Shown: positions 1 to 57,830 of the stretch, piece after piece
Position numbering within the stretch: position 1 is the stretch's first letter
How the letters are laid out: the number at the start of each line of letters is the position of its first letter
Origin: Candidatus Heimdallarchaeota archaeon
Lineage (GTDB): Archaea; Asgardarchaeota; Heimdallarchaeia; Heimdallarchaeales; Heimdallarchaeaceae
Direction: 5' to 3'
DNA length: 57,830 nt
NCBI GenBank assembly: GCA_023132955.1
Contig: JAGLXK010000282.1
Coordinates: 1 to 57,830 of the forward strand
Made by a program: the position numbers and the translations under genes
Notes under the pieces: model-generated
What the model saw: only the letters and a program-made list of their open reading frames with translations
Databases searched by the model: none
Told to the model about the DNA's origin: nothing

Positions 1-860
1 ATTCCTTTGAGTTTTAGTCTTGCGACCGTAATTCCCAGGCGGAATGCTTAACGTGTTAACTTGCGGCAGTCCCGCAAAAAGCGAGACCATCTAGCATTCA
101 TCGTTTACGGCTAGGACTACAGGGGTCTCTAATCCCTTTCGCTCCCCTGGCTTTCATCCATCACCGTCGGAGATATTCCAGTGAACCGCCTTCGCCACTG
201 TGGGTCCTGCGAGAATCAACGCATTTCACCGCTTCTCTCGCAGTACCGTTCACCTCTCCTATTCCCTAGGTTAGTGGTATCTCTGACAGCCTACAAGTTA
301 AGCTTGCAGATTTAATCAGAGACCTACTTACCCGGCTACGGATGCTTTAAGCCCAATAATCGTCCTAGGCACTCGCAGAGCTGGTTTTACCGCGGCGGCT
401 GGCACCAGCCTTGCCCTCTGCTTGCTGTTGGAGCTACGAACACTCCATCACAGCCAAGGTTCTCCCTGGCACTCAGATTCGCGGTCTCACGCTTTCGCGC
501 ATTGGGCACAATTCCTAACTGCTGCACACCGTAGTGCTAGGACCAGTGTCTAAGTGTCCTTCTCGGGGCGCTAACTCTCATTACCCCTACCGATCATTGC
601 CTAAGTGATCCTTTACATCACTTACTAGCTAATCGGCCGCGGCCTCATCCTATGGCAAACCGAAGCCCATTTTAGTATTGGCTCCTTCCAGAATTCCATA
701 CCTATCGGGTATTAGTCTTAGTTTCCCAAGGTTATCCCCGTCCATAGGGCAGATTGGCGACGTGTTACTGAGCCTTTCGCCATGCCTCCGAAGAGACATT
801 AAACTTGCATGTCTATTGCGAATCTGATAGCACCTAGGTCCGGCATGATCAACCGGCTTC
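1..860 (-). rRNA. rrs: 16S ribosomal RNA, 5' half (cut by window start)
   Basis: The reverse strand reads as archaeal small-subunit rRNA. The 5' end is near 860 (GCCGGTTGATCATGCCGGA, 838-856). The 515-530 loop GTGCCAGCCGCCGCGGTAA lies around 387-405 (reverse strand), and the window edge falls at about E. coli position 920 (AAACTCAAAGGAAT). About 860 bases cover E. coli 1-920, the usual archaeal spacing, so I see no intron. No 23S or tRNA precedes it. The 3' half is outside the window. The helix-1 sequence has A where most archaea have C (GATCATGCC instead of GATCCTGCC). Confidence 0.97.
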
Positions 861-1336
861 CTGATTCGATTATGATACGATCTATTTGCTATCTTCCATG
901 AATTGAACTTTTTTAGCGCACATACACGTACTAGTGTTTTTTGTACATACTAAATTTGTTCCTTAAAATTCTCTAAATTTCTGTAGCATCAGAACATCTC
1001 GGAGTTCTTGTTTTCCTTGGAGGTGAGTGTAAAATTCATACAGTACTTTTTTATGTTTTGCAAGGGTTTTTTAAGTTATCGTTAAACGGCTTATTGTAGA
1101 CAGCCTCCAATAACTAATATTGCACACTTGCAGATATGATTACTGTCTCTTCTCTTTTATTGGTTGCGATTTAAGTGTTTTTTGCCGCTACAAAAAACCA
1201 ATCGTAAATTCAGAAGAATCAGTAAACGTAAAGGAGCGGATTCTTTTAGCCGAACCCGCTCTAAAGACATGGCTTAACATCCACTCATCAGACATGAGTC
1301 TGACTGTTCGTGGCAATATACTTAAATGGAGTTCGA

Positions 1337-1350
1337 TATATATACTTTGC
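1337..1350 (-). promoter_or_regulatory. Putative 16S rRNA promoter (BRE/TATA)
   Basis: On the minus strand GCAAAGTATATATA gives a purine-rich BRE followed by a TATA box, placing a start near 1312 and an rRNA leader of about 450 bases. It is the best TATA match in the leader, but the region is AT-rich, so the assignment is tentative. Confidence 0.35.
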
Positions 1351-1468
1351 TCTTTTTTCCGTTGTACAGTTTCCAGAATATTCACAGTTTAGAGGCTTAA
1401 AAGAGGTAAATTAACTCTGAAAGTATTTGACACAATTTTTCTTTGGAGATTAAAGATAATTCTCTAGT

Positions 1469-1549
1469 ACCACCTATGAGAAATAGAGGGTGGTGATAAG
1501 GAAAGGATAGTTTAGCTTTTTTAGCAATCGGGGGAATCCCTCTATTTCT
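1469..1549 (+). promoter_or_regulatory. Two overlapping hairpins upstream of the TPR-like gene
   Basis: ACCACC (1469-1474) can pair with GGTGGT (1489-1494). AGAAATAGAGGG (1479-1490) is perfectly complementary to CCCTCTATTTCT (1538-1549). The right arm of the first stem shares bases 1489-1490 with the left arm of the second, so the two compete. A T-rich run (TTCTTTCTTTTATTC) follows the second stem. The layout is like an attenuator or switch in the leader of the gene at 1672, or the end of a small RNA. Function is inferred only from base complementarity. Confidence 0.4.
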
Positions 1550-1671
1550 TTCTTTTATTCAAACAACTAATTGTATGCGAAGACGTTTTATACCTTTTTC
1601 TCTTAAATTATACAAAGTAAAACTAACAATTGATATCAGATCTTTGAGGAAAGGTATTGTGGGGATAAAGT

Positions 1672-3348
1672 ATGCTAGATACTGAAGAGTTTCAAAGAGC
1701 AAAGAAAAGAATACTTGAAAATAAAAGATTTTTACATGATTTGTCCTTTTTAGAAAATTACATAGATGATTTAGAACTTGTGTGTACTAATGAAAGATCA
1801 CTTGAATTAGCTTCTGTTCTGAATAGCATATTTATCAACATTGATGATATCGAAAGTGAAGATTTACGTTTAAAAATTCTAAATCTCTACTTTCAGCAAA
1901 TCTACTATTATGAGCAGAATCTAAATGAAGTCAAACAAATTCTAAAAAGAATGGAATCTATCGCCGCAAAATCTCAAAATGTAGAACATCTTGCTTATGT
2001 TTCTCTTTCAAAGTCTCTGGTAAAACGACTTGTTGGTTTAGTTAAAGATTCAAATTCACTAATATCTGATGCAATGAGTACAATAGAAATTAAAAGAGAA
2101 CAATACCCTGACACCTATTACAGAATTCTTTATACGTTTAGTATTTTCTCATGGATGAATAATAAAAATCACCTAGAAGTTATAAAAAATGTTGAAAAGT
2201 GTGTCAAATATTGGCATTCGAATCAAAATACTTTACCGATGATTACAGGGATTTTTAGATTGCTTAGATATTATAGTTTTTTAGGGAAAAAAGAAAAATT
2301 CAAACAGCTAATTTATTGGGTCTTTGAAGAAGAGAGAATGCAAGATAGCATACTTGACAGTCACTTTGCTTTACTCTACTCATTTGTTGGAAGGGTTTTT
2401 GCAATTAGATCTAGAATTGATGAAGCAATTCATTTTCTCTCAGATGCGTACAATAGAGTGAAAGAATCTAGCTCTCAAAAAACAAAGATGTATGAATATA
2501 TTGAGATTCTAAAGCTGCTATGCAGATGTTATGCTTTTCAAGGAAAATTTCAGTTGTCTTATGATACTTTAATGGAATTTTTAAATTTCATAGAAAGTGA
2601 TTTTGTGAAACAAAATTATCAAGGTATCAAAATGAAGAGATTATATTTTGGAGCATATTATACGCTATTATTTATTTTTGCTCAACTTGATATTAATATT
2701 GAAAATATTGAAGATGAAAAACTACGAAAGATTCATAACTATACAAAAACGCTTATTGAAAATTCTAATTTATCAGAAGAACTGCTATTTGATAATACAT
2801 TAGATGAACAACATCTAAATGAAATTAAGATTAAAAAAAGAACAAACCTTGATGAGTTTAATTTGCTGATTCATCAGCAATTACTTTCCTTAGAAGCCTT
2901 TACTGCTACAGATAAAACAATCGACAATCTCAGACTTATTAGAGATTATGTTTATAATCCATTATATGCAGATATTGTGCTTGGAAAAATTTATGTATCC
3001 ATTGGTAATTTCGAAGAATTTAGAGAAGTTGTTTTGAAAATAAGCGCACAAGAAGATCAAGCAGATACCCCTGTTCTAAAGTTGTGGATTAAACTATTCA
3101 AGTTGCTAAAAAGATACTTGGAAAATCCAGCAAATAAAGAGGTGTTAGAAGAATTTGGTGATTTGGCTATTTTTTGTAAAAATAACAATTTTATAAAAAT
3201 GGCAGAAGAGGTGAATCTTTTTCTAAAGTTAATAACCTCTACAAAAGCTATAGATTCTTTAGTTGATAAGTTTCAACAGACAGCTTTTGCTGATATTTAT
3301 GATAAACAATCAAAACAGATGGTTGTTGAATTTCTCGATAGTAAATGA
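1672..3348 (+). CDS. TPR-like alpha-solenoid protein (paralogue of 32296-33870)
   Basis: A 558-residue all-helical, charged protein with no signal peptide, membrane segment or N-terminal HTH. Helical pairs of TPR character recur through most of its length (for example around residues 75-130 and 230-330), suggesting a cytosolic solenoid that binds a peptide or protein. It aligns over its first half with the protein at 32296: '(E/R)L(V/I)C(T/A)NE(R/K)S', a shared YEQNL/HFKENL segment and '(R/E)MESIAAK/EMSQIATK'. The start ATG follows TTGTGGGGATAAAG. Downstream on the opposite strand lies a 20-residue microprotein gene (3398-3460). Two relatives of that microprotein sit next to the paralogue. 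Function is unknown; a receptor-like role for the short peptides is inference. Confidence 0.8.
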   Translation: MLDTEEFQRAKKRILENKRFLHDLSFLENYIDDLELVCTNERSLELASVLNSIFINIDDIESEDLRLKILNLYFQQIYYYEQNLNEVKQILKRMESIAAKSQNVEHLAYVSLSKSLVKRLVGLVKDSNSLISDAMSTIEIKREQYPDTYYRILYTFSIFSWMNNKNHLEVIKNVEKCVKYWHSNQNTLPMITGIFRLLRYYSFLGKKEKFKQLIYWVFEEERMQDSILDSHFALLYSFVGRVFAIRSRIDEAIHFLSDAYNRVKESSSQKTKMYEYIEILKLLCRCYAFQGKFQLSYDTLMEFLNFIESDFVKQNYQGIKMKRLYFGAYYTLLFIFAQLDINIENIEDEKLRKIHNYTKTLIENSNLSEELLFDNTLDEQHLNEIKIKKRTNLDEFNLLIHQQLLSLEAFTATDKTIDNLRLIRDYVYNPLYADIVLGKIYVSIGNFEEFREVVLKISAQEDQADTPVLKLWIKLFKLLKRYLENPANKEVLEEFGDLAIFCKNNNFIKMAEEVNLFLKLITSTKAIDSLVDKFQQTAFADIYDKQSKQMVVEFLDSK

Positions 3349-3397
3349 AATAATTTGAAATAAAAAATAAAAAAGGTTTCCAAACGGAATTATCCTT

Positions 3398-3460
3398 TTA
3401 AGGGTACCATTCAGGTGGTAAGCAATCATCGTCGTCTGTTGGGTCGTAATATCGCATCAT
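3398..3460 (-). CDS. Microprotein of the MM-YDP-DDD-PPxWxP family (20 aa)
   Basis: On the minus strand a 21-codon frame encodes MMRYYDPTDDDDCLPPEWYP. It is recognisable only because the two frames at 31656 and 32121 encode the same pattern (MM, YDP, acidic run, PPxWxP at the C terminus). The leader is also shared: CTATCCGAGATGAAATATGATG here against CTTTCCAAGAGTTGAAAC before ATGATG there. A TATA-like AGCTTAATATC lies at about 3504-3514. It converges on the TPR-like gene at 1672 and diverges from the ATPase at 3604. It has no signal peptide or membrane segment. Function is unknown. Confidence 0.65.
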   Translation of the reverse strand: MMRYYDPTDDDDCLPPEWYP

Positions 3461-3603
3461 ATTTCATCTCGGATAGTTTTACTGATATTTACCTCAAGAA
3501 AAGATATTAAGCTCCCAAAACATTTTGTGCCAACATCTAATTGGAAAAATATAGTTTTCACACTTTTTTTGGTATTTTTATATCCTAAGGTGGTCAATAT
3601 ACT

Positions 3604-6435
3604 ATGGCTAAAAAGAAGAAATTGCAGTTTCGTTATAATTCTAATAAACAACAACAAACTAATACTAGAAGGATTATTAGAGTGATTCTTCCTTGGATTT
3701 GTGTAATTGTTATTGGTTTTGTTTCTTTTATATTTCTCTTTCCAGAGTTACTGAAATTGTTTCCATCTGATTTTTTCGTTTCTATAGCCGCTTTCAGTGA
3801 AAAAACTGCTCTTTTCTTGAAAGGTCTCTTTGTTACTCTCTTTACTAATTTGGCCTTCATTTCCTCAATTTCAGCTATACTCTTAATTTTCATTGCAGTT
3901 AGATTATTACCTTTCTACAACATTGATGATGCAAAATTCTACACTCAAAAGAAATTGTTTCTACCCTTCTTTTTTAGAAAGATTGGTGTAGTAATGGTTT
4001 CTTCCTCAACAGGAAATGGCAACAATAAATTTAATCACAGTAGCTATGCTAACAAGATTCACGAAGCCTTCGTTAATTGTCTTTCATTGAGAACAAAAGA
4101 TAAAATGTTAGCAATTTATAAACATGCTAAGGGAGTAAGCATATTTTTTCCAGTTATTTCTAGAGGTTGGTTAAAGGACAGAACTAATCAACGATTAAAT
4201 CGAGACATTATCTTCATTTCTAATTCCATTGATAGTCATTATGATTGCAGAATTAAAACTTTGAATGGTGATCAGACTAAAGATCTTGTTCAAGCTCTGA
4301 ATCAAATGAAAGCCAAGAGTAAAATTGAATCTTCTTCTGAGTTGATTACTCAATTTAACATGACTGATCAAATGTATAACATCTTTGTTAAGAATGATAT
4401 AAAGGATACTTGTTTTATCATTAAGACAGATAAGAAAAGGAGAGAATCCAAGAAAATTGTTTTTGATCTTCTTCTTCTATCTGAAGACAATGCTACAGAG
4501 TCATTTATTTTAAATGCGTCTGGTTTGTCCAAAAAGAAAAGAAAAATTATAGCACCTAACAAGAATTTCCTCAATCTAGTTTTTTCCCCAATTCGTAAGA
4601 AAGAATCTGTATTAATTGATGATGTCGCTTCCTTAGTGCATGTTCCTATGGCTTATAGGGGTGGATCTTTACCCGTTAGTGCTGTGAAAGATGGTTTTGG
4701 CACTTCTTTTCTAAGGGGTGAAGATGAACAAATCCTTGTTGGTAAAATGGTAGGTGACAGTGATGTGGGAAAAGAGATTTTCCTTAGCTTAAAAGATTTC
4801 TTGCTTAATCTTGAGGTTGCAGGGCAAATTGGTCGAGGAAAATCTTACTTAATCACCTCTGTTATTGGACAACTACTGGAAAATAAGGTCAGTACATTAG
4901 TTTTCGATATTAAGGGTGAATATGCTAGAACATTCACAGACCACCCAAATGTTGAGATATACACAATTGGAAAACCCCATCCATTATGTTTGAATATTTT
5001 TGAAACCACTGATTCGGATGATTTACATAATACTTTGCTAATTATTGAGGAAATGCTGGTTTCTTCAAATCAAGAGTTTACACCTGCAATGAAGAATCTG
5101 TTTGAGAGTGCGCTCATATTAACTCACAGCTCCCCAAAGAGGAATTTACAAGTCTTTGTGGAAAATATCTTCAAGGTTTCACGCGAATTACAAACTCATT
5201 CCAACATTACCTATTTACAGCAGACAATAGATGCTGTTTTGAATAGATTGAATTTCATTTTCAATCCGATTAATTTTGAGATTCTAGGGGCTATGAGAAC
5301 CACTTTAGATCTTTCACTTCTAGATAAAGGTAAGAGTATTATTCTTGATTTAAGCCAATTTCAAAGAAGAGCAGCAAGACCCTCAGATATTTTTTTAGTG
5401 TGTAATTTGATACTCAAAATGCTCTATAGACAAGCATCTGCAAAAGAAATGACACGCAATTTGAGATATTTAGTAGTCCTAGAAGAAGCGATCAATATAA
5501 TCCCTAATTTCTATCACTCTGAAAGCTCTGCATCTTTAATTACTGCTGAAAATAATTTTTTATTGGGAAGAAGCCTAGGTATAGGACACATCACAATATT
5601 TCAAATGTGGGATAGTGTAAGCAAAATTGTTCATGGTAATTCTGCTACTAAGTTTGTATTCAGATCAAGTGAAAAAACAGATATCATTGCTAAGGCTCTA
5701 AATTTGGAAGAGGATGAAATATCTAACATTCAGAGCTTACCTTCACGACATTGTTTCTTGTTCTTCGAAGGTTCAGATTCTGCTGTAAAGATTCAAACGC
5801 TAGACTTAATAACAGATCCTATTAGTTTTGCAGAATACCAGGTAAAAATGTTAAAAAAATATGGTAGAAGCGTTTTTCCGCTGTTGTTTAAAAGCTTCAT
5901 AGATATGCGAACTTCAATTTTTCAACAGAGCAACGCAAATGCTGTTGGAAGAGGCAAGAAATTAGCAAGCAAAAAACATGATCTATCGCAAAACAAATTG
6001 GATAATTTCATACCAAGAAATGTATTGAAAGTCGATTCTAACAAGAAAATGATTGTAGAAAAAGATACTTTAGATTTCATTTCTTCCGCTGGACTACTGC
6101 CTGAAAATCTGATATGCGAACAATTGTGTTTTCAGGAGGATGGCGGAAAAAACTGCATGAAGTATAATATGGGAGCAAAAGTTGTGAAATCCACTATACT
6201 CAATGAATGTTCCACTGAGGAGATTTCTATTTTGCTTACTGATGTAGGAGAACTTAATTCCTTGGTTTCCGCAATATCTACGAAGAGAAACCTTGAATTC
6301 GATGAAAATCTAGTCTTTTGTACAGTAAAAACTTTGGTTGTGGACTTTATTTCAGAGAATATCCTAACTCCAAATGAAGCTTACAGCATTCTCACAAGAT
6401 TCTCTCTTGGGATTAAAGAGACAATAAATACTTAA
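3604..6435 (+). CDS. Membrane-anchored HerA/VirB4-like ATPase
   Basis: A 943-residue protein. A basic N terminus is followed by two hydrophobic segments (about residues 22-47 and 72-98), so it is anchored in the membrane with the rest in the cytosol. The C-terminal half is a HerA/FtsK-type P-loop ATPase: Walker A GQIGRGKS (K413), Walker B LVVLEEA (E627-E628) and a sensor-like HITIFQMWDS near 662. The middle (100-380) is not recognisable. The tail carries a cysteine pattern (around 840-857) of unclear meaning. The ATG follows AAGGTGGTC. Relatives move DNA or protein across membranes (VirB4/TraG) or process DNA ends (HerA). No nuclease or conjugation partner is adjacent, so the substrate is unknown. 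Confidence 0.75.
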   Translation: MAKKKKLQFRYNSNKQQQTNTRRIIRVILPWICVIVIGFVSFIFLFPELLKLFPSDFFVSIAAFSEKTALFLKGLFVTLFTNLAFISSISAILLIFIAVRLLPFYNIDDAKFYTQKKLFLPFFFRKIGVVMVSSSTGNGNNKFNHSSYANKIHEAFVNCLSLRTKDKMLAIYKHAKGVSIFFPVISRGWLKDRTNQRLNRDIIFISNSIDSHYDCRIKTLNGDQTKDLVQALNQMKAKSKIESSSELITQFNMTDQMYNIFVKNDIKDTCFIIKTDKKRRESKKIVFDLLLLSEDNATESFILNASGLSKKKRKIIAPNKNFLNLVFSPIRKKESVLIDDVASLVHVPMAYRGGSLPVSAVKDGFGTSFLRGEDEQILVGKMVGDSDVGKEIFLSLKDFLLNLEVAGQIGRGKSYLITSVIGQLLENKVSTLVFDIKGEYARTFTDHPNVEIYTIGKPHPLCLNIFETTDSDDLHNTLLIIEEMLVSSNQEFTPAMKNLFESALILTHSSPKRNLQVFVENIFKVSRELQTHSNITYLQQTIDAVLNRLNFIFNPINFEILGAMRTTLDLSLLDKGKSIILDLSQFQRRAARPSDIFLVCNLILKMLYRQASAKEMTRNLRYLVVLEEAINIIPNFYHSESSASLITAENNFLLGRSLGIGHITIFQMWDSVSKIVHGNSATKFVFRSSEKTDIIAKALNLEEDEISNIQSLPSRHCFLFFEGSDSAVKIQTLDLITDPISFAEYQVKMLKKYGRSVFPLLFKSFIDMRTSIFQQSNANAVGRGKKLASKKHDLSQNKLDNFIPRNVLKVDSNKKMIVEKDTLDFISSAGLLPENLICEQLCFQEDGGKNCMKYNMGAKVVKSTILNECSTEEISILLTDVGELNSLVSAISTKRNLEFDENLVFCTVKTLVVDFISENILTPNEAYSILTRFSLGIKETINT

Positions 6436-6495
6436 TCATACTCTCGCATTTGATAAGATTTAAAAGCAGACATTCTTTTCTTCTCTTAAGTTCTG

Positions 6496-6539
6496 ACCAC
6501 GCTGACCGTTGTCAATGGGCTTAACGGAAGTGGTAGAGG
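6496..6539 (+). promoter_or_regulatory. Hairpin in the uL1 leader, possible L1 autoregulatory site
   Basis: ACCAC (6496-6500) pairs with GTGGT (6530-6534), and inside it CCGTT (6506-6510) pairs with AACGG (6523-6527), leaving an asymmetric internal loop. The GAGG ribosome site (6536-6539) and ATG 6549 follow directly. The segment GTGGTAGAGGCT resembles GTGGGAGGCT of the L1-binding region of 23S rRNA. Ribosomal L1 is known to repress its own operon by binding an rRNA mimic in archaea and bacteria. That this is such a mimic is inference. Confidence 0.45.
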
Positions 6540-6548
6540 CTGATACTT

Positions 6549-7190
6549 ATGGTAGAACAAGAACTTAAAATTGCAATTGAAAAAATGAAAAAGGATTCAC
6601 CTGCTCGTAAGTTCGTTGAATCAGTTGATATAGCAATCAATCTCAAAGATATTAATCTTCAGGATCCTTCAAAGAGGTTTCAGATGGATGTTAGACTTCC
6701 TCACCCTCTAGAGAAAGATATTAAGATTTGTGTGCTTGGAGAAGGATCACATCTAGTAGACGCTGAATCAGCGGGAGCAGCTAGAATCATCAATAAAGAT
6801 GAATTGGACAACATTAGTAGAGAACCCAAGATAGCAAAGAAATTAGCCCAACAATATGATTTCTTTATCGCAACAGCTTCATTGATGCCAACCATTGGTA
6901 GAAGTTTGGGAAAGTTCCTTGGTCCTCGCGGTAAAATGCCTAGACCTTTACCCCCAACTGCACCAATCGAACCGCTCATCAATGACTTTCAAACGACAAT
7001 ACAAGTCCGTCTGAGACAATCCCCCGTTATTAATGCTAGGATTGCTACTATAGCTATGGAAAATGATTCTATAGTTGAGAATGCATTGACTGTACTAAGA
7101 AACGTTGAAAACAGACTCGAAAAAGGGGAAAATAACATACGTACAATTTACATTAAAACTACAATGGGTCCTGCAATAAAGGTTAAGTAG
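6549..7190 (+). CDS. rpl1: Ribosomal protein uL1
   Basis: 213 residues, normal length for archaeal uL1 of the mobile L1 stalk near the E site. The family signature is clear: the ATASLMPTIGRSLGKFLGPRGKMPRPLPP segment around residues 111-138, and the C-terminal IRTIYIKTTMGPAIKV. It starts the uL1-uL10-aP1 operon and is followed after 8 bases by uL10. uL11, which often precedes uL1 in archaea, is absent here. The leader hairpin may mediate autoregulation. Confidence 0.97.
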   Translation: MVEQELKIAIEKMKKDSPARKFVESVDIAINLKDINLQDPSKRFQMDVRLPHPLEKDIKICVLGEGSHLVDAESAGAARIINKDELDNISREPKIAKKLAQQYDFFIATASLMPTIGRSLGKFLGPRGKMPRPLPPTAPIEPLINDFQTTIQVRLRQSPVINARIATIAMENDSIVENALTVLRNVENRLEKGENNIRTIYIKTTMGPAIKVK

Positions 7191-7198
7191 GTGACAAG

Positions 7199-8203
7199 AT
7201 GTCAACCGTAAAAGTTTCTGAAAAGAAAAAACAAATAGTTGAGAAACTAAAGAACGATCTCACATCCTATCCCATTATTGGACTCGTTAGAATTGATAAT
7301 ATCAATGCAAGCGTTGTTCAAAGAATGAGAAAAGATTTACGAAAGGATGCTAAAATTGTTATGGCTAGAAATAGCTTAATGAGAATCGCTATTTCTGATT
7401 TGAAGAAAAAGGTTCCAGGTATTGAAAAATTATTAGAATACATTGTTGGTTCCTGCGCATTCTTACTAAGTGAAACAAATCCTTACAAATTAGCGACTTT
7501 CATGGATGAGAATAAAGTACCCGCACCAGCAAAAGCTGGACAATACGCACCTAATGATGTTATAATTAGACCAATGAATACAGGAATCCCTCCTGGACCT
7601 GTCATTGCTGAATTACAATCATTAGGACTCAAAACAAGGATTGAAGGAGGACAAATACGTATCGCAGAGGAAGCGGTTGTAACTAAAGAAGGTGACCGTG
7701 TAAATAGAACCGTTGCTCTTCTTCTAAGAAGATTAGACATCAATCCCTTTCAAACTGGTTTAAGTTTTGTTGTTGCTTTTGAAGACGGGGAAATCATTCC
7801 TGGGGATGCTTTATTACTTGATTATGAGCAATATAGAGCAAACATTCAATGGGCTTACAATTCTGCTTTGAATCTAGCAGTTAATGCTGGATTTGTAACA
7901 AAACAAAGCTTGTTGTTGATACTTTCAAATGCTCATCAATTAGCTCTCAATCTTTCAGTTAATGCTGGATTTCTAACTAAGAAATCTCTGTCATTAATTC
8001 TAACAAAAGCAGTTCGAGGATCTCTTTCTGTCGCAGCTTTTGTAGCAGAAAAAGATTCGAGAGCTTTATCAGACAAAGCTCAGACCAAACTTTCTGAAGC
8101 TCCAAAAGTTCAACAGACTGAAACTATTGTAGCTGAAGAACCCGAGGAAGAATCTGAGGAAGAACCCGAGGAAGATCTAGGATTAGGATCGTTATTTGGA
8201 TAG
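7199..8203 (+). CDS. rpl10: Ribosomal protein uL10 (P0)
   Basis: 334 residues. The base of the ribosomal stalk, which binds 23S rRNA and recruits aP1 dimers and GTPase factors. The N-terminal rRNA-binding domain (VRIDNINASVVQRMRKDLR) is followed by the archaeal/eukaryotic insertion domain. A duplicated helix then appears (ALNLAVNAGFVTKQS and ALNLSVNAGFLTKKS, about residues 222-255), each copy a docking site for an aP1 dimer. The acidic tail ends in LGLGSLFG. The ATG follows GGTGA. The stop is next to the aP1 ribosome site. Confidence 0.97.
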   Translation: MSTVKVSEKKKQIVEKLKNDLTSYPIIGLVRIDNINASVVQRMRKDLRKDAKIVMARNSLMRIAISDLKKKVPGIEKLLEYIVGSCAFLLSETNPYKLATFMDENKVPAPAKAGQYAPNDVIIRPMNTGIPPGPVIAELQSLGLKTRIEGGQIRIAEEAVVTKEGDRVNRTVALLLRRLDINPFQTGLSFVVAFEDGEIIPGDALLLDYEQYRANIQWAYNSALNLAVNAGFVTKQSLLLILSNAHQLALNLSVNAGFLTKKSLSLILTKAVRGSLSVAAFVAEKDSRALSDKAQTKLSEAPKVQQTETIVAEEPEEESEEEPEEDLGLGSLFG

Positions 8204-8212
8204 GTGAAAAAT

Positions 8213-8518
8213 ATGGAATATGTATATGCAGCATTAATACTTCATGAATTAGGTGAAAATATTACTCAAACAAAGGTAAAAGGAATACTTGAAGCCGCTG
8301 GAGCAAAAGTAGATGAATCTCGAATTAAAGCTTTAGTAGCAGCCTTGAAAGACGTTAATATTGAAGAAGCTTTGAAAGCTACTGTTATGGCTGCTGCACC
8401 AGCTGCAGCATCTCCTGGAGCTGCAAGTGATAAAGCAGCACCCGCAGAAGCTAATGAAGAAAAAGAAGAAGAACCAGAAGAAGATGCCGATTTAGGTCTA
8501 AGTGCTCTATTCGGTTAG
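8213..8518 (+). CDS. rpl12: Ribosomal stalk protein aP1 (L12)
   Basis: 101 residues from ATG 8213. An upstream in-frame GTG at 8204 is part of the ribosome site GGTGAAAAAT, and all relatives begin MEYVYAALILHELG, so 8213 is the start. The helical dimerisation domain (1-60) is followed by an Ala/Pro hinge, an acidic run and the terminal LGLSALFG shared with uL10, which contacts elongation factors. Last gene of the stalk operon. Confidence 0.97.
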   Translation: MEYVYAALILHELGENITQTKVKGILEAAGAKVDESRIKALVAALKDVNIEEALKATVMAAAPAAASPGAASDKAAPAEANEEKEEEPEEDADLGLSALFG

Positions 8519-8572
8519 AATTTTCTATTTCCTTCTTATTTTCTTTTTCAATATCTTTTTATTTATTTTTTA
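8519..8572 (+). terminator. T-rich terminator of the stalk operon
   Basis: After the aP1 stop the plus strand carries repeated T runs (TTTTCTATTTCCTTCTTATTTTC, then TTTTTATTTATTTTTT). Archaeal polymerase terminates on such U-rich tracts without needing a hairpin. The tract lies between convergent genes. Confidence 0.55.
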
Positions 8573-8876
8573 AAAAAACATTAAAGGCATCGATAATATT
8601 TTCACATTTTTCTAAAGCGTGGTAAATTTCCAAATCAGAAAATTCAGTTTCTTGAACGGCACTGGAGCTAAGTGATGCTATCCTTAATCTTCTAATTTCA
8701 CCTCTTCTGTCAATTGAAACGATTAATGTATGATCGTCTGCGTGCATTAAAACAAAGTTAAACAACTGACTATCTCTTAAATTTTCCAATTGCTTTCTTT
8801 CAATTTTACATTCTAGCATTTTTCCACAATGATCACAACTGAATGTTTTGCGAATAAATTTGTCAACATCTCTCAT
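8559..8876 (-). CDS. Small zinc-binding protein at the end of the GTPase operon
   Basis: 105 residues. CDHC (14-17) and a further cysteine (CK, 23-24) suggest a metal site, although a complete C4 set is not visible. The middle (VLMHADDHTLIVSIDRRGEIRRLRIASL) looks like a beta-sheet, and the C-terminal half is helical. It follows the small GTPase by 24 bases on the same strand with the ribosome site AGGTAAT, so it is probably the last gene of the KaiC-roadblock-FIST-GTPase operon. No family recognised. Confidence 0.65.
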   Translation of the reverse strand: MRDVDKFIRKTFSCDHCGKMLECKIERKQLENLRDSQLFNFVLMHADDHTLIVSIDRRGEIRRLRIASLSSSAVQETEFSDLEIYHALEKCENIIDAFNVFLKNK

Positions 8877-8900
8877 TTGATTACCTATCTTTCAATTTGG

Positions 8901-9506
8901 CTAGAAGCTCTGATATTTTGATACTAGCTCATCAGCTAGACTTTGTTCCTTGTTTATTATCTGGTTAACAATATACTCAAAGGGTTCTGAAACATTGCCT
9001 GATAAAAGACCACTCACAAGAAAATGCTTTTTGATGTCATAATTCTTCATGAAATCGTGGATATCTTCTATGGATACTTCCGAATCTTCCAAGTCAAGTT
9101 TGTTTCCAACTAAAACTTCTGGAATTTTAGGATAGAAGTGGTTAGCTAAATAATTACGGGTTAGATCAACAAATTCATTCAAATAGGCTAGGGTTTCTAT
9201 ATCCGTAATATCATAAACATACATTACACCTTTAACTCCACGTAGGAAAACATCAATCATAAATCGAAATTGTTTTTGCCCAGCAAAATCCCAAATCTGT
9301 AGAGTTACTGTACGACCTTGGTGAACTATTCTTTTCACTGTAATGTCTACACCTTTTGTCATTGAGATTTGGTTTGGGTCATCAAGTTCTCCAGAATAGC
9401 TTTTAGATATTGTAGTTTTTCCCACTGAACCTAACCCCAATACAGCAATTTTCAATATATTGCCATGTTGTGAGTTTTGAGGGGGCGTTGCATTCATCAT
9501 AATCAT
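8901..9506 (-). CDS. Ras/Arf-like small GTPase
   Basis: 201 residues from ATG 9506; a TTG at 9512 would add two residues. All G motifs are visible: G1 GLGSVGKTT (24-32), switch I threonine T50, G3 WDFAGQ (72-77, the Arf/Rag-like glutamine form), G4 NKLD (135-138) and a G5-like VSGLLSG near 160. There is no C-terminal lipidation cysteine and no N-terminal myristoylation motif. Asgard archaea are rich in such GTPases. The upstream genes encode a roadblock-like protein, the usual partner or regulator of this class, and a FIST domain. A TATA-like TTTAAATA (9520-9527) may give it its own near-leaderless transcript. Confidence 0.93.
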   Translation of the reverse strand: MIMMNATPPQNSQHGNILKIAVLGLGSVGKTTISKSYSGELDDPNQISMTKGVDITVKRIVHQGRTVTLQIWDFAGQKQFRFMIDVFLRGVKGVMYVYDITDIETLAYLNEFVDLTRNYLANHFYPKIPEVLVGNKLDLEDSEVSIEDIHDFMKNYDIKKHFLVSGLLSGNVSEPFEYIVNQIINKEQSLADELVSKYQSF

Positions 9507-9519
9507 ATCCAAAAAAAAT

Positions 9520-9527
9520 ATTTAAAG
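9520..9527 (-). promoter_or_regulatory. Putative internal promoter of the GTPase gene
   Basis: TTTAAATA on the minus strand lies about 20 bases before ATG 9506, at the end of the FIST gene, a spacing suited to a near-leaderless transcript. No ribosome site is visible before the GTPase start. Confidence 0.35.
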
Positions 9528-10865
9528 CACCACATTTTTTTGTGGTGAATTGTTATATCCTGCAACCAACCCATGTACAGAAACCGAAGAGTAGATTGGC
9601 TTGTTCTTAATTATGGAAAATTCTCCTCCTGAATATAGTGTCATGAAAGGTACATCTGTTCCTATTGCTTCTTTGACCATCTTGTTTTCCTCTTCAATTT
9701 TATCACCAGCAATGAGCAATCTATTGCTGCAGTTAATAAAAAGGCCAAAAATTGGATGATCAATTTTCTGTGCTGCTGCATTAGCACATTCATATGCAGA
9801 TTTTTGCACTCCTAAACCAGATTGTGTGAAAAATTCCGCGATTTTTTCGCTCTCATCTAAAATTTCCTCTGGAATTGTTGAAATAACTCCTTTCAAAGTT
9901 GGATGACATACAGATACAAATGGTAGATTCCCTTGATTCTTTGATTTCAATGTAGAAAGATACAACAATGAAGCATAAGCCATATTTTTGAAAGCTTCTT
10001 CATAGAGTTCTTTGGACATACCTAGCAATTCAAGAAATTCTTCATGGGCGGGTCTTTCATTTATCTCATGAACATAACTGCTGCTTTTGAGTCCCTTTGA
10101 TAGCTCAAAGCTTTTAGTCTTCTGTGATTTATCAAATGTCCAATTATGTTCAAAGTTCAGGGTATCAGAAGAAAAGACTGTTCCAACCATTGCATTTTGA
10201 AAAACATTTTCTCCTTGAAATTGGTAACAAGAGAGCATGTCTAAATCAATAGTAGCTCCTCCTAGGGTATTTTCTACATTATTTTCCAGTAATTTCATCA
10301 GCATCTTGTATGCAAACGATGTTACACCATAACCATTCTTCCCCATATTTCGATTAATGAGTTTACCAATCATATTGAACATTCCTCTAAATTTGTGTGC
10401 GAAGATAGTATCCAATATTTTCATATCTTTGAAAGCATCGGGTGGAAAAAACGGACCAGGTGTAAGGAAGAATCCTGTCTTAAACTTATTTTGATCATCT
10501 TTAAAGAGTTGAATTAGTTTATCTATTCCCTTATTGGGGTTTATTCTAATATTTGAATAGGAAACTGAAGAATGAATATTCAATTCTGATGATTTGAAAG
10601 CCATTGCAGAACAACCTTGAGTAGTTGGTATATCATTCGATGTAGCGACAGCTGGAAATGTTCCTCCGATTATATTCTGTGTTCCGCTTTCTTCACAAAT
10701 TTTTGATATAGCTTGCTCATATTGTCTTTTTTCACGATAATTTGGAGTATACGCAATAAGCAGAAAGTCAGGTGTGCCGTTAATATCACCAATAACATCT
10801 TTGATGATATGTTTTGTAGTTATATTGATAGATCTGTGGCTAGTTGTTCTTGTTGCTATCTGCAT
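9522..10865 (-). CDS. FIST-domain sensor protein
   Basis: 447 residues from ATG 10865, which has GAGGGG six bases upstream. A GTG at 10880 that overlaps the previous stop would add five residues. The N-terminal half fits the FIST_N fold (DFLLIAYTPNY, NIIGGTFPAVATS, QGCSAMAFKS). The C-terminal region (about 375-440: RLLIAGDK, EEN, DVPFMTLYSGGEFS, SVHGLVAGY) fits FIST_C. FIST domains are intracellular sensors thought to bind small ligands such as amino acids. A central segment (150-300) is longer than usual. No membrane segment is present. It lies between the roadblock-like and GTPase genes, suggesting it supplies the input signal. Confidence 0.85.
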   Translation of the reverse strand: MQIATRTTSHRSINITTKHIIKDVIGDINGTPDFLLIAYTPNYREKRQYEQAISKICEESGTQNIIGGTFPAVATSNDIPTTQGCSAMAFKSSELNIHSSVSYSNIRINPNKGIDKLIQLFKDDQNKFKTGFFLTPGPFFPPDAFKDMKILDTIFAHKFRGMFNMIGKLINRNMGKNGYGVTSFAYKMLMKLLENNVENTLGGATIDLDMLSCYQFQGENVFQNAMVGTVFSSDTLNFEHNWTFDKSQKTKSFELSKGLKSSSYVHEINERPAHEEFLELLGMSKELYEEAFKNMAYASLLYLSTLKSKNQGNLPFVSVCHPTLKGVISTIPEEILDESEKIAEFFTQSGLGVQKSAYECANAAAQKIDHPIFGLFINCSNRLLIAGDKIEEENKMVKEAIGTDVPFMTLYSGGEFSIIKNKPIYSSVSVHGLVAGYNNSPQKNVVL

Positions 10866-10876
10866 AAAGAAACCCC

Positions 10877-11236
10877 TCACAAATAATTAGAGATTAAGAG
10901 AGCTTTTCTCTTGGATTCTATAGATAACAAACTAAGATTAGCATTTTTGCTTGCAATAGTTGTTAGGATCAGTATACTATTTACAACATAAAAGATTACA
11001 CAGAATTCACTTAATTCGTAAGTTACTTTATTGAGATTGTTTGATTTCATTTCTAAAGAAACTTTGTCAACATTTGCTTTGCACCACTGAATTGTTCTTA
11101 ATAAATTGTGAGAATATTCTTCCTTAAATGATGAATCAACAACATCCCCATCAATTCGGAAGAGTATTGCGGCTTCTACTTCATCTAAGTGATTTAAATC
11201 CATTAATTCAGAACCAATTCCTTGGTTAAAATTCAT
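10877..11236 (-). CDS. Roadblock/LC7-like protein
   Basis: 119 residues. The pattern fits the roadblock fold: a helix, then VEAAILFRIDGDVVDSS (about 20-36), and later strands FCVIFYVVNSILILTTIA followed by a helix. Roadblock proteins such as MglB and the Ragulator subunits dimerise and act as GTPase activators or platforms. Its start overlaps the KaiC-like gene's stop and its stop overlaps the alternative FIST start, so the genes are translationally coupled. The match is to fold pattern, not to a strong motif. Confidence 0.7.
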   Translation of the reverse strand: MNFNQGIGSELMDLNHLDEVEAAILFRIDGDVVDSSFKEEYSHNLLRTIQWCKANVDKVSLEMKSNNLNKVTYELSEFCVIFYVVNSILILTTIASKNANLSLLSIESKRKALLISNYL

Positions 11237-12165
11237 TTTCTTACCTCTTGTAATATCTGCTTATCTGTTAATACTTCAACAAGTTCCATATTCTGAGAAC
11301 TATCCCTATTCTCTCTTTCACCAAGAAGGTTCTTTGCAATTTGAGCAATCACTCTTTTCTTTGGATCTTTATCTTTAGAGAGTTCTTTCACTCTTTTCAT
11401 TAGCTCTTGGTATCTTATGTCGTTAACAACTGGATTAAATGCAACGTTCTGAATTGAACTAGTATCTATAACTAAGCCTGGTCCATTAACAAAATTAAGA
11501 GGATAGATTCCTTCGTGATGGGGTGTTTTTCGAGATTTAACAACCTTACAAGTTCTGTTGTATTTTCCCCCCAAACCTAGATTTTGTATGTGAATGACAC
11601 TATCAGATAAGTAAATTGGTACTCTTGTTTCTTTGGCACCAATATCTGTTTGACCAAAAGCATTTGGTTCTTCAACAGTTTGCAATACCGTACCTAGTGA
11701 GCTCAAATGGTGATAGATCTTAGTTAGAACTTTTCTTTGCTCTTTTTCTGAAGGAAATTCCCACAATATAGGTGTGAGTGGATCCACAATAATTCTTGTG
11801 TGTTTAACATTTCGATGTTTCAACTTTTGAGCTAGGGCAGGGAGTATATTTGTCATAAACTCAACAATCTTCTCACTTTCAACTAAATGAATTAGGTCTT
11901 CAGCATCATTTGTCATTTCACGAATGTTAATTCCTAAAGATTCGGCTTCCCCAATTAATTTTGAGGGGGTTTCTTCAAAGGACAAATAAAGGGTATGATC
12001 TCCTTCTAAAAGTCCTTGATATAAGTAAGCTAAAGCAAAAGTAGTTTTTCCTGTTCCACTACTACCTACTATGGAATTTATAGAATTCTTGATTATTCCG
12101 CCATTCATTAGAACATCAAGACCTTCTATCCCCGAAGATATTCTTTCGTGGTTTATCATAGACAT
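11233..12165 (-). CDS. KaiC-like RecA-superfamily ATPase
   Basis: 310 residues, one KaiC/RadA-type domain. ISSGIEGLDVLMNGGI is followed by Walker A GSSGTGKTT (34-42). YLSFEETPSKLIGEAESLGI is the typical KaiC strand with catalytic glutamates, and RIIVDPLTPIL is Walker B. The C-terminal ~70 residues are charged and helical. No second KaiC domain and no DNA-repair motif. In archaea such proteins often accompany signalling modules. First gene of the minus-strand operon that continues with roadblock, FIST and GTPase. Confidence 0.88.
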   Translation of the reverse strand: MSMINHERISSGIEGLDVLMNGGIIKNSINSIVGSSGTGKTTFALAYLYQGLLEGDHTLYLSFEETPSKLIGEAESLGINIREMTNDAEDLIHLVESEKIVEFMTNILPALAQKLKHRNVKHTRIIVDPLTPILWEFPSEKEQRKVLTKIYHHLSSLGTVLQTVEEPNAFGQTDIGAKETRVPIYLSDSVIHIQNLGLGGKYNRTCKVVKSRKTPHHEGIYPLNFVNGPGLVIDTSSIQNVAFNPVVNDIRYQELMKRVKELSKDKDPKKRVIAQIAKNLLGERENRDSSQNMELVEVLTDKQILQEVRK

Positions 12166-12320
12166 CTATAGTTATACACTAACAACCTAAATAAACTCCA
12201 CAATTTCTATTTGGGAGTAAATTATCATGTCAATCGCTCTAAGCTTTAATTGTTCAATTTGAGAATGAACACAAAGAGTAACATTTTAGAAAAGAAACGA
12301 AATTATCATTCTTGAGTATA

Positions 12321-13079
12321 ATGAGTTCATTTTTACAAAAGATAAAAGATCTATTTGCTTCTGAGGAAAAAAAATTCACTAGAACAATATTAGAGGAGTT
12401 AGAAACAATCAATTTCATTAATATAAGAAAGATTCAATCAAACCTTTCTTTGGAAAAACGCTATGTAGCGATTAGCGACTTACTTTCAAAAAGAAAAGTG
12501 GCAGGTGTTTTTCTTCCGGAGAAATCTCACTTCTTTTCCATTTTAGATGAGGAATTATCGGAAATCAGGAATTCACTTAAGAAACAAGGGATGGTAGAAA
12601 TATCCTTAATCAAGAATCGCTGGACTGTAACAGAAAAAACCTTACTTCCATTGTTGAATCATCTAGAAAAAGGAATTATTGGTGATAAGAAATATTTCAC
12701 AATTACTTATCTTCAAAATGCTATAGATTCTTCCTTAACAAATGTTCCAGAATATGAGATTCAAAAGTTTGAGAAAAAATTTGGGATAGAAGTGGACACT
12801 TTTGCTCAGATTATTGCTAATATGATTGAAAATGAAATACTAAAGGGTGTATTAAGACATAATTTGGTGTTTTTAAGCTCAGAAACCTTTGAAAATATTG
12901 TTACTGAGTTTCTAGAGGATAAATTGGATAGTGAAAAAGAATTATCTTTTGATGAAATCTCCTCTGAACTAGAAGTACCTTCAACTAATATTGAACCTTT
13001 TCTTGTAAGTTATGTTAATAAAAATCCAGGTAGTTTAGTTATTTATCCTTTGGAGAAAAAGATAATCTTCAAGGGATAA
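12321..13079 (+). CDS. Tandem winged-helix-like protein
   Basis: 252 residues from ATG 12321; a TTG at 12312 adds three. No membrane segment. It is built of helix-helix-helix-wing units, for example NIRKIQSNLSLEKRYVAISDLL (about 37-58) with a following strand, and LSFDEISSELEVPSTNIEPFL near 210-230. The pattern resembles tandem winged helices of PCI-type proteins and of the N-terminal part of the eukaryotic UFM1 ligase UFL1. That likeness is visual only. It is divergent from the KaiC-like operon. Confidence 0.65.
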   Translation: MSSFLQKIKDLFASEEKKFTRTILEELETINFINIRKIQSNLSLEKRYVAISDLLSKRKVAGVFLPEKSHFFSILDEELSEIRNSLKKQGMVEISLIKNRWTVTEKTLLPLLNHLEKGIIGDKKYFTITYLQNAIDSSLTNVPEYEIQKFEKKFGIEVDTFAQIIANMIENEILKGVLRHNLVFLSSETFENIVTEFLEDKLDSEKELSFDEISSELEVPSTNIEPFLVSYVNKNPGSLVIYPLEKKIIFKG

Positions 13080-13132
13080 TTAATATGGTTAGAGAAAATT
13101 AAGAAATTTCTTTAATCTTATCTGTCGAAATC

Positions 13133-13142
13133 TTTAAAATAG
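13133..13142 (+). promoter_or_regulatory. Promoter of the OSTC-like gene
   Basis: GAAATC followed by TTTAAAATAG forms a good BRE/TATA pair. A start about 25 bases on, near 13163, leaves a leader of about 8 bases before ATG 13171. Confidence 0.5.
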
Positions 13143-13170
13143 TATGTTGTAACCCAAACTTCAGATAAGA

Positions 13171-13605
13171 ATGGCTAGAAGATTACCTTGGTTACTACCT
13201 GGAATTCGCAGACCTAATTTCAATCTGCATCGAATATCAATTCGTATGCCAAAACAAATTCCCAGAAGTTTAATTTATGTTCTCATATATGGGATTGTAT
13301 TCTATATCTTTGGAGGAGGGGCATATATGGTTGTAAATCAGGATGTTCTGATTAGTATAGGCCAATTTGGTAATAGCCCTCTTTTCATTGCACGGTCAAT
13401 AAATACACAATATCTAATTGAAGGATTAGTTATAGGATTTATATTGGTTTTCGCCGCAGTAAGTCTATATTTGCTTGATCATGCAACAAAATTTGCTTTT
13501 GATGTTGGAACTGCTCAAAAAGTTGAGTTGATTGGAACAATCCTAGTAGTTGTATGGTACATTGCTGTATTATTGATTTTTAGAGCTAAATTATTAGTGG
13601 GTTAA
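13171..13605 (+). CDS. OSTC/Ost3-Ost6-like oligosaccharyltransferase subunit
   Basis: 144 residues with a basic amphipathic N terminus and three membrane segments (about 33-55, 80-103 and 117-140). Length and layout match the human OST subunit OSTC (149 residues). The N-terminal RMPKQIPRSLIYVLIYG parallels HMPSAMTVYALVVVSYF, and NTQYLIEGLVIGFILV parallels NGQYIMEGLASSFLF, ending in an LLDH/ILDR pair. OSTC and Ost3/6 tether the N-glycosylation enzyme STT3 to the translocon. Asgard archaea are known to carry some eukaryote-like OST subunits. No STT3 is in the window. The 3' end overlaps the convergent RadB-like gene by four bases. Confidence 0.75.
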   Translation: MARRLPWLLPGIRRPNFNLHRISIRMPKQIPRSLIYVLIYGIVFYIFGGGAYMVVNQDVLISIGQFGNSPLFIARSINTQYLIEGLVIGFILVFAAVSLYLLDHATKFAFDVGTAQKVELIGTILVVVWYIAVLLIFRAKLLVG

Positions 13606-14249
13606 TACCTACTTTTAATGGTTTCAAGACCATCATTAGTTATTTTATAAAAAATTTCCTCTTTTTCTTGCTGTGCTTTCCACAGTTTTTTATTAACATA
13701 TTTTAATTTAATTTCTCTGTCTGAATAATTCATTATAGCTGAATTTGCTACAGGTCTAATAGTTCTCTTATCCTTTTCTCTGAAAGCAGTAACTTGATTT
13801 GTTATTAAAATAGGAACCTGATATTCTTTGCTAATCATGTTTAGGTATGCCATTTGCAATGTTAGTAGCTTATATATACTCATTTCATTGATATTTGTGC
13901 TTCTAAATCTAAAATGGTTCGTTATCCCATTAATGGCTATGAATGTGTAATCTGTGTTTGAAATAAAATTATGAACCTTCATCAATGTTTTAATTTGTTG
14001 ACTCTTATTAAATAAACTAATAACGGTGATATTTTTTAGTTCAACCTTGTAATTCAGATTAACTTCCATTAATCTTTGTGCACTAAAATTTATCTCACAG
14101 TCAAAAAATAGCGCTTTCTTCCCTTTTAGACCTCTACATGTCTGATAAAGTAGCGTTGTTTTTCCTGAATTTGGAGGACCCGCTAAATGGGTTATACCTT
14201 GAGGAATTGTTCCGTATTCCAGTAAATCTCGAAACGCCAAATCTATCAC
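13602..14249 (-). CDS. RadB-like RecA-family ATPase
   Basis: 215 residues, a short single-domain RecA fold. YGTIPQGITHLAGPPNSGKTT holds Walker A (GPPNSGKTT, about 24-32). ALFFDCE and the ILITNQVTAFRE segment (around 149-160) are typical of archaeal RadB and RadA. It lacks the N-terminal helix-hairpin-helix of RadA. RadB helps homologous recombination as a RadA paralogue. The sequence is divergent, so another RecA-like role is possible. Confidence 0.75.
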   Translation of the reverse strand: MIDLAFRDLLEYGTIPQGITHLAGPPNSGKTTLLYQTCRGLKGKKALFFDCEINFSAQRLMEVNLNYKVELKNITVISLFNKSQQIKTLMKVHNFISNTDYTFIAINGITNHFRFRSTNINEMSIYKLLTLQMAYLNMISKEYQVPILITNQVTAFREKDKRTIRPVANSAIMNYSDREIKLKYVNKKLWKAQQEKEEIFYKITNDGLETIKSRY

Positions 14250-14321
14250 TGTTATTAGAGAATATTAATTTATTCAGTTTTATTATATATTAAAGCTTTG
14301 AAAAGAAGATAATTTTCTTAT

Positions 14322-14546
14322 CTAAACCAGTAGTAGGTAAATTATCAAGGAGAAAATTATAATTCCGATACCTTTTCCAATTTTGTTTAAGCTATAACCT
14401 AGATTCCTTTGAATTAATCCCTTACTTGTTTTTTCAGTTGTAATCATTAAACCAATCCAAATTCCTGTTTTAGAGGCATAAAGAAGAATCAATAGAACCA
14501 AATCGAGAATATATTGAAGGGTTCCTTCACCAATTTCTACTACCAT
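14322..14546 (-). CDS. Small membrane protein (two membrane segments)
   Basis: 74 residues with hydrophobic segments at about 11-36 and 58-74, separated by a basic loop (TTEKTSKGLIQRNLGYSLNKIGKG). The C terminus ends in the second segment. No family recognised. A TATA-like TTTTAATATTTG lies upstream on the minus strand. The clean hydrophobic-basic-hydrophobic pattern and the gap it fills support it as real. Confidence 0.6.
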   Translation of the reverse strand: MVVEIGEGTLQYILDLVLLILLYASKTGIWIGLMITTEKTSKGLIQRNLGYSLNKIGKGIGIIIFSLIIYLLLV

Positions 14547-14616
14547 TTCTTTTCAAATATTAAAACATAGTTTAAGTTAAATACTCCACGAAAATCAAGG
14601 AAAGATTTTTCTGTTG

Positions 14617-15399
14617 CTACCTTTGAATCTTTGGCATTCCAGGCATCATCCTTTTGTGTTTGTTATTTTTTATTAATTTCTTTATTCTATCTACTTGATT
14701 CTTCTTTAATCCAATTGTTTTAATTAACTCCTTTTCGCTCAATCCATTCTCTAAACCAAGAAGTAATAGATCTAGCTTTTTATAGGAGATCCCTATTTCT
14801 TCCTCATCTGTTTGTTTAGCCCAAAGTCCTGCAGTTGGAGGTTTTGTTATGATTTTTAGATTCACATTGAGTTTTTCAGCTATTCTATACAATTCTGTTT
14901 TGTAAATGTCTCCTATAGGCCATATATCCGCAGCTAAATCGCCGAATTTAGTTCCATAGCCTATTGAAATTTCGGATTTATTTGACGTTCCTATTACTAG
15001 TTTATTTTCGAGATTAGATATTGTGTAAAGGTTAACTCCTCTTAATCGAGCTTTTAAATTTCCTTTAGCTAACTGATTCTTTTTCAATTCTGAATGTACT
15101 GTTATCATTTCCCTTATCAGAGGTGAAATATCGATGATTTGGAGAGGAATGTCTAATTGACCAGCTGTTAATTGGGCATCTTGAGTATGAATTGGATCGA
15201 GCTCTTTTTCAGGTAAATGAATAAGTGATATTTTTTCTTTACCAATAGCAAGAGCCGTTAAATGTACAACAACTGCAGAATCAATTCCACCACTGAGACC
15301 AATTACTGCCCCTTTTGTTTTTGAAATTTCAATTTTTTGTCTTATAAACTTTTTAATTTCTTCAATTGTGGCGTTTTCATCTTTAAGGAAATCTTTCAT
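14617..15399 (-). CDS. nadE: NAD+ synthetase, ammonia-dependent type
   Basis: 260 residues. It amidates nicotinic acid adenine dinucleotide to NAD+ using ATP. The N-type ATP pyrophosphatase motif SGGIDS is at 36-41. LVIGTSNKSEISIGYGTKFGDLAADIWPIGDIYKTELY is the family's NaAD/Mg site, and KPPTAGLWAKQTDEEEIG is the C-terminal signature. There is no N-terminal nitrilase-type glutaminase domain, so ammonia is the expected donor. Single gene upstream of tRNA-Thr. Confidence 0.95.
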   Translation of the reverse strand: MKDFLKDENATIEEIKKFIRQKIEISKTKGAVIGLSGGIDSAVVVHLTALAIGKEKISLIHLPEKELDPIHTQDAQLTAGQLDIPLQIIDISPLIREMITVHSELKKNQLAKGNLKARLRGVNLYTISNLENKLVIGTSNKSEISIGYGTKFGDLAADIWPIGDIYKTELYRIAEKLNVNLKIITKPPTAGLWAKQTDEEEIGISYKKLDLLLLGLENGLSEKELIKTIGLKKNQVDRIKKLIKNNKHKRMMPGMPKIQR

Positions 15400-15471
15400 T
15401 TAACTCATGATATCTAGATAATTGAGCTTAATAATTCTTTCAATACGAATATATGGGTACAAAACAGTCTA

Positions 15472-15547
15472 TGGAGCCCCGAAGGGGGTTTGAACCCCTG
15501 ACCTTTACCTTACCAAGGTAACGCTCTACCAGCTGAGCTATCGAGGC
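15472..15547 (-). tRNA. tRNA-Thr (GGT)
   Basis: Reverse strand cloverleaf: acceptor GCCTCGA/TCGGGGC with one G-U pair, anticodon stem TTACC/GGTAA around loop TTGGTAA (anticodon GGT), T arm AGGGG-TTCAAAC-CCCCT, discriminator T. The CCA end is encoded (15472-15474). No intron. Confidence 0.97.
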
Positions 15548-15692
15548 AAATTCAATAAAATCCTTTTTCTATAATTTTTAAAGATTCTGATTCAATGTTA
15601 TATTGTAAGAAAAACCCTTTAAATTCCCCATCCCTTTCATCAAATGCACTATTTTCGAAATTAAGAATAAAAATCCACAAAGGGCGAAAAGT

Positions 15693-15701
15693 CTAAATAT
15701 A
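15693..15701 (+). promoter_or_regulatory. Promoter of the OST48-like gene
   Basis: GCGAAAAGT followed by CTAAATATA is a good BRE/TATA. The expected start near 15725 leaves a short leader that contains the ribosome site AAGGGAT before ATG 15743. Confidence 0.5.
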
Positions 15702-15742
15702 CTTTCTTTAATTTCCTAACAAATTACTTAATAAGGGATAAT

Positions 15743-16840
15743 ATGAAAAATCGCACTTTAGTATTCTTATTGCTCTGCTTGGTAACAGTAACAAATGTAC
15801 CCTACGTATATGATATCTCTGGTCAACAGACACTGAATTATGTAATTCTTTTTGATGAATCACATGGACAAGTTTTCAATAGGACTTTTATGGATACTGC
15901 TTTAAGCTCCCTTACTAATATTACAATTGAAGATCTGGACACTAAGCTTGTAATTGAACTTATATTCCAAACTGAAACAAGGTTTAATTCTACAAACCTT
16001 CAAGGTGTAGATTTGCTTATTTTTACAAACCCTGGACTTGGAGAGGATGATAGCTTAGATCAAGCAGAGAAAGATGCAATCCTTGATTACATAGAACTTG
16101 GTGGATCTTTATTTTTACTTTGCAATCCACTGACTCAACAAGATAATATAACAGGTCATCCTACTACAATGAATGAACTTCTAAATGAGAGAGACAATTG
16201 GTTAACATCTGCAAGATTCATGTTTGGAGCAAACCAGTCGCTTTCTAGAGTAATTGTAGATGATTTTAATAGTACATATGGAAATGCAACACATGTAACA
16301 TTTAATGAGTATAATTCAACAAAGACAATTTTCAATGAAAACATAGATTTCTTCTGGCAGGAAACAAAAATTGACAATGTTACGATTTATTCAGACTCTA
16401 TTTCATTAGGAAATGAAAGACTGGAGGATGACTCATTGGAAAAAATGGTTCAAGTTGGAAAAACACCCATTACATCATACGCAATTAACGAAGAATATGA
16501 TATATTTAGAGATCCAACCAATGGTTTCCTTACTTGGCTTTTTGCAAAAAAAACTAAAGGTACCAGATTAGTCATGTCGGGTTCAACAATAATGTTCAGT
16601 GACTTAGAGATTGCAGAAAATTCAACTTGGATTGAACAGAATCAGAATCTCGAACTATGGAACAACCTCATTCTCTGGCTCTTGGAATATACCCCTCATC
16701 TAGAAAGAGATCCTCCTGCAATATGGGTTTTTGAGAACTATGCTTTGCTTGTTTTTGCTCTCTCTGCTGTAATTTTTGGTATTTCAATTCTTGTTTTCAG
16801 ATATAGAAATAAAAGAAAAATCACTGTTACAATTAAGTGA
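15743..16840 (+). CDS. Secreted, C-terminally anchored protein with OST48-like domain
   Basis: 365 residues: N-terminal signal peptide (1-27), an extracytoplasmic domain, one membrane segment (about 332-352) and a short basic tail (RYRNKRK). The outer domain has the glutamine-amidotransferase-like fold seen in OST48/Wbp1 and DUF4350/IFT52-type proteins: NYVILFDESHG, VDLLIFTNPG, ILDYIELGGSLFLLCNP, TRLVMSGSTIMFSDLEI, then LWNNLILWLLEY. At least six N-X-S/T sequons are present. It lacks the second beta domain of eukaryotic OST48. It lies 2.1 kb from the OSTC homologue on the same strand. An OST role is inference; other members of the fold class are a real alternative. Confidence 0.6.
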   Translation: MKNRTLVFLLLCLVTVTNVPYVYDISGQQTLNYVILFDESHGQVFNRTFMDTALSSLTNITIEDLDTKLVIELIFQTETRFNSTNLQGVDLLIFTNPGLGEDDSLDQAEKDAILDYIELGGSLFLLCNPLTQQDNITGHPTTMNELLNERDNWLTSARFMFGANQSLSRVIVDDFNSTYGNATHVTFNEYNSTKTIFNENIDFFWQETKIDNVTIYSDSISLGNERLEDDSLEKMVQVGKTPITSYAINEEYDIFRDPTNGFLTWLFAKKTKGTRLVMSGSTIMFSDLEIAENSTWIEQNQNLELWNNLILWLLEYTPHLERDPPAIWVFENYALLVFALSAVIFGISILVFRYRNKRKITVTIK

Positions 16841-16891
16841 TTATCAAGTTCTCTTCATATTTTTCGTTTTTTTTCTTTTACAAAAAGTGGT

Positions 16892-16899
16892 GTATAAAT
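16892..16899 (+). promoter_or_regulatory. Promoter of the HTH-RPA operon
   Basis: GTATAAATA sits about 25 bases before ATG 16920, which has no ribosome site, so the transcript is probably leaderless. This supports 16920 as the start in preference to 16776, inside the previous gene. Confidence 0.55.
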
Positions 16900-16919
16900 A
16901 TTCAAATTGCTTTATTTTT

Positions 16920-18185
16920 ATGATGAATGTTCAGAGAGCATATGGTACTAGTACGGAAGCTCTTAGATTGCTAAAATCATTATTTAATGGTGAAATAGAT
17001 ATAGCTGACTTTAGATTTGAGATTAATGAATATTCCCAAACTATGGCTAAGAATCTTTTTAGAGATAGCTTTCCTAGATTTAATCAGAATTTAAGAGATA
17101 AGCTTACTAATATTTTTCTAAGATATTGTTATAATGAAAAAAATGTGCAAGTGAATGAATTCTGGAAGTTTACTAATTATAAAGATTTTTGGATTGAAAT
17201 GAAAAACTTTCATGATTACATTTATTCGAGAAGAATGAATTTAAGTGGGGTTGTTCAATTTTTTGAGACAAATCTATTGACAAATAAGAGGAAAGTAAAA
17301 CTAGATTTTGTGGAAAGGAAAGTAATAGAAAAGCTTGATAAAAACCCCAATATTCTCAATAAGGATTTAGCAAACGAGCTAAATATTTCAGAGAAAAAAA
17401 TAAGCAATATAATTAATTCCCTGAAATCAAGAGGCGTTTTTCTTGGTTGTTTTGCCGATTATTCTCCAATAGATGCCTATGAATTCTTTGGTTTCACTGA
17501 AATTGAAAATTCGAACAATAAGCTTAAATTCTTAGATAAAATAACTTTGTTTCCAGATTTCAAACTCTTCCATGGTTTATCTTCTCAAGAGATTAAACGA
17601 CCTTACATTTATCAAGTTATAAACAAAAAAATAGTTTGTAACACAGAAATATTGAACCGTGGTCTTTCGTTTCAGGATTGGATTTCTGTAAATAAATCTA
17701 AGAAAACTTCGAAAAACTTGAATCGAGAGAAAGATTTAGATAATTTTTATGTTCCTACATCAAGTAAAAACCACGTCCTACAACTCATGAAGAACTGTGA
17801 AACGGATTTTAGAAGACCAAATATTAAAAAGATAGCAAAAGAAAACAACGTTTCCATTAGAACATTATTTAGAATTAAATCTAAACTTAAGGATAGAGGA
17901 TTAATCCAACCTCAAATCATTGTGGAAAATGATGAATTGATGGCTCTTGTAATTATATCCCCAAGAGAACTTCTTGAGTTTTACAACAAAGTACCGTTTG
18001 TTAAATCATATGAAGTTCAAAACATGGAAACCAATAGTAAATGGTTCTCTTTCATGTCTATTTTTCCTAGTGATTTTGCCTTTATTAATTCAAAACTCAA
18101 GAATCACTCAGAGATTTTCCTAGTTGTAGGAAAAAAAGCAGTGAATTTAATATCACAATCCAATCAAAAGATTTATACAAATTAA
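16920..18185 (+). CDS. Putative regulator with two helix-turn-helix motifs
   Basis: 421 residues from ATG 16920. The longer frame from 16776 would overlap the previous gene and add a hydrophobic stretch unlike the rest. An HTH lies near 135-165 (LNKDLANELNISEKKISNIINSLKSRGVF, Lrp/AsnC-like) and a second near 315-340 (RPNIKKIAKENNVSIRTLFRIKSKLKDRGLI). The regions between are not recognised. It is 17 bases upstream of RPA on the same strand, so it may regulate or accompany the replication gene. No known family. Confidence 0.7.
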   Translation: MMNVQRAYGTSTEALRLLKSLFNGEIDIADFRFEINEYSQTMAKNLFRDSFPRFNQNLRDKLTNIFLRYCYNEKNVQVNEFWKFTNYKDFWIEMKNFHDYIYSRRMNLSGVVQFFETNLLTNKRKVKLDFVERKVIEKLDKNPNILNKDLANELNISEKKISNIINSLKSRGVFLGCFADYSPIDAYEFFGFTEIENSNNKLKFLDKITLFPDFKLFHGLSSQEIKRPYIYQVINKKIVCNTEILNRGLSFQDWISVNKSKKTSKNLNREKDLDNFYVPTSSKNHVLQLMKNCETDFRRPNIKKIAKENNVSIRTLFRIKSKLKDRGLIQPQIIVENDELMALVIISPRELLEFYNKVPFVKSYEVQNMETNSKWFSFMSIFPSDFAFINSKLKNHSEIFLVVGKKAVNLISQSNQKIYTN

Positions 18186-18202
18186 ATAAGGGAGTTTGTT
18201 AC

Positions 18203-20323
18203 ATGTCAAGTCAACGCTCATTAAAGGAAATAGTTGATATAATTTCAACTGAAACAAGTATGGGAAAAGAAGAAATTCATCAACTTATCAATGATAAGAT
18301 GGAAGAACTAGGGGAGTTTGTGACACAGCTTGGGGCTGTTCATATTGTAGCAAGGGAAATGGGTGTTGACCTATCTTCAGAACCTCCAATTCAGGTACAA
18401 ACCACTTTAAGTATCGATCAATTAGTTCTGGAACTAAACAATGTCAATCTAATTGGTCGTATTTATAGAATTTACAACCAACATAATTTTAAGAAAAAAG
18501 ATGGCTCCGATGGAGTTTTGCAATCGGTTCTCATTGAGGATAAAACAGGTAAAATTCGCGTTGTGTTTTGGGATCAGAAAGTAGTTGAGTTACAAGACAC
18601 TAACTGCAAAATAGGCGATCCAATAAGAATTTTAAATGGCTATACAAAAGCCGGACGGGATGAATCTGTAGAGGTACACTTAGGAATAAGAAGCCAAATT
18701 CAAATTAGACCCTCAGGTATTGATGATTCTGAATTACCTGTATTTGAATCTGAATTTTCCAAAATTAAGAATATTAGAGGAAATGAGATTGATCTTTCTT
18801 TAATTGGTAAGGTAACTCAAAAAGATGACATCCTTGAATTTGAAAGGTCTGATGGTTCAAAAGGTAATAAACAAGGTTTAGTCCTTGGTGATGAAACCGG
18901 AGAGATTTATGTTAATTTCTGGAATGAAAAAGCTGATGATGTTCAAGATATCGGTTTAGGGGATATTATTGAAGTTGTGAGATTAGCTTCAAAAGTAGGA
19001 TTAAAGGGACACCTAGAATTGCATTCAAGCAAATACACAAATATTGTTAAGAGGGACAATTTGGCTGACATAATTGTGAAAAAAGGCTTTATTGGCTCAG
19101 GAACAGATATTGCTGCTCAATTATTACCAATAAATCAGATTACTGAATTAAGTTCTCTTATATCAACAAAAGGCTTGATGATTAATGTGAATCCCTTACA
19201 TGAATTTTCCAGAGAAAATGGATCTAAAGGTAAAGTAAGAGACATCACAATTTCTGACAGCACAGGGATTATTCGTGTTGTTTTATGGGATGATAAGACT
19301 CAACTAGTAAATGAAAATGACATAAACAAAATCATTTCTATAATTAATGGTTTTACAAGAAAAGGAAGATATTCAGATATTGAGATTCATTGCGGAAATC
19401 AAACACGAGTAGATGTCGAGAGCATAGATTCCAATTCAATTAGCCAATATCTATTAGATTTTACAAACATTAAAGATGTCACTGACGAAATGAAGGAAGC
19501 ACACATACAAGGTATTGTAAGTGATTTAAGTCCAATTCAAGATATAAAAACCAAAGAAGATGAAATCATTCAACTAAGAAACTTAAGAGTTGAAGACCAA
19601 TCAGGTACCATTCGCATTACTTGTTGGCGTGAAAATATAACTAAGATTTCTGATTTAAATATTGGTGATAGTGTTGAAATTTATAATGCGGGTGTTAAAG
19701 AAGACGCTGGTTATGGAACTGAATTGTTAATCAGTAAAAATTCAATTGTAAAAAAAGCATTAAATAATCCTTCTAATCCTCAAGACTTTGTATCTAGCTT
19801 AGAGGTTTCATCACTTGAAATTGACCTGGAGAAAATTAAAGATATAGAGGATATTGAAGAAGGAGATGAAGTTTCTATTCAAGCAACTGTAGTGAAGCTC
19901 ATAGAGAAACAATTTGTTTATCCATTATGTCCTGAATGTAAAAAGAAAATGAAAAAGGAAAATGATACTTACAACTGTGCAGTGCATGGAGATACTGATA
20001 AGCCATTAAATCGTATTCTTTTTACTTTCGTTGCTAATGATGGAACAGGAAATATCAATGTACTATGCGCTGGTAAATTGGCTGAAATTGTCTTAGAACT
20101 GTCTGCTGACACTGCAGCAAGAATGGTGGAGGAAAATGAATCAGAAAAAGCGCCTTATTCCTTTTTGAAAGCTAATAATTTTGTTAACTCAGAATTGATA
20201 ATAAGTGGCAAAGTAAATCAAAATCTTTATCTTAAAAGCTTAGAACTAATTGCTAAATCAATAGAGAAGGTTAGATATGCAGAAACAACCAAAAACATGG
20301 TAAAGCAGATTTATACTGAATAG
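18203..20323 (+). CDS. rpa: Replication protein A, large multi-OB single-stranded DNA binding protein
   Basis: 706 residues. A helical N terminus (1-70) is followed by four OB folds with the repeated core 'D.(T/S)G.I(R/Y)V..W' at about 82-170, 195-280, 320-405 and 430-515. A fifth OB (550-690) is interrupted by a zinc finger C576-x2-C579-x12-C592-x2-H595. It binds and protects single-stranded DNA in replication, repair and recombination. The layout is like euryarchaeal RPA and eukaryotic RPA70. Second gene of the HTH-RPA unit. T8 just after the stop (20330s) can terminate. Confidence 0.93.
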   Translation: MSSQRSLKEIVDIISTETSMGKEEIHQLINDKMEELGEFVTQLGAVHIVAREMGVDLSSEPPIQVQTTLSIDQLVLELNNVNLIGRIYRIYNQHNFKKKDGSDGVLQSVLIEDKTGKIRVVFWDQKVVELQDTNCKIGDPIRILNGYTKAGRDESVEVHLGIRSQIQIRPSGIDDSELPVFESEFSKIKNIRGNEIDLSLIGKVTQKDDILEFERSDGSKGNKQGLVLGDETGEIYVNFWNEKADDVQDIGLGDIIEVVRLASKVGLKGHLELHSSKYTNIVKRDNLADIIVKKGFIGSGTDIAAQLLPINQITELSSLISTKGLMINVNPLHEFSRENGSKGKVRDITISDSTGIIRVVLWDDKTQLVNENDINKIISIINGFTRKGRYSDIEIHCGNQTRVDVESIDSNSISQYLLDFTNIKDVTDEMKEAHIQGIVSDLSPIQDIKTKEDEIIQLRNLRVEDQSGTIRITCWRENITKISDLNIGDSVEIYNAGVKEDAGYGTELLISKNSIVKKALNNPSNPQDFVSSLEVSSLEIDLEKIKDIEDIEEGDEVSIQATVVKLIEKQFVYPLCPECKKKMKKENDTYNCAVHGDTDKPLNRILFTFVANDGTGNINVLCAGKLAEIVLELSADTAARMVEENESEKAPYSFLKANNFVNSELIISGKVNQNLYLKSLELIAKSIEKVRYAETTKNMVKQIYTE

Positions 20324-20358
20324 AAACCCTACCTTTTTTTTGCATTTGGTCGAAAAGC

Positions 20359-20367
20359 TTATTAATA
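20359..20367 (+). promoter_or_regulatory. Promoter of the small membrane protein gene
   Basis: TCGAAAAGC followed by TTATTAATA is a BRE/TATA match, with a predicted start near 20388 and ATG at 20396. Confidence 0.45.
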
Positions 20368-20395
20368 AACAAAATGCAACTTCAACCGGGTTAGT

Positions 20396-20506
20396 ATGGA
20401 TTTCACAATAATAAAAACCGTGATAATTATTATAATTATAATTGCTGTCATTTTTGCACTGTTTTACCATGCATTTAGTGTAGGAAAAGAGGAAGAAGCA
20501 ACTTAA
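20396..20506 (+). CDS. Single-span membrane microprotein (36 aa)
   Basis: A 37-codon frame: a short N terminus MDFTIIK, a hydrophobic run of about 20 residues (VIIIIIIIAVIFALF) and a charged tail GKEEEAT. It has its own promoter and fills the gap between RPA and the convergent surface protein gene. Topology is probably N-out or C-in by the tail charges, but this is uncertain. No family recognised. Confidence 0.5.
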   Translation: MDFTIIKTVIIIIIIIAVIFALFYHAFSVGKEEEAT

Positions 20507-20510
20507 ATGC

Positions 20511-23399
20511 TTAAATTTCGAGAACCATTCCTTTTTTCTTCTTGTAGATTTTAATTACGGCAGTGATTGCACCAAGAAGTACCCCTGAACTTGATACTAA
20601 TGGTACTACTACGTTTGTTATAGATCTTGTATTTGATACCTTGGTTCCCACCAGATCAAGCATTAGTGCACTTCCCTTTGTAATTTGCAGATTTGTTGCA
20701 TAAACGTAAAGATCGTTTACTTGTAATTCATACAAACTAGTTACATCATCCTGAACATTTGATATAAGCTTCCACTCATATTTCGAAGTAGAATAACTTT
20801 CATTAAAATAATATAACATGGAAACATCAGAATAGCTTCTAACCTCAGAATTAATAATAAAGTGTATTGAGATTATATCATCATTCTCTTCTGTCGTAGC
20901 TAATAAACTAGGACCAATTGTAGTTATTTTCAATTTGTGGTCATCTATACTAGAATCTGCTTGGATATGCCAATAGAGCGCACCTGAATCCACATGAACA
21001 GGAATTTGTAAGGTATTTGTTTCAACATAAACATCTAAAAGTGGCACCATATCATCATTAATGTAATATACCCACCTATCATGTGCAGATGGATAAGTAA
21101 TATCATATGTAAGCGTAATATTCTCTGTAATTATTACATCTTCATAGCCTTTTTCAGCCGTTATAAGTAAATTTTCTAGCAAGATTTGAAATGTCTTTAT
21201 TACAATTGGTGTATAAGCTTTGAAAATTGAACAATTAATGTTGACAATAAGGAGATCTTGAGGTAAAGAAATTACATATGTATAAAATCCATATTCGTCA
21301 GTAACTCCAGTGTGAGCTTCATATTCATTGATTTCAATTGTGATTGGTACTAGACCAACCGGTGAATTATTGGAAGTTACATTGAAGTGCAAAAGAAAAT
21401 TTGATGAAATCTCTGCATTTTCATACTCGAAATCTACATTTATTTCACTGTCATAAATCAAAACATTAACAGATTTTCGGATTGTTGCATGAGAAGAGGA
21501 CTCAGCATGAATCTCCAATGTATAGTTATTTTCTGTCAGATAGAAAGAAGAAATTCTAAAAACATATTGACCTTCTATTATGAAACTAGGAATAACTTCA
21601 TTATCCAAAATTCCATTAATGGTAGCATTTTCAATTTCCACTAGATGATTAAGGCTGAGATAAGACACACTTATTTCTTTCAACGCATATTTTGGAATAT
21701 TAATTTCTTGTTCAACTATTAATTCCGAAGCTTCTCTCATTAGAGTTACAGTGGCATTTTCATACCCTATTAGATTGTTTTCGATTACAAGGAACGTTAT
21801 CTCAACACTTCCACTTGTAATCCCTGGCGGAAAGGTAAATTCTAATTCATCATTTACTAACTCACCCATTGCACTTCCATTTTCAGCACCAACCCAGAAC
21901 AGCTCAATTAAGTTATTTTGAAGTGTTTCTCGAAAGATAAATGTGGCATTTAGAGTTTCGAAAATAGTTAAATTTTCGATACTTGTAGACTTTATTTGGT
22001 TCGGTAGAATGAACTGAAAATTAATATCATAGATTCCAGCTTTTCTTGTTAACGAAAGATTCCGATATCCTCCTCCTGTATCGATATCAATCAAAATATC
22101 TGCACCTTGTAGACTTCCTGTCATCAACCAATTATTAGGATACGAAAAATTGACTGGGTTTACAAGTAGTGAAAGATTATTAATTGAGATAGAAAGTAGA
22201 ATAGATGTTTCATTTTGAAAAGAGATTTGTTTTTCATACAGTATGGATACTACACCTGACGCCCTTACTGTGAAATTAGCACTTATTTTATAATTTGAAT
22301 TGTGATACCAACCTAAATTATATTCATAGGGTGCTATCCCCTCAAATAAGATATCTGCATTAAAATTCCCTTCCCCCATGTTTGCTGAACTTATCTGTAT
22401 GTCATTTAATCTTAGATCAATATCTGAAGGTGTTAATGAGGTTTCGAGTTTTAAATCATCAAATAGAACTGTACAATCCGAAACCTCAGGAGATATCACA
22501 TAAATTCCAAATGATTTTAGCATTGTGGGTATCAAAGGATCCTCTTCAGAAAAAAGATCACTCATATAAAGCGTATAATCGTTCCATTGATTGTCCCAGC
22601 TACTGTTTTGTAATAGCCTATATACTATGAATGGCGATGTTGTATTATCTCCAATTGATGGTGGTTCCACATCTGTGTAGTGCCAATGAATCACCATAAT
22701 ACGACAAGTATCAAAAACAAAATCAAAAATTAAAGATGAATTTAACACATACTGTAAGCTTGAGTTTGATGCTAGAAGATAATTATAAGATATTTTTGTA
22801 TTAGTATTGTATAAACTTATGTCTTTTTGATTAAGTGCATACATTATGGATTCAGAATTGTAAGAATAGAATTTCCATACATACTCCCCATCCCAGCTTC
22901 CGGAATAATGCAATCTTTCAACTTCTACTCCAGCTTTAATAGCACCTTCTGAATAGAATTCTTGACTATCCTCCGCCCCTGGATTATTAATGTATTGAGC
23001 TTGTAAATCAGTAATATTTCCTTCTAGTGAATATTGTCCGTTGCTAGGTAAGAAAATACTTGAGTTTTCATCTTCAAAATTTCCTTCTAAGGATTCCCCC
23101 ACATAATTTCCCGTCAAACTTATATTTGGACTGAAACCATTTAACGCATCCTCTATTGAATTTTCCTCATTGCTTGCTGATATTTCCTCATCTAGCTCAG
23201 CTTGACTATTTTTTAGAAACCCAGAACTATCAGTGATTTCAATTCCTTTCTTTACCTCTTCTTCATTTAGATCTTTTATGATTTCATTGCCATTAATATC
23301 AACAATAGATGTGGAATCATTACTATCAACTAAAGGAGATTTAAGAAATATTAGCATATAGAGTAAAAATATTACTGGAATTATTTTTTTGAGTCTCAT
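20511..23399 (-). CDS. Large cell-surface protein with C-terminal membrane anchor
   Basis: 962 residues: a signal peptide (1-26), a low-complexity acidic N-terminal stretch (about 30-100), a jelly-roll-like domain around 130-330 (YSGSWDGEYVWKFYSYNSES, VLFDDLKLE), then a series of beta-rich Ig/fibronectin-like repeats. One of these (about 690-770: NSPVGLVPITIEINEYEAHTGVTDEYGFYTYVI) is of the carboxypeptidase-regulatory or Ig-like type. A membrane segment (about 930-950) and a KKKK tail end it. Many N-X-S/T sequons fit an N-glycosylated surface protein. A TATA-like TTTTAAAATATAG (about 23418-23430) lies 25 bases upstream, so translation is probably leaderless. Ligand unknown. Confidence 0.75.
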   Translation of the reverse strand: MRLKKIIPVIFLLYMLIFLKSPLVDSNDSTSIVDINGNEIIKDLNEEEVKKGIEITDSSGFLKNSQAELDEEISASNEENSIEDALNGFSPNISLTGNYVGESLEGNFEDENSSIFLPSNGQYSLEGNITDLQAQYINNPGAEDSQEFYSEGAIKAGVEVERLHYSGSWDGEYVWKFYSYNSESIMYALNQKDISLYNTNTKISYNYLLASNSSLQYVLNSSLIFDFVFDTCRIMVIHWHYTDVEPPSIGDNTTSPFIVYRLLQNSSWDNQWNDYTLYMSDLFSEEDPLIPTMLKSFGIYVISPEVSDCTVLFDDLKLETSLTPSDIDLRLNDIQISSANMGEGNFNADILFEGIAPYEYNLGWYHNSNYKISANFTVRASGVVSILYEKQISFQNETSILLSISINNLSLLVNPVNFSYPNNWLMTGSLQGADILIDIDTGGGYRNLSLTRKAGIYDINFQFILPNQIKSTSIENLTIFETLNATFIFRETLQNNLIELFWVGAENGSAMGELVNDELEFTFPPGITSGSVEITFLVIENNLIGYENATVTLMREASELIVEQEINIPKYALKEISVSYLSLNHLVEIENATINGILDNEVIPSFIIEGQYVFRISSFYLTENNYTLEIHAESSSHATIRKSVNVLIYDSEINVDFEYENAEISSNFLLHFNVTSNNSPVGLVPITIEINEYEAHTGVTDEYGFYTYVISLPQDLLIVNINCSIFKAYTPIVIKTFQILLENLLITAEKGYEDVIITENITLTYDITYPSAHDRWVYYINDDMVPLLDVYVETNTLQIPVHVDSGALYWHIQADSSIDDHKLKITTIGPSLLATTEENDDIISIHFIINSEVRSYSDVSMLYYFNESYSTSKYEWKLISNVQDDVTSLYELQVNDLYVYATNLQITKGSALMLDLVGTKVSNTRSITNVVVPLVSSSGVLLGAITAVIKIYKKKKGMVLEI

Positions 23400-23736
23400 T
23401 CTAATCTTATATACTAACTATATTTTAAAAACAGCACAATTTTCAATAGTTTTGAGTAAGCCAAAACATACTCTTTTTGTATTTGGAGATTTCATTCTCA
23501 CTTCTTGTCTATTTTTTTATACCTTATATTAGTTTCATTTGGGTAAAAAGGTGTTTAAGCACACAAGAATGCTTTTTTCCTGAAGACTGAATACTTTCAA
23601 CCCTCTGCCTCTTCTTTCTTTTAAAGTCAGACAAAAACACCAAACATAGTACTGAATTGTACATAAAATAGTTCATAGCTTTATTTCAATCTTAACAATT
23701 TTGAATAGTTTCAGAAAGGTTATTTTTCTGAGTAAA
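23400..23736. other. Intergenic region between surface protein and TFB
   Basis: Divergent promoter region of about 340 bases. The minus-strand TATA for the surface gene lies at its left end. TATACCTTATATT (about 23518) and AAGGTGTTTAAGCAC lie in the middle. I see no RNA gene and no short frame with start signals. Confidence 0.5.
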
Positions 23737-24768
23737 ATGGAAAGCTGCTTGTGTGATGAATGCGGTTCTAGAATTATTCAAGAAAATGGTCTCAATGTGT
23801 GCCAAAAATGTGGTCTTGTACATGATTCCGTTCTTGAATCATCTTCCTTTCAACTGGGTACAGTGTCTCGAGATGGAACTCGAAGAAATCAACAGTACAC
23901 ATCAATTAATAATAATCTAGCCGTTGTAAGTTCTTTGGGTTCTTCGATTGGTTCAGTTGAGGAGTACATGTTTAGAGATGCTAATGGATCTCTATTAGAT
24001 GAAACAAATCAATATAAATTTCGAAAGTTCAAAAATTATTATCATATTCCAGGAGCTATAAAAGGGAAGGAAACGGATTTTAGGACAATTAAAATTTTAA
24101 ACGAAGTGTTTTCGCGACTTCAAGTTCCTACTAAGATAAGAAATCGAACACTCTTTCTTTATCATAAATATAAGTCTGAACATAAGAAGAAAATAACAAA
24201 CCATGTTCTTTTATCTGCAATGGCTTTACTTCTAAGTGTTCGTGAATGTGGGCATAATTGTCCCCTTACCTTAAAAGAGATTGTTGGAACTTATAGAGAA
24301 CTAGGACATAGAGTTCTTGGTAAAAATTTACTGAGTCTCATGCAAGATTTGAATATTAAACCCACTGTAAGTGGAATTAGGAGAAGTGAAGACTATGTTT
24401 TTAGAATTTGTTCTCTAATCTGTCGTTCTGAAGCAATAAAACAAAGAATTGAGAAAAAATATTCAATAGATGTTTATGTTTATGAAAAAATACTTCAACT
24501 TCTTTGCTTAAAAATACTTGAAAGAATTCCTTATCCTGATCGTGGAGGAAGAAGACCTTATCCTCTTTCTGCTGCCTCAGCTTATGTGGCTGATAAACTC
24601 CTATCACGAAAGATAAAACATTCCTCTGCTTTAACCCAGAAGTTGGTTGCACAGTCTGCGAATGTTGCTGAATTCACAATTCGGGATCATGCGGAGTTCA
24701 TGTTTTCCTACGATTACGAGGATATAATTACAGAGATTAGTGAAAGATTATCCTCTAGTTTCGAATAA
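23737..24768 (+). CDS. tfb: Transcription initiation factor B (TFB) paralogue
   Basis: 343 residues from ATG 23737; a TTG at 23701 would add 12 residues not typical of TFB. The N-terminal zinc ribbon C6-x2-C9 ... C22-x2-C25 is followed by a B-reader/linker and two cyclin repeats (about 120-220 and 225-330). The second repeat includes YPLSAASAYVADKLL. It recruits RNA polymerase to TBP-bound promoters. The linker between ribbon and core (SRDGTRRNQQYTSINNNLAVVSSLG) differs from canonical TFB, in which an HD.GL-T.I element is expected, so this is probably an alternative TFB. Confidence 0.9.
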   Translation: MESCLCDECGSRIIQENGLNVCQKCGLVHDSVLESSSFQLGTVSRDGTRRNQQYTSINNNLAVVSSLGSSIGSVEEYMFRDANGSLLDETNQYKFRKFKNYYHIPGAIKGKETDFRTIKILNEVFSRLQVPTKIRNRTLFLYHKYKSEHKKKITNHVLLSAMALLLSVRECGHNCPLTLKEIVGTYRELGHRVLGKNLLSLMQDLNIKPTVSGIRRSEDYVFRICSLICRSEAIKQRIEKKYSIDVYVYEKILQLLCLKILERIPYPDRGGRRPYPLSAASAYVADKLLSRKIKHSSALTQKLVAQSANVAEFTIRDHAEFMFSYDYEDIITEISERLSSSFE

Positions 24769-24815
24769 TTTCAAGAAATATCTACAGAAATAACTAGGAT
24801 ATTGAAGTCTTCTTT

Positions 24816-25442
24816 CTAAATAGGGATAAGATTTAGTATGAAAAATCTGACCCCTACTACTATTGCTGAATGCAATAAAATCACCGGAACAAGCCTGAGC
24901 TTTATTCCTTCTTCATTACCCATTTTAAGTAGATAGTAATTGTTTAGTAAATTTATGATAAGAAATGATACAGATAATATTGACCAAATAGAAAAAGAAC
25001 TAGTAAACTCCCCTGTGCTAATAAAACTATATAGATTTGAGAATATAGGAGAAAAACCCGCAATCATTGCAATAGTAAACATAGTTACATAACGTATAAT
25101 TTTTAGTCTTCTTCTATGAATTTTTAAAGATGATTCTTTTTCTTTAAGAACCTCTTCACGCATTCTAATTAATTTAGATGTAGTTTTTACTCGTTCAAGA
25201 ATTTCCGTTTCATCTGCGTAGTCAACAGAGGAAAAAAGATTTCTTAAAGCAGGATAACTGAAATCAATAGAAGAAATTATATCTAGCAAATTTTCTCCTA
25301 ATTGTAATCTAGTAAGAATTTCCTTTGGTACATTTTCTGATAGAAAGAAAGATCTTTCTAGATTTTCACCATTTTCAAGTTTCAAAGCAATATTGTTAAG
25401 AAAGTTAAAATCTGTGCAATTTAATCTTATCACATTAATCAC
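24816..25442 (-). CDS. GspF/TadC-like pilus membrane protein, second half
   Basis: 208 residues. A soluble helical N-terminal part (1-115, including the ENGENLERSFFLSENVP and QLGENLLDIISS segments typical of T2SSF domains) is followed by three membrane segments (about 118-138, 150-172, 184-205). T2SSF proteins form the inner-membrane platform of type IV pili and archaella. The start overlaps the upstream gene by 8 bases. With that gene it looks like an archaeal FlaJ/TadC split into two polypeptides. Confidence 0.75.
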   Translation of the reverse strand: MINVIRLNCTDFNFLNNIALKLENGENLERSFFLSENVPKEILTRLQLGENLLDIISSIDFSYPALRNLFSSVDYADETEILERVKTTSKLIRMREEVLKEKESSLKIHRRRLKIIRYVTMFTIAMIAGFSPIFSNLYSFISTGEFTSSFSIWSILSVSFLIINLLNNYYLLKMGNEEGIKLRLVPVILLHSAIVVGVRFFILNLIPI

Positions 25443-26238
25443 CGATATTCTTATTGTTCATGAAACGAAGAATCAGGGTTCCAAAGACTGCATAAAGAAG
25501 AGGGAAAATGAATATTGTTGGAGAGTTTGATGGTAACAGGAATGATAGAACCATACTTAGTACTAGTGGTAATAGACAAGAAACCGCGATAAAAATTACT
25601 ATGTTATCTTCTATCAATTTGATTCCTTTTCTTATATACAATATAAATTCTGGATCAGATTCAATGAAAGCATTTTCGTTCTTTATATTTTGGAATGATG
25701 TTTCATACTGTTTATTCAAGAAAATTTTTCCGCCATTATTGATTATCTCATCTTCATTTTCCCCTAGATTCAAACTGTAAAGCATATCTTGAAAATATTT
25801 AGTATAATATTTGTCTTTGATTCCTTTAGTCAGCAGAAGCTCAACAGAGTGCGGAAAGGATTGAGTTGCAACCATATTGATTGATAACGAATTAATTATT
25901 AGAAAAGCTGTTTCCTCAAATTTTTGATGACGGTTTAGTATTTTGGTGCGAATATAATCACTTAACACAAAAAGAAATGATATACTCGCTATTAAGCTGA
26001 TAATTAAAGCAATTGGAACATTAATTAGAGTAACATAGTGGAAAAGCACAAACGAAATTACAAAAAACAATAAAGATGAATTTCCAATTAACCTTATGTT
26101 CCTATAATCCTTTTCAGAAATAAAGAATTTGGAATGTTTCTCAACTTTTCCTAGAGCCAATCTATATAATATTGCCTTCGGAAAAATGCTGAGCTGAGTA
26201 ACTTTGGAACTGGATTTACCATAATTTATTGTTTTCAT
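25435..26238 (-). CDS. GspF/TadB-like pilus membrane protein, first half
   Basis: 267 residues. Membrane pairs at about 52-92 and 210-258 flank a cytoplasmic helical T2SSF domain (100-205: NSLSINMVATQSFPHSVELLL, LNLGENEDEIINNGG). This is the standard layout of a TadB/FlaJ half. It overlaps the ATPase gene stop by four bases and the second platform gene by 8 bases, so the three are one operon. It would pair with the 208-residue protein to form the platform. Confidence 0.78.
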   Translation of the reverse strand: MKTINYGKSSSKVTQLSIFPKAILYRLALGKVEKHSKFFISEKDYRNIRLIGNSSLLFFVISFVLFHYVTLINVPIALIISLIASISFLFVLSDYIRTKILNRHQKFEETAFLIINSLSINMVATQSFPHSVELLLTKGIKDKYYTKYFQDMLYSLNLGENEDEIINNGGKIFLNKQYETSFQNIKNENAFIESDPEFILYIRKGIKLIEDNIVIFIAVSCLLPLVLSMVLSFLLPSNSPTIFIFPLLYAVFGTLILRFMNNKNIGD

Positions 26239-27683
26239 AAATAATCTTTCTCACTTTTATTTGAGTTATTATTTTCAAGCTTTAATCCCCATTTCTCTGC
26301 TTGCATGCTTCTGAAAAAATGATTTCTCTCTAGAATTGAATTAATTTTACTACTTAATCTTGATTTGTTTTTTATTATTTGAAACATTTGATTTTCATTC
26401 ATATTTTCATCATATACTCTAGTTAAGAAACCATAATCATTTTCTTTGCTAACGTTGTTAGGATTTACCTCATAAACATCAACTATCTTTCGAATGAAAG
26501 TGCTTTTTGTTATTTCCCTCCTCATTATTATGATAATATCTAAAGAAAGAAAATCTGAACGAGCGATTTTATGAAGATTTTCCCACCTTCTAAGGATTTT
26601 TTCAACTGAATCTGAATGGGCTGTTTGTATTCCTTTCAAACCAGCATTAAGAGCTTCAAACATTGCTTGAGTGTGTTCCCTAGATTGAATTTCTCCTAAA
26701 TATATCCAATCTGGCGATCTATGTAACAATTTTAAGATTTCAGCTGTCTTGGTATGGTTACTTTTGTTTGATTCAAAAGAATCTACTTGGATAGATAGAT
26801 GCTTAAAACCCATTGATGCTTGATTGGTTGATTCTATTGCATCCTCAATTGCTATTTTTCTCCAGTGCTTAGGTGTGTATAAATCAATAGCATTTGCCAA
26901 GGTTGTTTTTCCTGCATTAGGTTCTCCTATAATAGTGATATTTTGCCTGTTGATTACAGCTTCCACTAAGTAAGATCCTAAGGATGTAGGTAAAGTATTG
27001 AGATTAATTAAGTCTAATAATTCGAGTGGTTTTCTTTTTAGTTTTCTAATATTAAAGGTAGGTCCATTTGGTGAAAGAGGGGGAAAGTCCATTGAAATAC
27101 GTGAATGAAATCCTTGTGTTTGAAATTCAATTTTCAATGATGGTTTCTTAGCTGAAACAGTAATTGGGTGTTCAAGCTTGATTCTAGTTATCAGTGCTTC
27201 TAACTCCTCATCATCAAGGATTACCTTAGTGTTACACCTTCCAAAGGTCTGATGATCTAAGTACAAAGCAGACCCCTTTTGGTCCATATAAATTTCATTT
27301 ACATAATGATCTAATAAAGCAGGAATTAGTCTGTCTAATTTGATTAGCCTGTAAACAAAAAGTTCTGTAAATACTTCAGGATCTATTTCAAGCCCATCTA
27401 TTTCTAAAACTTTCCACATACACACTGATTTTATTGTATCAACTAAATCATCGAATCTTAGAATCTCTTTTCCAAGTCTGTCCTTATTTTTATTGACTAA
27501 AGCAGACAGTTCAGCAAATAGTAATGGATCCTTTTGAAAGACAAACAATGGTTCTGCTGTATAGTAGACTATTCCATCTTCCTCATGAATAATAATTTTG
27601 AATCCTTGTATGGTATACTCACTGATAACCTTTTTTTCTGCATGTTTTCCCTGTTGTACACTATTACAACTAGTCATCTTCAT
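26235..27683 (-). CDS. Type IV pilus / T2SS-family assembly ATPase (GspE/FlaI/TadA type)
   Basis: 482 residues from ATG 27683; a TTG at 27698 adds five. Walker A GEPNAGKTT is in ITIIGEPNAGKTTLANAID. The Asp box is IAIEDAIE, Walker B is DWIYLGEIQSREHTQAMFEALNAG, and the His box is GIQTAHSDS. The N-terminal ~230 residues fit the secretion-ATPase N domain. It powers assembly of pilin-like filaments by acting on the platform proteins encoded next. It carries no DNA-transfer features. A TATA-like GATATACTAAATACC lies near 27715-27729. The likely substrate is a class III signal-peptide protein such as the one at 34173. Confidence 0.9.
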   Translation of the reverse strand: MKMTSCNSVQQGKHAEKKVISEYTIQGFKIIIHEEDGIVYYTAEPLFVFQKDPLLFAELSALVNKNKDRLGKEILRFDDLVDTIKSVCMWKVLEIDGLEIDPEVFTELFVYRLIKLDRLIPALLDHYVNEIYMDQKGSALYLDHQTFGRCNTKVILDDEELEALITRIKLEHPITVSAKKPSLKIEFQTQGFHSRISMDFPPLSPNGPTFNIRKLKRKPLELLDLINLNTLPTSLGSYLVEAVINRQNITIIGEPNAGKTTLANAIDLYTPKHWRKIAIEDAIESTNQASMGFKHLSIQVDSFESNKSNHTKTAEILKLLHRSPDWIYLGEIQSREHTQAMFEALNAGLKGIQTAHSDSVEKILRRWENLHKIARSDFLSLDIIIIMRREITKSTFIRKIVDVYEVNPNNVSKENDYGFLTRVYDENMNENQMFQIIKNKSRLSSKINSILERNHFFRSMQAEKWGLKLENNNSNKSEKDYL

Positions 27684-27835
27684 CAGCTTCTTTTTCAATT
27701 GTTATTCTGGTATTTAGTATATCAACACCACTTTTTTCTTGATATTTCAAATCTGATTCTTAGAAATAACATTTTTTACCAAACTTCTGGTAATAGATTT
27801 AAATAGAAAAAACTTTTACTTGATAGTGTGGAAAA

Positions 27836-28813
27836 ATGGTAAATAATTATGACATAATGTGGACTGAAAAATATAGACCAAAAAATCTAAACGAACTCAA
27901 AGGTCATAAGGATATTGTTTTGCGGTTAAAAGGCTTTGTTGAAAGGGGAAATCTTCCACATCTTCTTTTTGCTGGTCCTCCAGGGACAGGTAAAACAACA
28001 GCTTTACTTGCTTTAGCTAATGACCTATTTGGGCCCAGTAATGTGTCTAGAAATCTTTTAGAGTTAAATGCATCAGATGATCGTGGAATTGATGCAATTC
28101 GTAATAAGGTAAAAGAATTTGCAAGGACTGCATCATATGGCGGTGTTCCATTCAAAATTGTTTGTTTAGATGAAGCTGACAGCTTAACATCAGCAGCACA
28201 GCATGCTTTGAGACGTACTATGGAAAGATATGTAAAAACTAGCAGATTTGCTCTAATTTGTAACTATTCAAGCAAGTTAATTGAACCTATCCAATCTAGA
28301 TGTGCGATTTTTCGTTTTAGACCACTAGATGAAGTAAGCATGAAGGATTTTCTGACTCAAATATGTGATAAGGAAGGTTTAATTTATGATGCTGAGGGCA
28401 TTGAAACTGTGCTCTATATTTCAGAGGGTGATTTGAGGAAAGCCATTAACATTTTACAATCAACCGTTGCTTCAGGTAAATCCGTTGAAAGGATAACCGT
28501 TCTTCAAACAGTAGGTCATGCAGACCCTGAAAAAATTCGTGAGATGCTTAAATTTGCTCTCAAAGGTGATTTCTATAAAGCAAGAGATATTCTTCAACAT
28601 TTGATTCTTGAATATGGCCTCTCTGGAACTGATGTAACCTATCAGATTTACAGAGAAATTCCCTCCTTAACTTTACCAGATCTACAAAAATTGGTGTTAA
28701 ATGAATACTTAGCAGAGGTTGATTTTCGAATATCAGAAGGCGCTTCAAGTAACATTCAACTTAGTGCATTCTTAGCAAAACTAGTCAAAGAAAGTGATTC
28801 AAAGGATTCTTGA
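27836..28813 (+). CDS. rfcS: Replication factor C small subunit
   Basis: 325 residues. AAA+ clamp-loader ATPase that opens PCNA and loads it at primer-template junctions. WTEKYRPKNLNELKGH (9-24) is RFC box II. Walker A GPPGTGKTT is at 47-55, Walker B LDEADSL near 112-118, and the SRC arginine finger QSRCAIFRF near 150. The C-terminal collar domain is complete. No large subunit is nearby. Single gene, divergent from the pilus operon. Confidence 0.97.
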   Translation: MVNNYDIMWTEKYRPKNLNELKGHKDIVLRLKGFVERGNLPHLLFAGPPGTGKTTALLALANDLFGPSNVSRNLLELNASDDRGIDAIRNKVKEFARTASYGGVPFKIVCLDEADSLTSAAQHALRRTMERYVKTSRFALICNYSSKLIEPIQSRCAIFRFRPLDEVSMKDFLTQICDKEGLIYDAEGIETVLYISEGDLRKAINILQSTVASGKSVERITVLQTVGHADPEKIREMLKFALKGDFYKARDILQHLILEYGLSGTDVTYQIYREIPSLTLPDLQKLVLNEYLAEVDFRISEGASSNIQLSAFLAKLVKESDSKDS

Positions 28814-28834
28814 ATTCTTTCTACTTTTTCTTCC

Positions 28835-29674
28835 CTATCCCAAATCAAGAAAGAACTTATGAGCCGAAGTAACGAGGTTTTCTCTTTGCTTCAGTTTTAG
28901 TATTTCTGTTTCAAATTTCTTTAAAATTGATTCTTTTGTTCTTTTACTAATTAACCAGTTGAGATTCTCATAGAAATGTTCAACCAATACTAACTGCTTC
29001 GGGTTAGCTGGCTCTAAATTTAATGCATTAACACTTGTTTGTGCTTGAAGAAGCTTTTTTGTATTTTGTAGTTCTTTTGATAAGGTATCAAAATTTAGGA
29101 TGTAACTTGTGATTCTTCTTACTTGTTCCCATAAGAAGGAGTTCGCTAGAAATTCAAGGATAATTCTATTTTCTTGCTCAATTACTGTTAGCTTATCAAG
29201 TTTCCTGGTCGTTTTTCTATGATCCTTCTTGCAAAATAAACTGAAATCATGTTCTCCTCTAAAAAAAGAACTGACAGTTTTAATTTTATCAACTGTCATA
29301 GAAGAGTTCGATTCTAAAAACTCCTTAGAGATGATATACCAGTATTTTTTCCACATACTGTATTTTGGAGAAAAATCCATTTCAACTTCAGAATACCCCC
29401 AACAAGCAATTGTTTTATCTTTTGGTAAAGCAGAATTTAATTCTTCTAAAATTATGTTTTTTTCACTATTAAATGAAAAAACATTACCTATAGCATTAAC
29501 ATACTTGTCTGTCCTACTTGCACTTCTAAAATTGTTTTCTTCTGGTGAATCTATGTATTTCATTTCTTCTAATGCTTGGATAATAGTTCCTTCTATGGTC
29601 TTTTTTTCAAGTTGCCTCTGATAACCATAATATCCTTTACCTTCGTAAAATACACGTACAGCATATCTCTTCAT
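28835..29674 (-). CDS. truA: tRNA pseudouridine synthase TruA
   Basis: 279 residues. It makes pseudouridine at positions 38-40 of the tRNA anticodon arm. Catalytic Asp is D56 in SASRTDKYVNA. The start MKRYAVRVFYEGKGYYGYQRQ matches the family, and DFSPKYSMWKKYWYII and HDFSLFCKKD are typical later motifs. Convergent with rfcS, which ends 22 bases away. Confidence 0.95.
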   Translation of the reverse strand: MKRYAVRVFYEGKGYYGYQRQLEKKTIEGTIIQALEEMKYIDSPEENNFRSASRTDKYVNAIGNVFSFNSEKNIILEELNSALPKDKTIACWGYSEVEMDFSPKYSMWKKYWYIISKEFLESNSSMTVDKIKTVSSFFRGEHDFSLFCKKDHRKTTRKLDKLTVIEQENRIILEFLANSFLWEQVRRITSYILNFDTLSKELQNTKKLLQAQTSVNALNLEPANPKQLVLVEHFYENLNWLISKRTKESILKKFETEILKLKQRENLVTSAHKFFLDLG

Positions 29675-29762
29675 TTCTCATGAAGCCTTAATTAGTTACA
29701 ATTAAAAACCTAGTGTATTAAGAAGAAAAATTAAAAAGCATAATGATTTTCAGTATATTACG

Positions 29763-29840
29763 GCCTCGATGGTGTAGCTTGGCCAATCATTGCGGACTCT
29801 CACTCCGCAGACCCGGGTTCAAATCCCGGTCGAGGCACCA
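29763..29840 (+). tRNA. tRNA-Glu (CTC)
   Basis: Acceptor GCCTCGA/TCGAGGC, anticodon stem GCGGA/TCCGC with loop CTCTCAC (anticodon CTC), T arm CCGGG-TTCAAAT-CCCGG, discriminator A. CCA is encoded at 29838-29840. No intron. Confidence 0.97.
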
Positions 29841-29848
29841 ACAATTTT

Positions 29849-30148
29849 TTAGTTCTCTCCCCATATTTTGAATAATTGTTTCAAAGAATGAGCCAAGATG
29901 TTATTATCTTTGAATTGATATATTAAGATTCTACCAAATCTCTTTTCCTTTATCAATCCTACATCTGTTAGATATTTTAAATGCCCTTTTACTGCAGAAT
30001 GATTGAGATTTATACTTCGTGATATCGCAGAAATGTTTAATTCACCTAATTCAGCTAATAACTTTAGAATTCTTACCCTTCCTCTTGAGGAGAAAACATC
30101 TTCTAATGGTATTTTAAGCTGTATCTCTCTATCGCTTTCCTTTGTCAT
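29849..30148 (-). CDS. ArsR-like winged-helix regulator
   Basis: 99 residues from ATG 30148, which has AGGGGG eight bases upstream; an ATG at 30172 would overlap the previous gene. Winged helix: RVRILKLLAELGELNISAISRSINLNHSAVKGHLKYLTDVGLIKEKRFGRILIYQF (residues about 24-80). No metal-binding cysteines, so it is a small dimeric repressor or activator of unknown signal. It follows the cdc6 stop by ten bases on the same strand, so the two are probably cotranscribed. Confidence 0.85.
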   Translation of the reverse strand: MTKESDREIQLKIPLEDVFSSRGRVRILKLLAELGELNISAISRSINLNHSAVKGHLKYLTDVGLIKEKRFGRILIYQFKDNNILAHSLKQLFKIWGEN

Positions 30149-30158
30149 TGTTTTCCCC

Positions 30159-31382
30159 CTATTTTTCAGCATATTCTACTGTTTTCTTTTGATTTTCGAT
30201 TGACTTCATCAGAAAGAGTTCTATAGTTTCTACTGATATGTCTGGTATACTGATTAGTGTAGTTTTACCACGCATTCCTTCCCCTGAGATTTTTGTACTG
30301 ATTACATCTTGTTTTGATAATTCTTTCAGATATGACCAGATTTGAGTATGCCGTCTAGGTTCCTCTTCATATTCCTCACAAGCTAATCTATAAGAGCTAA
30401 TTGCATCATTTGTTGAGATATATGCGTTTTTTGTGTGTTTTAGTTTTCTTATAATCGCAAGCAGTATCAATTTCTGATGCAAGGTTAATGTTAAAATTAC
30501 TTCTCTTCTTATTTCTGGGTGAATCAAAGCTTTTGCTTTTCTTACATGATCAGGATAAACTATGGGAGAACTCTCATCGTCAGCGCATTGCCCTGCCCCC
30601 CAAAGTATTTCTATTGCATATCTCGCATCTCCTGATTTACTTGATATATCCGCAATAAGTTCAACGGAGTCTTCGGTTATGGTACTATCATAAAAGGCTA
30701 GCTCTGATCGGGATTTAATAATGTCTTTTAAATCAGTTTCAGAGTATCGATCCAAGGAAATGTGATTAGATTGAAAACTGCTTTGAGTACTTGCATCTAG
30801 TTGATGGATAAAATTCAGGTTTCTTGCTATGAAAATATATGAAATCCATTGTTTAGTTGTCATTTCACTAATTCTAAGTAGAGTGTAAAGGAAATCTGTG
30901 CCTACTCTAGATATAAGATAATCGATCTCATCTAAAACTAACAGAACCTTTGGAGAATAAAAATCAAGCAATCTAATGAGAAGTGATTGTAATTCTTCAA
31001 AGGAGTAACCTCTTGGAGGAATTGCCTTATTTAGTTTCCTTGCAAGAGTACTAATAATGAGATAAGGACTTTTGTAAATTCTACAATTAATGTAGACAAG
31101 CAAAAAATTCTTGTTTTTGTCTATATTTTCCAAAAGCTGACCAAACCGTTTTGCGAGGGTTGTTTTTCCAGATCCTGTTGGTCCAGTTATACAAATTTTT
31201 CTCAATGGTTCATCTTGTTCTTCAAAAATTGTTTTGAAGTATTTAGCTAAAGTCCTGAGTTCTTCCTCCCTGTGTGGAAGATATGGAGGGGTATATGTAA
31301 CAGACAAACAACCAATGTTTTTGAATACAGTTGGTTTTTTGATTAGCGAATTAAAATATTCTTCATCTGATGAGTGCATCAT
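30159..31382 (-). CDS. cdc6: Orc1/Cdc6 replication initiator
   Basis: 407 residues. AAA+ origin-binding protein that recruits MCM. Walker A GPTGSGKTT (67-75), Walker B LLVLDEIDYL (about 147-156), sensor 2 SGDARYAIEILWGAG, then a C-terminal winged helix (about 300-390) that contacts DNA. Archaeal cdc6 genes usually lie beside the origin they bind. The 900-base region upstream is intergenic apart from microproteins. A clear TATA is at 31413-31420. Confidence 0.93.
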   Translation of the reverse strand: MMHSSDEEYFNSLIKKPTVFKNIGCLSVTYTPPYLPHREEELRTLAKYFKTIFEEQDEPLRKICITGPTGSGKTTLAKRFGQLLENIDKNKNFLLVYINCRIYKSPYLIISTLARKLNKAIPPRGYSFEELQSLLIRLLDFYSPKVLLVLDEIDYLISRVGTDFLYTLLRISEMTTKQWISYIFIARNLNFIHQLDASTQSSFQSNHISLDRYSETDLKDIIKSRSELAFYDSTITEDSVELIADISSKSGDARYAIEILWGAGQCADDESSPIVYPDHVRKAKALIHPEIRREVILTLTLHQKLILLAIIRKLKHTKNAYISTNDAISSYRLACEEYEEEPRRHTQIWSYLKELSKQDVISTKISGEGMRGKTTLISIPDISVETIELFLMKSIENQKKTVEYAEK

Positions 31383-31412
31383 ATCGTCTCTAAGATAGTC
31401 AAGGGAATTTAC

Positions 31413-31425
31413 TATTTATACTTAA
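31413..31425 (-). promoter_or_regulatory. Promoter of cdc6
   Basis: Minus strand TTAAG followed by TATAAATA is a strong BRE/TATA match. The predicted start near 31390 leaves about eight bases before ATG 31382. Confidence 0.6.
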
Positions 31426-31655
31426 TAGAGAGACATCTCTGAAAGTGAACTTTTGTTGAAAAACGTTCTTTTTCCTATACGGGGTTTTGTTTGGTTTAAA
31501 ATACAGTTTTAGAAACAAAGCTAAAATCAAAAATATCTGTAAGTGTTGAATATAAAAAAGTAAATTATTTCTGTTTCTTACCTGTCAGTCTTTTCTTCTT
31601 GTGTTTATGTATGTTCTTTCTTGTAATATTATAGTGCTTTCCAAAGAGTTGAAAC

Positions 31656-31727
31656 ATGATGTACGAACAAAAATACGACCCAGAAGATGGAGATGAAAGC
31701 ATAACTCCCCCATTATGGCTCCCCTAA
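31656..31727 (+). CDS. Microprotein of the MM-YDP-DDD-PPxWxP family (23 aa, copy 1)
   Basis: 24 codons beginning ATG ATG TAC, with the body KYDPEDGDESITPPLWLP up to the stop. It aligns with the frame at 32121 without gaps over 23 residues. The first eight residues are identical, and differences after that are mostly E/D, L/M or synonymous. The conserved serine is AGC here and TCA there. Predicted cytosolic, acidic, no signal peptide. Leader GCTTTCCAAAGAGTTGAAAC is shared with copy 2. A TATA-like TAATATTATAG lies about 25 bases upstream. Function unknown. Confidence 0.7.
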   Translation: MMYEQKYDPEDGDESITPPLWLP

Positions 31728-31820
31728 TGTAGAATTTTCTACTTATTTTTTATTTTTATTTCATTTAATTGTTCCATTCTTTTTTTGGAAATTTATCCAG
31801 TTCGCAAAATGACGAGGTTT

Positions 31821-31856
31821 ATCTTACCACACAAAATTAAATTTACGTGGTAAGAT
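31821..31856 (+). repeat. 36-base hairpin repeat, copy 1
   Basis: ATCTTACCAC (31821-31830) and GTGGTAAGAT (31847-31856) form a perfect ten-base inverted repeat around a 16-base AT-rich spacer (ACAAAATTAAATTTAC). The same element, with the same arm length and the same spacer length, occurs at 33933 and 57437 in the same orientation. Confidence 0.85.
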
Positions 31857-31880
31857 TTTCCAGCTCATTTTCGTTGGCGA

Positions 31881-31888
31881 TTTAAATC
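31881..31888 (+). promoter_or_regulatory. Putative promoter of the 23-residue frame at 31953
   Basis: GGCGATTTAAATC is a TATA-like box. The start would be near 31912, giving a 40-base leader with the ribosome site AGGTGATT. Confidence 0.35.
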
Positions 31889-31952
31889 TAGAAAAGTATG
31901 TAATTCATTCCCCTGTTTGTCATCCTTAAACAAGAATTCTAGGTGATTAACA

Positions 31953-32024
31953 ATGAAAAGTCAATATGATTTTATTGAAGAGACGATGGAATATTGCCAT
32001 CTGCTTGATAGCTTTAGATGTTAG
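31953..32024 (+). CDS. Small open reading frame with strong ribosome site (23 aa)
   Basis: ATG 31953 follows AGGTGATTAACA, the same ribosome site used by the ribosomal protein genes here. It encodes MKSQYDFIEETMEYCHLLDS plus FRC before TAG. No relative is seen elsewhere in the window. It lies between two microproteins of another family and after the hairpin repeat. The start signals make translation plausible; function unknown. Confidence 0.45.
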   Translation: MKSQYDFIEETMEYCHLLDSFRC

Positions 32025-32120
32025 ACTTCCTTTTTCTTTCTCTTTTATTGTCACATTTTTCTTTTGGGTGTTTTAATAGTTTCATTCCACTATTAGAGTA
32101 ACCTTTCCAAGAGTTGAAAC

Positions 32121-32195
32121 ATGATGTACGAACAAAAATACGACCCTGACGAAGGAGATGATTCAATACTACCTCCTGCATGGATGCCAAACTAA
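32121..32195 (+). CDS. Microprotein of the MM-YDP-DDD-PPxWxP family (24 aa, copy 2)
   Basis: 25 codons starting ATG ATG TAC, with the body KYDPDEGDDSILPPAWMPN. It is a duplicate of the frame at 31656, 465 bases away, and sits 100 bases before the second TPR-like gene. The 20-base leader ACCTTTCCAAGAGTTGAAAC is nearly the same as in copy 1 and related to that of the copy at 3398. TATA-like GTTTTAATAG (about 32070-32079) would start transcription near 32100. No signal peptide. Function unknown. Confidence 0.7.
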   Translation: MMYEQKYDPDEGDDSILPPAWMPN

Positions 32196-32254
32196 CATCC
32201 TCTCCTTTTTCCTTATTCTTTTTTCTTAGATTTTCCTTTTAAGTATTATCACGG

Positions 32255-32262
32255 TTTATAAA
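32255..32262 (+). promoter_or_regulatory. Promoter of the second TPR-like gene
   Basis: ACGGTTTATAAATG contains a clear TATA box, with a start near 32285 and a TTG start codon at 32296. Confidence 0.5.
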
Positions 32263-32295
32263 TGAATTTAAAGATTAGAGTGCGAGTGAGTAATA

Positions 32296-33870
32296 TTGAA
32301 AGAAGAATTAAGAAAATTGTTTGGAGAAAAACTGAAAGAAACTAATTTACCCTTAATAATCAATGAATTACGCATTCTATGTGCTAATGAAAAATCAAAA
32401 GATGTTCTAGAACTTGTAGATGGTGTTTTAGAGTATAGTAAATCTTCATCTGACTTAAAACTCGTAGTGGATCTATATGAACTCAAAATCAAACAACTGT
32501 ACCATTTTAAAGAAAATTTACCATTAGTAGAAGAGCTTTTAGAAGAAATGAGTCAAATTGCAACAAAAATTAACTACATCGAAGGTTTAGCACTGTCTTT
32601 TCAAATCAAAGGATACATTGAATTGCTGAAAGGAAATAGAGAAAGAAGCAACTATGAGTTTAGCCAAGCTGTAGAACTTCTTAGAAATTCAATACAAGCA
32701 GATTCATATGCTTACAACATGTGTAATTACTCCTATGCTGTAAGTAAGTGGTTATCCTGTAGAGATTTTAGTGTTGTGAGTATTTTGGAAAATTCTGCTG
32801 AATATTTCCATTTGAATTATTATTATCACGGTTTTGCAATGGCTTTAGGTATTTTAATCATAATTTATATGCAAACACAAAATAAAGAAAGAATGATGAA
32901 ATTAATTCGAAAAATTCTCAGTGGAAGAGAACTTTTGCTTAAAGCGCCTAAAGAAATCCAGTCAATGATTCATTACTTCATAGGTATTGGCCACGAGCTT
33001 AATTTAAACCTCGATGAAGCAAAAAAGCATTTACTAGAGTCTCAAGCTATTTTGAGACCCATATACAATAAGAGTATTTACTCAGGTTACTACATAACAG
33101 CCCTCTCTTACTTAGCTTCAACTTATGCACTTCAAGGAGAACTTGAATCTGCTCACAAACAAATGAAAGAAGTAGATGAATTAATTGAAGAAGGAATTGC
33201 TACAAGAAATCTAGATTCTTTCAGTAAAGAACAAATGAAACACATTTTTAATCTAACAAAATTCTATATTTTTTCAAGAATACAAAACTTTCGAATCGAA
33301 GATTTTCAAGTGTTGGTACAAACTATATTTGATAATGTTAGAAGATTTCAAAGTAATGCAATAATCTTTTGTGAATTTCTTTTGAATGCTAACCTTACCA
33401 AAGAGCAGCTGATTGAAATAAGAAACTTAAATAATCCGAGCACAAAAAGAGTAGAACACATCATAAATTTCCTTATCGAAAAAACAACAACTATTGATGA
33501 AAATGAAGTTATGCATTATACTTCTAAACTAAAAAGAAGACCTGTAGAAGACAGAATGACATTTACCGAGAAAGCTTTTGCTGACTTACTTGCGGCTCAA
33601 GAATATTATAAAATCAACCGGTTTGCAGAAATCTCCCCACTACTAAGAAAGTATGAAAATCAACTTCATAAGATAGAAGTGCTTGAAATGCGCGTTTTCA
33701 TGGAAGCTTTCATCCAAGTAGGGGCCTACAAGAATGGAGATTCATTGGGACCAGCTCTACAATACATGGCTATAAAGAAATGCAGACAGTATGGATTTAG
33801 TAGACTGGAGTATAAATTGTCAGATTATCTAACAATGCAAGGAAACGATACAATTAGAAAGATGCTGTAA
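32296..33870 (+). CDS. TPR-like alpha-solenoid protein (paralogue of 1672-3348)
   Basis: 524 residues, starting at TTG 32296: a stop just upstream in frame and no closer ATG make TTG the only long start. All-helical repeats with TPR features, for example ALSFQIKGYIELLKGNRERSNYEFSQAVELL (about 98-128) and SALSYLASTYALQGELESAHKQMKEVDEL near 270-300. No HTH, signal peptide or membrane segment. It aligns with the protein at 1672 over the N-terminal half. Two microproteins lie immediately upstream on the same strand. By analogy with Rap-type receptors a peptide-binding role is possible, but this is inference. Confidence 0.8.
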   Translation: MKEELRKLFGEKLKETNLPLIINELRILCANEKSKDVLELVDGVLEYSKSSSDLKLVVDLYELKIKQLYHFKENLPLVEELLEEMSQIATKINYIEGLALSFQIKGYIELLKGNRERSNYEFSQAVELLRNSIQADSYAYNMCNYSYAVSKWLSCRDFSVVSILENSAEYFHLNYYYHGFAMALGILIIIYMQTQNKERMMKLIRKILSGRELLLKAPKEIQSMIHYFIGIGHELNLNLDEAKKHLLESQAILRPIYNKSIYSGYYITALSYLASTYALQGELESAHKQMKEVDELIEEGIATRNLDSFSKEQMKHIFNLTKFYIFSRIQNFRIEDFQVLVQTIFDNVRRFQSNAIIFCEFLLNANLTKEQLIEIRNLNNPSTKRVEHIINFLIEKTTTIDENEVMHYTSKLKRRPVEDRMTFTEKAFADLLAAQEYYKINRFAEISPLLRKYENQLHKIEVLEMRVFMEAFIQVGAYKNGDSLGPALQYMAIKKCRQYGFSRLEYKLSDYLTMQGNDTIRKML

Positions 33871-33932
33871 ATCATCAAATTACCCCTATCTCTTTCAGAG
33901 TTTTTTTCAGGTGCTCCCAGTAAGCGCAATTT

Positions 33933-33968
33933 ATCTTACCACAGAAATTTAATTTTACGTGGTAAGAT
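33933..33968 (+). repeat. 36-base hairpin repeat, copy 2
   Basis: ATCTTACCAC (33933-33942), a 16-base spacer (AGAAATTTAATTTTAC), GTGGTAAGAT (33959-33968). It is followed by TTTCCCAGC, close to the TTTCCAGC that follows copy 1. It lies 60 bases after the TPR-like gene. Confidence 0.85.
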
Positions 33969-34078
33969 TTTCCCAGCGTAGTTTTGCTTGTAGTTTTGTT
34001 TCAAAGAGGGATTGGGACACTAAAAATCATATGCCGATAAAGTTAAAAATCAGTAGGCTCGGTCTAATACATACCTTT

Positions 34079-34163
34079 GCGGAGATTGCCGAGTGGTCAA
34101 AGGCGCTAGAATGAGGATCTAGTCCTTAGTGGTCCGGGAGTTCGAATCTCCCTCTCCGCACCA
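34079..34163 (+). tRNA. tRNA-Leu (GAG)
   Basis: Type II tRNA with a long variable arm (TCCTTAGTGGTCCGG region). Acceptor GCGGAGA/TCTCCGC, anticodon stem CTAGA/TCTAG with loop ATGAGGA (anticodon GAG), discriminator A, CCA encoded at 34161-34163. Confidence 0.97.
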
Positions 34164-34172
34164 GCTTCTATT

Positions 34173-34358
34173 TTAACCAAACAGATCATCAAAAGAGGTT
34201 GTTGACCAGTCAATCAAGCTGAAAATGATTCCAAAGATTATGGCAAAAATCAATATGGCGACACCTATCAAAAGAATTTCTTCTAATATAGGCGATCCTC
34301 TTTTCTTCTTGAAAATCAGACCTTTTATCCCTTGTAATAGCATTAACATAATTCTCAT
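34173..34358 (-). CDS. Short type IV pilin-like protein (class III signal peptide)
   Basis: 61 residues from ATG 34358; a TTG at 34376 would add six, but the TATA spacing favours 34358. A basic stretch KKKRG (about 18-22) is followed by SPILEEILLIGVAILIFAIIFGIIF. This is the archaeal prepilin pattern: cleavage after G, glutamate at about +5, then a hydrophobic assembly helix. The mature part after the helix is only about 13 residues (SLIDWSTTSFDDLFG), so it would be a minimal pilin or a component of a filament. It is a candidate substrate of the assembly operon at 24816-27683, 6.5 kb away. Confidence 0.65.
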   Translation of the reverse strand: MRIMLMLLQGIKGLIFKKKRGSPILEEILLIGVAILIFAIIFGIIFSLIDWSTTSFDDLFG

Positions 34359-34376
34359 TATTTGTATAAAGGACAA

Positions 34377-34384
34377 TATTTAAA
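34377..34384 (-). promoter_or_regulatory. Promoter of the pilin-like gene
   Basis: Minus strand GGAGTTTAAATATT has a TATA box about 25 bases before ATG 34358. No ribosome site is present, so it is probably leaderless. Confidence 0.5.
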
Positions 34385-34441
34385 CTCCACAAAACTGATT
34401 TTAAACATCTTGAGTACTTTTTCACATGCTTTTGGTTGATG

Positions 34442-34449
34442 TTTAAATA
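34442..34449 (+). promoter_or_regulatory. Promoter of the rpoD-ribosomal protein operon
   Basis: TTTAAATA preceded by GATG lies 78 bases before ATG 34520. The transcript would begin near 34474 with a leader of about 45 bases. Confidence 0.45.
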
Positions 34450-34519
34450 ACTTGAAGATGGAAAACCTTTTTTAGTATCATCATTGGGTCGGATATAGAA
34501 TCCTTTGCCGGGTGCGTCT

Positions 34520-35350
34520 ATGGATATAGAACTTATAGAGTTATTTCCTAATTCAATAAAATTCATATTGTCAGATGTGACATTAGCGTTTGCTAACACA
34601 ATTAGAAGAACAGCATTAGCTGAAGTGCCATCATTGACAATTGAAGATGTATATGTTTTGAAAAACACATCACCCCTTTTTGATGAGTTCATAGCTCATA
34701 GACTGGGATTAATTCCTTTAAAATTCGACATTGATGCTTTGGAGTTAAACTTCAGAGATGAATGTGATTGTGGAGGGATTGGTTGTAATTTATGCACTGT
34801 GACATTAACACTCTCAAAAGAAACAGATGCTCAAACATCTACTGTTGTTTATAGTTCGGATTTAATTTCAACTCAGGCTGGAGTTGAACCTATAAGTTCT
34901 GTGATTCCAATTGTAAAATTGGGACCAAATCAAGCTCTGGAACTAGAGTGTATGGCACAACTTGGCAAAGGAAAAGAACATGCAAAATGGCAACCTGTCT
35001 CTGCCATGGGTTACCAAGCATTTCCAATCCCAACTATAGATAAGGAAAAATGTACTAATTGTTTAGCATGTATAGACGCATGTTATAGGGGAGTTTACCA
35101 AAAGACTGGTGATAAAGTCCAAATTGCTAATCCTTTAAATTGCACTTTGTGTGATTACTGTCTTGAAGTTTGCGAACCAAATGCAATAACAATCGGCAAA
35201 GATTCTACAAAAGTCATTTTTTCCTTTGAAACTAATGGAGGTTTAGATCCTTCAACAACATTAACAAAATCTGGTGAGTTAATTCTCGCAAAAATCGACG
35301 AATTCAAAAAGACTCTTGAATCAACATTGGCAGAGGAAAAAGAATCATAA
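34520..35350 (+). CDS. rpoD: RNA polymerase subunit D (Rpo3) with two [4Fe-4S] motifs
   Basis: 276 residues from ATG 34520; a TTG at 34505 would add five. Homologue of RPB3 and bacterial alpha, which nucleates polymerase assembly with subunit L. FANTIRRTALAEVPSLTIEDV is the dimerisation signature. A ferredoxin-like insert carries two complete motifs, CTNCLACIDAC and CTLCDYCLEVC (about 176-216), so two [4Fe-4S] clusters are expected. Many archaea keep only one or none. It heads the operon with eL18, uL13 and uS9. Confidence 0.96.
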   Translation: MDIELIELFPNSIKFILSDVTLAFANTIRRTALAEVPSLTIEDVYVLKNTSPLFDEFIAHRLGLIPLKFDIDALELNFRDECDCGGIGCNLCTVTLTLSKETDAQTSTVVYSSDLISTQAGVEPISSVIPIVKLGPNQALELECMAQLGKGKEHAKWQPVSAMGYQAFPIPTIDKEKCTNCLACIDACYRGVYQKTGDKVQIANPLNCTLCDYCLEVCEPNAITIGKDSTKVIFSFETNGGLDPSTTLTKSGELILAKIDEFKKTLESTLAEEKES

Positions 35351-35361
35351 AGTGAACTAAA

Positions 35362-35727
35362 ATGCCTAGAAGAACAGGAACTACTGATCCAAATGTACTT
35401 GAACTTATTCATAAATTAAAAAAGAAAACTGCAGAAACACAAGCAGCATTATGGAAAACTGTAGCAGACAAAATAGAAAGACCTCGAAGAAAGAGAGCTA
35501 CAGTCAATCTCAGTAAGATCAGTCGTTATTCTAAAGAAAATGATATAATCGTTGTTCCCGGTTCTGTTCTAAGTGCCGGATACTTAAACCATCAAGTTAC
35601 AATTGCGGCTCTGAAATTCTCAGAGGGAGCAAAAGAGAAAATTAAAGCCAGTAAAAGCAAACACATAACCATTGATGAGTTATTGGAATCAAAACAAGAG
35701 GTTAGTAAAATTAAGATTATAGTATAA
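35362..35727 (+). CDS. rpl18e: Ribosomal protein eL18
   Basis: 121 residues, the archaeal length. Clear family pattern with RATVNLSKISRYSKENDIIVVPGSVLSAGYL (about 50-80). Large-subunit protein near the central protuberance. The ribosome site GTGA precedes the ATG, 11 bases after rpoD. Confidence 0.96.
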   Translation: MPRRTGTTDPNVLELIHKLKKKTAETQAALWKTVADKIERPRRKRATVNLSKISRYSKENDIIVVPGSVLSAGYLNHQVTIAALKFSEGAKEKIKASKSKHITIDELLESKQEVSKIKIIV

Positions 35728-35739
35728 TTGGTGTGAAAA

Positions 35740-36210
35740 ATGGCAAAAAACACAACAACAACTGGAACTCAAATTTCAGTTACCAAAATTAATATTGATG
35801 CAGATAATGCAATTTTAGGAAGATTATCTACAGAGGTAGCCAAATATTTGCTGGAAGGTTATACTGTAAATATACTAAATTGTGAAAAAGCTGTTATTTC
35901 TGGTAAAAAGCATTCAATTTTAAGAGAATATAGAGATATGCAACAGATACATACACATACTAATCCTAGACGTGGTCCATTTCACCCAAAAAGACCAGAT
36001 CGTTTGGTTAGGAGAACAGTTAGAGGTATGTTGCCTTGGAAGAAAAGTAGGGGAAGGCAAGCATATCATAGATTACTAACATACGTTGGAGTTCCAGAAG
36101 AGTTTACTGATAGTGAAATGATTAAACCTAAGTTTGCAGATGCAAGCAAACTAACATGCAAGAAAATAACCATTGGTGAATTATGTAAAGAATTTGGGTG
36201 GAATGAATAA
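35740..36210 (+). CDS. rpl13: Ribosomal protein uL13
   Basis: 156 residues. DADNAILGRLSTEVAKYLLEG (about 20-40) and RPDRLVRRTVRGMLPWKKSRGRQAYHRLLTYVGVP (about 86-120) are family signatures. It starts 12 bases after eL18 with the GGTGTGAAAA ribosome site. The N-terminal ~12 residues (threonine-rich) extend beyond the usual start. Confidence 0.96.
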   Translation: MAKNTTTTGTQISVTKINIDADNAILGRLSTEVAKYLLEGYTVNILNCEKAVISGKKHSILREYRDMQQIHTHTNPRRGPFHPKRPDRLVRRTVRGMLPWKKSRGRQAYHRLLTYVGVPEEFTDSEMIKPKFADASKLTCKKITIGELCKEFGWNE

Positions 36211-36223
36211 ATAGGTGATGAAT

Positions 36224-36628
36224 ATGGGTAAAGTAATTGTATCTTCAGGAAAAAGAAAAACAGCTATTGCTCGAGCTACTATAAAAGAAGGCAAAGGCAG
36301 AATTAGAATTAATGGAGTGCCTTTAGAAGTCTTACCAAATGAATTAAGTAAAATAAAAATTAGCGAGATTTTCATTATTGCAGGAGAGGAAGTACGAGAA
36401 TCAATTGACATAAGAGTCAATGTAAGGGGAGGAGGATTTATGGGTCAAGCTGAAGCAATCCGAACTGCTATTGCAAGAGGATTGATAGAATATTATGATG
36501 ATTTAACAATGAAGGAAAAATTTACTGTTTATGATAAAACAATCGTCTCAGGTGATCCAAGAAGAACTGAACCCAAACATTTTGGTGGAAGAAGTTCTCG
36601 ATCAAGATTCCAAAAATCCTACCGTTAG
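36224..36628 (+). CDS. rps9: Ribosomal protein uS9
   Basis: 134 residues from ATG 36224, chosen because GGTGAT (36214-36219) is a ribosome site at the right distance; an upstream GTG 36215 and ATG 36218 lie within it. MGKVIVSSGKRKTAIARATI and the C-terminal HFGGRSSRSRFQKSYR, whose last residues reach the decoding-centre tRNA, are diagnostic. Confidence 0.96.
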   Translation: MGKVIVSSGKRKTAIARATIKEGKGRIRINGVPLEVLPNELSKIKISEIFIIAGEEVRESIDIRVNVRGGGFMGQAEAIRTAIARGLIEYYDDLTMKEKFTVYDKTIVSGDPRRTEPKHFGGRSSRSRFQKSYR

Positions 36629-36660
36629 ATTTTTTTCTTTCCTTTCTTATACAATTTAAG

Positions 36661-37698
36661 ATGACTATCAATTTAGATTGTTCCATTGGAGAAGGTGGAG
36701 GTTCTATAGTACGAATATCTTCAGCTTTAGCAGCTGCTACAGATACTGATTTGAATCTTTTCAACATTCGTTCTAATAGATCAAATCCTGGTTTAAGAGC
36801 TCAACATATAGAAGCAATTAATGCAATTAAACAATTTTCTGGATTTATTTCGGTTGATTCAAATATTGGAGACGAAGAATTAATTTTAACAAAGAAAAAT
36901 GCAAAGTCAGATAAAGCATTTGTAAAAGTTGGAACAGCTGGAAGCATTGGTTTAGTTGCACAAGCAGTCTTATTCTATGCCTTTTCTCAAAAACGAGATT
37001 TGGAATTAACTATAGATGGTGGTGCCACTCATGGTAAATGGGCCCCTTCAGTGGAATATATTCAACACATTACTCATGAATTAATGGGATTAATGAATAA
37101 GAAAATAGAAACAAGTACAATGCACTATGGCTTTTATCCTAGAGGAGGAGCAAAATGCGTTTTTCAGTTTAAAGGCCATGATATGCTTTCCCCACTAAAC
37201 TTAACAGAAAAAGGGGAATTACTAAAAGTAGAAATTTTTTCAATAGCTTCACAATCATTAATGGGGAGACATGTTGCTGAAAGACAAGCAGATGCTTTCA
37301 CAAAAAAAATAAAACTAAATGTTGATGTTAATAGACATATCAACTATGTTAAATCTCTAAATCCTGGTTCAGGATTGACAGTTATTGGAATCTATTCTTC
37401 AGGTAGTAGAATTGGGTGTTTTATTCCAGGTGAAAGAAGAATAACTGCTGAACAGGTTGCAGGATTGTGTGCAAAGATTTGGGAAAGAAATTCTCATGGT
37501 TCTGCAGCTGTAGATGAATATGCTGCAGATCAGTTGATTGTACCGCTGTTATTAACAGAAGGAAAATCAGAAATATCTACACCTACCATCTCAAGCCACA
37601 CTAAAACCAACATAGACTTGACTCAGAAGTTTATAAAAAGAAAAACTAACATTGAAAGAAAATCAGATTGTTTTCATATAACTGTTGAAGATTTGTAG
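36661..37698 (+). CDS. rtcA: RNA 3'-terminal phosphate cyclase
   Basis: 345 residues. It converts RNA 3'-phosphates to 2',3'-cyclic phosphates through a covalent enzyme-AMP on histidine. The nucleotidylated residue is H313 in SSHTKTNI. Other family features are SIGEGGGSIVRISSALA at the start, GFYPRGGAKCVF and EYAADQLIVPLLL. It follows uS9 by 32 bases on the same strand, in the slot where many archaea have rpoN-rpoK-uS2. No rtcB is nearby. Confidence 0.95.
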   Translation: MTINLDCSIGEGGGSIVRISSALAAATDTDLNLFNIRSNRSNPGLRAQHIEAINAIKQFSGFISVDSNIGDEELILTKKNAKSDKAFVKVGTAGSIGLVAQAVLFYAFSQKRDLELTIDGGATHGKWAPSVEYIQHITHELMGLMNKKIETSTMHYGFYPRGGAKCVFQFKGHDMLSPLNLTEKGELLKVEIFSIASQSLMGRHVAERQADAFTKKIKLNVDVNRHINYVKSLNPGSGLTVIGIYSSGSRIGCFIPGERRITAEQVAGLCAKIWERNSHGSAAVDEYAADQLIVPLLLTEGKSEISTPTISSHTKTNIDLTQKFIKRKTNIERKSDCFHITVEDL

Positions 37699-37744
37699 TT
37701 TCTGCTGAAATAACTATTTCATGCAATTTCTTTCTTAACGACAT

Positions 37745-37752
37745 ATTTATAT
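37745..37752 (+). promoter_or_regulatory. Promoter of the uL3 operon
   Basis: ACATATTTATATG contains a TATA box. The start is expected near 37775. The leader of about 85 bases carries a six-base stem CAGAAC (37780-37785)/GTTCTG (37797-37802). Confidence 0.4.
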
Positions 37753-37858
37753 GATGCTAATGAAGTCGGAGTACGACGTCAGAACGCAATTCATAGGTTC
37801 TGCAAGAATAAGTAATAAGACGTTAATAAATTAAAATTAGCAATATAAAGTGATAAAT

Positions 37859-38860
37859 ATGGGGCATCGAAGGGTAAGTGCTCCCCATCGATCATCACTA
37901 GGATATCGAAGGGTAAGAGCAAGAAGAATTATCCCTGCACCTCGCGCATGGCAAGAATACGAGGGTGCTCCCAAACTATTGGGATTTCTCGGAATCAAAG
38001 CAGGGATGACGCATTGCGTATATATAGAAGATCGACCAAGGAGTCACTTGGCGAATAGAGAAGTAACTGCAGCTATAACATGCATCGAAACACCTCCTAT
38101 CGTAATTTTTGGATTACGGGGTTACGAAAAATCAGCGTATGGTCTTCAGATCGCTGCTGATCTTTTAGCAACTGAAACCAAGGAAGAGCTAAAACGTAGA
38201 CTTAAGACTCCAAAAGAATATGATTTTGAAAAGGCCAAGAAGAAGTTGGAAGATAAACTAGAAAAAATTGTTGAGTTAAGAGCAATTGTTCATACACAAC
38301 CTTACTTGACTGGAATAGGAATGAAAACACCTCAAATAGCTGAAATCAAAATTGGATGCAGCGATATAAAGGAAGGTTTTGAATACGGTCTTTCTCTTCT
38401 TGGAAAAGAATTGTTAATCAGGGATGTGTTTAAGGCAGGAGAATTTGTTGATTCAATTGGTGTAACCAAAGGTAAGGGTTTCCAAGGTCCAGTAAAGAGA
38501 CATGGAGTTAAAATACTTCAACACAAGTCCAAAGGTACCAAACGTGGTGTTGGATCAATAGGGCCATGGACACCATCCAGAACAATGTGGACTATTCCAA
38601 GATATGGACAAATGGGGTTCCATGTGAGGACTGAATACAACAAACGAATAATGCAGATAGGATCTGATGGATTACAAATAGTACCTAAAGGTGGATTTGT
38701 TAAATATGGTGTGGTAAAAAACAACTATGTTTTAGTGAAAGGATCAATACCAGGACCTAAAAAGCGAACAGTAATGCTTAGAGGACCAATGAGAAAAGCT
38801 CCACAACCAATTAAAGAACCACAAATTCTGCATATCTCAACAAGGAGTCAACAAGGTTAG
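37859..38860 (+). CDS. rpl3: Ribosomal protein uL3
   Basis: 333 residues from ATG 37859; GTG 37850 is part of the ribosome site GTGATAAAT. MGHRRVSAPHRSSLGYRRVR at the start and GVTKGKGFQGPVKRHGVKILQHKSKGTKRGVGSIGPWTP (about 200-240) are typical of archaeal/eukaryotic uL3, whose long finger reaches the peptidyl transferase centre. First gene of uL3-uL4-uL23-uL2. Confidence 0.97.
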   Translation: MGHRRVSAPHRSSLGYRRVRARRIIPAPRAWQEYEGAPKLLGFLGIKAGMTHCVYIEDRPRSHLANREVTAAITCIETPPIVIFGLRGYEKSAYGLQIAADLLATETKEELKRRLKTPKEYDFEKAKKKLEDKLEKIVELRAIVHTQPYLTGIGMKTPQIAEIKIGCSDIKEGFEYGLSLLGKELLIRDVFKAGEFVDSIGVTKGKGFQGPVKRHGVKILQHKSKGTKRGVGSIGPWTPSRTMWTIPRYGQMGFHVRTEYNKRIMQIGSDGLQIVPKGGFVKYGVVKNNYVLVKGSIPGPKKRTVMLRGPMRKAPQPIKEPQILHISTRSQQG

Positions 38861-38876
38861 GTGTGAGGAGATAAAA

Positions 38877-39662
38877 ATGAATGTATCAAAATATTCAATC
38901 AAAGGACAGAAAATGAGTGAAAAAGTAGAACTCCCTGAAGTTTTTACCACAATATTTCGTCCAGATGTTATCAAACGTGCTGTTTTAGCCGAGCAAAGTT
39001 GGAAGAAACAACCTAAAGGTGTTAGCCCTCTAGCTGGGCGTATGGTTGCTGTTGAAAATTGGGGTCCTGGAAGAGGGGCAGCTCGTGTACCACGTATTAA
39101 AGGTTCTAGAACACATAGTGCTCAAAGAACAGCATTTGTTCCTCAAGCCAGAGGAGGCCACAAAGCACATCCTCCAACAGCGGAGAAAAAGATTATAGAG
39201 AAAGTAAATAGGAAAGAACACTTACTTGCCCTTAAATCAGCTATAGCTTATACGGCATCAAAAACCGCAGTGGGTGATAGAGGACACAGATTTGAAGATA
39301 AAATGGAATTTCCAATTATTGTAGAATCGAAAGCAGAGGTTATAGAAAAAACACAAGATGTTGTTAGATTCTTGGGAAATCTGGGTTTGTCTTTAGAACT
39401 CATGAGAATTAAAATAGGTAAGAAAGTTCGCCCTGGTAAAGGTAAAGGAAGAGGAAGGAAATATAAAGTTCCTGTCGGTCCTTTAATTGTTGTTGGCGAT
39501 AGAGAATGTCCATTATCTAAAGCAGGTAGAAATATTCTAGGAACCACAATTATATCGGTAAGGGAATTATCTACAGAGATGCTAGCACCAGGAACTTATC
39601 CTGGAAGACTTACTATTTGGACTGAGGATGCGATAAAATCTCTAGGAGAACGTTTTGGGTGA
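38877..39662 (+). CDS. rpl4: Ribosomal protein uL4
   Basis: 261 residues; the ATG follows GAGGAGAT. The loop WGPGRGAARVPRIKGSRTHSAQRTAFVPQARGGHKAHPP (about 61-100) lines the exit tunnel. The C-terminal part matches archaeal uL4. A second in-frame ATG (MSEKVELPE, residue 13) is possible but lacks a ribosome site. Confidence 0.97.
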   Translation: MNVSKYSIKGQKMSEKVELPEVFTTIFRPDVIKRAVLAEQSWKKQPKGVSPLAGRMVAVENWGPGRGAARVPRIKGSRTHSAQRTAFVPQARGGHKAHPPTAEKKIIEKVNRKEHLLALKSAIAYTASKTAVGDRGHRFEDKMEFPIIVESKAEVIEKTQDVVRFLGNLGLSLELMRIKIGKKVRPGKGKGRGRKYKVPVGPLIVVGDRECPLSKAGRNILGTTIISVRELSTEMLAPGTYPGRLTIWTEDAIKSLGERFG

Positions 39663-39668
39663 TGAAAA

Positions 39669-39929
39669 ATGGATCCGTACAAAATTATAAAGAAACCACT
39701 TATCTCAGAAAAGGACTTTGAACTAATAGAAAAAGAAAATAAATTGGTTCTATGGGTTGATCTCAGAGCTACGAAGAAGCAAATTAAAGAAGCAATTGAA
39801 ATACTATACAACGTTAAGGTAGATAAGGTTAATACATTAATAACTCCCAAAGGAACAAAGAAAGCATACGTAAGGCTAAGTGAATTTGATGATGCTACTG
39901 ATATTGCATCACGAATGGGATTATTCTAA
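39669..39929 (+). CDS. rpl23: Ribosomal protein uL23
   Basis: 86 residues, normal length. [33 protein letters not shown] and the C-terminal [18 protein letters not shown] are diagnostic. It binds 23S rRNA at the tunnel exit and is a docking site for SRP. Six bases after uL4 with GGTGATG. Confidence 0.97.
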
Positions 39930-39941
39930 AAGGTGATTTGA

Positions 39942-40676
39942 ATGGGTAAGAAAATACTAGTTCAGAGACGTGGAAGAGGAACATCACAGTTCAGAGCAGC
40001 TTCTCATAAGAAAAAAGGTAGTGTAAAATACAGAAAAGTTGCAAAAATCGAATATTCAGGAAAAATTACTGGATTTGTTAAAGATATTGTTCATGATCCT
40101 GGTAGAGGGGCTCCTGTAGCTAAAGTACTTTTTGAGGATGGACTCAAGAAGATCATACTGCCTTCTGAAGGCATTCGAGTAGGACAAAAAATCGAATATG
40201 GAACAGGTGCAGCAGTTCAACTAGGTAACACAATGCCTTTACAAGCTATTCCTGATGGGTCTCCAGTTTTCAATATTGAATTAACACCAGGAGATGGTGG
40301 GCGTTTAATAAGAGCCAGCGGTGGATATGCAACTATTTTAGGACACGATAAAGGCAAAGTTACAGTACAGCTTCCAAGTGGAGAAATGAAAGAAATTCCC
40401 CAAAGATGCAGAGCTACAGTTGGAATTGTTGCTGGAGGAGGAAGAACAGAGAAACCTTTTGTTAAAGCTGGAAACATGCATCATCATAAAAAAGCTAAAG
40501 GCCACTACTATCCTAAAGTAAGAGGTGTAGCAATGAACGCAGTTTCACATCCACATGGTGGTGGTGCTCATCAAAGTCCCCCACGTTCAACAACCGTTTC
40601 AAGACATGCACAACCTGGAAGAAAAGTAGGTTTGATAGCAGCAAAAAGAAGCGGTAGAAGAAGAGGTAAGAAATAA
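39942..40676 (+). CDS. rpl2: Ribosomal protein uL2
   Basis: 244 residues. The universal GVAMNAVSHPHGGGAHQSP motif (about 196-214) lies near the peptidyl transferase centre. It starts with GGTGATTTGA before the ATG. In most archaea uS19, uL22 and uS3 follow; here the operon stops, with a T-rich tract after the stop. Confidence 0.97.
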   Translation: MGKKILVQRRGRGTSQFRAASHKKKGSVKYRKVAKIEYSGKITGFVKDIVHDPGRGAPVAKVLFEDGLKKIILPSEGIRVGQKIEYGTGAAVQLGNTMPLQAIPDGSPVFNIELTPGDGGRLIRASGGYATILGHDKGKVTVQLPSGEMKEIPQRCRATVGIVAGGGRTEKPFVKAGNMHHHKKAKGHYYPKVRGVAMNAVSHPHGGGAHQSPPRSTTVSRHAQPGRKVGLIAAKRSGRRRGKK

Positions 40677-40720
40677 CCTCTTATTTTCTTTTATTTTTTT
40701 ATTTTTATCATATGTTTAAT
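40677..40720 (+). terminator. T-rich terminator after uL2
   Basis: CTCTTATTTTCTTTTATTTTTTTATTTTTATC follows the uL2 stop within a few bases, a typical archaeal U-tract terminator. Confidence 0.55.
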
Positions 40721-40868
40721 TTTGCTTGTTTTTAGTATAATATATGATTCTAAATATCAGATAAACAATATCAAAGGAAGACAAATCTATTTAAGCACAC
40801 CAAACTTGCTGTACAAAAATAGTCATTATAAAGTCTATACCAATTAGATAATTAGGAGATAACTAAAC

Positions 40869-41612
40869 ATGGATGATAAGAAAGATTATGGGCAAGTTGA
40901 ATTCATTTTCAAAGAGTCTCAGAATTTTGAAGGTTGCACATTATTAAATGGTTGGCATGGAATAGGTGAGTGCGGCTTTATTTCAATGAGCCATCTTGTT
41001 GACAACCTCAAAGCTGAAAGAATCGGTTTCATAATTACAAACAATATTCCACAATTTATAACAATAAAAAATGAGAAAATTACTTTTCCATTTGAGATAT
41101 ATAGAAAGGATAACCTTGTAGTAGTTCTACCAATATTCGAACCAATAAAATCTGAACATCTAGCTTTTACAAAGACCTTAGTAGAATGGTCTATAAGTGA
41201 AAAATTCAAACAATCAATTCTTATCGGCGGATTAGATAGAAGATTAAAAGATGAAAATGAAATAAAAGCGATATATACTCAAGCATTTATGGAAAAAAGA
41301 CCCGAGGTAGAGATTCCAGTTTTAGATGAAGGATTATATGTTACAGGACCTTTGGCATATATGTTAATGTTCTATGAACTTAATGATTTTCCTGCAGTTG
41401 CTCTTTTACCATACGCTGAACGTTCAAGACCCGATCCAATAGCCGCAAGTGTTGCTGTAAATGCAATAAATAATGTATTAGATATTAAAATAAACGTTCA
41501 AGAGCTTCTAGAAGAAGCTGAAAGAATCGAAAAGGAAATTGAATCCTTATTACAAGCAAGCAAATCTAGGAAAGATACAGATGTGGATTCAGATAAAGGA
41601 ATGTTTGTCTAA
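40869..41612 (+). CDS. PAC2-family protein (proteasome assembly chaperone type)
   Basis: 247 residues. GCTLLNGWHGIGECGFISMSHLVDNLKAERIG near the N terminus and LYVTGPLAYMLMFYELNDFPAVALLPYAE are typical of the archaeal PAC2 family, which includes PbaA/PbaB. The C-terminal ~45 residues are a charged helix. There is no HbYX motif at the end (it ends KGMFV), so direct docking to the 20S core is not shown. The ribosome site TAGGAGAT precedes the ATG. Confidence 0.85.
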   Translation: MDDKKDYGQVEFIFKESQNFEGCTLLNGWHGIGECGFISMSHLVDNLKAERIGFIITNNIPQFITIKNEKITFPFEIYRKDNLVVVLPIFEPIKSEHLAFTKTLVEWSISEKFKQSILIGGLDRRLKDENEIKAIYTQAFMEKRPEVEIPVLDEGLYVTGPLAYMLMFYELNDFPAVALLPYAERSRPDPIAASVAVNAINNVLDIKINVQELLEEAERIEKEIESLLQASKSRKDTDVDSDKGMFV

Positions 41613-41693
41613 CGATTTAGAAAAATCAGCGCTTCAGTAATATAGCTAAGTTATTGATTCATTTCCACAAACTTTTATTTCATATAAATAGTC

Positions 41694-42830
41694 TCAGAAC
41701 TCGTAATTAATTTCTTCTTCTACTGGTTGTAGAAATTCTTTTGACACTGTTAGTTTCAATATTTCCTTGAATTTCTCTGTTTGCAATACTGAGTTTTTAA
41801 CAATGGCTTCTATTTCTTCTATTAATCCTTGTAGGGAATTTACATCCTTAATAGTTATCTGAAATTGTGTTTTTAGGGTTTTTTTACCTTCAATTATTTC
41901 TTCTTCAGATAGTAGATCCGTTTTGTTCAACACTCGTATAATCAAAACATTAGGAAATTCTTTCTCAATATCTTCAAAAAGATTGAATTGTTCCTCAAGT
42001 GAGATAGTTGCATCTTTAGAGATGTCAAACATGAAAAGAATAATGTCAGAGATGTGTCTAATTGATATTATGCTCTGTCGTTCAATCAGATTTCTATCTC
42101 GAAATGGCCTATCTAAAAGACCAGGTGTATCCACTACTTGTATGTTGGTCATTCCTATATCTCTATGACCAAATATAATTTTCTTTGTTGTAAAAGGGTA
42201 TTCTCCAACTTCTGGTTTTCCGGTAGATATTTCTATAACCAAAGAGGATTTTCCTACATTTGGAGCTCCTGCGATAACAACAGTTGGATAGTTAACATTG
42301 AAATCAGGAACCGTTTTGAGTTTTTTAATGACCCTAATTAGATAATTGACATCACCTTTGGCTTTTTTTAATAGAGAAGCCATTCGTCCATTTGATTGAT
42401 TCCTAATTTCTGCCATTTCGTTAGGATGCTTTGTTTCTTTTAGTCTGGCAATATGGTCTCTTTCTAATTCTTTTATCTGGTTTTCAATACCACCCAAACG
42501 ACCCAAAATTCTCCTTATTTTGTCGATATTGCCCATCAGATCGCAAATTTCACCATAGAATGGGTGGAGACTTTCAATCCATGGAAATTGGTTAATAATC
42601 CGTTCTAATTTTTCTGTTATAACCATTGCAAGAGTAGAAATCCTTTCCCTTTCTAAGTTTGCTATTTTTTCCTCTCTTGAAATTCGTCGTTTTGATGATT
42701 TGATTCTAAGGTTTTTGGTTTGTTTAAAAGCAACTGACAGAATCACATCTATAGGTGGTATATAACTGACTCTTCTGAATGGGTTACCTTTATACCTTTG
42801 CTCTGACAAACAAACCACTCTCTTACTCAA
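41694..42830 (-). CDS. Nog1-type GTPase
   Basis: 378 residues. OBG/NOG family: an N-terminal helical bundle (1-175), G1 GAPNVGKSS near 190, a threonine-rich switch YPFTTKKIIFGH, G3 DTPGLLDRP and G4 NKTDL. Archaeal and eukaryotic Nog1 act in large-subunit maturation. The frame begins at TTG 42830, overlapping the TrpRS stop by eight bases; a GTG a few codons later is an alternative. The C-terminal extension of eukaryotic Nog1 is absent. Confidence 0.88.
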   Translation of the reverse strand: MSKRVVCLSEQRYKGNPFRRVSYIPPIDVILSVAFKQTKNLRIKSSKRRISREEKIANLERERISTLAMVITEKLERIINQFPWIESLHPFYGEICDLMGNIDKIRRILGRLGGIENQIKELERDHIARLKETKHPNEMAEIRNQSNGRMASLLKKAKGDVNYLIRVIKKLKTVPDFNVNYPTVVIAGAPNVGKSSLVIEISTGKPEVGEYPFTTKKIIFGHRDIGMTNIQVVDTPGLLDRPFRDRNLIERQSIISIRHISDIILFMFDISKDATISLEEQFNLFEDIEKEFPNVLIIRVLNKTDLLSEEEIIEGKKTLKTQFQITIKDVNSLQGLIEEIEAIVKNSVLQTEKFKEILKLTVSKEFLQPVEEEINYEF

Positions 42831-43932
42831 TTACTGATAAATCAATTTCATGCTCGAAATATCTGTCTAGATTTTTTACTACTTCTTCTTTTCTTCTGTT
42901 ATACTTTTCTTGATATTTAAGAACCATTTCAATCAGATTTGGTTTGCAATCATGTCCGCAGATTAGATCTCCACCTCTGCAGCCTGCTTCAATCTTATCC
43001 AGTTCATCATCATCTTCAACGAAGTATTTTGAGAACCAATCGAAAATTGTGCATATTTCGGGATTGGCACCTAGTTCTCTTTGCTCCTTAATAGTTGTTC
43101 TTCCTCCTGTAAGAGCATTCATGATTTTCTTCTTAATCGTTTTTGGTTCATCTCTTAGGAAAACGCAAGTTTCCTCAACGGATGAAGACATAGGTCCTCC
43201 TGTTAATCCTTTGAGATATTTTATGTATAAAGACGCTGGAAGTGTGATTTTTCTCTTTCTCGCAACATCTCTTGTCAATCTTATAAATACATCCTGATCC
43301 AATCCAATAGGAACAACTACAGGTAAATCATAATCTGTAGTTGGATGAAGAATATGTGCTGCTTGAATATTTGTATAATGAATAACACCTGTATTTTCCT
43401 CTCCACTTAGCCCAAGTGCTGATCTGACCGCATTAAATGTTTGATTTACAGAAAACGTTAATGCTAGATAATGTATTCTTGGTGTCATACTCGAAATATA
43501 TGCGTTCACATTTTCGGGTTTAAAACCTATAGCAAAGATGTCAATTGCATTTTGTATAGCCAGTTTGTAGGTTTCTTCTAAAGAATTTACTTTACGAAAA
43601 ACATATTTTTCATCGTCTGAAAAGGGTAAGAAGTATTTACATTCATATTTATCTTGTAAATGTCTAATTAAATCGTATAGTATAAGATGACCGAAATGTA
43701 AATCATTAGAGGGCCCCCTACCACTGATTATTGCAAAAGATTTCTTCTGTTCCACCCTATCTAAGATTTTACCGAAATCTCTATGTGCAAATACTACTCC
43801 TCTCCTAAAAAAGAGATTATCTGTGCCTATTCTTGGAAGTATTTTGTCAATCTTAGAAATGCCAAATTCAGAAAGAATTTTCTCATAATCCTCTCTTTTT
43901 TCAATTGCATGGGATTCTATATTCTGATTCAT
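42823..43932 (-). CDS. trpS: Tryptophanyl-tRNA synthetase
   Basis: 369 residues from ATG 43932, which has GAGGTG six bases upstream; the frame to 43992 has no such signal. Class I synthetase of the archaeal/eukaryotic type: GRGPSNDLHFGHLI holds the HIGH-like HFGH, and the KMSKS-like loop is GGPMSSSVEE. VPIGLDQDVFIRLTRDVA is the tRNA/adenylate segment. Operon with Nog1, whose start overlaps its stop. Confidence 0.95.
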   Translation of the reverse strand: MNQNIESHAIEKREDYEKILSEFGISKIDKILPRIGTDNLFFRRGVVFAHRDFGKILDRVEQKKSFAIISGRGPSNDLHFGHLILYDLIRHLQDKYECKYFLPFSDDEKYVFRKVNSLEETYKLAIQNAIDIFAIGFKPENVNAYISSMTPRIHYLALTFSVNQTFNAVRSALGLSGEENTGVIHYTNIQAAHILHPTTDYDLPVVVPIGLDQDVFIRLTRDVARKRKITLPASLYIKYLKGLTGGPMSSSVEETCVFLRDEPKTIKKKIMNALTGGRTTIKEQRELGANPEICTIFDWFSKYFVEDDDELDKIEAGCRGGDLICGHDCKPNLIEMVLKYQEKYNRRKEEVVKNLDRYFEHEIDLSVIE

Positions 43933-44080
43933 TTCTACACCTCTTAAATAAAATGCAATAATTAAAAGCTTGATTATATGGAAGTGGACCATAGTCTACT
44001 GCGCAGTTTTGTGAGTAAAAACCAGTAGAAGCTATTTCCAGTCCAAGTTACCACACTCAATATTTTTTTTGGAAAAATCC

Positions 44081-44088
44081 TTTATAAG
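44081..44088 (+). promoter_or_regulatory. Promoter of the ADP-dependent kinase gene
   Basis: GAAAAATCC followed by TTTATAAG. The start is expected at about 44111 and the ATG is at 44113, so translation is leaderless. Confidence 0.5.
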
Positions 44089-44112
44089 ACTATCGTCTAA
44101 TTAGATACAGCA

Positions 44113-45525
44113 ATGATAAGCTGGCATGACGAGTATTCTAAGACTTTGGAACAAGAATCTAAGAGTTTTATAAAAAAAAGGAATGCAATAATAGGTTTCA
44201 ATGTTAACATTGACAAAATAATTGAAATTACACCAGAGACAATAAGTTTAGCATTACCTGAAGGAGTTGATCTCGAATCGATAGATAAAATGAAATTTCC
44301 TTCTAGAGTTAGTACAATTGAGGATTTCTTGCTTTATTTCTTGGATTCTATGAAGGGTGGAAAGGCTGTAGAAATAGTAATCTCTTCAATGGAAATTGCA
44401 AACTGGATTGAAAATAATTTCGAAATTAAGAATATTCAGATTGGCGGTCAAGCTGGAATAATCGCTAATTTATTCAAGAATATTGATGTTGGAAATGTTT
44501 TGCTTAGTCTACCTACATATGACTCTCAACTAGTTAATTTATTGGAGCCAACACTTCTAACTGTTGTTGAAAAAGCAAATTCATATTCAATTTGCGAAAT
44601 TAAAGAATTAGAATTTACAGAGAATGAACCTATTTCTCATTATATTTTTGAGTTTAAAGCTGGAAATTATGAGGTTAATTCAATAAAATTTGTCTCTCCA
44701 AGAGATAATCGGTTTATTGTTTCCTATGATGAAGTCAATAGTATGGTTAAATTTAGTAAGGGTTTTCATGAATTTAGTCCAAATTTTATCAGTGAATATT
44801 CATTAGCTATAATCTCAGGTTTTCACCTTGTCAATGAACAATTGAGTAGCTATGAGGAAATAATAAATCCCATAATAAAAATGATTGAACAGTGGAAGAA
44901 AGTTAATCCTGATTTATATATTCATCTAGAGATTGCTTCAACTAATAATGCTAAATTAAGAAATTTTGTCAAAAAAAATTTGTTTCCATTAATAAATTCA
45001 ATTGGTGTAAATGAACAAGAACTTATTTTTTTCTCTTCCACAAAGAAGGAACAAGAAGGAGAAAAACTTGATAAAAAAAATACTTCCACAACATTATTTC
45101 AATTTTTGTATGGATTATTTTCCGAGTATCCTCATTTAAGAATACATCTTCATTATCTTGGATATTTCCTTGTATTATCTCCAGTAATAAACAATAAAGA
45201 AGCTAATATGGCTAAAAAGGCTCTCATTTTGTCATCATATTTTGCAGCATTAAAAGCTAAGAAAGGATCTATAGGCTCTTTCCACGAGATACATGATGTT
45301 GAATTAAATTTATCTTCCAAAGGTTATGAGGAGCTAAAAAATCTCCAATTATACTTAGAGTCACAGTTTAATGTAAAAGGAAATTTATTTAAAACAGGTA
45401 TAGTGGAAACAGCTTCTTTTTCTTTAATTGGGATACCTACAATATTGGTAAAAAACTCTCGAAAATTAGTTGGTCTTGGAGATACAATCTCGTCTATAGC
45501 GGTCCTTTTTGGCACAGATTATTAG
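44113..45525 (+). CDS. ADP-dependent glucokinase/phosphofructokinase family protein
   Basis: 470 residues, the usual length. Ribokinase-like fold: GFNVNIDKIIEI near the start, QIGGQAGIIANLF (sugar site) near 112-124, and the catalytic GLGDTISS near 455, where D is the general base. These enzymes phosphorylate glucose or fructose-6-phosphate with ADP in archaeal glycolysis. The sequence alone does not tell which sugar. Single gene, leaderless. Confidence 0.88.
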   Translation: MISWHDEYSKTLEQESKSFIKKRNAIIGFNVNIDKIIEITPETISLALPEGVDLESIDKMKFPSRVSTIEDFLLYFLDSMKGGKAVEIVISSMEIANWIENNFEIKNIQIGGQAGIIANLFKNIDVGNVLLSLPTYDSQLVNLLEPTLLTVVEKANSYSICEIKELEFTENEPISHYIFEFKAGNYEVNSIKFVSPRDNRFIVSYDEVNSMVKFSKGFHEFSPNFISEYSLAIISGFHLVNEQLSSYEEIINPIIKMIEQWKKVNPDLYIHLEIASTNNAKLRNFVKKNLFPLINSIGVNEQELIFFSSTKKEQEGEKLDKKNTSTTLFQFLYGLFSEYPHLRIHLHYLGYFLVLSPVINNKEANMAKKALILSSYFAALKAKKGSIGSFHEIHDVELNLSSKGYEELKNLQLYLESQFNVKGNLFKTGIVETASFSLIGIPTILVKNSRKLVGLGDTISSIAVLFGTDY

Positions 45526-45637
45526 ATGAAGTTATCTAAAGGAATTCTATAATGTTTAAGAATTCTTGTGCTTAAATAACTTCTTACAACTAGAATATTG
45601 ATTACACAGATTGTTCAAGAGAGTGAGTAGATGTCAT

Positions 45638-47032
45638 ATGAGTCCTATCTTTTCTGCTAGTGAAGGAAATGAAACGAATTTGAATCGAAATTATAAAGAC
45701 AATGTTATCTTATTTGAGTTGTCTAGCTTTGAAATGGGAGTAAAGATATCCAATCTAATTAATGAGCTGAACTCAAAGGGACTAATGTATTCAATATGGA
45801 TAGCAAAAAAAAAGCAATATTTGATTGTTTACAATTTTGATCAAGTATCAACAAATAAAGAAAAACTAGAAAAGATGTTGAAACATTTAATGTCAACTTA
45901 CTCACTAAGAATTGAAGAAAATACAGATAATTTCTTTATCTCAGACATTCAAAGAATAGAACAAGATGACAAAGTTTTGACTTTTACTCACAGTGATAAA
46001 TCAAAGCAATACGTACTAGCATGTCAACTGGTTAGCTTAGACTTAGAAGCAGATACAATAGTTAAGAGATTTACACAGTTTACGAAGGATTTAGTTGAAG
46101 CAGAAGCATTTTCTGTCAATATTTCACAATTTGTTTCGAGAGAAAAAAATCAAAGAAATGTTCCATTTCTAGGAATTCTTTTTATTGCAAGAAGTCACGA
46201 TAAGAATTCAATAAAGGGAAAAAAGGCTATTCTTTTAAGATATCTTAAAGCAACTACCGTTAGATTAGATGGACAGCTTCTCTTTGTTTCAAAACGTGAT
46301 ATTGTAAAACATAAAACAAATTTTCAATTCTTTGTCCCATGGATTAAGATTACTGGTTTCATTAAAGATTTGCTGAATATTAACAGATTATTTCCCCCAC
46401 TTAGAATAGAAGTACATCATACAGTATCCAAAAATGAAATAATAGAACAAAGAAAGGAAAGTGTGAAACAAATCCAGATTCCAGAACAAAAACCAAATAA
46501 AGTAGTTTCTCTTCCCTTCCCAAATTCTAAGAAACCATACCAGAGTATTCGTAGTAGGAATCTTGAAACACCAAAAATCATTAGCTCAGAACCGATACCC
46601 AAAAAAGAGGTAGAGAAATATGCCCCAAGTAGAATCGATGATCTTACAATACCTGTTCCAAGAACAGTGAATCCAGTTTTTGATGCTGAATATTTGAAAG
46701 TTAGAATCAGTAAAATTTTCAAGGAATTTGAGTTCAAAGAATCTTTGATATTTGAAGAAAACTTTGATTTAGTATTGCGAAAAGGTTCTTCGTATGTTTT
46801 TGTGAAGTTTTTCAAAGATATAATGACCCAAGACCATGCTTACAGGATAATTGAAAATTTGAGTTCTATTGCAGGTTTGAGAAACCATTTTCTCTGTATA
46901 GCCGTGGCAGATGTCATAGATGATATCTCAAAAAAACTACTAAATGAATATAATATCCTTCACTTAACAGTTACTGATGTTCTAGTTAAAGACAAACTGA
47001 AAGCAAAAATTTATGGAACAATACTAGCATAA
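45638..47032 (+). CDS. Uncharacterised protein with possible nuclease-like C-terminal domain
   Basis: 464 residues from ATG 45638; TTG 45611 and GTG 45623 are upstream alternatives. An N-terminal mixed alpha/beta region (15-260), a proline-rich linker (about 275-340: PEQKPNKVVSLPFPNSKKP), then a C-terminal domain (345-464). The domain has the sheet pattern SLIFEENFDLVLRKGSSYVFVKFFKD followed by HFLCIAVADVIDD. That pattern resembles PD-(D/E)XK or Mrr-like folds, but a full catalytic set is not clear. No family recognised. Confidence 0.6.
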   Translation: MSPIFSASEGNETNLNRNYKDNVILFELSSFEMGVKISNLINELNSKGLMYSIWIAKKKQYLIVYNFDQVSTNKEKLEKMLKHLMSTYSLRIEENTDNFFISDIQRIEQDDKVLTFTHSDKSKQYVLACQLVSLDLEADTIVKRFTQFTKDLVEAEAFSVNISQFVSREKNQRNVPFLGILFIARSHDKNSIKGKKAILLRYLKATTVRLDGQLLFVSKRDIVKHKTNFQFFVPWIKITGFIKDLLNINRLFPPLRIEVHHTVSKNEIIEQRKESVKQIQIPEQKPNKVVSLPFPNSKKPYQSIRSRNLETPKIISSEPIPKKEVEKYAPSRIDDLTIPVPRTVNPVFDAEYLKVRISKIFKEFEFKESLIFEENFDLVLRKGSSYVFVKFFKDIMTQDHAYRIIENLSSIAGLRNHFLCIAVADVIDDISKKLLNEYNILHLTVTDVLVKDKLKAKIYGTILA

Positions 47033-47193
47033 TACAAGATTTCATGATTTTAACTTCATAGAATCATAAGACAAAACGGTCTGATATGATGTTAGAAAAC
47101 AAACATAATTTTTTTTCATAATTTGTTTGAAGAATTCGATAAAAAGCTTCAGTATTACAGAAGCTTTTCAGTTGTACGATAAAGGTTATAATT

Positions 47194-47586
47194 ATGGGGG
47201 ACCCCAACAAAAAGATTTCTTCTTATATAGCAAGTTTTGTAGAAAGGTTTTTTCCGAAACATGAAGAATCAATCCATAGTGGCTTATTTCTGATATCTAA
47301 TGAAGATGAGACATTGAAAATAGTAGACTGGTACTTTAACGGATATTCAGTTATTTCTGAAACAGTTTCATCTCATATACAAGATTTATGTAAAAATAAA
47401 ACTGTTAGATTTACAAATGATGGAATGTATGCATTAGCCGAAGATTCGGACAAAATACCTAATAATGATCTAAATGAAGTAACAAAACATCTAGAAAATG
47501 CTTTAGCGGAATATGATTCTGGAATGCAAATTGTGAAAGATGCACAAAAGCTGTTCTCAACAAAAAATATTGGAATTGGTTATTGA
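47194..47586 (+). CDS. Uncharacterised small protein (130 aa)
   Basis: ATG 47194 after AAAGGTTATAATT. A helical N terminus (YIASFVERFFPKHEE), a beta region (SGLFLISNEDETLKIVDWYFNGYSVISETV), then a helical C-terminal half. No membrane segment, cysteine pair or known motif. Predicted cytosolic. It converges with the HD hydrolase gene, leaving six bases between them. Confidence 0.65.
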   Translation: MGDPNKKISSYIASFVERFFPKHEESIHSGLFLISNEDETLKIVDWYFNGYSVISETVSSHIQDLCKNKTVRFTNDGMYALAEDSDKIPNNDLNEVTKHLENALAEYDSGMQIVKDAQKLFSTKNIGIGY

Positions 47587-47592
47587 AATTAG

Positions 47593-48969
47593 TTAATATG
47601 AAGTCAATGAAACATCTTTGTCTTTAGCTAATGTTTTAGGTCTTATTTTCTTCCAGATTTTCTTAATTGTTTCAGCATCATTTGGGTGAGCATAAACTCT
47701 TACAAGTGTAAAAAGAGACCTATAGGCTCTTGGACCAGCGAAAGTTGTAATATAGGAGGTTGTGTTCAAAGCCTCATTAAGTGTGAATGATTTTGAGCCA
47801 GGACGAATTTTCTCATAAGGATCATAAATATAGATATTTGATGCTTGAAATTCTTGTTCATTAATTGTTGATAGTTTGTAAGTAGAATCAATTTTCATAT
47901 CAAATTCCAAAGAAATGTTCTTTTCTTCTGTGTGGCTTTTGATTTTCTTGATGAATGATTCTTGAGAAGTTATATTGCATAAATCTTCAACACTAACACC
48001 TAAATTCTCAGCTGTTGATTCATCAATAATCTTTTCCCAAACAGCTTTATAGAGCCTACGATCAAACAAATCTTTAACAAGTGATTTTGCTTTTGCAAGC
48101 TTCTCTGAATCTTTTGAGAATATTTCACCAACAAGAGTATATTCGTTTAAGTAGGTATATGCCGCCAAATCATTTGTTCGTTCTATGAGATTCAATGGTT
48201 CACAAGCTTCTCTTAACATTTCATGAATCGTTATATCTGCTGCTCTAGCAGTTTTGTGGAAATACACATTTTTGTATTCGAAAAATCTTCCAATGAGGGA
48301 TGAATAGATGTCATCTAAACATTTCCAATTATAGTGAATTGCATCTTTACTGAGGTGTTTTTGAATCGTTGTATTGTTAATAATTCGATTAACAGCTATT
48401 ATACCAAAATGCAATGTACCTGCAAAGAAAGAATCTCTGAGCATAAAATCCAATCTATCTGCACCAAGTGCTCCTTGAATCAGGGGGTGCATAATATAAC
48501 TTTCTCCATCCCAGACTTTCATGAGTTCTTCCGGGGCGATAAATTCTTCAATAAGGGGCTTTAGAAACTCAGAGTTAACCATTTTGTCTCGATGGACATC
48601 ATGTCCATGAGGTGCGTTTGGATATACTCTTTTAAAGACAACATCATCATATGTGTGGCTAAACGGACCATGACCTATGTCATGTAAGAGTCCTGCTAAA
48701 CGTGCTAGTTGAGTTTTTTCCACTACATCGTCATCTTCTCTAAAAACTTCTTCAGCATATTTACCTGCTAAGTGCATGACACCAACACTATGGGTAAATC
48801 TGGAATGTATAGCTGAAGGATAAACTTGTCTAACACCTGATAATTGGCTGATCCATCTTAATCTTTGAAAGATGGGAGTGTCTATAATTTTATTCTCGAT
48901 TTCTGTCATACGTACTTCATCGTATATAGGATCTCGAATTGTACGTGTAAAATTCAGCACCTTTGTCAT
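47593..48969 (-). CDS. HD-domain phosphohydrolase (SAMHD1/dGTPase-like)
   Basis: 458 residues. The N-terminal pattern RDPIYDEVRMTEIENKIIDTPIFQRLRWISQLSGVRQVYPSAIHSRFTHSVGV is followed by the HD core: H60, H96-D97 in LLHDIGHGPFSHT, and the later D in LGADRLDFMLRDS. This order is that of the dNTPase/SAMHD1 family, which hydrolyses dNTPs. The substrate is not determinable from the sequence. Single gene upstream of tRNA-Ala. Confidence 0.9.
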   Translation of the reverse strand: MTKVLNFTRTIRDPIYDEVRMTEIENKIIDTPIFQRLRWISQLSGVRQVYPSAIHSRFTHSVGVMHLAGKYAEEVFREDDDVVEKTQLARLAGLLHDIGHGPFSHTYDDVVFKRVYPNAPHGHDVHRDKMVNSEFLKPLIEEFIAPEELMKVWDGESYIMHPLIQGALGADRLDFMLRDSFFAGTLHFGIIAVNRIINNTTIQKHLSKDAIHYNWKCLDDIYSSLIGRFFEYKNVYFHKTARAADITIHEMLREACEPLNLIERTNDLAAYTYLNEYTLVGEIFSKDSEKLAKAKSLVKDLFDRRLYKAVWEKIIDESTAENLGVSVEDLCNITSQESFIKKIKSHTEEKNISLEFDMKIDSTYKLSTINEQEFQASNIYIYDPYEKIRPGSKSFTLNEALNTTSYITTFAGPRAYRSLFTLVRVYAHPNDAETIKKIWKKIRPKTLAKDKDVSLTSY

Positions 48970-49131
48970 AGGAATTCCTCAATATACTTATTGCTTAATT
49001 AATATTACAACCTTTTAATCTTTTTGCTTATTAATAGAATAGCGACAAAATTCGATTAGGCGCCTTTAGGAACAATATTCGGTTAACTCAAACCATAAAA
49101 TACCTGTTTAGATTATAGAATCTAAACTTGC

Positions 49132-49208
49132 TGGTGGACCGACCGGGATTTGAACCCGAGGCTACTTCATTGCGAACGAAGCGATCTACCAGGCTGATCT
49201 ATCGGCCC
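49132..49208 (-). tRNA. tRNA-Ala (CGC)
   Basis: Acceptor GGGCCGA/TCGGTCC with the G3-U70 pair that marks alanine tRNAs, anticodon stem CTTCG/TGAAG with loop TTCGCAA (anticodon CGC), discriminator A. CCA is encoded at 49132-49134. Confidence 0.97.
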
Positions 49209-49314
49209 GAATGTTATATCATCCTTTGTAACAATTAATAAATTTTAGTTTAGAAAGAGAATTCTGAAATTGAAGTTTTTCAAAAAAGGATTGATTAGGA
49301 AAAATAATAATATT

Positions 49315-49728
49315 CTATCCAGAACTCTTTATTCGCATGATTTTGCTTTTTCCAATTGCTTTCCAGTATTCAACTTCAGCTCCTTCCTTAATTTGAGCCT
49401 TCATCTCTTCTTCACTTGGTAGCGCAGTTTCAAATGTTTCATAAGTTTCAAGATCCATCATTTGTGCACTGTCGCCACCAACGGATATGACTTGAGCATT
49501 TCTTTTATCAATGATTGGAGATTGTAGCTTTAAGTCACCTGGAATAGAAATTTCTGTTTTACTTCCTGTAAATATATTTTCTATTTTCATTCTACATTTT
49601 GTGTGACCATGTTTGCCACTTTTTGATTTTTCAATTGAACGAACGAGAAAAACTTCATCGTTTTGAATAATATGATTTCCTTCCTTAATTTGGCTAGCTC
49701 TAACTGGTGTAATATCATATTCAGACAT
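49315..49728 (-). CDS. eif5a: Translation factor aIF5A
   Basis: 137 residues. SGKHGHTK contains K39, the lysine converted to (deoxy)hypusine, in the conserved loop. The N-terminal SH3-like and C-terminal OB domains (from about 72) are complete. It rescues ribosomes stalled at polyproline and helps termination. The ribosome site AGGGGATC precedes the ATG. It follows uS12 on the same strand after about 170 bases. Confidence 0.96.
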   Translation of the reverse strand: MSEYDITPVRASQIKEGNHIIQNDEVFLVRSIEKSKSGKHGHTKCRMKIENIFTGSKTEISIPGDLKLQSPIIDKRNAQVISVGGDSAQMMDLETYETFETALPSEEEMKAQIKEGAEVEYWKAIGKSKIMRIKSSG

Positions 49729-49879
49729 TTTTTGATCCCCTTTGAAAATTCTTTTCTTTTTTACTTACAAGCTCAATTGATATAATATATTTAAAGGATT
49801 TTGGTCATCATTTTCAAACTATCTTATACAGAAATGTAAACTAATAGAATCAGTTATGAGTTAATTTAAAAGTAGAAGA

Positions 49880-49895
49880 GATGGATTTATCCATC
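49880..49895 (-). terminator. Hairpin downstream of uS12
   Basis: GATGGAT and ATCCATC form a seven-base stem with a two-base loop just after the uS12 stop (minus strand), followed by a TTTTAAATTAA tract. It may protect or terminate the transcript. Confidence 0.3.
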
Positions 49896-49902
49896 AAAAG
49901 AA

Positions 49903-50346
49903 CTATCTTTGAGGTTTGGGCTTCTTACCAATAACAATTTGCTTGATAGCAACTCCATTAATATGAGTAACCTGCCATTTAACACCAGGAATGTCTCCCA
50001 TTGCTCCTTTCTGAGCTCCTCCAATACTACAAACAATTACTTCATCATGTTCATCTACATATAAGAGCCCACCGTCATGAGGAACAAAAGCACCCACTTG
50101 CTTTCCATTCTTAGCAAGTCTAACTCTTACACATTTTCTTAAAGCTGAGTTTGGTTGTTTACTTTCTACACCATATTTCTCAACAACAATGCCTCTTGCC
50201 GCTGGACTACCTTCAAGTGGATCTGTTTTTTTATCTAATCTTAACATTCTTCGCTTGTACTGCATATCCTTCCATCTGAATTTTTTTCTTTTGTTTTTCA
50301 GTTTTCTTGCAGCGAATTCGCCTTTCGGACTTTTGGATCCTGTCAT
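49903..50346 (-). CDS. rps12: Ribosomal protein uS12
   Basis: 147 residues. [32 protein letters not shown] is the decoding-centre signature, and the length fits archaeal uS12. It lies 145 bases after RNA polymerase A''. eL30 and NusA, which usually sit between A'' and uS12, are missing, and uS7 does not follow. Confidence 0.97.
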
Positions 50347-50491
50347 AATATCACATTTTTGCTTAATAGTTCAAACATTAACCATTAGTTAAAGTTCCCT
50401 CATAAGATTTTAATAAAAACTTTCTGTTCACTTACTTTTAACTTGTTTTAACTTGAATAAAAGAAAAAAGTAGAGATACAATAAAGTTTGA

Positions 50492-54453
<3,962 letters not shown>

Positions 54454-54489
54454 TATTTTTTTCTCCCAAAAACGTAGAATCTCTACACT

Positions 54490-54501
54490 AGTCACGTGAC
54501 T
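54490..54501. promoter_or_regulatory. 12-base palindrome between rpoA1 and folD
   Basis: AGTCACGTGACT is a perfect palindrome 37 bases upstream of the rpoA1 start in the divergent promoter region. It looks like an operator site for a dimeric regulator. No second copy was noticed. Confidence 0.35.
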
Positions 54502-54679
54502 TTACAACAAGGCTTTTAGTATTTGATAAAAACTTATTGATTCCAAACCAGTTACAAAGCTAAGATTCTGTTCTAGGTGCGTTTGGTCATTTGAAAAGGA
54601 AATCTGTAAATCCTCATAATTTATTAGGAGCTTAAAAAACTATTAATCAAGAACATGAAAATATAGTATAGTGATATTC

Positions 54680-55606
54680 ATGATAATTGATGGAAGAAAG
54701 TTTTCACAAGAGTATACAGATAAAGTACTCAAACCTCGTTGTGAAGTTATCAAAGGAAAATACAATAAAACACCAAAATTATCTACCATACTTGTGGGTA
54801 AAGATCCTGCTTCAGAGTCTTATCGTAGAATAAGAGAGAAGTTTTTTGCAAATCTTTGTGTTAAATCTGATGTTCTTCAGCTTCCTGAAGAAACAACAGA
54901 GGAGGAACTTTTAGAAATAATTGATAAACAAAATAATGATGATAGTATCAATGGAATACTTGTTCAATTGCCTTTACCTAAACATATGGATGAAGATAAA
55001 GTCATAGAAAGTATCTCTCTAAATAAAGACATTGAAGGTTTATCTCCTGGCAATGTTCATGCTTGGACAAAATCTAGCCCTAATTTAATTCCTGCAACAG
55101 CTTTAGGTGTTCTTGCGTTATTGAAACACTATAAAATACCATTACACGGAAAACATGCTGTAGTTGTTGGAAGAAGTATGATAGTTGGAAAACCGGTAGC
55201 TCACCTTCTTTTACGAGAACATGCAACTGTAACAATATGTCATTCAAGATCAAAACCACTTGAGAAATATACTCGTGAGGCAGATATTCTTGTTGCAGCT
55301 GTAGGTCGCCCCCATCTTATTCGAAAAGGTATGGTGAAAGAAGATGTTGTGCTTATAGATGTAGGCGTTAACTTCGAGGATGGCAAACTGATGGGAGATG
55401 TAGACTTTGACGACTTAAAAGATGATGTCGCTTATATTTCCCCTGTTCCGGGTGGAAGTGGACCAGCTACCGTTTGTATGCTAGCAAGCAACCTGCTTTT
55501 AGCTTTTGAGCTCAAACAAGCAAAAGATGACCTTAATCTTCAGAAATGTATTCGAGAGTATTATGCAGACTATGAAGCAAAAGGAGACAAAAACCCTTGT
55601 ATCTAG
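54680..55606 (+). CDS. folD: Methylene-tetrahydrofolate dehydrogenase/cyclohydrolase family (FolD), altered cyclohydrolase site
   Basis: 308 residues from ATG 54680; a GTG at 54671 belongs to the ribosome site. It interconverts methylene-, methenyl- and formyl-tetrahydrofolate with NADP. The dehydrogenase part is intact: GILVQLPLP (Q96) and GRSMIVGKPVAHLLL around 164-178. The cyclohydrolase residues are not. Where E. coli FolD has Y50-K54-Q98-D121, this protein has Y48-R52-Q96-E119, all shifted by two. K-to-R at the essential lysine predicts weak or absent cyclohydrolase activity. Convergent with glyA nearby, so both serve one-carbon metabolism. Confidence 0.92.
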   Translation: MIIDGRKFSQEYTDKVLKPRCEVIKGKYNKTPKLSTILVGKDPASESYRRIREKFFANLCVKSDVLQLPEETTEEELLEIIDKQNNDDSINGILVQLPLPKHMDEDKVIESISLNKDIEGLSPGNVHAWTKSSPNLIPATALGVLALLKHYKIPLHGKHAVVVGRSMIVGKPVAHLLLREHATVTICHSRSKPLEKYTREADILVAAVGRPHLIRKGMVKEDVVLIDVGVNFEDGKLMGDVDFDDLKDDVAYISPVPGGSGPATVCMLASNLLLAFELKQAKDDLNLQKCIREYYADYEAKGDKNPCI

Positions 55607-55624
55607 TTCAAGAAAACTATTTAG

Positions 55625-55996
55625 ATGATGATAATCAACCCTATAACAATGACAAAGCCTACACTCTGTACCATGATTGAAATAGATGGGCAACAATATC
55701 AAATAACTGCAGTTTTTTTGGAAAATGCAGTTTCAATATTTATATACGAGGAAACTCCAAGGCTTGGAACCTTAGCAATATCAGTACCAGGTACTGACAT
55801 TATGCAAGCATCAACTCTTTATGTTACTGGTTCATCAGATACACATTTTGTAAGAATGTTGGGAGAAAGGTTTGCTTCTCGGACTCAGAAATTGATTTTG
55901 TTATCTCTAAGTCTGAAAGAAGCATCAAATGAACTTATTTTGAAAATAATGCAGCAAACAGAAAAGATTCTTTTTGAAGAAAAAGATAAAAAATAG
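55625..55996 (+). CDS. PAC3/PAC4-like protein (proteasome assembly chaperone candidate)
   Basis: 123 residues from ATG 55625; ATG codons at residues 9 and 17 are alternatives. The region from about 17 to 115 follows the compact alpha/beta plan of the eukaryotic chaperones PSMG3/PSMG4. LENAVSIFIYEETPRLGTLAISV parallels LTDSLFLWVGATPHLRNLAVAM, and STLYVTGSSDTHFVRMLGERFASRTQKLILLSLSL parallels a PSMG4 stretch ending QRLARKTNKQVFVSYNL. This is my own visual alignment. A PAC2-family gene is at 40869. It follows folD by 18 bases. Confidence 0.5.
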   Translation: MMIINPITMTKPTLCTMIEIDGQQYQITAVFLENAVSIFIYEETPRLGTLAISVPGTDIMQASTLYVTGSSDTHFVRMLGERFASRTQKLILLSLSLKEASNELILKIMQQTEKILFEEKDKK

Positions 55997-56023
55997 TAAA
56001 GGGAAGATATTCCTTTTTTGAAA

Positions 56024-57352
56024 TTACTTCAATATCGACATACCAGGATATAGTGGGAATTGCTTTGTAAGTTCGAGAATATCTTTTCGAACTTGCTTAC
56101 TTACTTCTGCATCACCCTTGGCTTTTATAACTTTAGCAATGCCTTCTGCAATTACTTTCATTTCGGGTTCTTTCATTCCTCTAGAAGCTATAGCTGGTGT
56201 ACCTAATCTAAGTCCAGAAGGATGAAAGGGACTTGAAGGTTCATATGGAACTGTATTCTTATTCACTGTTATGCCTGCTTCATCCAGAGCATTTTGAATA
56301 GGACCACCTTTTCCGGTTAAATCTTCAGGTCGCAAATCAATGAGAATCAGATGATTGTCGGTTCCATTTGTAACAAGTTTTATGCCAAGGGACATTAATT
56401 CATCAGCCAATGTTTTGGCATTATTGACAATTTGCTTTGCATAATCTTTAAACTCAGGTTTAAGAGCCTCAGCAAATGCAACAGCTCTTGCTGCGGTAGA
56501 ATGATCATGGGGCCCCCCCTGTAATCCAGGAAATACTGCAGAGTCTATTAATCGAGCCAAACTAAATGGTTCTCCTGCTTTTGTTTTTTTATTTGGGTGG
56601 TGAATATCATGTAATCTATCTTCAGTTTTACACATTATAATTGCACCACGTGGTCCTCTAAGACTTTTGTGAGTTGTAGTTGTTACAACATCAGCATAAG
56701 GAACAGGGCTTTCATGTACTCCACCTACAACTAAACCTGCAATATGAGAAATATCTGCAAGTTGGTATGCGTCAACTTCTTCTGCGATTTCTTGGAAAGC
56801 CTTAAAGTCTATTTTTCTAGGATATGCGGTTAAACCAGATATAATCATTTTGGGTTTTTCTTTTCTAGCTAGTTCATGGATAACTGCCATATCTAGCACT
56901 TCTGTCTCTTTATCAACATCATAGCTAACACAAGCATAATTCTTACCAGAGAAGTTTACATGACTTCCATGAGTAAGATGACCCCCTGATGTAAGACTGA
57001 AACCTAGGAATTTATCTTTTAGATTTAGTAAAGCAAAGAAAACAGCTTGATTAGCTGGAGAGCCAGAATACGGTTGAACATTAACATGTTCGCATCCAAA
57101 GAGCTCCATGGCGCGTTCTATAGCTAGAATTTCAACTTCATCTACAATTTCATTTCCACCATAGTACCTTTTCTTAGGGTAACCTTCGGAGTATTTGTTG
57201 GTGAAAACACTCCCCATAGCCTGAAGAACAGATCGATAAGTGTAATTTTCAGAAGGAATAAGCTCTATGCCTTCTTCCTGTCGCTTTAATTCTCTTAGAA
57301 GCATATCAGCAACTTCTGGATCGGAATTAGCTAAGTTATTCATTAAATTCAT
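56024..57352 (-). CDS. glyA: Serine hydroxymethyltransferase
   Basis: 442 residues from ATG 57352, with AGAGG nine bases upstream; the frame to 57403 lacks a signal. PLP enzyme that makes glycine and methylene-tetrahydrofolate from serine. The PLP lysine is in TTTTHKSLRGPRG. NVQPYSGSPANQAVFFALL and LADISHIAGLVVGG are also diagnostic. TATA-like AATATTTAAAG lies near 57383-57395. Pairs functionally with folD. Confidence 0.96.
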   Translation of the reverse strand: MNLMNNLANSDPEVADMLLRELKRQEEGIELIPSENYTYRSVLQAMGSVFTNKYSEGYPKKRYYGGNEIVDEVEILAIERAMELFGCEHVNVQPYSGSPANQAVFFALLNLKDKFLGFSLTSGGHLTHGSHVNFSGKNYACVSYDVDKETEVLDMAVIHELARKEKPKMIISGLTAYPRKIDFKAFQEIAEEVDAYQLADISHIAGLVVGGVHESPVPYADVVTTTTHKSLRGPRGAIIMCKTEDRLHDIHHPNKKTKAGEPFSLARLIDSAVFPGLQGGPHDHSTAARAVAFAEALKPEFKDYAKQIVNNAKTLADELMSLGIKLVTNGTDNHLILIDLRPEDLTGKGGPIQNALDEAGITVNKNTVPYEPSSPFHPSGLRLGTPAIASRGMKEPEMKVIAEGIAKVIKAKGDAEVSKQVRKDILELTKQFPLYPGMSILK

Positions 57353-57426
57353 AATTAATCCTCTGAAGAACATCACTATGTTTTCTTTAAATATTTTTTT
57401 CAATCACACTAGTACGTAAAAACATA

Positions 57427-57438
57427 ATTCTCGAGAAT
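57427..57438. promoter_or_regulatory. 12-base palindrome upstream of glyA
   Basis: ATTCTCGAGAAT is a perfect palindrome that abuts the left arm of the third hairpin repeat (57437), about 75 bases before the glyA start and about 35 bases upstream of its TATA. A regulator site is plausible. Confidence 0.3.
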
Positions 57439-57472
57439 CTTACCACACAATAAATAATTTACGTGGTAAGAT
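57437..57472 (+). repeat. 36-base hairpin repeat, copy 3
   Basis: ATCTTACCAC (57437-57446), spacer ACAATAAATAATTTAC (16 bases), GTGGTAAGAT (57463-57472). Arms are identical to the copies at 31821 and 33933. It lies between glyA and the UbiD-family gene, away from any TPR-like gene. Confidence 0.85.
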
Positions 57473-57512
57473 TTCCACAACTTATGCAATTCGCTTGTTT
57501 TTTTCTTTTCTT

Positions 57513-57830
57513 CTAAAATGGTATTGCTCTCTCATATCCCGTTTTCCCTCTTTTCTTTGTTGCATCTACTATTACTTTTATTGAAGTATTGCCAGCTCTA
57601 TTGCGTGAAGGATCAAGTGATGATCCTCTCATATTTTCAAGTATGGTTATATCATTGGTCCCGGCTCTGGTAATTCTTGCCCATTCAACTGCTTTGATAT
57701 CACATATATCTATATCTTCATCCACAACTGTACACCATTTAAGTGAAGGGTGTGCCTTAAAAGCTGTTAGACCAACTTTCTGCCCATCTATATCTGTTTG
57801 AGTTGTCACTGAAATTACCGCGCTTAACCA
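57513..57830 (-). CDS. UbiD-family decarboxylase, C-terminal part (cut by window end)
   Basis: The frame stays open to the window edge, so the start lies outside; about 105 residues are visible. KWCTVVDEDIDICDIKAVEWARITRAGTNDITILENMRGSSLDPSRNRAGNTSIKVIVDAT is the typical C-terminal domain of UbiD-type decarboxylases that use prenylated FMN. The catalytic region is not visible, so substrate and activity cannot be judged. An internal GTG at 57809 is not a real start. Confidence 0.85.
   Translation of the reverse strand, partial: WLSAVISVTTQTDIDGQKVGLTAFKAHPSLKWCTVVDEDIDICDIKAVEWARITRAGTNDITILENMRGSSLDPSRNRAGNTSIKVIVDATKKRGKTGYERAIPF

Follow-up and report, generated by a model that had tools for sequence, protein, structure and literature searches.

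Each of the two TPR genes in the window, the 57,830-nucleotide stretch of Candidatus Heimdallarchaeota DNA analyzed here, is accompanied by genes for short acidic microproteins, and we consider it reasonably likely that receptor and peptide form a switch of the RRNPP kind, though unrelated to RRNPP in sequence and with binding seen in silico. This reading rests on genomic pairing, coding constraint on the microproteins, co-variation of the partners, a Rap-like predicted fold, and predicted docking.

Both TPR genes, P0001 and P0002, were found as open reading frames where the initial annotation had placed them (Table 1). The shared N-terminal solenoid that it described was borne out as homology (21% identity over 470 aa, E = 2e-13), but the similarity reaches beyond the N terminus and covers most of the length. 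Pfam returned weak generic TPR matches for both proteins. As had been noted before, neither carries an HTH, judged by Pfam and by the all-helical TPR model of a close P0002 homolog; the TPR protein should therefore exert its effect through contacts with other proteins, in the manner of Rap. The N-terminal two-thirds of P0002 are variable and the C-terminal segment (approximately residues 420 to 515) is conserved. Gene conversion was rejected as the sole cause of this conservation, with four-fold sites in the segment 0.48 to 0.54 identical and those in the N-terminal part 0.40 to 0.43 identical. Since 76 to 83% of the amino acids of the C-terminal segment are identical, against 0.48 to 0.54 of its four-fold sites, the conservation is attributed mostly to selection. 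P0001-type genes recur next to a gene for a HerA-like ATPase (~945 aa). The source genome (3.58 Mb) contains three more TPR paralogs, one of them broken, with a microprotein beside each.

Table 1. Features of the TPR/microprotein loci, in window coordinates
Feature	Position	Strand	Description
P0001	1672..3348	+	558 aa, clade II TPR protein, candidate receptor; homology to P0002
Microprotein MMRYYDPTDDDDCLPPEWYP	3398..3460	-	20 aa; convergent orientation, 50 bp from the P0001 stop; YDP..PPxWxP motif
Microprotein MMYEQKYDPEDGDESITPPLWLP	31656..31727	+	23 aa, the more distant of the two copies 5' of P0002; motif
TTTTAATAG	32071..32079	+	Likely TATA element of second microprotein; recurrent near -46 in 130 upstream regions
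AGAGTTGA	32110..32117	+	Shine-Dalgarno-like; profile G-rich at -10 to -5
Microprotein MMYEQKYDPDEGDDSILPPAWMPN	32121..32195	+	24 aa, copy nearest P0002; motif
TTTATAAAT	32255..32263	+	Likely TATA element for P0002 alone; found repeatedly in front of clade I TPR genes
P0002	32296..33870	+	524 aa, TTG start, clade I TPR protein, candidate receptor

The three short open reading frames of the window belong to one family with the consensus M(M)...YDP-x(7-8)-PPxWxP(N), which agrees with the initial annotation that both proteins neighbor the same microprotein family. Nearly all of 126 distinct peptides were 17 to 27 aa long and acidic, and inspection revealed no hydrophobic stretch or secretion signal in them; both an intracellular ligand and a leaderless export route are thus possible. 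The conserved parts are YDP, acidic residues, and PPxWxP, which adjoins the stop codon. This core is near-invariant, and specificity-like variation is found ahead of PP and in the vicinity of W. Across 106 distinct cores, variation fell mainly at third codon positions (pN/pS of approximately 0.12), and 133 of 134 microproteins start with ATG. By these sequence criteria, the microproteins look translated, and such tiny genes beside TPR genes may have been overlooked by gene finders.

A descriptive profile of microprotein upstream regions (n = 130) was T-rich or TATA-like around -46 and displayed a GAGTGA-like site around -10. TPR genes have TATA-like boxes of their own. Just 5' of the TPR box, a TGCAAT direct repeat with 11-bp spacing was present in 12 of 61 TPR genes (e.g., L013, L078, and L107) and represents a possible operator. 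A tie between this repeat and the peptide ending (P = 0.008) was discarded, having been picked post hoc and being confounded by descent.

Twenty-three genomes of the source family (Heimdallarchaeaceae), all draft MAGs, were subjected to two independent whole-genome searches, one for the microprotein DNA motif and one with a TPR profile. A TPR place was located within 500 bp of 108 of the 121 motif matches, compared to 0.4% expected by chance, and a control pattern yielded 0 matches in the 23 genomes. The paired matches lay upstream on the same strand (86), downstream on the opposite strand (12), or downstream on the same strand (10); none of the 108 lay upstream on the opposite strand. Each full-length TPR gene of clade I or II that was examined (n = 73) had a microprotein within 500 bp; some of these regions were picked via the motif, and those picked by TPR similarity alone gave the same result. 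Full-length clade I/II genes that seemingly lacked the motif carry length or PPxY variants. Clade I/II TPR genes and the motif occur in the same 20 genomes, and neither occurs in the other 3. The initial annotation had proposed a functional pair, to be doubted if most family members were without a microprotein within 500 bases; both counts (108/121 and 73/73) support the pair.

One to three different microproteins accompany a TPR gene, and modules in arrays repeat every ~2 kb. The microprotein is located upstream on the same strand in clade I (P0002), whereas it is downstream and convergent in clade II (P0001), at a distance of 29 to 71 bp. Outside the window, complete [microprotein + TPR] modules of the P0002 clade were seen to have duplicated in tandem. 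The linked duplication that had been suggested to join P0001 and P0002 did not hold: the two genes fall into two old clades of the maximum-likelihood (ML) tree and differ in microprotein placement, so the window shows no single block duplication. At L062:6612-6972, L063:4782-4853, and L121:2470-2699, microproteins are kept although the fetched regions contain no TPR gene, intact or as a remnant, which suggests action in trans. Many broken TPR copies contain internal stops (e.g., L013:15922-17516), which points to rapid turnover by gene birth and loss.

The ML tree resolved clade I (58 rows), clade II (12 rows, including P0001; support of 100/100), and a main clade III group (6 rows), each with full support. 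Peptide type, defined by the residue before PP, clustered on the TPR tree (16 changes versus 40 when shuffled). Microprotein distance correlated with TPR distance (Mantel r = 0.64, P = 2e-4), and when microproteins were shuffled within genomes only, the observed r of 0.57 exceeded the shuffled value of 0.20 ± 0.04 (P = 3e-4). Linked descent alone could yield such co-variation, which consequently supports pairing rather than binding. No microprotein accompanies the divergent clade III TPR genes (L115 to L120 and L122); the small open reading frames considered there were dismissed, as no conserved intergenic one was present, only off-frame reading frames of neighbor genes. In L115, L116, L119, and L120, the clade III gene adjoins one for a 706- to 715-aa protein (metallo-beta-lactamase/beta-CASP in L116). 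In 227 genomes from across the phylum, the true motif did not occur outside the source family; seven one-mismatch matches in other Asgard families were rejected because the real motif was absent. Named relatives were all Candidatus Heimdallarchaeota or "Asgard group archaeon." The viral contigs searched contained none, leaving Heimdallarchaeota genomes as the host group, and the defense-system and phage families searched gave nothing convincing.

To model the pairs by AlphaFold2, natural in-frame read-throughs were used, comprising microprotein, intergenic linker (stops as G), and TPR gene, with alignment rows taken from the fetched loci and the window only. In the L076 read-through (L076:9773-11509; pTM of 0.85), the TPR part was well folded. 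Microprotein residues 11 to 20 reached a mean pLDDT of 86 and residues 7 to 24 exceeded 50, with the disordered linker (residues 25 to 52) below 50. For the L091 pair, the same block reached 52, with flanks at approximately 30 to 35. The docking, obtained with the two parts covalently tethered, was read from pLDDT and was strong in one of two models; as column conservation could raise pLDDT somewhat and coordinates did not enter the reading, predicted docking of the microprotein on its TPR protein is suggestive. The five best PDB matches of the L076 model were Rap structures that contain a pheromone peptide (Z of 23.9 to 24.6; rmsd of ~4 over ~325 to 339 residues; ~12% identity), followed by NprR (21.8), MalT (21.6), apo RapI (20.5), LGN (20.2), and AimR (~19). 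The L091 model matched Rap with a Z of 18.1, tied with separase, LGN, and other TPR-like proteins. A Foldseek comparison with viral structures retrieved only generic TPR proteins. Profile searches identified no RRNPP family, with weak generic TPR matches in Pfam and none in NCBIfam, and a PDB sequence search listed no Rap. Given the low identity (~12%), a fold and perhaps a mode of action are shared with Rap, while kinship is not proven.

We propose that the microprotein, 18 to 24 aa in length, is the ligand of the adjacent TPR receptor and would dock into its superhelix via the conserved YDP, acidic, and PPxWxP parts. The variable residues before PP and around W may set the fit to the receptor, whose long variable region would read the peptide. 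The probable role of the strongly conserved C-terminal segment is to contact a partner common to all paralogs, which the peptide would switch on or off. Real binding, the action as a switch, and the partner are what we infer here.

RRNPPA systems serve communication in gram-positive bacteria and their viruses; the HTH is optional among them, having been lost in Rap, and some peptides are leaderless (PMC12700828). The archaeal pairs share with Rap-Phr, NprR-NprX, and AimR-AimP a degenerate TPR superhelix that, as in Rap, does not need an HTH, a tiny peptide gene adjoining that of the receptor, and several paralogous pairs per genome. They differ in their archaeal host, in having no detectable sequence relation, and in their acidic peptides without signal sequence, which have promoter-like signals of their own and are encoded mostly upstream of the receptor, or convergently in clade II. 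The leaderless peptides of some RRNPP systems are likewise short and encoded beside a TPR receptor, but bacterial (PMC12700828). Because sequence match, signal sequence, and host group fail, we describe the pairs as working like RRNPP and do not file them there. A further difference from the RRNPP systems with leaderless peptides is that receptors of the Rgg group carry HTH domains. Several observations count against an RRNPP-like switch: the peptides exceed Phr and AimP ligands in length and acidity and have no export signal, TPR superhelices resemble one another so that MalT and LGN score close behind Rap, and the microproteins at L062, L063, and L121 have no nearby TPR gene. A wider version, in which leaderless peptides pass between cells in an independently evolved, multi-channel Asgard system of communication or recognition, with several pairs per genome and convergence on the Rap fold and binding mode, is a tentative proposal that we consider less likely than not.

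The main rival holds that the microprotein is an internal, constitutive structural subunit that folds or stabilizes the TPR superhelix without signaling. APC6-CDC26, a eukaryotic, constitutive complex in which a short peptide is likewise lodged in a TPR superhelix, was among the structural matches (Z of 19.2), and both the predicted docking and the near-invariant core would fit. The separate promoter-like signals of the two genes, the varying number (one to three) of different microproteins for each TPR protein, the solo copies, and the variable specificity-like positions speak against such a subunit, which we regard as rather unlikely.

That the short reading frames are leader peptides controlling TPR translation or transcription in cis appears quite improbable. 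A PP motif and a Trp-Xaa-Pro end beside the stop codon could stall ribosomes, and most copies do lie upstream on the same strand (86/108); yet the clade II reading frame follows the TPR gene on the other strand, TATA-like boxes of their own precede the TPR genes, conservation extends beyond the end to YDP and the acidic residues, and orphan copies exist. Least probable by our assessment are free intracellular competitors for TPR adaptors: kinesin light chain TPRs bind short Y-acidic/W-acidic motifs, to which the aromatic residue and acidic run of the microproteins and the aromatic in PPxW are analogous, and a KLC1-torsinA peptide complex was matched (Z of 16.3); those kinesin-bound motifs reside within cargo proteins and not in stand-alone microproteins. 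MalT, a sugar-responsive protein, resembles the receptors in the fold of its TPR region, which is part of an ATPase-HTH activator.

Heimdallarchaea are Asgard archaea, close kin of eukaryotes, and in the literature searched, peptide/TPR-receptor pairs were not reported from any Asgard archaeon. As the predicted structures resemble peptide-bound communication receptors of Bacillus and its phages, the pairs may constitute a home-grown archaeal peptide-switch system. If so, a lineage of Asgard archaea close to the eukaryotic root would possess a peptide-controlled switch, genes of 20 residues that escape annotation could form a large conserved family, and TPR protein and microprotein would provide a directly testable binding pair.

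Arrays at L013, L053, L055, L057, L059, L061, and L121 often share a block with PEPCK, coiled-coil, and pilin-like proteins, and with an ABC ATPase and FtsX-like permease, a possible exporter. In the window, an inverted-repeat element with the arm TTACGTGGTAAGATTTTCC was found at 31820-31861, 33933-33973, and 57459-57477, bracketing the P0002 region. With three copies of the arm against 0.01 expected, and recurrence in 25 fetched loci, it is maybe a dispersed repeat.

Follow-up and report, generated by a model that had tools for sequence, protein, structure and literature searches.

A family of about 130 microprotein genes, typically encoding 17–24 residues that end in Pro-Pro-x-Trp-x-Pro, is present in 19 of the 21 species genomes of one Heimdallarchaeota genus and in a sister genus (genome G021), and judged by position and subtype its members are paired with a family of TPR solenoid genes. 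We think it probable that each microprotein is a trans-acting ligand of the adjacent solenoid, whose diverged part would read the PPxWxP end and whose constant last ~80 residues would act on a shared effector. Both families are represented in the window, by which we mean the whole 57,830-nt stretch of DNA analyzed (contig JAGLXK010000282.1), where we annotated the following features:

1672–3348, plus strand: subfamily-B TPR-like solenoid gene, 558 aa, of the same profile family as the gene at 32296
3398–3460, minus strand: B-type microprotein MMRYYDPTDDDDCLPPEWYP, read in the sequence and facing the TPR gene in convergent orientation
3461–3525, minus strand: upstream module of the B-type microprotein, an A/T-rich promoter-like region with a GAGATGA Shine-Dalgarno-like site
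31596–31655, plus strand: upstream module of microprotein copy 1, with a GAGTTGA Shine-Dalgarno-like site before the ATG
31656–31727, plus strand: A-type microprotein, distal copy MMYEQKYDPEDGDESITPPLWLP
31728–31780, plus strand: poly-T tract that presumably terminates microprotein copy 1
32061–32120, plus strand: upstream module of microprotein copy 2, with a TATA-like GTTTTAATAG about 50 nt before the ATG and a GAGTTGA Shine-Dalgarno-like site
32121–32195, plus strand: A-type microprotein, proximal (presumed cognate) copy MMYEQKYDPDEGDDSILPPAWMPN
32196–32235, plus strand: poly-T tract that presumably terminates microprotein copy 2 ahead of the TPR gene
32255–32295, plus strand: probable own promoter of the TPR gene, TTTATAAAT followed by GAGTGCGAGTGAG before the TTG start, read from the window sequence alone
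32296–33870, plus strand: subfamily-A TPR-like solenoid gene, 524 aa, whose product is presumed to be the receptor

The preliminary description of this DNA had singled out the three frames at 3398–3460 (minus), 31656–31727, and 32121–32195, and all three are present exactly where it placed them. Copies 1 and 2 have a common N-terminus, as it had proposed, with nine identical first residues rather than the eight it counted, and the two TPR-like genes that it took for paralogs are homologous both by profile and by pairwise match (22% identity, E 8.5e-15), forming one profile family. A near-identical copy of the microprotein at 3398–3460, likewise convergent, lies beside orthologous TPR and HerA-like genes in locus L072. 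The interval between copies 1 and 2 also holds an inverted repeat, ATCTTACCAC...GTGGTAAGAT (31809–31868), for which an Rfam search returned just one miRNA hairpin match, below threshold.

Across 126 distinct copies of the microprotein, the invariant prolines are coded by all four codons and the aspartates by both, and for 106 cores of 17 codons the pooled nearest-neighbor pS was 0.40 and pN 0.06, a ratio of 0.15. A GTGAT/GTTGA-like Shine-Dalgarno site stands just 5′ of the ATG in 121 of 132 copies (92%), compared with 4.8% of random ATGs, and in 88% of copies the 60 nt after the stop include a run of five or more T, compared with 31% of large ORFs and 19% of random positions. Most copies also have an upstream module in common (122 aligned copies), in which a TATA-like element stands some 50 nt ahead of the ATG. 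The PPxWxP motif is C-terminal, with zero or one residue after it in 123 of the 126 copies, and conservation spans the entire acidic segment as well as this end. Since codons vary while residues are fixed, and since the copies carry Shine-Dalgarno-like sites and poly-T tracts, the microproteins are real genes under protein-level selection with expression signals of their own.

To delimit the family we used the pattern YDP-N9-24-PPxWxP, where N is a gap of 9–24 bases between YDP and PPxWxP. It gave 98 matches in 16 of the 21 genus genomes; 36 genomes from other genera had no match, nor did the reversed control pattern produce any. A looser pattern that included the stop codon was positive in 19 of the 21 genus genomes and in the single sister-genus genome G021, and produced scattered matches at control level only in the remainder of the 228 phylum genomes. 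The signal first described from three frames is thus stronger than claimed, as it extends to about 130 short genes. The preliminary description had also made its case depend on homologs in related genomes; nearly all of those searched proved positive, with intact frames under strong purifying selection. Named records with the TPR family are Candidatus Heimdallarchaeota MAGs. At locus L151, on a contig labeled Woesearchaeota, a TPR gene with 39% identity is accompanied by a degenerate microprotein, MQYKIDPDEGDGIIFPVTWTPN; this contig is probably a misbinned Heimdall one. A match to DPPLPPPIWRP in four genomes proved to run antisense to a conserved frame, and we discarded it. Among longer proteins, just one was found to have the motif near the C-terminus, a 93-residue frame (L166:1977–2258, minus strand) that ends in the microprotein-like DPEGEDDTLPPDWTPSKS.

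Homologous microproteins do sit beside TPR-family genes, the association on which the same claim had been staked. A microprotein lies within 700 nt of 85 of the 97 TPR-family ORFs of at least 300 aa, and most proximal copies are 0–170 nt from the TPR frame. The 12 ORFs without a pattern match comprise eight of the distant subfamily C, two broken gene fragments, and two whose variants were missed by the regular expression (NDP in locus L086, PPMYYP in locus L098). Nearly every TPR gene of subfamilies A and B has a neighboring microprotein, and all the subfamily-B genes found besides the one in the window adjoin one too. TPR homologs are present in 20 of the 21 genus genomes, while microproteins and A/B TPR genes are both absent from genus genomes G006 and G013 and from the other sister genus, G022. 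Sister genus G021, which served as an out-of-sample test, has TPR genes that are 36–39% identical, with MMFDPTEPGDEEIMPPIWSP and its relatives upstream. No microprotein was seen at the subfamily C homologs checked (loci L089–L096); the same two large genes (c35 and c36) flank five of these eight loci.

The arrangement of the pair differs by TPR subfamily (Fisher p 3e-9): 93 of 102 A-type copies lie upstream of the TPR gene on its own strand, and 14 of 18 B-type copies are downstream and convergent. GD occurs in the acidic segment of 96 of the 102 A-type copies, compared with 3 of the 18 B-type ones (Fisher p 8e-12). The residues that precede PP and W track the relatedness of the TPR proteins in 66 proximal pairs. 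Since peptide type may correlate with TPR clade in part through joint inheritance, we compared tandem copies that share a TPR gene. Over 20 tandem sets, the residues preceding PP and W track the TPR protein in the proximal copy (p < 0.001 and 0.005) and do not in the distal one (p ~0.3); distal copies may be remnants of other cassettes. This comparison supports a cognate pairing of the proximal copy with its TPR gene, short of proving it. The residue after W differs between the proximal and the distal copy in 19 of the 20 sets, and because it changes faster than the TPR protein (14% the same at 60–70% TPR identity) it may be unconstrained instead of a specificity residue.

Intact full-length TPR homologs have about 500–600 aa (stop-to-stop frames). 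Searched against Pfam, the window TPR proteins gave only sub-threshold TPR matches (best E 0.003), a PDB sequence search found only designed repeats and IFIT with weak E-values, and PADLOC and NCBIfam searches gave no convincing match and no match, respectively; no relatives were found among viral contigs. Two loci at which the microprotein is naturally in frame with the TPR gene were translated by read-through and folded with AlphaFold, using alignments of 49 sequences. The two models are confident all-helical TPR solenoids (pLDDT ~90, pTM 0.86 and 0.85), in which no DNA-binding or other extra domain was seen. In a structure search the closest proteins were TPR proteins in general (APC5, IFIT, SRP72), and the matches include Rap and NprR, with TM 0.5–0.6 by target length. 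The N-terminal tail is disordered, and its pLDDT exceeds 50 only at residues 15–18 (LPPL) in one model and, in the second, at residues 19–25 (GWSPN plus two residues of the linker), which weakly hints at peptide docking in the models and could also be an effect of conservation alone. Among 51 A-type proteins, the last ~80 residues are 71–79% identical, compared with 25–49% elsewhere. Gene conversion was rejected as the cause of this constant end, as 4-fold degenerate sites are hardly more similar there (0.45 in the C-terminal block, compared with ~0.40), which indicates that the block is kept by selection. The simplest interpretation is a TPR protein with a diverged reading surface and a constant output surface.

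The cassettes recur at a few intergenic slots, occupied in some genomes and empty in others: at a HerA-like gene next to 16S, at Orc1, between pyrophosphatase and PEPCK, and within the series c6-ABC-FtsX-c8-M42-Orc1. At five loci (L045, L044, L051, L064, L079) the TPR gene is broken by an in-frame stop or split and the microprotein is intact, and at four others (L057, L060, L072, L076) intact orphan microproteins stand without a TPR gene. An operon of an ABC ATPase and an FtsX-like permease recurs beside cassettes (L102, L009, L045, L046, L060, L071, L086), also in the sister genus; it is possibly a transporter or a positional bystander, and we did not accept it as an export or import partner, since it follows a conserved genomic slot. 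SBP_bac_5 oligopeptide-binding proteins number 5–30 per genus genome, compared with 2–6 in nine genomes that belong to other families within the order. They were not accepted as such partners either, being equally common in the pair-less G006 and G013. No modifying enzyme was found among the recurring neighbors examined, which are PEPCK, pyrophosphatase, Orc1, HerA-like, ABC/FtsX, M42 peptidase, and similar genes.

In the mechanism that we propose, each microprotein would be made from its own small gene, with a TATA-like promoter, a Shine-Dalgarno-like site, 17–24 codons, and a poly-T tract, and would be released as a free peptide acting in trans as the ligand of the next-door TPR solenoid. 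The solenoid would read it mainly by its free C-terminus, with the invariant PP, W, and P as a common anchor and the variable residues before PP, before W, and after W setting specificity. The peptide would be held in the diverged first ~440 residues, and the nearly constant last ~80 would offer an output surface to one common protein target, which would be switched when the peptide binds. Tandem microprotein copies and repeated insertion of cassettes could in this way yield several switches per genome. We infer the binding itself, the part that binds, the output, and the site of action, be it inside the cell or after export and re-import.

Action in trans is favored over action in cis because of the convergent copies and the intact orphan ones. 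If the microprotein were a cis-acting leader peptide, a regulatory uORF in which PP and W-x-P-stop stall ribosomes as in TnaC to control the downstream TPR gene, the upstream same-strand position of most A-type copies and the length of 20–24 residues, typical of leaders, would be accounted for. PP and Pro-stop are, moreover, slow-translation contexts. A leader lies upstream of the regulated gene on the same transcript, however, and neither convergent B-type copies nor orphans do. The whole acidic segment is conserved, beyond the C-terminal end, and the window TPR gene has an apparent promoter of its own; for A-type copies, it is only the poly-T tracts after the stop that oppose a shared transcript. 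We hold a leader peptide to be very improbable, and a degron receptor even more so. The latter would make the microprotein a substrate or adaptor of protein turnover, with PPxWxP as a tag read by the TPR protein. TPR proteins can indeed read C-termini, and the APPBP2-degron complex 8jal is among the structure matches, at a low TM-score, but apart from the 93-residue frame no longer protein was found to end in the motif, and we saw nothing that connects the pair with proteasome genes. Frames that are open by chance, or a repeat at the nucleotide level without coding function, would fit the several copies per genome and their common upstream module; this explanation is refuted at the sequence level, where synonymous sites have diverged while residues stayed fixed and the reversed control was empty, and we give it practically no credence.

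Very improbable, too, is a modified-peptide precursor or bacteriocin with the TPR protein as its chaperone or immunity factor. An N-terminal half that is acidic, the short conserved core behind it, the multiplicity of copies, and the variable core residues would suit a RiPP precursor, for which a modification enzyme is expected nearby; the neighborhoods examined contain housekeeping genes instead, the TPR genes have no match to speak for such a role in PADLOC or NCBIfam, and conservation includes the acidic half, beyond the core. The trans-acting ligand that we prefer has one specific form of its own, a secreted pheromone: cells would export and process the peptide and take it up again, as a signal of density or kinship. 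There are parallels to Rap/Phr (PMC5199041) in position and size, in the tandem duplicates whose ends have diverged, and in the large number of paralogous pairs, and the abundant oligopeptide-binding proteins and the ABC/FtsX operon at the cassettes, including those of G021, could provide for transport. Yet the microprotein is strongly acidic and has neither a signal sequence nor a hydrophobic segment, the operon may be a bystander in its conserved slot, and the oligopeptide-binding proteins are as common where the pair is lacking. The preliminary description had cautioned that a likeness to Rap/Phr need not mean secretion, and this caution holds, with the signal sequence absent and no exporter assigned. 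We consider the pheromone a tentative and rather unlikely possibility.

We found no earlier description of an archaeal peptide-receptor pair of this type in the open-access literature searched, and peptides of ~20 residues are below the size that homology search recovers reliably (PMC11364881). The family of ~130 members offers defined partner genes, a readable specificity pattern, and peptides short enough to be synthesized, in a host group close to the origin of eukaryotes; binding assays could thus test archaeal peptide regulation directly, with no need to culture the organism. It is conceivable, if doubtful, that the pairs amount to Asgard cell-to-cell peptide signaling independent of the Firmicutes RRNPP systems, with diversified PPxWxP pheromones, cognate TPR solenoids, and a shared output module.

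Among known systems, the small proteins of Methanosarcina and Haloferax are likewise archaeal, very small, and probably regulators of a larger partner protein; they are longer and are single genes. We know of no archaeal small regulatory protein that is a multi-copy peptide paired with a TPR family. TnaC-type arrest leaders resemble the microprotein in their 20–24 residues, in W and a terminal Pro before the stop, and in often lying just upstream of a gene, and differ from it in that the microprotein is followed by a poly-T tract, has convergent and orphan copies, and is conserved over its full length. Short hydrophobic peptide and ComS-type pheromones, exported by PptAB, are also short peptides without a Sec signal, with a C-terminal active part containing aromatic residues, like the presumed one of the archaeal microprotein. 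The remainder is basic and hydrophobic in these pheromones and acidic in the archaeal peptide, and no PptAB homolog was assigned.

The closest parallel is with the RRNPP pairs (Rap/Phr, Rgg/SHP, NprR/NprX, PlcR/PapR, PrgX/PrgQ). In them, too, a small peptide gene adjoins the gene for a TPR solenoid, a genome holds many paralogous pairs, and peptide copies stand in tandem with C-terminal ends that have diverged; the structural matches of the archaeal solenoid, which like Rap has no DNA-binding domain, include Rap and NprR. In the expansion of Rap-Phr, tandem phr copies and their divergence drive changes of specificity (PMC5199041), and the recurrence of cassettes, broken TPR genes, and orphan microproteins seen here resembles that expansion. 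Unlike in RRNPP pairs, the archaeal peptide is acidic, lacks a signal sequence, and is convergent in subfamily B, and a sequence relation is undetectable in Pfam profile and PDB sequence searches. Five criteria define RRNPP pairs: a propeptide of 10–100 aa, its secretion (by Sec, or by PptAB for SHP and PrgQ), a receptor of 250–500 aa, a TPR profile, and adjacency of −60 to 400 bp (PMC10075063). The archaeal microproteins fall within these limits in size and, for most proximal copies, in distance, and their partners stay below the Pfam TPR cut-off, yet homologous models are TPR solenoids. The window receptors, at 524 and 558 aa, exceed the range, and on inspection the microproteins have no hydrophobic stretch or basic-hydrophobic leader; export by some other route is conceivable. 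We therefore do not file the archaeal pair as RRNPP, though its mode of action may be like that of RRNPP.
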